The notes under the pieces: generated by a model | Seen by the model: only the letters and a program-made list of their open reading frames with translations | Databases searched by the model: none | Told to the model about the DNA's origin: nothing | Made by a program: the position numbers and the translations under genes | Virus record (IMG/VR): IMGVR_UViG_3300034063_001022 | Span: 1-22,201 of that record | Length of the DNA: 22,201 nt | Direction: 5' to 3' (one strand) | Origin: a virus | Part shown: piece by piece, positions 1 through 22,201 of the stretch | Layout of the letters: the number at the start of each line of letters is the position of its first letter | Numbering within the stretch: position 1 is the stretch's first letter

Positions 1-412
1 TCTGCGGGTCTGCGTTGTTTGCTCGGTTGCTGTTTAAGTAATTATCTGTTCCGTTTCCGGCCAGTCCCGTCTTCCTGTTGTAGTTCCACCCGCCTTCAGT
101 GCCAAACCGAGTTGGCGCTGGGCCCACAACGGGCTCCAAGCAACCCAGCAAGGTGCGAGCGCCGCACATGAACGGCATGGCCTTGATCTTGCTGGCGGCC
201 TGCGCGATGACGCTGCCGCTGATGCCAAGGCTGGTATCTGCTACCAGATCCTGTAGCGCCACGTTGAAGCCATCCGTGACGCCGCGCTCTAGTCCTTGGC
301 TATTGCCACCTTGGACATCTTTGGCCGTTACCCGGTCTAGATAATCCTGGACATACGCTGGATAGAGAAGCAGGCTGCCACTAGCCTTCATCAACAAACT
401 ACGCCCTAGCAT
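1..412 (-). CDS. Phage tail-associated protein, LamG-like N-terminal part (truncated at window edge)
   Basis: Reading frame on the minus strand with an ATG at 412-410 that stays open to the window edge (137 codons visible), so the C-terminus is missing. The start is well supported: GGGAGGA lies about 5 nt upstream, and the ATG shares one base with the TGA of the preceding gene (TGATG), which suggests translational coupling. The visible part holds GGWNYNRKTGLAGNGTDNYL followed by NSNRANNADPQ. This glycine/asparagine-rich signature is typical of the laminin-G/concanavalin-like folds of phage tail fibre or receptor-binding proteins; that assignment is from memory of the family. Its place after another fibre-like gene fits a tail-tip or host-recognition role. 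Function is inferred; coding status is strong. Confidence 0.78.
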   Translation of the reverse strand, partial: MLGRSLLMKASGSLLLYPAYVQDYLDRVTAKDVQGGNSQGLERGVTDGFNVALQDLVADTSLGISGSVIAQAASKIKAMPFMCGARTLLGCLEPVVGPAPTRFGTEGGWNYNRKTGLAGNGTDNYLNSNRANNADPQ

Positions 413-1638
413 CACGTCCTCCCTCGCATGGGTGCCACGTAGACCGTGGCTGTACTAAACGGCGTGCTTGCTATGGCTGGAGTGATGCGAACAATCAACG
501 TTTCAATCTCGCCAGCCGTGGGCGTTGCCGCAGTGTTGCCGTCCCATGTAGTGGTAAAGTCAGCGGCTGAGATTGTGATAACACCGGAGGTATAACGAAA
601 GTCTACTTCTACTTCAACATATTCAGCAAATCCACCTGCCACCGCAAGGTCTGCAACGTTGGAAAACGCGATCGTAGTATTCTCCGCAATAGCGGCTGCC
701 AACATGAACCGATTGGCGGCCCGGATGTCGCAAGTGTAGGTCGATCCCGCAGCCGTAACGATCTGCGCCCGGGGGAGAACATTCGAGCCCAGCACGGCCG
801 CGTAGCCGGTGCGGGGTGCGACACCGCCGAGGCCGACGCTGGTGAATCGGCCGGTACTGGGCGTGGTTTCGCCGATCGCCCCAGGGACAGCAGGGTTAAA
901 AAGCGTTGGCAATCCCGCAAGGGTGCTATACGCAATCTGCGCACCATCGCCGCCGTCGTGGTTGTGGCTGTTGCCATTGGTGACGCCTTGCGCTGCAGGG
1001 GCCGCCCCAACATCACCGGGTGTCAGCAGTAAATCACGCCATAGGCCGTCTGGCCCTCGCACCAACGCCGGCCGCGGGGCTTCAGCTGCAGGCGGTGCGC
1101 CGGTAATCAGAACATCGTGCAGCTCATCCAGCTCCTGCCCGTTGATGACGTTGACGTAGAGGATCCCGGCAGTGCCCGCGGCCTGCTTGACGCAGAAGCC
1201 GAAAAACACGCCGTGCGCCGGCTGTGTGGGGCGGGTGCTGGTGAGCTGCCCCGTGGTCTCGGACAGCCAGACCGCGGCGCCCTCGGTGAGCGCCGATGTG
1301 TTGACGCCGGCCAAGATGCCATGGGTGCGGACCACACAGTCCGCGTTGTTGTTCACGGTCGCAACAACCAGGCCCAGCGAGCGGGCAGCGGTCGCTTCCG
1401 AAGAGGCGTCCGCAAGGGCCACCGTCGGTTTGGTGCCAGAGCTGCTGACGATGTAGACCGGTGCGCCTGCGGTCAGACCTACGCCGCTGCTGTTGCGGCA
1501 CTCCACGTCGGACGGGATCGCCTGGCCTGGTTGGAGGGAGGCGGCGATGGCGGCTTCGAGGACGTTGAGGTTACCGTCGTGCTCGGCCGCTGTCAGCGGG
1601 GTGCCCTTGATGAGCCTGCGGATCAGTGCTAGCGGCAT
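412..1638 (-). CDS. Tail fibre-like structural protein
   Basis: 408 residues. The N-terminus (RRLIKGTPLTAAEHDGNLNV, residues 7-26) resembles the 'KGSPLTxxExDxN' opening of many phage tail fibre and baseplate-associated proteins. The middle has a fibre-type linker (GNSHNHDGGDGAQIAYSTL, about residue 220) before a beta-rich, Ala/Thr/Gly-rich C-terminal half. The start has an AAGGAGA Shine-Dalgarno sequence about 11 nt upstream, unusual in this window. A GGAAAACTAGG element lies 19 nt before the start and a terminator further upstream, so it probably begins its own transcription unit with the LamG-like gene it overlaps by one base. Exact place in the virion is not determinable; it could be a fibre, an appendage or a tail-tip adaptor. 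Confidence 0.75.
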   Translation of the reverse strand: MPLALIRRLIKGTPLTAAEHDGNLNVLEAAIAASLQPGQAIPSDVECRNSSGVGLTAGAPVYIVSSSGTKPTVALADASSEATAARSLGLVVATVNNNADCVVRTHGILAGVNTSALTEGAAVWLSETTGQLTSTRPTQPAHGVFFGFCVKQAAGTAGILYVNVINGQELDELHDVLITGAPPAAEAPRPALVRGPDGLWRDLLLTPGDVGAAPAAQGVTNGNSHNHDGGDGAQIAYSTLAGLPTLFNPAVPGAIGETTPSTGRFTSVGLGGVAPRTGYAAVLGSNVLPRAQIVTAAGSTYTCDIRAANRFMLAAAIAENTTIAFSNVADLAVAGGFAEYVEVEVDFRYTSGVITISAADFTTTWDGNTAATPTAGEIETLIVRITPAIASTPFSTATVYVAPMRGRT

Positions 1639-1657
1639 CGGACAGGCTCTCCTTGCT

Positions 1658-1668
1658 CCTAGTTTTCC
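1658..1668 (-). promoter_or_regulatory. Candidate late promoter/regulatory element, copy 1
   Basis: Minus strand reads GGAAAACTAGG, 19 nt before the tail-fibre start and downstream of the terminator at 1790-1813. It is one of four close copies in the structural module. A promoter role is inferred from position; no -35 hexamer is recognisable. Confidence 0.5.
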
Positions 1669-1789
1669 GCGGGCTGGGGGGTGGTGGGGACGCCGGAGCG
1701 GGGGTACTGCGGCCTGTGACCGCGGCGGCTTCTTGGGCGCGTAGGCGCCGGAAGGTCATCATGCCCATGGGCTATCCACTCGGAAGAAG

Positions 1790-1813
1790 AAAAAGCCCCG
1801 CGGGAAGCGGGGC
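1790..1813 (-). terminator. Intrinsic terminator after the decoration-protein gene
   Basis: On the minus strand a perfect 7-bp stem (GCCCCGC/GCGGGGC), a 5-nt loop and a T5 tract. It lies about 33 nt beyond the stop of the gene ending at 1846 and separates the capsid unit from the tail genes. No convincing gene is seen between 1639 and 1790. Confidence 0.85.
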
Positions 1814-1845
1814 CAGGGTGTGATGGAGAGCGCGAAACGCTCCCA

Positions 1846-2253
1846 TCACGCGGCGGCAGCGGCGACGGAGCCGAGGCCGTAGAGGGTGATGGCGGGGGTG
1901 GTAACGCCGGTGACGCGGCCGAGGAAGACCTTGGAGGCGTTCTGGGCCACGGTGGCGACGCCCGACACGGTTACGCCGTCACCGCCTGCGAAGGTGATGG
2001 TGTTGGCGCCCGCGGAGGCGTTGATGACCACGACCTGGAAGGTGGTGCCGATGGCCGTGTCGTCGCCGAGGGCGGCGAGGATGGCGGTGGCGGTTGCCGT
2101 GGTGTAGGTGGCGGCGGCGGTGGGGACGCCGCGGATGATGACGTTGTAGCTGTTGGCGGCGCTGAGGGTGGCGGTTGCCGTGGGCTCAGCGAGCGACATT
2201 TGGCCGGGGATGAGACCGACAGGGATGTCGCCCAGATCGAAGAGGGATGCCAT
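1846..2253 (-). CDS. Probable head decoration/stabilisation protein
   Basis: 135 residues starting at the ATG at 2253 (MASLFDLGDIPVGLIPGQ). The frame is open further upstream, but that part overlaps the capsid gene out of frame, has shadow-type Pro/Arg-rich composition, and is left out. The protein is small, Ala/Thr/Gly/Val-rich and predicted all-beta, with the pattern VVVINASAGANTITFAGGDG seen in many small phage proteins encoded beside the major capsid gene. Position right after the capsid gene and small size suggest decoration or stabilisation of the head; this is inference. The leader (CACCCGGACCCTCCC) has no Shine-Dalgarno sequence. Confidence 0.7.
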   Translation of the reverse strand: MASLFDLGDIPVGLIPGQMSLAEPTATATLSAANSYNVIIRGVPTAAATYTTATATAILAALGDDTAIGTTFQVVVINASAGANTITFAGGDGVTVSGVATVAQNASKVFLGRVTGVTTPAITLYGLGSVAAAAA

Positions 2254-2269
2254 GGGAGGGTCCGGGTGA

Positions 2270-2300
2270 GAAGAAAGGTGCCCCGCCGCAAAGACGGGGC
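2270..2300 (-). terminator. Possible weak terminator or attenuator between capsid and decoration genes
   Basis: Minus strand: 6-bp stem GCCCCG/CGGGGC with a 9-nt loop, followed by the imperfect T tract ACCTTTCTTCT. It could reduce read-through after the capsid gene or protect its mRNA end. The T tract is broken, so confidence is low. Confidence 0.4.
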
Positions 2301-2329
2301 TGTTACCGGCGAGGGCGCGGGCCCGAGCC

Positions 2330-3385
2330 TTAGTCGAAGGAGCTGGTGACGGTGAGGCGAACGATTCCGATGTTCTCGGTCTCGAAGACCTTTTCCCAGT
2401 TGGTGGCGGTGGCGAGGGTCTCGCGGGTGGGGTTGACGGTGCCCTTGTAACGGGAGCCGAGGGGGTGGTAAGCGTTGTGCCAGTCCACGGACATCGCGCT
2501 CGACTTGGCGAGGATGTCGCGGTCGGTCTCAGAGCGCAGGGCGGCCTGTTGGCCGGTGCCCACGGCGCCGGTAGCCATGACGTAGCAGGCGTACTTGGTG
2601 GACGAGCCACTGCCGGAGGTGGGGAGATCCTTGGAGCGGATCACGCGCATCCCCATGTAGAAGGGGACCGCGAGGTTGGCGGTGTAGGCAGCGGCGAGCG
2701 ACCCACCGAAGGCGTTGAGGGCCTGGATGCTGCCGGCGGCCACCGTGGAGGCGGTGACGCGGGCATCGGTGGCGGTCACGAAGTCGATCGCCTTGCGCTC
2801 CTTCAGGTCGGCGTAGACCTTGGGGGGCATGACGATGGCGCCGAGTTTGTCGGCGTCCTCGTTGAGGATGACCTCGGCGGCAGCGATTTGGCGGGGGCCG
2901 AGGTTGGTTTCGCCCGACCCACTCGCGTCAACACAGAGGTCTGCGAAGGCGGCGCCGGTGTTGGAGCTGCCGAGGGCACCGAACACGCCGTTCAGCGTGG
3001 CGATGAGGTCCTTCTGCTGCTGGTTGGCGATGTAGTCGGCGACTTTGGTGCCGATGGCGCCCATGGCGTCGGAGCCGGCGGCCATGCTGGCGAGGTCGCG
3101 GGCTTCCCACGCACGGCCCCGGTGGAGGATCACGCCGACCTGTTTGTCGGCGCTGATCTTGCCGGGGGTGAGGCTGGTGGTGTCGGTCAGGCGCTCGGCG
3201 TCACCGTCGAGGTTGGCCTTCCAGTTGGGGATGTTGACGGTATCGCCACCCTCGGTGGCGTTGAGGGCGTCGAGGGCTGTAACCACTCCCGACATCAGGA
3301 AACTGTTGCGGACGGTGGAAGCCTCGATGAGGTACGGCGTAAAAATCTCGGGGATGATTACGTCGCTGCGCAGGACAGCAGCCAT
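2330..3385 (-). CDS. Major capsid protein (Gp13-like, HK97-type fold)
   Basis: 351 residues. The N-terminus (SDVIIPEIFTPYLIEASTVR) and the following GDTVNIPNW, GKISADKQVGVILHRGRAW and C-terminal DWHNAYHPLGSRYKG segments match the Gp13-like phage coat protein family, which builds the icosahedral head with an HK97-type fold. Length is normal for the family. It follows the scaffold gene by 34 nt and precedes the decoration gene, the usual order of a head module. The start is the ATG at 3385 in MAAVLRSDV; the leader lacks a Shine-Dalgarno sequence but has CACCACAACCC. No protease gene or processing site is obvious nearby. Confidence 0.9.
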   Translation of the reverse strand: MAAVLRSDVIIPEIFTPYLIEASTVRNSFLMSGVVTALDALNATEGGDTVNIPNWKANLDGDAERLTDTTSLTPGKISADKQVGVILHRGRAWEARDLASMAAGSDAMGAIGTKVADYIANQQQKDLIATLNGVFGALGSSNTGAAFADLCVDASGSGETNLGPRQIAAAEVILNEDADKLGAIVMPPKVYADLKERKAIDFVTATDARVTASTVAAGSIQALNAFGGSLAAAYTANLAVPFYMGMRVIRSKDLPTSGSGSSTKYACYVMATGAVGTGQQAALRSETDRDILAKSSAMSVDWHNAYHPLGSRYKGTVNPTRETLATATNWEKVFETENIGIVRLTVTSSFD

Positions 3386-3419
3386 GGCTGGATCTCAGGG
3401 GTTGTGGTGGGCGTACCGC

Positions 3420-4154
3420 TCAGCCTCGAAAGGCCTCGGCTTTGTAGCGATCGTGGAGAGCGCGGTCCTCGGTGTAGAGGCGAGCGATCTCGTCGAGGTT
3501 CGGCGGGGACTGGAGGTAGGGGTTGGTCGCGGGGGCGGTGCCGGTGGGCACCGTGGGGGCGGTTCCCATTCCTCGGGCGCCGATGGCTTTGAAGTGGTGG
3601 TCCCACCCGGAGTCCGGGGCGCGGAGGCGCGTCAGGTACTCGGAGAGGGGGACTTCGATGCCGCCGGTGATGACTGCGGGCTTTCCACCTACCTCGGTGA
3701 GGTTGGATTTGAGGAGGTCGAGGAGTTGCTCGGGGCTGCGGGCGTCAGCTTGGCCGATCTCAACGAGGGCTCGGGATACGAGTTTCTCGGCGGCGTTGGA
3801 TTGACGCACAGCGTCAAGTTCGGCCCTGAGGTCTGCAAGTTGGCGTTCGAGCTGGAGGTTGGTTTCCTTGGCCTCTTCCCAGAGTCGTTTGTACTCGCCG
3901 GAGTCGGCCAGCTTTTGGGTCTGGCCGTCTTTGAGCTGGGCCTGCGTCGCACGGAGCGACTCTTCCAGTTCTTGGAGGCGGGCGTTGAGGGCGGCGTTTT
4001 TCTCGCCGGCTCGCTGCTTGTCGCTGGTGACGAGTTCGAGTTTTGCCCGGAGGCGGGCAAGCTCGTCGGAAGAGTTGCCGGGTGCGTCGGGTGAGGGCAT
4101 CGCGGATGCACTCGATTCCTCCACGGGAGGAATCCCGTTGACTTGTTCAGCCAC
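3420..4154 (-). CDS. Phage head scaffolding protein
   Basis: 244 residues with a GTG start at 4154 (MAEQVNGIPP). Residues about 30-115 are highly charged and heptad-like (ELARLRAKLELVTSDKQ, LQELEESLRATQAQL, LQLERQLADLRAELD), predicting a long coiled coil. The tail is proline-rich, then acidic and basic. This architecture, directly upstream of the major capsid gene, is that of a scaffold that organises coat subunits inside the procapsid. Sequence identity to named scaffolds is not claimed. A GGCAAACTAGG element 21 nt before the GTG suggests that scaffold, capsid and decoration genes form one transcript. Confidence 0.8.
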   Translation of the reverse strand: MAEQVNGIPPVEESSASAMPSPDAPGNSSDELARLRAKLELVTSDKQRAGEKNAALNARLQELEESLRATQAQLKDGQTQKLADSGEYKRLWEEAKETNLQLERQLADLRAELDAVRQSNAAEKLVSRALVEIGQADARSPEQLLDLLKSNLTEVGGKPAVITGGIEVPLSEYLTRLRAPDSGWDHHFKAIGARGMGTAPTVPTGTAPATNPYLQSPPNLDEIARLYTEDRALHDRYKAEAFRG

Positions 4155-4175
4155 GCGGTTAAGTGAGGGTACACT

Positions 4176-4186
4176 CCTAGTTTGCC
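4176..4186 (-). promoter_or_regulatory. Candidate late promoter/regulatory element, copy 2
   Basis: Minus strand reads GGCAAACTAGG, 21 nt before the scaffold GTG, in the short gap after the gpF-like gene. Downstream sequence is AGTGTACCCTCAC. Second copy of the recurrent element. Confidence 0.5.
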
Positions 4187-4215
4187 GAGCCGCGATCTAC
4201 TTGGGCGGGCAAACG

Positions 4216-5022
4216 TTAGCCCCACACGGGGATAGGAATGCAGCGACAAAGGGGGTGGAGAGGTGGCGGGCCGTGGGGAAAGTCTTCGGGGGTGGCCGCG
4301 AGCGTCTTATGTAGAGGGCGGCAGATTGGGCATGTGTCGGGGTCGAGGATTGCGTTCCATCGCCAGGCGCGGGGTGGCGGGTCGGCGAGGGCGGCGGCTT
4401 CGGTCTGGACGGAGGGGACGAGGGACCAGAGGAGGGCGGAGTTGGTGGCGCGGAGGCGTTCCACCCAGGCGTTGGCGACGGTGCCTTTGCGGATGGCAGG
4501 GCCGGCGTTGGTGGCGGTGATGAGGAGGGAGGCGAGGCGGTCGTTGGGCTCGTCGCGGAGGATTGCTGCGAGGACGGAAGTGTCCAGTAAGCGCTCCATC
4601 TGGAGGGTTAGGGGAGAGATGCCGTTGGGGGAGGGGGAGAGGAGGGCGCTGGCGGAGCGATTGAGGATGGTGGCGCTGGTGAGGAGGGCGGTGAGGGTGG
4701 GAGTGGGGAGGGCGTCGGGGGTGATGTTGAAGTAGGCGGCGTTGATGCGGCGGAGGTCGGCGTGGACCTCGGGGAGGATGGCGCGGATGGAGGTGTAGTA
4801 GGTGTTGGTGAAGGGTTGGATGAGGGCGAGGATCTCGGGGCGGAGTTGGGCGTAGAGGAAGCTGCGGAGGGGGGCGGAGGCGGTGGGGGCGAACGACTGC
4901 AGGAGGAGGGCGCGGATGCGAAGGATGAGTTCGAGGATCTGGGGGCGGAGTTCGGAGCGCAGCAGGTCCTCGCGGCGGGTGAGGGCGCGGGCGAGGGCGG
5001 TGAGGAGTTCCTGCTCGGTCAT
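4216..5022 (-). CDS. Head morphogenesis protein, Mu gpF-like minor head protein
   Basis: 268 residues. The C-terminus carries the diagnostic pattern of the Mu gpF/SPP1 gp7 family: ILDPDTCPICRPLH (C231 and C234) followed by PLHPLCRCIPIPV (H256, C259, C261), a probable zinc-binding C-x2-C...H-P-x-C-R-C cluster. The N-terminal 120 residues are helical and contain an internal near-repeat (LRPQILELI, then LRPEILALI). Family members are minor head proteins that associate with the portal and are needed for head assembly. The gene follows the portal by 23 nt, as in SPP1-like modules. The leader (CACTGACCCCCACCACCC) lacks a Shine-Dalgarno sequence. Confidence 0.88.
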   Translation of the reverse strand: MTEQELLTALARALTRREDLLRSELRPQILELILRIRALLLQSFAPTASAPLRSFLYAQLRPEILALIQPFTNTYYTSIRAILPEVHADLRRINAAYFNITPDALPTPTLTALLTSATILNRSASALLSPSPNGISPLTLQMERLLDTSVLAAILRDEPNDRLASLLITATNAGPAIRKGTVANAWVERLRATNSALLWSLVPSVQTEAAALADPPPRAWRWNAILDPDTCPICRPLHKTLAATPEDFPHGPPPLHPLCRCIPIPVWG

Positions 5023-5045
5023 GGGTGGTGGGGGTCAGTGCGGCG

Positions 5046-6659
5046 CTAGTCGGCGTTGCGGCCGGGGCGCATGGGGGTGGGGAGGGTCTGGCTGTTCAGG
5101 GATTCGCCTTGGCCGGCGTTCTGGAAGGCGAGGTCCGCACCACCCGGGGAGTCGGGGAGGCCGAGGCGGTTCATGGCGAGTTGCTCTTCGAGCATCTCCT
5201 GGACGGCGGAGATTTCTTCGTCGGGGTCGAGGCTGGCGGGGAGGACCTCACCATCGCGGAGGATGGTGATGAGGGTCTTGTGGCTGATCGCTTTTTGCAT
5301 GAAGAGTTGCAGGTAGGCGGTGACTTGGTTGCCGTCGAGGAGGCGGTTTTCGTAGTCGCGGGGGATGGAGATTTCGGGGGGTTCGATTCCGACGTAGGCG
5401 GAGGCGATGTCGAAGATTTCGCGGATGGCGCGTTCGAGGTCGCCCGCGATGACGGCCATGATCGAGTCGTTGTCGATGCGGTCGAGGCGGCGGGACTCGG
5501 CGGCTGCGTTTGTTAAGTTTTGTTGTGTGAGCGTGTTGATGCCGAGGCGGGAGATTTGATCTTCGAGGGCGGCGAGGCACTTGAGTTGGGCGTCGAAGGC
5601 GTCCGACGTGGGCTCGACGTATTTGGCGTCACCGCCGATGGGGAGGAGGACGGCGTTGTTGACGGAGAGACCGGCCTCTCCATCTTTGAGTTCGGTGTCG
5701 TCGAAGCCGAGGAGGGTGAGGATGGGGGAGGCGCCGACGTGGATGGAGTGGTGGTAGTCGCAGAAGCGCTGGGCGTAGGCGATGACGAGGTGAGCGATTT
5801 CGAGGAGGGGTGGGGTGCTGAGGAGGTTGCCGCGGCGGTTGGCGTAGACGGTGACGAGGGGGATCCGGTCTAGGCTGGTTGTGCTGGATTTGTAAATCTC
5901 CCAGGAGGTGGGGCCGGGGATTTGGTTGTTTGGGGGGAGGTTGGTGCGGGGGGTTTTGGGGCGCCAGAGTTCGTAGCGGCCGGGTTCGAGGACGCGGATT
6001 TGATCGGTGATTTCCTCGCCGAAGCGGCCGAGGTCTTCGGTGAGGATTACGGTTTCGCGGATGCGGACTTGGGAGAGGGCGCTCGACCAGCTGGTGCCGG
6101 AGGTGCGCCACCCCAGGATTTGTTTGGGGGTGATGGGGACGAGGTAGGGGGTGCGGGCTTGGGCGCGTTCTTCGGCGAGGTTGGAGGCGGGGGCGGTGTC
6201 GGGGAAATCGACGATGGTGCTGTGGTGGCCGTAGAGGAAGGCGGTGATGAGTTTGGTGCGGGCGTATTCGTCGAGGGTGGTGCCGTCGCCGGTTACGTCC
6301 TTGGCCCAGGTGGTCCAGTAGTCGTCGCCCTCGATCTGGATGCCTTTGCGGAGGATGACGCCCGCGGCTTGGGAGGCGAGGCGGGTCAGGAAGGGTGGGA
6401 GGGTGGCGTGGAAGATGCGGCGGTTGTAGGCGGCGTCGTCCTCGCGGGGTTCCTTGGGGATGTAGGTGGTGCTGTTGGCGCGGAGTGCGGTGGTGCCGCC
6501 GACGCAGAGGTCGATGGGGGCCCAGTCGGGCTCCATCGTTTGGACGAGTTGGGAGCGCTTCGAGGGGTCGGAGTCGTTGACGCCCGATGGAAGCGGGAGG
6601 GTGTAGGCCGGGGCTGCGGGGATGGCGGCGGCGACGGGGTAGCTGCTGTTGTCGCTCAC
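5046..6659 (-). CDS. Portal protein (DUF4055 family)
   Basis: 537 residues with a GTG start at 6659 (MSDNSSYPVAAA). Recognisable blocks: NRRIFHATLPPFLTRLASQAAG (about residues 80-100), TKLITAFLYGHHSTIVDFP, YLVPITPKQILGWR, the DRIPLVTVYANR strand, a long helix with YAQRFCDYHHSIHVGASPIL, and ISRLGINTLTQ. This is the pattern of DUF4055 phage proteins, which act as the dodecameric portal at the unique head vertex. Length and the TerL-portal-gpF-scaffold-capsid order support this. The gene follows a strong terminator and a GGAAAACTAGG element, suggesting an independent transcript. Confidence 0.85.
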   Translation of the reverse strand: MSDNSSYPVAAAIPAAPAYTLPLPSGVNDSDPSKRSQLVQTMEPDWAPIDLCVGGTTALRANSTTYIPKEPREDDAAYNRRIFHATLPPFLTRLASQAAGVILRKGIQIEGDDYWTTWAKDVTGDGTTLDEYARTKLITAFLYGHHSTIVDFPDTAPASNLAEERAQARTPYLVPITPKQILGWRTSGTSWSSALSQVRIRETVILTEDLGRFGEEITDQIRVLEPGRYELWRPKTPRTNLPPNNQIPGPTSWEIYKSSTTSLDRIPLVTVYANRRGNLLSTPPLLEIAHLVIAYAQRFCDYHHSIHVGASPILTLLGFDDTELKDGEAGLSVNNAVLLPIGGDAKYVEPTSDAFDAQLKCLAALEDQISRLGINTLTQQNLTNAAAESRRLDRIDNDSIMAVIAGDLERAIREIFDIASAYVGIEPPEISIPRDYENRLLDGNQVTAYLQLFMQKAISHKTLITILRDGEVLPASLDPDEEISAVQEMLEEQLAMNRLGLPDSPGGADLAFQNAGQGESLNSQTLPTPMRPGRNAD

Positions 6660-6682
6660 GATCCACGCAGAGGCGGTACTAC

Positions 6683-6693
6683 CCTAGTTTTCC
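6683..6693 (-). promoter_or_regulatory. Candidate late promoter/regulatory element, copy 3
   Basis: Minus strand reads GGAAAACTAGG, followed by GTAGTACC, 23 nt before the portal GTG. It lies just downstream of the terminator at 6716-6750, exactly where a new promoter would be needed. The TAGGGT within it could be a -10 box (TAnnnT). Confidence 0.55.
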
Positions 6694-6715
6694 AGAGCTA
6701 CCGGCGCGGCCCGTG

Positions 6716-6750
6716 AAAAAGGCCCCCACCGTTACAGCGATGGGAGCCTT
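6716..6750 (-). terminator. Intrinsic terminator after the TerL unit
   Basis: Minus strand: 10-bp stem AAGGCTCCCA/TGGGGGCCTT (one G-T pair), 12-nt loop, then a run of T. It lies 29 nt beyond the stop of the small gene ending at 6779 and closes the TerL transcript. The stem is nearly the same as that of the plus-strand terminator at 13906-13938. Confidence 0.85.
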
Positions 6751-6778
6751 GAACAACAGACACACTGAACCACGCACA

Positions 6779-6937
6779 CTATAGCGCGTTGGGCTTGCGC
6801 GACTTGCGGGGCTTGCCCCGCTTGCCCCGCTTCGAGAGGGCGATGGCTACGGCCTGCTTTTGGGTATAGCCCTCGTCCATGAGTTTGCGGACGTTGCTGC
6901 TGACGGTCTTGCTGGACGTGCCACGTTTGAGGGGCAT
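6779..6937 (-). CDS. Small basic DUF6496-like phage protein
   Basis: 52 residues, [20 protein letters not shown] through [20 protein letters not shown] to PNAL. The layout '[34 protein letters not shown]' is a common small phage protein, which I place in the DUF6496 family from memory. It has a short helix pair followed by a strongly basic Lys/Arg/Gly tail, so nucleic acid binding is plausible but unproven. It lies 32 nt downstream of TerL in the same direction and just before the terminator, so it is probably co-transcribed with TerL. The upstream region has a short direct repeat (TGCGACA twice) and no Shine-Dalgarno sequence. Confidence 0.82.
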
Positions 6938-6969
6938 GAGACTGTCGCAGGTTTGTCGCAGCGTAGCGT

Positions 6970-8367
6970 TCAGTAGGTGGGGAAGCTGCTGGAGCCGGTG
7001 GCGTAGCGGCGGAGGGGGGCGAGTTTGTAGGCGGCGTAGCCGAGGGCGTCGACGGGGCCGGAGGGGTCGTCGAGGCCGCCGCGGCCTTTGGCGGGCTTTC
7101 CACTTGAGTCGTAGGCTTGTTGTTCAAGGGCGCGGATGAGGTAGCGGCAGCGGTTGTGGACGCGGAGGCGGTTGGCGAGGAGGAGCATGTTGACGCAGTT
7201 CACACGGTCCTCGATTGGGGGGTTGGCGAGCTGGTTCTTGATGGAGAAGCCGGCTTTGCGGAGGATGGAGAGGTCGGATTCGGCGGCGTTGGTGGTGCTG
7301 CGGTGGCGGGAGGCGGCGTCGGGGATGATGACGATTTCGCCGGCTTTGAAGTGGGATTTGTAGGTGTCTTGGAGGAGGCGAACCATCGTGGGGGTGTCCT
7401 TGGGGTGGTGCTCGGCGACAACGTGGAACTCGGAGTCGCGGCGGACGAGGATTTCGGTGAAGACGGCGTTGATGTTGAAGTCGCAGCCGACGAATAGGCG
7501 GTCGTCGGGTTCGATTTCGGTGTCGCACCAGTGGGTGTCGCGGTCGAAGTAGGAGTAGACGGTGGTGTTTTCGAGGTTGGCGAATTGGCCTTCGAGGTAG
7601 GAGGCGAGGAGTTGTGGGGGGTAGGCGGACTTGAGGGTGTCGATGAAGCCCGGGGGGAGGTGGGGGTTGTCGGCGGTGCGGGCGCGGATGAGGCGGCGCT
7701 CGCGCTGGAGGGTGGTGAGGCGTTCCACGTTGGAGGTGGCTTCGGCGTCGTGGAAGTCCTGGACGAAGAGCCGGTGCATGGCGCGGTAGCCCTCGGGGGT
7801 GGAGGCGAGGGCGAGTTGGGGGAGCGATCCACCGCGGAGGCGGGCGAGGATCATTTCGACGGCTTTTTCGGCGATGAGTTGGGGGGAGGTGTCGATTTCG
7901 TCGGCGCAGGCGAAGGAGAGGTTTTGGCCGCGGATGCGGTTGAAGGTTTCGGTGGCGCGGCAGAGGAGGGAGGTCGTTCCACTTGGGGTGTGGATGGTGT
8001 ATTCGGGTTGGGGGGAGACGCGGAAGTCGTGGGGGATGTCGAACTCTTCGAGGAAGAGGTCGAACTCGCGGAGCCACACGTCGCGGATCATTATGTTGGT
8101 GGGCTCGAACACAGCCATGACCGTGTTGGGGTTGTAGGTGGCCTGGATGATGACCTTGGCGCATAGGGCGCGGGTCTTGCCGGCGCCGAAGCCGGCGCAG
8201 AGGCCGAGGATTTTGGTGTCCCGATCCACGCAGAAGTCGCGTTGGTGGGGGATCAGGCTGTCGAGGATGCGGGGGCGGAGTTTATCGAGGGCGTCGGTGC
8301 AGCGCGTTCCACTGCTGGTGGGGGTGGTGAGGCAGCCGCCTGCGGGGATTCGGGCCAGCAGGCTCAT
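6970..8367 (-). CDS. terL: Terminase large subunit
   Basis: 465 residues: the motor ATPase and nuclease that cuts and packages phage DNA. Walker A is CAGFGAGKT (residues 57-65), Walker B is FACADEID (D156/E157) and the coupling motif is LASTPEG (187-193). The C-terminal RNase H-like nuclease has its acidic residues at VGCDFN (D296), IIPDAASRH (D350) and [11 protein letters not shown] (D440). All key residues are present and the length is normal. Start at the ATG at 8367; the leader is CCCCCAAGTGGT without a Shine-Dalgarno sequence. The partner TerS-like gene lies at 9194-9538 in the same direction, but two plus-strand genes are wedged between, so the two are not co-transcribed in the usual simple way. 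Confidence 0.95.
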
Positions 8368-8395
8368 ACCACTTGGGGGAGTTCTTGCATAGCAA

Positions 8396-8408
8396 TGTAA
8401 CGGGGGGT
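8396..8408 (+). repeat. TGTAACGGGGGGT direct repeat, copy 1
   Basis: Identical 13-mer to that at 8518-8530. It lies between the TerL start and the first plus-strand gene and is followed by further G runs (GGGGG, GGG). Possible protein-binding site or G-quadruplex-forming tract; its role is unknown. Confidence 0.6.
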
Positions 8409-8422
8409 AGGGGGCAGGGTGG

Positions 8423-8438
8423 TAGAGTGTGAGGGTAG
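8423..8438 (+). promoter_or_regulatory. Candidate plus-strand promoter -10 region, copy A
   Basis: TGG-TAGAGT-GTGAGGGTA matches TGC-TAGACT-GTGAGGGTA at 8552-8569 in all but two positions. It has an extended -10 form (TGn-TAnnnT) but no clear -35. It lies upstream of the gene at 8603. Confidence 0.45.
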
Positions 8439-8517
8439 TTCAAAATGGGGTTGACCAGAGAGTGTTGGGTAGCACCGCCCCCACTCCCGCCATCGCCGTG
8501 GGGGGAGGGTTACGAAT

Positions 8518-8530
8518 TGTAACGGGGGGT
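8518..8530 (+). repeat. TGTAACGGGGGGT direct repeat, copy 2
   Basis: Second identical copy, 122 bp after the first, again upstream of a TAGA(G/C)T-GTGAGGGTA block. The distance to that block differs between copies (about 37 nt here, 27 nt in copy 1), so it is not a fixed -35 element. Confidence 0.6.
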
Positions 8531-8551
8531 CACACGGCGGCCGTCAGTGTG

Positions 8552-8569
8552 TGCTAGACTGTGAGGGTA
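8552..8569 (+). promoter_or_regulatory. Candidate plus-strand promoter -10 region, copy B
   Basis: TGC-TAGACT-GTGAGGGTA, an extended -10 with the same downstream GTGAGGGTA as copy A, 34 nt before the ATG at 8603. The rest of the 8368-8602 gap holds a 7-bp CCCCCAC/GTGGGGG hairpin (about 8479-8505) without a T tract, and no gene. Confidence 0.5.
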
Positions 8570-8602
8570 AGGGAGAGTAGATGCCCCTTACCACTCACCT
8601 TC

Positions 8603-8797
8603 ATGGATCGCGTTCTCTCCACTATCGCCACCATCGTGGCCGATACGACCGACGCTTCAGAACATATCGTAGTCGGATATGACCCTACGACCGACTCCTT
8701 CCGGCTGCGCCCCCGTGGGGTGTGCGATGGTGCCGCGGTCTGTCTGGTGGACCGGGAAGACTTCTTCCTGGATTATTGGCCAGTGGGGCATGTTTGA
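8603..8797 (+). CDS. Small acidic hypothetical protein
   Basis: 64 residues, MDRVLSTIATIVADTTDASE to FFLDYWPVGHV. I prefer the ATG at 8603, after the purine-poor leader CCACTCACCTTC, over an in-frame upstream GTG at 8561 that would lie on the candidate promoter. No family is recognised. It has an N-terminal amphipathic helix, then a strand-rich half (IVVGYDPTTDSFRLRPRG, AAVCLVDREDFFLDYW). It is the first gene of the plus-strand block and sits head to head with TerL across a 235-bp control region. Confidence 0.6.
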   Translation: MDRVLSTIATIVADTTDASEHIVVGYDPTTDSFRLRPRGVCDGAAVCLVDREDFFLDYWPVGHV

Positions 8798-8852
8798 GGG
8801 GATGCCTAGGGGCAGTGTGGGTGAGAGAGTACAGCGCTGCGCAAGCCGCACC

Positions 8853-8915
8853 ACGGCAGACACGGCAGACACCCTCACCCCACACGGCAGACACACCCCA
8901 CACGACAGACACCCC
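8853..8915 (+). repeat. Iteron-like direct repeats ACGGCAGAC in a G-poor leader
   Basis: ACGGCAGAC occurs at 8853-8861, 8862-8870 and 8884-8892, with a one-mismatch copy (ACGACAGAC) at 8902-8910; start-to-start spacing is 9, 22 and 18. Copies 2-4 are followed by cytosine-rich ACAC/CCCC spacers. The array opens a roughly 110-nt plus-strand stretch that is almost free of G after 8910 and leads into the ATG at 8965. It could be a protein-binding array, a replication iteron set or an unstructured mRNA leader. The repeat is seen; its role is unknown. Confidence 0.65.
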
Positions 8916-8964
8916 GCCCCACCCTTCCCCCCTCTCACCCTTCCCCCACTACGACCGCTCCGCC

Positions 8965-9174
8965 ATGCGCCCCATTCTCTGTGCCTTCCTAACCACCCTG
9001 CTATGGGCCCTAGTGGCCATCACGCTCCCCCTGCTCGTGCTGGACTGCGCCACCCTGTCGCGGGATCAGCGGATCCGACGCCTGGCGGCCTATGGGTGGC
9101 CACAACGCAAGATTGCGAGCCACCTAGGGGTTACCCGCTACCGCGTGCGCGCCACGCTTGCAGCGGCAGCCTGA
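8965..9174 (+). CDS. Membrane-anchored small helix-turn-helix protein
   Basis: 69 residues. Residues about 3-27 (PILCAFLTTLLWALVAITLP then LLVLD) form a hydrophobic transmembrane helix. Residues about 34-65 (RDQRIRRLAAYGWPQRKIAS then HLGVTRYRVRATL) form a clean helix-turn-helix of the resolvase/transposase type: helix, 'GWPQRKIASHLGV', recognition helix. The ATG at 8965 is chosen because the upstream extension in the same frame is a Pro/His/Thr repeat translation. The leader has no Shine-Dalgarno sequence. A DNA-binding motif tethered to the membrane is unusual for so short a protein; it could be a membrane-held regulator. It converges on the TerS gene with only 19 nt between stops. Function is unknown. 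Confidence 0.65.
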   Translation: MRPILCAFLTTLLWALVAITLPLLVLDCATLSRDQRIRRLAAYGWPQRKIASHLGVTRYRVRATLAAAA

Positions 9175-9193
9175 CAGCGCTAGCCACTGTGCC

Positions 9194-9538
9194 TTAGCTG
9201 GTGCGACCTAGGATTCCCGCAAGCTCCAACATTAGGCGCGTAGCGCCAATAGCGTTCGATCCCTGCCGGGTATCCAGGCTCATCTCCTGGATCTTCAGCA
9301 GGGTTTCGAGCGCTTGGGCAGCTAACTCTTTGCGATCGATTGACTCAATATCCCGCACCATCTCTTGCCGTGCGGAAGCTATGCGCATATCAGCGGTCCG
9401 GGTAGCAAGGCCCCACTCGGAAGCGCAGCGTTCGCGAATCTGGTTTGGCCGTACGCCGTGGCTGAGCCATTCGCGGACTTGCCCGACTTGTGCGGCGATC
9501 TCCAGGGCTGTGAAACCTAACCGCTTGCGTGCCGCCAT
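9194..9538 (-). CDS. terS: Terminase small subunit-like protein
   Basis: 114 residues. The N-terminal part is helical with a helix-turn-helix character (REWLSHGVRPNQIRERCASE then WGLATRTADMRIASA, about 23-57). The C-terminal part (ELAAQALETLLKIQEMSLDT then GATRLMLELAGILG) matches the oligomerisation-type tail of many small phage terminases that recognise the packaging site and recruit TerL. Orientation agrees with TerL. It is separated from TerL by two plus-strand genes and a 235-bp gap, which is atypical. A GGCAACCTAGG element lies 23 nt before the ATG. Another DNA-binding role is possible. Confidence 0.72.
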   Translation of the reverse strand: MAARKRLGFTALEIAAQVGQVREWLSHGVRPNQIRERCASEWGLATRTADMRIASARQEMVRDIESIDRKELAAQALETLLKIQEMSLDTRQGSNAIGATRLMLELAGILGRTS

Positions 9539-9561
9539 TGGCGCATACTGCCCCCGTTAAC

Positions 9562-9572
9562 CCTAGGTTGCC
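9562..9572 (-). promoter_or_regulatory. Candidate late promoter/regulatory element, copy 4
   Basis: Minus strand reads GGCAACCTAGG, followed by GTTAACGGGG, 23 nt before the TerS-like start. It overlaps the -35 box of the divergent promoter at 9568-9597, so the two could exclude each other. Confidence 0.5.
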
Positions 9573-9597
9573 ATCCGGCGGGAAGTGTGCTTACAAT
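9568..9597 (+). promoter_or_regulatory. Sigma70-type promoter for the plus-strand block
   Basis: TTGCCA (9568-9573), an 18-bp spacer, then TACAAT (9592-9597). This is the best canonical promoter seen in the window. Transcription would start near 9604, about 40 nt before the ATG at 9645. It is divergent from the TerS-like gene. Confidence 0.6.
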
Positions 9598-9644
9598 GGT
9601 AGGCGAGAGGCAAGGCCGACCCGCGCCACTCTCCACCCTGAACC

Positions 9645-10031
9645 ATGTTGAGCCTAACAGTCCGCACCGTTACCACTGAAGAACGGCGCGACAATGAAAC
9701 CCCCACGAGAACCACGGTAACCACTCACCGGTTCGATGGTGGCGCCCATGTTTCGCTGTCTTCCGGCATGTTGTCAGTCAGCGACCTCTGGTGCGAGAAC
9801 GACCGAAAAGAACTGGTATACTACGCTGACAATGGCGAGATTCTTACCGCCATCGTAGACTACGTGGCGGTCATGCAACAGGAGCTGCAGCGTGCGGCAG
9901 ACCGGGGAGAGTCCGACCTAGTGGGCACGCGGCAATCCACAATCCAGCGACTGCAGCGGATTGCCGGGGCCATGGGGCTGAATTATGCGGCGCCCACCGC
10001 TGCAGCGCAAGCCGAACAGGAGGCAGCATGA
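9645..10031 (+). CDS. Hypothetical protein
   Basis: 128 residues, MLSLTVRTVTTEERRDNETP to AAPTAAAQAEQEAA. The N-terminal half is beta-rich (VTTHRFDGGAHVSLSSGMLS) and the C-terminal half is helical and charged (DYVAVMQQELQRAADR, STIQRLQRIAGAMGL), ending in an Ala/Glu tail. No family is recognised. It is preceded by a good promoter and by the purine-poor leader CTCCACCCTGAACC, and followed by an ATGA overlap with the next gene. The three genes 9645-10479 therefore appear to form a tightly coupled operon. Confidence 0.7.
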   Translation: MLSLTVRTVTTEERRDNETPTRTTVTTHRFDGGAHVSLSSGMLSVSDLWCENDRKELVYYADNGEILTAIVDYVAVMQQELQRAADRGESDLVGTRQSTIQRLQRIAGAMGLNYAAPTAAAQAEQEAA

Positions 10032-10207
10032 CCGGCCCCCGTACCACCCTGGCAGCCGTTGCCGTGCTCGCATTTATGACCGGCTGCTTGGGTTATTCCC
10101 TGGGGTGCGACGCGGCGCGCATGCTGCAGCGCTCCACTGCAGCCCGCGCCACGCTGCTAGGTGGCGCCCCTACCGACCGTTCCACCCTTCATTATCTGCT
10201 GCCGTGA
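10028..10207 (+). CDS. Small membrane-targeted or lipoprotein-like protein
   Basis: 59 residues (MTGPRTTLAAVAVLAFMTGC to STLHYLLP). It is held by start/stop overlaps on both sides: ATGA at 10028-10031 and GTGA at 10204-10207, which makes a real gene likely. Residues 6-22 are hydrophobic after R5, and M-T-G-C (17-20) resembles a lipobox with Cys20 as the modified residue. It could be a lipoprotein with a short periplasmic part or a small membrane protein. An outer-membrane spanin-like role is conceivable, but there is no lysis gene nearby to support it. Confidence 0.6.
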   Translation: MTGPRTTLAAVAVLAFMTGCLGYSLGCDAARMLQRSTAARATLLGGAPTDRSTLHYLLP

Positions 10208-10479
10208 CACAACCTACTGACGCACCACGCCTTCTTACGTGGTGCTGTGAGCTACAAGACACCTTTGGCAGCGAGGCAAACGGTTCATGGAAGAACCGGC
10301 AAACGGTTGAGCTTCCCACCTATGCGACAGACCGCGCCATCGTTAGGGCAGGTAAGGCTGCGCTAGGGCTTACGGGGGTCCGTTGTAAGACGAGCCACCT
10401 AGGGGGCTGTGAGGGGTTTGAACTGCGACCCTACGGTAGTAGCACCGTGGCCTTTATCACCCTAGGAGAAAAAGGATAG
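10204..10479 (+). CDS. Hypothetical protein
   Basis: 91 residues with a GTG start (VTQPTDAPRLLTWCCELQDT) overlapping the previous stop as GTGA. The longer in-frame reading upstream is a shadow of the two preceding genes. Contains four Cys (C14, C15, C61, C69) and a compact mixed alpha/beta pattern with a conserved-looking end (GFELRPYGSSTVAFITLG). No family is recognised. Last gene of a three-gene coupled unit. Confidence 0.65.
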   Translation: MTQPTDAPRLLTWCCELQDTFGSEANGSWKNRQTVELPTYATDRAIVRAGKAALGLTGVRCKTSHLGGCEGFELRPYGSSTVAFITLGEKG

Positions 10480-10537
10480 CACTTCCCACCTAACCCAATA
10501 TAGCAAGCATCCCCACCACCGCAAGAGACCCCAAACC

Positions 10538-11062
10538 ATGGCTCACCGCGTCACAGCTAAGACTCTCGACAACCTGGCTAGGATTCTCTCTCGAAACCTA
10601 GGCCGGCCGGACAGCCCGTACATTGGCAGACAAGCGCAAATCGGGAACATTCATATTAACCACGATGCATACGGTTATGCCGTCCATAGTATAGATAATG
10701 CGCATGGGGCAATAAACAGGCTGTCCAGTAACCTTAGCGCGTCGGAGTGTTACGAATGGCTGCAGGGTGCGCTGACGGTCTGCAGCGAGGCCGGAATTGA
10801 CGGACCCCTAATGGAACGTTGGAACGGCTGCAGTCTGCGCACAAATGGCGATCATGCCGTGCTGGTTAAGTATATGGGCGCCACCGATCACAAGCCATCA
10901 CGATGGCAAGCGAAACACTACGAAAGGGGGATCGCCTACGGGTCCTATACGGACGGACCCATAGCGGCAGCCGTACGATGGGCCGCCAAGGCAGGATTAA
11001 CCAACACCGTTCCTCGCTATGTTATGCAAATTTCTCCTACTCTCTATGCTGTAGATTTCTGA
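10538..11062 (+). CDS. Conserved phage protein of unknown function
   Basis: 174 residues. The opening (TLDNLARILSRNLGRPDSPY, GNIHINHDAYGYAVHSIDN then AHGAINRLSSNLSASECYEW and LQGAL) matches a small-protein family I have seen in many tailed phages. These begin 'LNxxLGRPxxPY...GxxHLDxAYGGxxL...GGxxD...xxxRELYDxLxAFLxG' and have no assigned function. The C-terminal half (about 95-174) appears unrelated to that block and ends MQISPTLYAVDF. The ATG is preceded by CACCGCA and CCCCAAACC, the recurrent leader of this genome, with no Shine-Dalgarno sequence. Confidence 0.75.
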   Translation: MAHRVTAKTLDNLARILSRNLGRPDSPYIGRQAQIGNIHINHDAYGYAVHSIDNAHGAINRLSSNLSASECYEWLQGALTVCSEAGIDGPLMERWNGCSLRTNGDHAVLVKYMGATDHKPSRWQAKHYERGIAYGSYTDGPIAAAVRWAAKAGLTNTVPRYVMQISPTLYAVDF

Positions 11063-11091
11063 GCTACCACTAGCACACTTGCGCACCCCTA

Positions 11092-11277
11092 ATGGATCTT
11101 CAGACTCTCCTAGACTCTGCCGAAACGTTTGTACTTACCGGGACCGACTGTAACGGCCGTCGATTCCGCAAGGTATCAACAAACTGTTACTATCTCAGCT
11201 GCCATAACGTATGGCGCGGGAACCTATGGGCCGTTATCAACGGAAGAAGGTTTCGCGTTAAAAGCTGGCTGAATTAA
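11092..11277 (+). CDS. Small conserved phage protein of unknown function
   Basis: 61 residues. The pattern TGTDCNGRRFRKVSTNCYYL then NVWRGNLWAVINGRRFRVKSW resembles small phage proteins of the type 'TGTDxNGKRFxxxT...YNIWxGxxWxVxNGKRxxIKSxxN', all-beta and basic at the end. Function unknown. It is preceded by the purine-poor leader TTGCGCACCCCTA directly before the ATG. It sits between two other conserved phage proteins of unknown role, suggesting a host-takeover or metabolism cassette, but this is guesswork. Confidence 0.68.
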   Translation: MDLQTLLDSAETFVLTGTDCNGRRFRKVSTNCYYLSCHNVWRGNLWAVINGRRFRVKSWLN

Positions 11278-11301
11278 ACCTACCCCACCGCAAACCAAAC
11301 C

Positions 11302-12045
11302 GTGACACACTCGGACCTTTATCAACCTGAAAACTTGCGGCGTTGGAGTAGCGCCGATCCTGCTACGGGAACGCGAACAAACTACATAGGGGAAGACCTA
11401 TCAGACTTCTACGTGGCGCCTTGCAGTATCACCCGCGACACAGCGGACGCGCTAACTCTCTCAAATTGGGAGACTATGCTAGAAGAACTGGACGCGCTTA
11501 TTGAGCACGAGGAAAGCGGCGAACATACTTTTAATCATTGGGCTTGCGGCTGGTATTCTTTATTCATCATCCATGAAACCGATACGGCGGCTTTAAAAAC
11601 GGCCGATGATATGGCCGCGGCATTAGCGGATTATCCGGTACTGGACGAGGAGGCCCTAAGCGAAAAAGAACACGAGGAAGCTACAGAAGCGTGGGAAAGC
11701 TGGGGCCGTTCCGACTGGCGATCCACTGTAGAAAAAGCATTAGCGGAATATGCTCCAGACTCCGCCGATAGCTATTGGGCGGATGAGATACTAGACACAA
11801 TCGAAGAAGCGAAGCTAGACACGTTATGGCAGCAAATCGCCGACTGGCTGCCGTGGGATACCATCGCGGGGAGCGACGGGCCCACCTTCAACTTTCGGGA
11901 TGCCGCAAACAGTCTCGACTGTGCCACTTTGGCAGAGTTCACGGGGTTACCGCTTCTTCCGCCGGATCAACAATGGCGCCGCGAACCATATCCATGGCCT
12001 GGCGCCGATCCTTCCCCCCTTGTGCCCAGTCTGCCGGAATTATGA
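11302..12045 (+). CDS. Conserved phage protein of unknown function (acidic)
   Basis: 247 residues with a GTG start (VTHSDLYQPENLRRWSSADP). The block HTFNHWACGWYSLFIIHETD then MAAALADYPVLDEEALSEKE (about residues 74-120) fits a phage family with 'xHWxCGWxxxxxxxxxxxAxxxAxxxxxxLxDYPVLDExxxSxxE'. It is very acidic throughout, with W-rich C-terminal half (WLPWDTI, QQWRREPYPWPG). Acidic phage proteins of this kind include DNA mimics, but nothing specific supports that here. The leader CACCGCAAACCAAACC precedes the GTG, and ATGA links it to the next gene. Confidence 0.75.
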   Translation: MTHSDLYQPENLRRWSSADPATGTRTNYIGEDLSDFYVAPCSITRDTADALTLSNWETMLEELDALIEHEESGEHTFNHWACGWYSLFIIHETDTAALKTADDMAAALADYPVLDEEALSEKEHEEATEAWESWGRSDWRSTVEKALAEYAPDSADSYWADEILDTIEEAKLDTLWQQIADWLPWDTIAGSDGPTFNFRDAANSLDCATLAEFTGLPLLPPDQQWRREPYPWPGADPSPLVPSLPEL

Positions 12046-12353
12046 TGGCCGACCGTACCGCGGAGACAGCGGCACAGTTTGCCGCACGGTGCTTGGCAAA
12101 CGGCGACGGTAGGCCGGAAGTAGCGGAATCGCTGCAGACCTTTTTCGGTGTCAGTCGCGCCACCGCGTACCGGACCATCGCCCGCGCTTTGCTTGGCACC
12201 GGGGAGCCTCAGCCCGCCGATATTGCTCGCACCGATAGCGGAGGCATCGACTTAGCAGCGGAAGCGGAGCGCCAATATGCGGCGGCTGTCTCGAATGATG
12301 ACAGCAAGGCTGCCTTGCGCTGGTTTAACGTGCTGCAGCGCTTATCCTCGTGA
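12042..12353 (+). CDS. Helix-turn-helix protein
   Basis: 103 residues starting MMADRTAETAAQFAAR; the ATG at 12042 overlaps the previous stop (ATGA). Residues about 29-48 (EVAESLQTFFGVSRATAYRT) form a classic helix-turn-helix with GVSRATAYR as the turn and recognition helix. The C-terminal part is helical (AEAERQYAAAVSNDDSKAAL then RWFNVLQRLSS) and resembles oligomerisation tails of small terminases, so a regulator or a second TerS-like DNA binder are both possible. It is encoded on the plus strand, opposite to TerL. Confidence 0.65.
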   Translation: MMADRTAETAAQFAARCLANGDGRPEVAESLQTFFGVSRATAYRTIARALLGTGEPQPADIARTDSGGIDLAAEAERQYAAAVSNDDSKAALRWFNVLQRLSS

Positions 12354-12394
12354 TACAGGCTCTAAACCTGTCTCACAACTAAACTCAGGCCCTA

Positions 12395-12425
12395 CCTAGC
12401 TTTTCTCATTTTCTCACCGCAAACA
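12395..12425 (+). repeat. 31-nt duplicated leader, copy 1
   Basis: Runs from CCTAGCTTTTCTC through TCACCGCAAACA and ends 3 nt before the ATG at 12429. It is identical to 12694-12724 except for one base (A for G at the 14th position). Pyrimidine-rich with no Shine-Dalgarno sequence. The 12354-12394 segment before it contains a short ACAGG/CCTGT hairpin. Confidence 0.8.
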
Positions 12426-12428
12426 ACC

Positions 12429-12680
12429 ATGCGCTACCGTCAACCACTCTTAAACCAAACGGGCCATTTAGGCGAAGCATTTCAGGTTCTCACCGATGCC
12501 CAACTATCCAAACTAGCACAGTGGAGTATTATCAAAGAACAAGGTGTATTAACCCTACTGCGGCAAGCTGCTTTTATGGCAGAGGATGATGGTAGCGGTA
12601 AGACTGTAACACTGTACGGTATGTTACCGCTCTGTAAGTTATACGGTGCCATGCGTGCCGATGGCAGTACCCACACCTAG
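12429..12680 (+). CDS. Hypothetical protein
   Basis: 83 residues, MRYRQPLLNQTGHLGEAFQV to MRADGSTHT. Mostly helical (LTDAQLSKLAQWSIIKEQGV, LTLLRQAAFMAE), with a short strand pair (KTVTLYGMLPLCKLYG). No family is recognised. The DNA is visibly more A/T-rich than the structural module, as in its neighbours. Translation begins right after the duplicated leader shared with the gene at 12729. Confidence 0.65.
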   Translation: MRYRQPLLNQTGHLGEAFQVLTDAQLSKLAQWSIIKEQGVLTLLRQAAFMAEDDGSGKTVTLYGMLPLCKLYGAMRADGSTHT

Positions 12681-12693
12681 CCTGGCACGCTAA

Positions 12694-12724
12694 CCTAGCT
12701 TTTCTCGTTTTCTCACCGCAAACA
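12694..12724 (+). repeat. 31-nt duplicated leader, copy 2
   Basis: Second copy of the repeat at 12395-12425 with one mismatch, ending 4 nt before the ATG at 12729. The two following genes are not similar in sequence, so only the leader is duplicated. Confidence 0.8.
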
Positions 12725-12728
12725 CACT

Positions 12729-13001
12729 ATGGCAAACTTTACGAAACCTCCTTATCCGTGGTGTGATCGTATCGACCACGATTCTTTTGGCCGTTTGGAT
12801 CTTTCTGGCTCCGGTGGTTACTCCGGTGCTATTGGTTGCATGTTAGCGCGCCTAGCTGAGATAGATATAGAACTGGAGAAAGTCCAGCAGCGCATAACAT
12901 TCTTGGTTGAGTCTCGCAAGGTGGCTCAGGATGCCCTGTATACATTTTGCGATCAGCAATACGCCTTCTTGCATCCCGACGCGCAAAAACCGCAAGCCTG
13001 A
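12729..13001 (+). CDS. Hypothetical coiled-coil protein
   Basis: 90 residues, MANFTKPPYPWCDRIDHDSF to LHPDAQKPQA. A Gly/Ser-rich front (RLDLSGSGGYSGAIG) is followed by a long helix with heptad spacing (LARLAEIDIELEKVQQRITF then LVESRKVAQDALYTF), predicting a coiled-coil dimer. No family is recognised. It follows the duplicated leader and precedes a small winged-helix candidate by 35 nt. Confidence 0.65.
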   Translation: MANFTKPPYPWCDRIDHDSFGRLDLSGSGGYSGAIGCMLARLAEIDIELEKVQQRITFLVESRKVAQDALYTFCDQQYAFLHPDAQKPQA

Positions 13002-13036
13002 TCCACCCTTCGCCCGGCTGTCTGCCGGTTCTTCCC

Positions 13037-13231
13037 ATGAAACTAGGACCCCTACAACAACGCGCCATAGCCTTTCTCGTGCGCGCTGGCAAGCCGGTAC
13101 ATTTTAACTACCGGACGGCAGAGAATCGCCGTATCGTAGATTCCCTAGAGCGTAGGGGACTGATCAGCGTTTATAGGTATCCACCTACAGCCTGTCGGGA
13201 TGTATTGGTTACCTTGCTTTCTGCCGCATAG
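13037..13231 (+). CDS. Small winged-helix-like protein
   Basis: 64 residues from the ATG at 13037 (MKLGPLQQRAIAFLVRAGKP). The in-frame upstream extension overlaps the previous gene and is rejected. The order helix (LQQRAIAFLVRAG), helix (TAENRRIVDSLERRGL) and beta wing (ISVYRYPPTACRDVLVTLL) matches a minimal winged helix. It is likely a DNA-binding regulator, with no specific family match. It is one of three small HTH-type proteins in the plus-strand block. Confidence 0.6.
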   Translation: MKLGPLQQRAIAFLVRAGKPVHFNYRTAENRRIVDSLERRGLISVYRYPPTACRDVLVTLLSAA

Positions 13232-13266
13232 TCTCTCATCATCGTTCCCCTATCCACCTTTTCCTA

Positions 13267-13509
13267 ATGTCTGATCCTACTGCCACATTTCACGGTCACT
13301 TGCTAGAAGCGTACACTGAGTTATTTAAGTGTAACGCAAACTACCGTTTCGTCGGAACGCGCACGACACCGGCCAACCTTGCGCGCGATATGGTACAAGC
13401 GCTATCCAAGGGGACGGCCAGTATGGAAGGGGAAGGCATCCGCCGAGCCTGCCGCGCCGTGGGAATTAAACCGACGCGAAAAGCCGTGATGACGTACCTT
13501 AACGGGTAA
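13267..13509 (+). CDS. Conserved small phage protein of unknown function
   Basis: 80 residues. The C-terminal half (TTPANLARDMVQALSKGTAS then EGEGIRRACRAVGIKPTRKA) matches a widespread phage block of the form 'TxxxLAxxMxxGLxxGTANKDGxGIKRxCKALGIKHTYKAIxxYL' with no known function. The N-terminus has FHGHLLEAYTELFKCNANYR. The leader CCACCTTTTCCTA has no Shine-Dalgarno sequence. A strong terminator follows the stop, so this is the last gene of the main plus-strand run. Confidence 0.72.
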   Translation: MSDPTATFHGHLLEAYTELFKCNANYRFVGTRTTPANLARDMVQALSKGTASMEGEGIRRACRAVGIKPTRKAVMTYLNG

Positions 13510-13530
13510 GCCTGCCCCTTCCATCCCCTG

Positions 13531-13565
13531 CCCCGTAGGTTCTCTGTGAGCCTGCGGGGTTTTCT
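13531..13565 (+). terminator. Intrinsic terminator
   Basis: 9-bp stem CCCCGTAGG/CCTGCGGGG (one T-G pair), 11-nt loop, then TTTTCT. It lies 21 nt after the stop at 13509. Confidence 0.85.
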
Positions 13566-13598
13566 GCTGCGCACCGGTGCGCCATTGCCCGCCAACGG

Positions 13599-13616
13599 TG
13601 CTAATGTGTGAGAGGA
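13599..13616 (+). promoter_or_regulatory. Candidate promoter -10 region for the gene at 13655
   Basis: TGC-TAATGT followed by GTGAGAGGAG, the same layout as the TAGA(G/C)T-GTGAGGG boxes at 8423 and 8555. It lies between a terminator and a new gene, where a promoter is expected; no -35 is seen. Confidence 0.45.
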
Positions 13617-13654
13617 GAGACTCCCCACCCTTCCAACATTCCCCCACCCTTCCT

Positions 13655-13879
13655 ATGTCTGCTGATACTGCCGACCACGCCGGTCAAGTGTGGCGCCCTG
13701 TACGCTCCGATGCCCGCTATACAGTCAACCTAGAGTATTGTGGCTACAGTGTTCCTATGTACTGCCCTAGATTTTGCGGAGAGGCTATAGGATGCTGCCA
13801 CACCTTTGAACGTGCGGCGCATGTTTGCCAAACGCACAAGACCGACCGCAATAACGTGCTAACGGGCCGGACAGACTGA
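13655..13879 (+). CDS. Cysteine-rich hypothetical protein
   Basis: 74 residues from the ATG at 13655 (MSADTADHAGQVWRPVRSDA). Six Cys in one segment (LEYCGYSVPMYCPRFCGEAI then GCCHTFERAAHVC), with nearby His, suggest metal binding or disulfides. No family is recognised. It is a stand-alone unit between its own candidate promoter and a strong terminator. The leader CCCCCACCCTTCCT has no Shine-Dalgarno sequence. Confidence 0.62.
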   Translation: MSADTADHAGQVWRPVRSDARYTVNLEYCGYSVPMYCPRFCGEAIGCCHTFERAAHVCQTHKTDRNNVLTGRTD

Positions 13880-13905
13880 ACCACCCTTAGGCCCCCGTCA
13901 CCCGT

Positions 13906-13938
13906 AGGCTCCCACGCTTGACCGTGGGGGCCTTTCTT
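13906..13938 (+). terminator. Strong intrinsic terminator
   Basis: 11-bp stem AGGCTCCCACG/CGTGGGGGCCT (one T-G pair), 6-nt loop, followed by TTCTT. It ends the plus-strand block. Its stem core (GGCTCCCA/TGGGGGCC) repeats that of the minus-strand terminator at 6716-6750. Confidence 0.88.
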
Positions 13939-13940
13939 GT

Positions 13941-14010
13941 GCGCCGCTGCGGTTTGAGAATGATTCTCAGTATCACCTGGGAGTGAGAACGGTTCTCGTT
14001 TTCGCGGCGC
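13941..14010. repeat. Twin palindromes nested in a 7-bp inverted repeat
   Basis: Outer arms GCGCCGC (13941-13947) and GCGGCGC (14004-14010) enclose two inner palindromes. TGAGAATGATTCTCA (13955-13969) is a perfect 7-1-7. GAGAACGGTTCTC (13985-13997) is a perfect 6-1-6, and its preceding T extends the match to copy 1. Centres are 29 bp apart. The 13880-14064 region holds no gene and lies between converging transcription units. Two copies of one palindrome suggest operators for a dimeric regulator; the 7-1-7 form resembles Fur-type boxes. The outer repeat could give a cruciform. Confidence 0.75.
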
Positions 14011-14064
14011 CCGCACAGACTGAACCATCGCGGGCCATGGCATCCCTATGAATGCAAAATACGG

Positions 14065-14904
14065 CTATGAATGCGATTTTTGGGCCTTGCCCTGAATGGC
14101 CTTGAATGCGTCGAGGCGGGCTAGGAAGCCGGCCTCGACGATGGTGAGGTCCGATCGACTTATGAATGTGAGATCGGGGGGTCCGACGCGGCGTGCCACC
14201 ACGATGAGGGCACCGGCGGGGCGGAGGCCGGTGAGATGCTCCAGTCCGAGGGAGTAGGCGCCTAGCTGGAGGGTGTAGTCGGCCAGCATGGCGGGGCTGC
14301 GCCGGTTGGCGGAGGTCTTGAAATCGACCACTAGGGGGGCGCCTAGTTCGATCTCGTCAGTGGGCACCACTGAGAGGAGGGCGTCGGCGGTGCCTGCGAA
14401 GCCGGCGGGGTGGTGAATGGCGAACTCGCTGGCGTGGCATTGGGTAACGTTCCCGGCGATCCACTCGGTGAGGCCGCGGGCATAGCCCTTGGCGCTGAGC
14501 GACACCGGGGGGAGGTTGGGGAGGGTGCGCTCCATTGCCCAGCGGAAGATGGGTGTGGGGATGTGGGGGAGGCCGTGGGCGTCGATGCGTAGGACGCCGC
14601 GGCGGTTTGCGGTGGCACGAGCCACCTTGTTTGCGGTCTTGAGGAGGTACTCGGCCTGTGAATGGGCTTGGGTGCCGCGGGTGGCGGCCACGGTGCGGTC
14701 CTGGGCGGCGGCGCCGGGGCCGTAGATGCGGTCTTGGCGAGCGACCCACCCTTCGAGGTTGGTTTTGTCGGCGGTGGCCCCGAGGATGGTGGTGACGGAG
14801 TTGAAGACGTTGCCGGCGGGGTCGCGGTAGACGCGGGTGGGGCCGCTGTCGTCACGTACCAGCTCGGAGCGGCGCAGGGCGGCTAGGGCGTCGGTGCGAT
14901 CCAC
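14065..14904 (-). CDS. PD-(D/E)XK exonuclease (MGME1/Cas4/RecB-like)
   Basis: 279 residues with a GTG start at 14904 that shares one base with the preceding TAG (TAGTG). The longer in-frame reading upstream is a shadow of the previous gene. Key residues: H81 in RGTQAHSQAEYLL, D174 in GFAGTADALL, D194-x-K196 in LVVDFKTSANRR and Q213-x3-Y217 in LQLGAYSLGLEHLTG. This is the complete H, D, DxK, QxxxY set of RecB/Cas4-type nucleases. The front (VFNSVTTILGATADKTNLEG) matches MGME1-like phage exonucleases. It likely degrades or processes DNA during phage recombination or host DNA breakdown. Three TGAATGC copies lie at its 3' end (14049, 14068, 14103). Confidence 0.85.
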   Translation of the reverse strand: MDRTDALAALRRSELVRDDSGPTRVYRDPAGNVFNSVTTILGATADKTNLEGWVARQDRIYGPGAAAQDRTVAATRGTQAHSQAEYLLKTANKVARATANRRGVLRIDAHGLPHIPTPIFRWAMERTLPNLPPVSLSAKGYARGLTEWIAGNVTQCHASEFAIHHPAGFAGTADALLSVVPTDEIELGAPLVVDFKTSANRRSPAMLADYTLQLGAYSLGLEHLTGLRPAGALIVVARRVGPPDLTFISRSDLTIVEAGFLARLDAFKAIQGKAQKSHS

Positions 14905-15494
14905 TAGCGAAGGCCGTCGTTCTTCTTGAATGCGGCGCCGGTGGGGCCGCGGAAGCGGTCGTCTTCGCCCCACCCGTTGCGCTGGTACTCCATCAGGAAT
15001 AGGAGGTTGCAGATGCAGTGGGCGAGGTGGGAGAGGCCGGACTCGGGGTCGGTGTCCTCGCCGCGCCACCAGGCCCAGGCGTGGCTCAGCAGAGCGCGGT
15101 AGCAGCGGCCCCATCGTGTGCCGTTGCACCAGTTGTAGGGGTCGTACTTTTCGGCGCCGTGGGCGAGTACCCGAGCCACTTCCTCTAGGGGGGCGGTGGG
15201 GAGGAGGTCAAGGCGGGGGCGTTGTGGTGCCGCAGGCGCCTTGCCTGTGGGCTCTTGCTGAGCATGGTGCGCGAAGGCCCATGCCTCCTCCGCTGAGTCA
15301 AACGGGCCAGCATGACCGGCACCATCAGGCGCGATACCGCACAATTCGAGAACTCCTGCAAAGTCGCTATGTACTTCGAGTACGGCTGCGCGTGCGTTAG
15401 AACGGAAACTTGATAGGCGTTTGAATGCGTACCACCCACGGGCCTCGGCGGGAAGGGGATCCCGGCACCATTGGGTAGGGGTGTTGTGTGTCAT
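14904..15494 (-). CDS. dATP/dGTP diphosphohydrolase-family protein (DUF5664-like)
   Basis: 196 residues. The C-terminal half has the signature RLDLLPTAPLEEVARVLAHG, AEKYDPYNW, YRALLSHAWAWWRGED then DPESGLSHLAHCICNLLFL. I recognise this as the phage domain annotated as dATP/dGTP diphosphohydrolase N-terminal (formerly DUF5664), an all-helical MazG-like fold. E104/E105, H138, E146, D149 and H156 are plausible metal ligands. Members are linked to purine dNTP turnover, and related enzymes serve phages with 2-aminoadenine DNA. The N-terminal 90 residues look like a separate small domain (GWYAFKRLSSF, GHAGPFDSAEEAWAFA). Enzymatic activity is inferred. Confidence 0.78.
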   Translation of the reverse strand: MTHNTPTQWCRDPLPAEARGWYAFKRLSSFRSNARAAVLEVHSDFAGVLELCGIAPDGAGHAGPFDSAEEAWAFAHHAQQEPTGKAPAAPQRPRLDLLPTAPLEEVARVLAHGAEKYDPYNWCNGTRWGRCYRALLSHAWAWWRGEDTDPESGLSHLAHCICNLLFLMEYQRNGWGEDDRFRGPTGAAFKKNDGLR

Positions 15495-15523
15495 GGGTCG
15501 TGGGTCGTGGCTGTGCTCGACTA

Positions 15524-15532
15524 CTCTAGCAC
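15524..15532 (-). promoter_or_regulatory. Candidate extended -10 promoter for the nucleotide/nuclease pair
   Basis: Minus strand reads TGC-TAGAGT, 30 nt before the ATG at 15494 and in the gap after the gene ending at 15534. Same TGC-TAGA(G/C)T form as the plus-strand boxes; no clear -35. Confidence 0.45.
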
Positions 15533-15533
15533 A

Positions 15534-15734
15534 CTAGGCCCACTGCTCCAGGAGGGAGCAGCGGATCAGGTGGGCGTGGGGGCCGAGGAGTTCGAGGCCG
15601 CACAGGATGGCCTCGCGGCGGTCGGGAGCATGGAGGTGCAGCTCGCCGTTGTTGGTGATGACGTGCCACACCGGGCGGGCAGCATTGGCCAATTCACCGG
15701 CAAGCTGTAGGGCCTTGGTTCGGTCTGCGGTCAT
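15534..15734 (-). CDS. Small hypothetical protein
   Basis: 66 residues, MTADRTKALQLAGELANAAR to RCSLLEQWA. The ATG at 15734 overlaps the preceding stop (ATGA), supporting the start. Pattern helix, strand (PVWHVITNNGELHLHAP), helix (DRREAILCGLELL). No family is recognised. Co-transcribed with the gene at 15731-16114. Confidence 0.65.
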   Translation of the reverse strand: MTADRTKALQLAGELANAARPVWHVITNNGELHLHAPDRREAILCGLELLGPHAHLIRCSLLEQWA

Positions 15735-16114
15735 GCCACCCCCGCTTGAATGGCGCGATACTGGGCGAACTTTTCGGAGGCGATCTTGATAGCGTGCGAC
15801 TCGTCGCGGGCCCAGAGTATAGTCTTGAGCGCACTTCGGCCGAAGGCTTGTACCACGCCTATTAGGTCTTCAGGCATATCACAACCGTCGTGCTGATACA
15901 CATTTAATGGGCATGTGGCGCAGTCTTGATAACAGGAGAAGCCTTGCATTCCCGCCGGAGGTTTGGGGAGGACAGGATCTAAAGGGAAATCCTCTACGCG
16001 GGCTTCGGCGCCGTACATAGAACATTCTGACTCGGCTAGTTCCTCGGTTGTGAACACGGCGCATACGCGGTAGTCGGAGTAATCTCCTCGGGTGATTGCG
16101 TAGCAGGTTGGCAT
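15731..16114 (-). CDS. Conserved phage protein (YSDY-type, DUF7336-like N-terminus)
   Basis: 127 residues. The opening CYAITRGDYSDYRVCAVFTT then EELAESECSMYGAEARVEDF matches small phage and bacterial proteins with 'YxITxGxYSDYxxxxVFxTxExA...AxVEExxLD', which I tentatively place near DUF7336. The second half holds a Cys cluster (CYQDCATCPLNVYQHDGCD) possibly binding metal. Function unknown. The leader has two CACCGCA motifs within about 33 nt of the ATG and no Shine-Dalgarno sequence. Confidence 0.7.
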   Translation of the reverse strand: MPTCYAITRGDYSDYRVCAVFTTEELAESECSMYGAEARVEDFPLDPVLPKPPAGMQGFSCYQDCATCPLNVYQHDGCDMPEDLIGVVQAFGRSALKTILWARDESHAIKIASEKFAQYRAIQAGVA

Positions 16115-16165
16115 AGTTGGGTTGCGGTGGTGGTTTGGGTGCGGTGGGGTTGCGGAGCACTTCGA

Positions 16166-16447
16166 TTAGGGCCACGTGCGGTGGACTTCGGCTACTGTCT
16201 CTATGCCGTCGTATTCCGAGATCTCCCATTTGACACCATCGGGTATCTCGACGACGGTTAATTTGGCATGAACGCCGTTGGCAGCTTCGCCCAGCTTTTC
16301 GACACACGCCACCAAGGCGGGGTCGGTTCTTTGATCTCGGTCGAACAAGTAGCCGTAGCCGTCCCATTCCTTACCTAGCTCTTCGCAGGCGGCTTTACTT
16401 ATCGAGAAACCGCCGTAGCAACGGTTGATGACAACTTTTGTGGTCAT
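16166..16447 (-). CDS. Conserved phage protein of unknown function
   Basis: 93 residues. Nearly the whole protein follows a very common phage pattern: KVVINRCYGGFSISKAACEE, RTDPALVACVEKLGEAANGV, AKLTVVEIPDGVKWEISEYD then GIETVAEVHRTWP. Members are widespread in tailed phages with no assigned function. Length is complete for the family. The ATG is preceded by CACCGCACCCAAACC, the genome's recurrent leader. Upstream lie an AATACTAGG box and a TTGTT-N9-AACAA inverted repeat. Confidence 0.78.
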   Translation of the reverse strand: MTTKVVINRCYGGFSISKAACEELGKEWDGYGYLFDRDQRTDPALVACVEKLGEAANGVHAKLTVVEIPDGVKWEISEYDGIETVAEVHRTWP

Positions 16448-16486
16448 GGTTTGGGTGCGGTGGTGTGGCAGGGCTTGTTCCCTGTG

Positions 16487-16561
16487 AGCCTAGTATTGCA
16501 TGGGGGGCGGGGGTGGCGGCTGCGGATTGTTGTGTTTCTTAACAATCGCGCAGTCGCTAGC
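16487..16561. promoter_or_regulatory. Divergent control region with TTGTT-N9-AACAA operator-like site
   Basis: Between the minus-strand gene at 16447 and the plus-strand gene at 16570. It holds a degenerate copy of the CTAGG element (minus strand GCAATACTAGG, 16489-16499), a G-rich run, and an inverted repeat TTGTT-N9-AACAA at 16527-16545. A 23-nt block here (16527-16549) recurs at 19804-19826 with three mismatches. On the plus strand TAGCAT (16558-16563) sits only a few nt before the ATG at 16570. Confidence 0.5.
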
Positions 16562-16569
16562 ATGGCGCC

Positions 16570-16860
16570 ATGACTCGTGCTAATGGCGGCGGATCTCAGG
16601 GCGGCCCGGGATGGGCTGGGCAGATTGCTGTGGGGTCTGTGACGGCTGTGGTGGGGTGGGCGTTGGGGGCGGGGAGTGGGATGGTCAGCTCGTTCCAGAA
16701 GATGGAGGTGACGCTGCGCGAGGTGTGCAAGCAGATTGAGGAGAAGAAGGGGGTTGATACCCGGCAGGACAAGGAGCTGGTGGAAGGGAAGCGCCACGAC
16801 GACAGGCAGGACCGGGAGATTGAGAGGATCCTGGACCACTTGAAGCTGCCGCGGCGCTAG
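16570..16860 (+). CDS. Small single-pass membrane protein with coiled-coil tail
   Basis: 96 residues. A Gly-rich N-terminus precedes a transmembrane helix at about 15-36 (GWAGQIAVGSVTAVVGWALG). A long, highly charged helical tail follows (EVTLREVCKQIEEKKGVDTR, EIERILDHLKLPRR). It is the only plus-strand gene inside the right-hand leftward module and converges on the haloperoxidase gene with 12 nt between stops. The topology (membrane anchor plus soluble coiled coil) occurs in inner spanins, antiholins and phage membrane adaptors, but no specific family is recognised. Confidence 0.65.
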   Translation: MTRANGGGSQGGPGWAGQIAVGSVTAVVGWALGAGSGMVSSFQKMEVTLREVCKQIEEKKGVDTRQDKELVEGKRHDDRQDREIERILDHLKLPRR

Positions 16861-16872
16861 GTCACTTGATGG

Positions 16873-18162
16873 TTACTTGATGGTCACCACCTGGCCGTCG
16901 AAGCCGATGAAGGCGGTGGTGCCCCAGGGTTCGAGGGAGGCGGCTTTGGCCTCTTGGAGGAGTTGGACTGCGGCGGCTTGACCTAGGAGGAGGCCGGCGG
17001 TGATGTCGGAGCGGTAGTGGACGCCCAGGGCGACGCGGCCGAACGACTTGTTCCACACCCATTTGCGGATCTCGCGGTGGATCGTGAGGGCGGTGGTGTT
17101 GGCGGTGACGAGGGCCGTTCCATCGGTGCTGGCCTGGAGGGGGACGCCGGGCCAGGGGCTGTCGGCGATGAGGGCCATGAGGATCACGGCTTCTGCGGCG
17201 GCGGTGGCGGCGTGGCCGGAGACCCACGAGGGGTGGAGGGGGGAGCCCTCGGCGATGGGGAGGGGGAGGTGGCCGTTCCACTCGGAGAGGAGGGGGGCGC
17301 CGCGCTCGTGCCAGAGGGGGTGGAGGCGCTCGGGGGTGGCGAGGAGTTCCTCGGGGCGGGCGCGGCGTTGCTGGGGGTCGGGGTTGTACTTGACGATCCA
17401 GCAGTCGCGGAACGCTCGATCGCTGGCCTCGGCGAGGAGGCACTGGGCGAAGGCGGGGCCGCCGTAGGAGGTGAAGCCGGCTTCGGCGGGGAGGGCGGGG
17501 AAGAGGGAGCTGGGGCGAACTCCTAACGACTGCAGAATTAGGAGTGCGTGGAGACCCATCAGGTAGGGCGGGTCCTGGTGCATGGCCGAGGCCAGGGCAC
17601 GGGGGGTGTGGATGTAGACCGACTCACCGTAGCGCTGGGCCTCGGTGGGCGAACCACGCAGCATGGCGGCGCGGGTCTCCGGGGTGACGCCGTAGGCACC
17701 GGTGCGGAGGGTGTAGCGCTGCTCGGCCTTCATGGCGCCCATGGGGACGGGCAGGAGGAGGAGCTGGCTGATGTAGGGCTCGGGGGCGGTCTGCTCCTCG
17801 GGGCGGAAGACCGACGGCGGTCTAGTGGGGCCGAGGAGAGTTTCGCTGAGGCCGTCTAGGGGGTTTCCTTGCGACCAGAACGTGTTGCGAATGTTGCGGA
17901 AGGGGGTGTCGGCGACGCGGGTTAGGAGGGTGGTGAGTTCCACCAGTTCGGCAGCGGTTTGGGCGCTGTCGTCGGCGGGGAATGGGGTGAGGCCGCGGGC
18001 TGAGGCGGGCCAAGGGAGGACGCCGAAGCGGGGGCTGGCGAGGCGCGAGCGACCCTGCAGGGCGATGGCGCGGAAGGCTGCGTCGCGCTGCTCCGCGGGG
18101 GCGAGGAGGGCGGCGGTGAGGGTCTCGGGGACGTGGCCTTTCGACCAGGGTTGGTTGGGCAT
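16873..18162 (-). CDS. Vanadium-dependent haloperoxidase-like protein (PAP2 superfamily)
   Basis: 429 residues from the ATG at 18162 (MPNQPWSKGHVPETL); a longer upstream reading overlaps the previous gene and is rejected. Family blocks in order: EPYISQLLLLPVPMGAMKAE (128-147) with QRY, YIHTPRALASAMHQDPPYL, SYGGPAF, CWIVKYNPDPQQRRARPEEL, EGSPLHPSWVSGHAATAAAE and FGRVALGVHYRSDITAGLLL. Predicted vanadate or phosphate pocket: K258, R269-P270, S315-G316-H317 (acid-base His), R376 and H382 (R-x5-H spacing kept, H382 the vanadium-binding His). The Lys-to-Arg-Pro spacing is longer than in classic enzymes. Such enzymes oxidise halides with H2O2; related PAP2 members are phosphatases. No signal peptide is seen. 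The fold is clear, the reaction is inferred. Confidence 0.85.
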   Translation of the reverse strand: MPNQPWSKGHVPETLTAALLAPAEQRDAAFRAIALQGRSRLASPRFGVLPWPASARGLTPFPADDSAQTAAELVELTTLLTRVADTPFRNIRNTFWSQGNPLDGLSETLLGPTRPPSVFRPEEQTAPEPYISQLLLLPVPMGAMKAEQRYTLRTGAYGVTPETRAAMLRGSPTEAQRYGESVYIHTPRALASAMHQDPPYLMGLHALLILQSLGVRPSSLFPALPAEAGFTSYGGPAFAQCLLAEASDRAFRDCWIVKYNPDPQQRRARPEELLATPERLHPLWHERGAPLLSEWNGHLPLPIAEGSPLHPSWVSGHAATAAAEAVILMALIADSPWPGVPLQASTDGTALVTANTTALTIHREIRKWVWNKSFGRVALGVHYRSDITAGLLLGQAAAVQLLQEAKAASLEPWGTTAFIGFDGQVVTIK

Positions 18163-18170
18163 GGGGGTGC

Positions 18171-18371
18171 TTAGGACAGGTGGTGATCGATGACTAGGTA
18201 GCTGACGACGGCATCGGGGCCGAGGCCGAAGGTGCCCCACTTAATGAGCTTGGCGAAGTAGATCGGGCCGCGCATCTCGCGGATCTGCTGATCACTGTTG
18301 ATCCACCAAAAGGGGCCGATGCGGCCGTAGTCTGAGGTGATTGCGAGTTGCGCGCTGCGGGGTGTGCTCAT
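18171..18371 (-). CDS. Small hypothetical protein
   Basis: 66 residues, MSTPRSAQLAITSDYGRIGP to VSYLVIDHHLS. The start at 18371 overlaps the previous stop as ATGA. It is beta-rich with aromatic residues (GPFWWINSDQQI, RGPIYFAKLIKWGTFGLGPD). No family is recognised. It lies 8 nt upstream of the haloperoxidase gene in the same operon and may be functionally linked to it. Confidence 0.6.
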   Translation of the reverse strand: MSTPRSAQLAITSDYGRIGPFWWINSDQQIREMRGPIYFAKLIKWGTFGLGPDAVVSYLVIDHHLS

Positions 18372-18589
18372 TTGCGGATGAAGCGGACAAATAGTTTTAC
18401 GGTTATAGAGAAGGGCCACACAAGGCCGAGTAGGGCGTATGCTAGAAGGGCGATACTTCTGAGTAGGATAGGCTCCCTGTTGAAGTCATCCATCAGCTTC
18501 TTGTTTGATGGGTTGGTGCTCACGGCGATCCACGTGGCGGTCGCGTAGCACACGCCTATGAAGATGTAGGCTGAGAGTAGGTAGGTCAT
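18368..18589 (-). CDS. Small two-pass membrane protein
   Basis: 73 residues. Two hydrophobic helices, about 3-24 (YLLSAYIFIGVCYATATWIA) and 45-66 (SIALLAYALLGLVWPFSITV), are separated by a charged loop (NKKLMDDFNREP), with a basic end (RFIRK). Similar small proteins with 'LLWP' in the second helix are common in phages and have no assigned role. The size and two-helix topology would also fit a class II holin, but no endolysin is seen nearby. ATGA overlaps on both sides. Confidence 0.65.
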   Translation of the reverse strand: MTYLLSAYIFIGVCYATATWIAVSTNPSNKKLMDDFNREPILLRSIALLAYALLGLVWPFSITVKLFVRFIRK

Positions 18590-18855
18590 GGCTTTGCGAG
18601 GGCGGGGTTCAGGACGGTGAGGCGGGTGACGGTGTAGGGCTCGCCGGGGGCGGAGGCGGGGCTGGGGGTGGCGGATACTTCGATGAGCGCGCCATCTCGG
18701 AGAGTGGTGAGCTGGTTGAGGATGTAGGTGTTGGTTGTTTTGAGGCGTACGAATACCTCGGTGTTTGGGTTCGTGCAGTGGATGCGGACTTTCCACTTGG
18801 CGAAACCTAGGGAGACTGCTAGGTCGTACACCCGACCGACGTAGGTGTAACTCAT
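18586..18855 (-). CDS. Small beta-rich protein, possible OB-fold
   Basis: 89 residues, MSYTYVGRVYDLAVSLGFAK to LTVLNPALAKP. A strand-rich pattern with alternating hydrophobics (WKVRIHCTNPNTEVFVRLKT, YTVTRLTVLN) and a Pro/Ala/Ser loop resembles a small OB-like barrel. This is only a fold impression, with no family match. The ATG at 18855 overlaps the previous stop (ATGA), and its own stop overlaps the next start. Confidence 0.6.
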   Translation of the reverse strand: MSYTYVGRVYDLAVSLGFAKWKVRIHCTNPNTEVFVRLKTTNTYILNQLTTLRDGALIEVSATPSPASAPGEPYTVTRLTVLNPALAKP

Positions 18856-19097
18856 GGCCGCGGCATCCATTCGGTGGGGGCCCACCGGGTTTCTATTTTC
18901 CAGAGGTGGGGCGTATCATCCGCATATAGCTGGTTGGCTATGGAAGATGGGAGTACGACTCGCCAGAATCCCCGGTGCCAATTGTCGATGCAGAATGTGA
19001 TAGCCGCGATTTCGTACGGGTCGTGCGGTCCTAGACGCCCGAGGATGACGTTGCCCAACTCTTTGGGGGCGGTTTCAATCGGTTGCCAGTGTGTCAT
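18852..19097 (-). CDS. DUF551-like protein
   Basis: 81 residues. It begins MTHWQPIETAPKELGNVILG and ends RWAPTEWMPRP. The pairing of an N-terminal 'WQPIETAPK' with a C-terminal 'T(H/E)WMPxP' is the hallmark of DUF551 proteins found in many phages and prophages; their function is unknown. The ATG at 19097 is chosen over the long upstream reading, which is a shadow of the dCTP deaminase gene. CACCGCA lies 10 nt before the start. Confidence 0.75.
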   Translation of the reverse strand: MTHWQPIETAPKELGNVILGRLGPHDPYEIAAITFCIDNWHRGFWRVVLPSSIANQLYADDTPHLWKIETRWAPTEWMPRP

Positions 19098-19131
19098 GGA
19101 GGTGTGTGCGGTGGTTATGTGTGGGCGAAGC

Positions 19132-19746
19132 TCACACTTTTGCGGGGGTGACGGATTCGGGTTGATTCTGGTATTTGCCGGAGCGATCTTGGTAGGTGGT
19201 TTCGCAGGGCTCGCCTTCAAAGAAGAGGAGCTGGCAGATACCTTCGTTGGCGTAGATGCGGCAGTCCGCACCACTTGAATTGCTGAACTCTAGGGTGAGG
19301 TGGCCGCTCCACCCGGCCTCTACGGGGGTCATGTTGGCGATGATGCCGAGGCGGGCGTAGGTGCTCTTGCCGATGCACAGGCCGGTGATGTTGGGGGGCA
19401 TGTTGATGTGCTCCAGTGCCACCCCAAGGCCGTAGGTGTGGGCGGGGAGGATGAAGAAGTCACCATCCTCGTCATTGTGCAGCTCTGCGGGTTCGAGGTT
19501 TGCAGGGTTGAACCGCTTGGGGTTCATCACGGTGCCGGGGATGTGGCGGAAGATCAGGAACTCCTTTGGTGATAGGCGTAAGTCGTAGCCGTAGGAGGAG
19601 CAGCCGTAGGAGATGGCAGGCACGGTGCGCCAGAAGTGCAGTGCTGGGCCCCGGTCAAGCTGCACCTCCCGCACCAGCTCCGGCACGAAAGGTTTGACCA
19701 GACCGAAGAGGCCCTCATCCTGGAGCCAGCGGTCGTTTTTCAGCAT
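19132..19746 (-). CDS. dcd: dCTP deaminase
   Basis: 204 residues. Converts dCTP to dUTP (or dUMP in bifunctional forms), feeding dTTP synthesis. Diagnostic blocks: YGYDLRLSPKEFLIF, GLCIGKSTYARLGIIANMTP (123-141), VEAGWSGHLTLEFSNSSG (catalytic Glu expected at E153 in TLEF), NEGICQLLFFEG and the C-terminal TYQDRSGKYQNQ lid typical of trimeric Dcd/dUTPase folds. Length is normal. The start at 19746 follows CACACACGAGCCCACCCC without a Shine-Dalgarno sequence. A TAGACT box 24 nt upstream and a TTGTT-N9-AACAA-like site further up suggest its own promoter. Confidence 0.92.
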   Translation of the reverse strand: MLKNDRWLQDEGLFGLVKPFVPELVREVQLDRGPALHFWRTVPAISYGCSSYGYDLRLSPKEFLIFRHIPGTVMNPKRFNPANLEPAELHNDEDGDFFILPAHTYGLGVALEHINMPPNITGLCIGKSTYARLGIIANMTPVEAGWSGHLTLEFSNSSGADCRIYANEGICQLLFFEGEPCETTYQDRSGKYQNQPESVTPAKV

Positions 19747-19769
19747 GGGGTGGGCTCGTGTGTGAGGGG

Positions 19770-19826
19770 AGTCTAGGCGGGTGTAATGGGGACGGCGGTG
19801 CGGTTGTTGTGGTTCTTAACAGTCAC
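19770..19826 (-). promoter_or_regulatory. dCTP deaminase promoter region with operator-like repeat
   Basis: Minus strand TAGACT (19775-19770) lies 24 nt before the dcd ATG, with TTACA at 19783-19787 upstream. The block 19804-19826 repeats 16527-16549 with three mismatches and has the same inverted-repeat core (TTGTT-N9-AACAG here). It runs across the stop codon of the gene ending at 19816. Confidence 0.45.
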
Positions 19827-20043
19827 CCGCGGCGGCGCGATCCTGCGCTTCGTTCCATGGATTGGCAGTGGGCGCAGCAATCGCCCCGTTGTTGCGGATG
19901 TCCGCCCAAGACCACGACTCCGCGCCTTCTACGTGCAGGTGGAAGGTGATCTCTCCGGTTGGAAGTTCCGGGTGTCCCGTCTCCCGCAGGATTCGCTGTA
20001 CCCGATCTGCAATAAGCCTTTTCTGTCTGATGCTGAACATCAC
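19816..20043 (-). CDS. Conserved small phage protein of unknown function
   Basis: 75 residues. The body (RLIADRVQRILRETGHPELP, GEITFHLHVEGAESWSWADI then RNNGAIAAPTANPWNEAQD) follows a phage pattern I recognise ('HPELPxGxIxFxLHVxGAExWSWAxIRNNGxxxxPxxNPxNExQD'), without assigned function. The start at 20043 overlaps the preceding stop (ATGA). It is the last gene of the tightly overlapped early run. Confidence 0.72.
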   Translation of the reverse strand: MMFSIRQKRLIADRVQRILRETGHPELPTGEITFHLHVEGAESWSWADIRNNGAIAAPTANPWNEAQDRAAAGDC

Positions 20044-20333
20044 TCCACCTCCTCCCCCGCGCCCTCTGGCGGCTTCATGCCCCGCACGTTACCGGCAAAG
20101 TCCTGGGCTAGCTGCAGCTCGCGGCGTGCCGCATTCAGTCTGGTCTCAGCTCGGCGGGTCAGTTCGGCGTGTGCCGCCTCCCATGTGTCAAACACATCGC
20201 CATCTTTTTTCTTTTGGGTGAGGCTGTTATCGGAGTAAACCCCCGTAAGCCATACAAAGGAGGCGGTTTCCTTTGTGCATTTGTAGGCGTCGATTTGTGC
20301 CGCGTACCTGTGAACAACGTACTTGATGTTCAT
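20040..20333 (-). CDS. Small hypothetical protein
   Basis: 97 residues, MNIKYVVHRYAAQIDAYKCT to PPEGAGEEVE. The front is beta-rich (YVVHRYAAQIDAYKCTKETA); then comes a long helix (TWEAAHAELTRRAETRLNAA then RRELQLAQDFAGNV) and an acidic tail. The layout suggests a small structural or adaptor protein; similar small proteins with 'TWxEAxAxLxxxAxxRxxxAxxxL' occur in phages. ATGA overlaps on both sides fix its ends. Confidence 0.65.
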   Translation of the reverse strand: MNIKYVVHRYAAQIDAYKCTKETASFVWLTGVYSDNSLTQKKKDGDVFDTWEAAHAELTRRAETRLNAARRELQLAQDFAGNVRGMKPPEGAGEEVE

Positions 20334-21274
20334 GGCTGCACCTCCCCCTTGTCGGCGGCGGGCACCGGGAGCGCCCAGCTGGGCAGCCAGTGGGTGTAAT
20401 TGCCCTGGTAAGTGTCGAAATACCAGGCCCCATCTGCGGCAGGCTCAAACCACCAGCACTCCCCCGTTGGGTGGATGGTGTCGCTGGTTTCCGGCAGCCG
20501 CTCACTCACCGGCACCGGCACCGCAGCGCCGCCCCAGCGGGCAAGCACGGCGCGGTTCCACACGGCGCGACCGTACTCGACCATCTCTTGACTATCAACT
20601 GGGTCCGCAACGTATCCCATGATCTTGTCCCCAAGCGCTATTAGCTCCTCATCACTGATCTCCGCCCCCGCCTGCGGCAGCGGCCCCGCCTCGCGGGTGG
20701 CGGCCGGCGGGGTGGCGTGCTCGCGCCAGGTCAGCAGCGCGTGACGGACGCGAGGCAGATCCTCGGCGGCGCGATGCTCGGCCCACGCGATGTCATCACC
20801 CGGCTCGCGGTCCGCGTCGCCGATGTCCGCCAGTGCTGCCTCCGCCAGCTCCAGCGCCCGAATCAGCTCCGGCGGCACTATCGCCCCGGCAGGGCAGCTA
20901 CAGGCCCCAGGCGTCGGGCAGCCACGGGGCTCCAGGGGTGGGGCCGGCGGGGTGGCTAGGGCGGCGTCAGCGCGGTTGATCAGAGAATCCGTAAAAGGAA
21001 AATAGTCGCCGGGGTGATATTCCGATCTTTGGTAGGCGTCCCGCAGCTCCTTGCACAACGCCCTCCAGTCGGGCGCGGCCGGCAACGGCGTGGGGGTGGC
21101 GATGGCCATCGCCAGCAGTGTGCGCAAGTCGCTGATCCTGATGTGATCGGATCGGCCGCCGGGGGCGGCATGGATTGAATACACGTATTCAGGATCCAGC
21201 CCCCGCATGTCGGCGTAGCTGGCAACAAATGCCGAGAGGCGGGCGATGGCTGCGGATTGATTGGGGCTGCTCAT
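20330..21274 (-). CDS. DUF551-like C-terminal domain protein, cyanophage-type
   Basis: 314 residues. The C-terminus (about 250-305) has PVSERLPETSDTIHPTGECW then WFEPAADGAWYFD and THWLPSWALPVPAADKG, the 'VSERLP...GxCWWF...THWLPxxALPxP' layout of DUF551-like proteins, common as I recall in Synechococcus and Cyanobium phages. The middle has a helical segment (ELIRALELAEAALADIGDAD) and Pro/Ala linkers with PRGCPTPGACSCPAG. The N-terminus (IARLSAFVASYADMRGLDPE) is a separate helical piece. It looks modular, likely built by domain shuffling. Function unknown. Confidence 0.7.
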   Translation of the reverse strand: MSSPNQSAAIARLSAFVASYADMRGLDPEYVYSIHAAPGGRSDHIRISDLRTLLAMAIATPTPLPAAPDWRALCKELRDAYQRSEYHPGDYFPFTDSLINRADAALATPPAPPLEPRGCPTPGACSCPAGAIVPPELIRALELAEAALADIGDADREPGDDIAWAEHRAAEDLPRVRHALLTWREHATPPAATREAGPLPQAGAEISDEELIALGDKIMGYVADPVDSQEMVEYGRAVWNRAVLARWGGAAVPVPVSERLPETSDTIHPTGECWWFEPAADGAWYFDTYQGNYTHWLPSWALPVPAADKGEVQP

Positions 21275-21606
21275 GGGGTCTCCGTGGGTTGGGCGGTGTA
21301 GATGCTGCCGGGTTGGCCCGGTTCATTGCTGCCGGTGCAGGGCAACGCTGGATCGGTGGCATGTGGACAGCGCTTGTTGCCGCAGATGGGGCACACAACC
21401 ATCGTGCGGTTAAGTGCTTCCAATGCAACAGGTTGCCCAATCTCCCGGGCTAAGGACTCTTCGTACATTGCGGCTCTGACAAGGGACGGCGGCGGTGGTT
21501 GCACGATCCTTATTTCAGTCAAGCGGTCTAAAAGAGGCTGTAGGACTTTGAGGTATTCGTTTTCTATAATTTGGATCTGCGCAATAAGGTAGGTTTCTTC
21601 ATTCAT
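21271..21606 (-). CDS. Zinc-ribbon-like conserved phage protein
   Basis: 111 residues. The helical front (LIAQIQIIENEYLKVLQPLL) is followed by VCPICGNKRCPHATDPALPC then TGSNEPGQPGS (about 71-101). C72, C75, C80, H82 and C90 are candidate metal ligands. The block 'CPxCGNKRCPxATDxxxxCTGSNEPGQxGS' is a widespread phage protein motif with unknown function. The ATG at 21606 overlaps the previous stop and follows CCCACGGAGACCCCC, whose GGAG is a possible Shine-Dalgarno sequence. Confidence 0.75.
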   Translation of the reverse strand: MNEETYLIAQIQIIENEYLKVLQPLLDRLTEIRIVQPPPPSLVRAAMYEESLAREIGQPVALEALNRTMVVCPICGNKRCPHATDPALPCTGSNEPGQPGSIYTAQPTETP

Positions 21607-21845
21607 TGGGGGTCTCCGTGGGTGGGGTGCTGGCCCGCCCCGCCGTCTTGTGCGGCGATACGGGCTTGGGCGTTATTCCATCGACATATGGCGCGATGTC
21701 TCGTGCCGCAAAACTTGGTTGAGCAGCCACAGTTAAGGCATCTAATTTGCCAAGTATCGCGGAAGTCAAAATCCTCCCAAAGGCTAGGCGGTGTGTTGCA
21801 CCGGGCACAATCAACTGTTAGGGGGGTAGTCACTTTTTGTTTCAC
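21603..21845 (-). CDS. Small zinc-finger protein (Lar-like)
   Basis: 80 residues with a GTG start at 21845 that overlaps the previous stop (GTGA). Cysteines C13-x2-C16 (CARC) and C36-x2-C39 (CLNC), plus RHRAICRWNNAQA near the end, give the treble-clef layout of Lar-like restriction-alleviation and other small phage zinc-finger proteins ('CxxC...W.V.C..CG...G...T...A...WN'). An anti-restriction role is only a possibility. Alternative readings in this interval have shadow composition. Confidence 0.68.
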   Translation of the reverse strand: MKQKVTTPLTVDCARCNTPPSLWEDFDFRDTWQIRCLNCGCSTKFCGTRHRAICRWNNAQARIAAQDGGAGQHPTHGDPQ

Positions 21846-22123
21846 GATGCCCCCGCTGGAGCGCCCGCCCCGCCGTCCAGCTCGGCGGCGATGGCGAGTT
21901 GCTGGGCGCGGATACGCTGGTTATCTGTGTACAGTTCAATGTCGCAGTGGCAGCTGGACGCGTCCCAATAGGGCTCGGCCATGTATGGCACCACCTGCTC
22001 CACCAGGGCGCGGATGGCGGCGGCGGCAACGTCGCGGCGAGTAAGCAGAAAGACATTGACGCAGACTTTATCTACGGCATCCAGCACCGCCTGAGCGGCG
22101 GGGGACAGGGGCGGGGTGGTCAT
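21842..22123 (-). CDS. Small conserved phage protein (cyanophage-type)
   Basis: 93 residues starting MTTPPLSPAAQAVLDAVDKV. The 'LSPAAQAVLDAV...RxxxAAAIRALxxQVVP' layout (ALVEQVVPYMAEP here) occurs in many small proteins of Synechococcus/Cyanobium phages, to my recollection; function unknown. The C-terminal half (DNQRIRAQQLAIAAELDGG) is helical. The ATG at 22123 overlaps the stop of an upstream partial gene (ATGA), and CACCGCA lies 12 nt before it. A longer upstream reading in the same frame is rejected because the other frame carries a better gene end. Confidence 0.68.
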   Translation of the reverse strand: MTTPPLSPAAQAVLDAVDKVCVNVFLLTRRDVAAAAIRALVEQVVPYMAEPYWDASSCHCDIELYTDNQRIRAQQLAIAAELDGGAGAPAGAS

Positions 22124-22201
22124 TGGGGTGCCTCGTGCGGTGGGTCGATTCGTAGCCAGATGTTGTCTGCATGTACGCCAATCGCGAACTCGTTGCGCCA
22201 T
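22120..22201 (-). CDS. C-terminal end of a hypothetical protein (truncated at window edge)
   Basis: Minus-strand frame entering from the right edge, reading WRNEFAIGVHADNIWLRIDP then PHEAPQ and a TGA at 22122-22120. The stop overlaps the next start as ATGA, the arrangement used by all its downstream neighbours, and the residue composition is protein-like. Only about 26 residues are visible, so no function can be given. Confidence 0.55.
   Translation of the reverse strand, partial: WRNEFAIGVHADNIWLRIDPPHEAPQ

Follow-up and report, generated by a model that had tools for sequence, protein, structure and literature searches.

A bromoperoxidase-type vanadium haloperoxidase gene, predicted from sequence and fold, in a probable cyanophage and in other phages

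The gene described here lies at 16873..18162 on the minus strand of a virus record from IMG/VR (IMGVR_UViG_3300034063_001022), which was analysed in full and is referred to as the window (22,201 bases). Sequence and predicted fold support its product as a bromoperoxidase-type vanadium haloperoxidase. The protein is probably a compact, cytosolic, vanadate-dependent bromo- or iodoperoxidase of the type known from algal bromoperoxidases, encoded by an auxiliary metabolic gene that phages have retained; its activity and its role are those that we infer from its relatives and its surroundings. A preliminary description of the same DNA had proposed a vanadium haloperoxidase-like enzyme, and the sequence matches and fold matches in the PDB agree on this identity.

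The gene comprises 429 codons and a stop (stop at 16873; coding 16876-18162), in a frame that is open from 18240 to 16873. The start is an ATG at 18162 and is conserved among relatives (MPNQPWSKGH / MNTPFSKGH). The interval and the length had been given correctly in the preliminary description, the strand being the minus one, as the plus strand of 16873-18162 contains many stops. Values of dN/dS of 0.27-0.30, obtained in comparisons with the window or with contig L002, indicate purifying selection, and with its full reading frame the gene is intact. Pfam assigns the 429-residue protein to PAP2 with an E value of 9e-9, which passes the Pfam cut-off.

In a phmmer search against the PDB, ten distinct sequences of vanadium bromoperoxidases were matched with E 2e-18 to 6e-11; just two other matches were obtained, both with E 0.53. 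The best matches are thus bromoperoxidases and not the non-catalytic PAP2 proteins considered earlier as the other outcome. The top match was the Ascophyllum nodosum enzyme (1qi9, E 2e-18), of which K341, R349, S416, G417, H418, R480 and H486 are taken by us to be the vanadate site. In the alignment K258, R269, S315, G316 and H317 of the phage protein pair with the first five of these and R376 and H382 with the last two, so that 7 of the 7 vanadate-site residues are accounted for. Their codons, all on the minus strand, are found at 17356..17391 (K258-R269, the vanadate-binding Lys and the first Arg, separated by three residues more than in 1qi9, K-x10-R), 17212..17220 (S315-G316-H317, the vanadate-binding SGH including the acid/base His) and 17017..17037 (R376-H382, the second Arg and the vanadium-binding His). 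R269, H317, R376 and H382 are where they had been placed before, and the R376-x5-H382 spacing holds. The equivalent vanadate-site residues of the fungal enzyme are given in PMC9144378.

Two further residues, a Trp and a His near the halide site, are also paired with 1qi9: W255 (codon 17398..17400, minus strand) with W338 and H310 (codon 17233..17235, minus strand) with H411. The counterpart of H310 in the fungal chloroperoxidase is Phe397 (PMC9144378), and His at this place is the bromoperoxidase-type residue, a position that does not by itself decide the choice of halide (PMC9144378). The motifs of vanadium haloperoxidases are PxYxSGHA and LxxxxAxxRxxxGxHxxxD (PMC9144378). The former appears in the window protein as 311-PSWVSGHA-318, with Trp replacing Tyr, and the latter has R376, G380, H382 and D386 in register while its L and A are not kept.

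In an alignment of 96 sequences (82 cellular and 14 viral) the position of H310 is His in all 96 rows, and that of W255 is Trp in every viral row and in 38 of the cellular ones. The vanadate-site K, R, G, H, R and H, together with W255 and H310, are present in 14/14 viral rows. Position 315 is Ser or Ala in the viral rows and Ser, Ala or Gly across the relatives, the other vanadate residues being conserved. The conservation of W255 and H310 would favour a peroxidase over a phosphatase.

The long Lys-to-Arg spacing had been read as a possible sign of a different substrate or activity. The x10 gap between K258 and R269 is real. Every one of the 82 cellular relatives has x7, as do 11 of the 14 viral rows, and x10 is confined to the window, L002 and L004. 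The suggestion of a changed activity was not supported, because L005, a phage relative 67% identical to the window protein, has the canonical x7, which makes x10 weak evidence for such a change. Most simply, the gap would be a tolerated loop insertion within one sub-lineage. A compact viral lineage, about 35-37% identical (L117 2998-4221, also L118 and L119), keeps the vanadate residues with a Lys-Arg spacing of x6 and lacks the Asp equivalent to D386.

An AlphaFold model of the window protein, built on an alignment of 44 rows drawn from the window and the collected loci, reached a pLDDT of 89 and a pTM of 0.91. Its best match among solved folds was 1qi9_A (TMq 0.84, E 1e-18), followed by the Corallina and Acaryochloris enzymes (TMq 0.67-0.81); acid phosphatases, PAP2 proteins and bacterial chloro- and iodoperoxidases gave TMq of about 0.27 or less among the entries listed. 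The structural comparison proposed at the outset therefore returned a bromoperoxidase fold for the predicted model. The fold match and the alignment, taken together, suggest that the vanadate residues lie in a single pocket, and for the predicted protein the assignment of fold and site is well supported.

The Ascophyllum enzyme, the closest in both sequence and fold, shares the seven vanadate residues and the W338/H411 pair, but identity is only about 24%, the phage protein has 429 residues against 556, and it carries three extra Lys-Arg residues and no signal peptide. The cyanobacterial bromoperoxidases (Acaryochloris 5lpc/8q21; Synechococcus CC9311) have the same catalytic motif set and fold class and belong to the probable host phylum, but they are only distant, as judged from Acaryochloris (TMq 0.67-0.70) and the Cyanobium copy L084. 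Giant viruses (Hokovirus, Sylvanvirus and Yasminevirus) encode PAP2 superfamily proteins whose predicted structures match the model with TMq 0.81-0.87, and phages are thus not alone among viruses in carrying such a gene; these are, however, viruses of eukaryotes, and their proteins have 20-24% identity and are annotated just as PAP2 or uncharacterised. The giant-virus entries with a bromoperoxidase-like predicted fold are BFVD A0A1V0SGK0, A0A3G5AI90 and A0A5K0U6L7. Class A acid phosphatases and other PAP2 phosphatases have oxyanion-pocket residues in common with the phage protein but are much shorter and match its fold poorly (TMq about 0.27 or less). The nearest functional precedent is VirX1, the flavin-dependent halogenase of cyanophage Syn10 and also a cyanophage-encoded halogen-oxidising enzyme (PMC6864650, PMC8407142), although it is an unrelated flavin enzyme that differs in fold and chemistry.

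The window is a real phage contig, as had been claimed, since terminase, portal and capsid genes are on the same record. All three are on the minus strand: the terminase large subunit at 6970..8367 (best phage match Synechococcus phage S-H1, 42% identical), the portal protein at 5046..6659 (best phage match cyanophage S-2L, 35% identical) and the major capsid protein at 2330..3385 (60% identical to Synechococcus phage S-H1). Mu F-like and scaffold genes are also present. Because capsid, terminase and portal are nearest to cyanophages, the host is likely a picocyanobacterium. The window and 15 related records contain no psbA, and tRNA genes were absent from the window and from L099-L101.

The gene lies near nucleotide-metabolism genes, with three neighbours on the same strand. 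Upstream is a dCTP deaminase (19132..19746, minus; PHROG 1663, E 1e-54; TIGR02274), and downstream are a dATP/dGTP diphosphohydrolase N-terminal domain protein (14904..15494, minus; PF18909, E 4e-30) and a PD-(D/E)XK exonuclease (14065..15129, minus; PHROG 298, E 4e-25; PF12705). The diphosphohydrolase-domain protein has 196 residues, and only the N-terminal domain was matched. A small convergent ORF of 96 residues (16570..16860, plus) encodes one hydrophobic segment followed by a charged tail. L002 has the same gene order as the window, and two contigs from other metagenomes contain the gene at 93% protein identity.

Relatives were identified in at least 24 IMG/VR contigs, several of them near-copies of one another; the scan used peptide patterns and the count is thus a lower bound. 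The carriers include a siphophage type, a P2-like type with integrase and a T4-like type. L005 has an integrase, a P2-type tail protein and endolysins; G010 has a T4-type capsid protein; and G007, G009 and G015 have a terminase. Other carriers are tRNA-rich contigs of 95-619 kb, most of which contain no hallmark gene among the few families searched, and their viral status is for this reason less certain. Searches of 50,697 annotated phage records with the window protein and with two distant viral relatives gave no match. The terminase match in G009 (C1:28586-29995) runs through two stop codons, a TAG and a TAA, which may point to a broken gene, a frame change or an altered code.

The neighbourhoods of these relatives are diverse. 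A convergent gene for a small membrane protein meets the end of the peroxidase gene in L005 and lies on the same strand as the two endolysins that follow it; the small ORF of the window is homologous to this membrane-protein gene (E 5e-11, in a single comparison) and occupies the same convergent place. L004 has an ORF resembling the small convergent one and, read by eye, a thymidylate kinase-like ORF, and L117 has a lysozyme-like ORF nearby, also read by eye. In L130 and L134 the gene is close to structural-looking ORFs (by eye), suggesting a late expression there. Both (L130 and L134, 1-7293) are low-GC contigs, with a capsid-like ORF in L130 and PKD-like repeat ORFs, again by eye. No gene order shared by all viral lineages was found. 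Even L010 and L012, whose peroxidases are 73-80% identical, have hardly any neighbours in common, which suggests that the gene moves independently of the genes around it. Since phage genes flank it in several contigs that are independent of one another, it can be classed from sequence as an auxiliary gene of phages.

Cellular genomes gave no matches with a narrow alignment and 289 confirmed relatives with a broader one. A 96-protein tree places all the viral rows on one side of a single branch. Two careful trees supported the viral/cellular branch with 96/99, and with 98/100 when 17 viral rows were included; for the cellular rows the 80 best of the 289 relatives were used, and the trees have long branches. 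The trees place viral and cellular proteins apart, a single origin not being beyond doubt from these sequences. A survey of 400 genomes of the Cyanobium family found 11 with any match, all distant, and the Cyanobium copy L084 is elsewhere in the tree. A recent capture from the host was rejected, since all 17 viral proteins are on one side of the 98/100 branch and picocyanobacteria have no close copies. A link to cyanobacterial host homologues, with which the preliminary description had proposed a phylogeny, was not supported: the viral proteins form a branch of their own and the picocyanobacterial copies are distant. An AU test of a closer position for a Rhizobium plasmid copy gave p 0.19.

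In the proposed function, H382 would bind vanadate, held by K258, R269, S315, G316 and R376, and the bound vanadate would use H2O2 to oxidise bromide or iodide to hypohalous acid. This is the chemistry of the family, in which vanadate peroxidases use H2O2 to oxidise halide to hypohalous acid (PMC9144378). An active bromoperoxidase in Synechococcus CC9311, as cited in PMC3591785 and PMC10427571, lends support to the peroxidase reading. With less certainty, the enzyme may drain H2O2 during infection of a photosynthesising host. No signal-peptide-like N-terminus was found in the window protein or in the other viral proteins examined, so the enzyme would be cytosolic and, again less certainly, might leave the cell only at lysis. 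What counts against the peroxidase reading is the unusual x10 spacing and the inferred nature of hosts and habitats; freshwater hosts would have little bromide on offer, which counts against a bromoperoxidase role.

The deaminase, diphosphohydrolase and exonuclease neighbours could instead suit a nucleotide phosphatase. The protein would then be a PAP2 member with phosphatase activity, either gained anew or never lost, that may act on nucleotides, for example, and its haloperoxidase look would be a matter of ancestry. Vanadate and phosphate sites are common to both families (PMC9144378), Pfam assigns PAP2, and nucleotide enzymes adjoin the gene in the window, as does the thymidylate kinase-like ORF in L004. 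Still, we regard this as unlikely: W255 and H310 are retained in every viral row, the match to phosphatase folds is poor against the TMq of 0.84 for the bromoperoxidase, and elsewhere in phages the gene adjoins lysis or structural-looking genes. Another alternative is an active haloperoxidase that serves attack and not protection, its hypohalous acid or halogenated products harming competitors or changing cell-cell signals at lysis. In L005 the gene abuts a convergent lysis cassette, the window has a homologue of the small membrane-protein gene at the corresponding place, the similar small ORF in L004 and the lysozyme-like ORF read by eye in L117 agree, and without a signal peptide release would require lysis. 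Convergent neighbours, however, are not co-transcribed, the same-strand neighbours in the window are replication-type genes and other viral relatives sit among other genes, and attack thus appears a rather improbable purpose.

Vanadium haloperoxidases are widespread in bacteria, as the 289 relatives illustrate, and the gene might in principle be a product of misassembly or a recent host passenger lacking a phage function. This is very improbable. The gene order is repeated in contigs from two other metagenomes, relatives are found in unrelated phages, the gene is under purifying selection, the viral branch stands apart from the cellular one and the Cyanobium-family genomes have no close cellular copy; the conserved phage contexts argue strongly against it.

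The earlier finding is sound as to the identity and the setting of the gene and right in part as to its interpretation; the enzyme is a phage-specific form of a known kind. No paper on a phage-encoded vanadium haloperoxidase was found among the open-access papers searched. In nature, vanadium haloperoxidases are major agents of bromide and iodide oxidation, and algae use theirs to make bleach-like oxidants from hydrogen peroxide and bromide. A tentative idea, which we hold to be possible and not yet probable, is that an old branch of vanadium peroxidases specific to phages is common to several unrelated phage types and governs the chemistry of peroxide and halide inside infected cells or when these lyse, so that viruses would take a direct part in the cycling of bromine or iodine. 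If the phage enzymes work, infection could alter how well picocyanobacteria tolerate peroxide, and the reactive halogen or halogenated products that lysis could set free would give viruses a way into halogen cycling. The compact phage form would also be a small and possibly handy halogenation catalyst.

Cyanophage S-2L, the source of the nearest relative of the portal protein (window 5046-6659, minus), has 2-aminoadenine DNA, and a general scan of the window ORFs recognised no base-replacement gene. The Rhizobium copy is on the Rhizobium phaseoli plasmid pRphaN671a (L007 2824-3951), a distant homologue at 36% identity annotated as hypothetical, with Shedu and AbiGi-type defence genes a few genes away.
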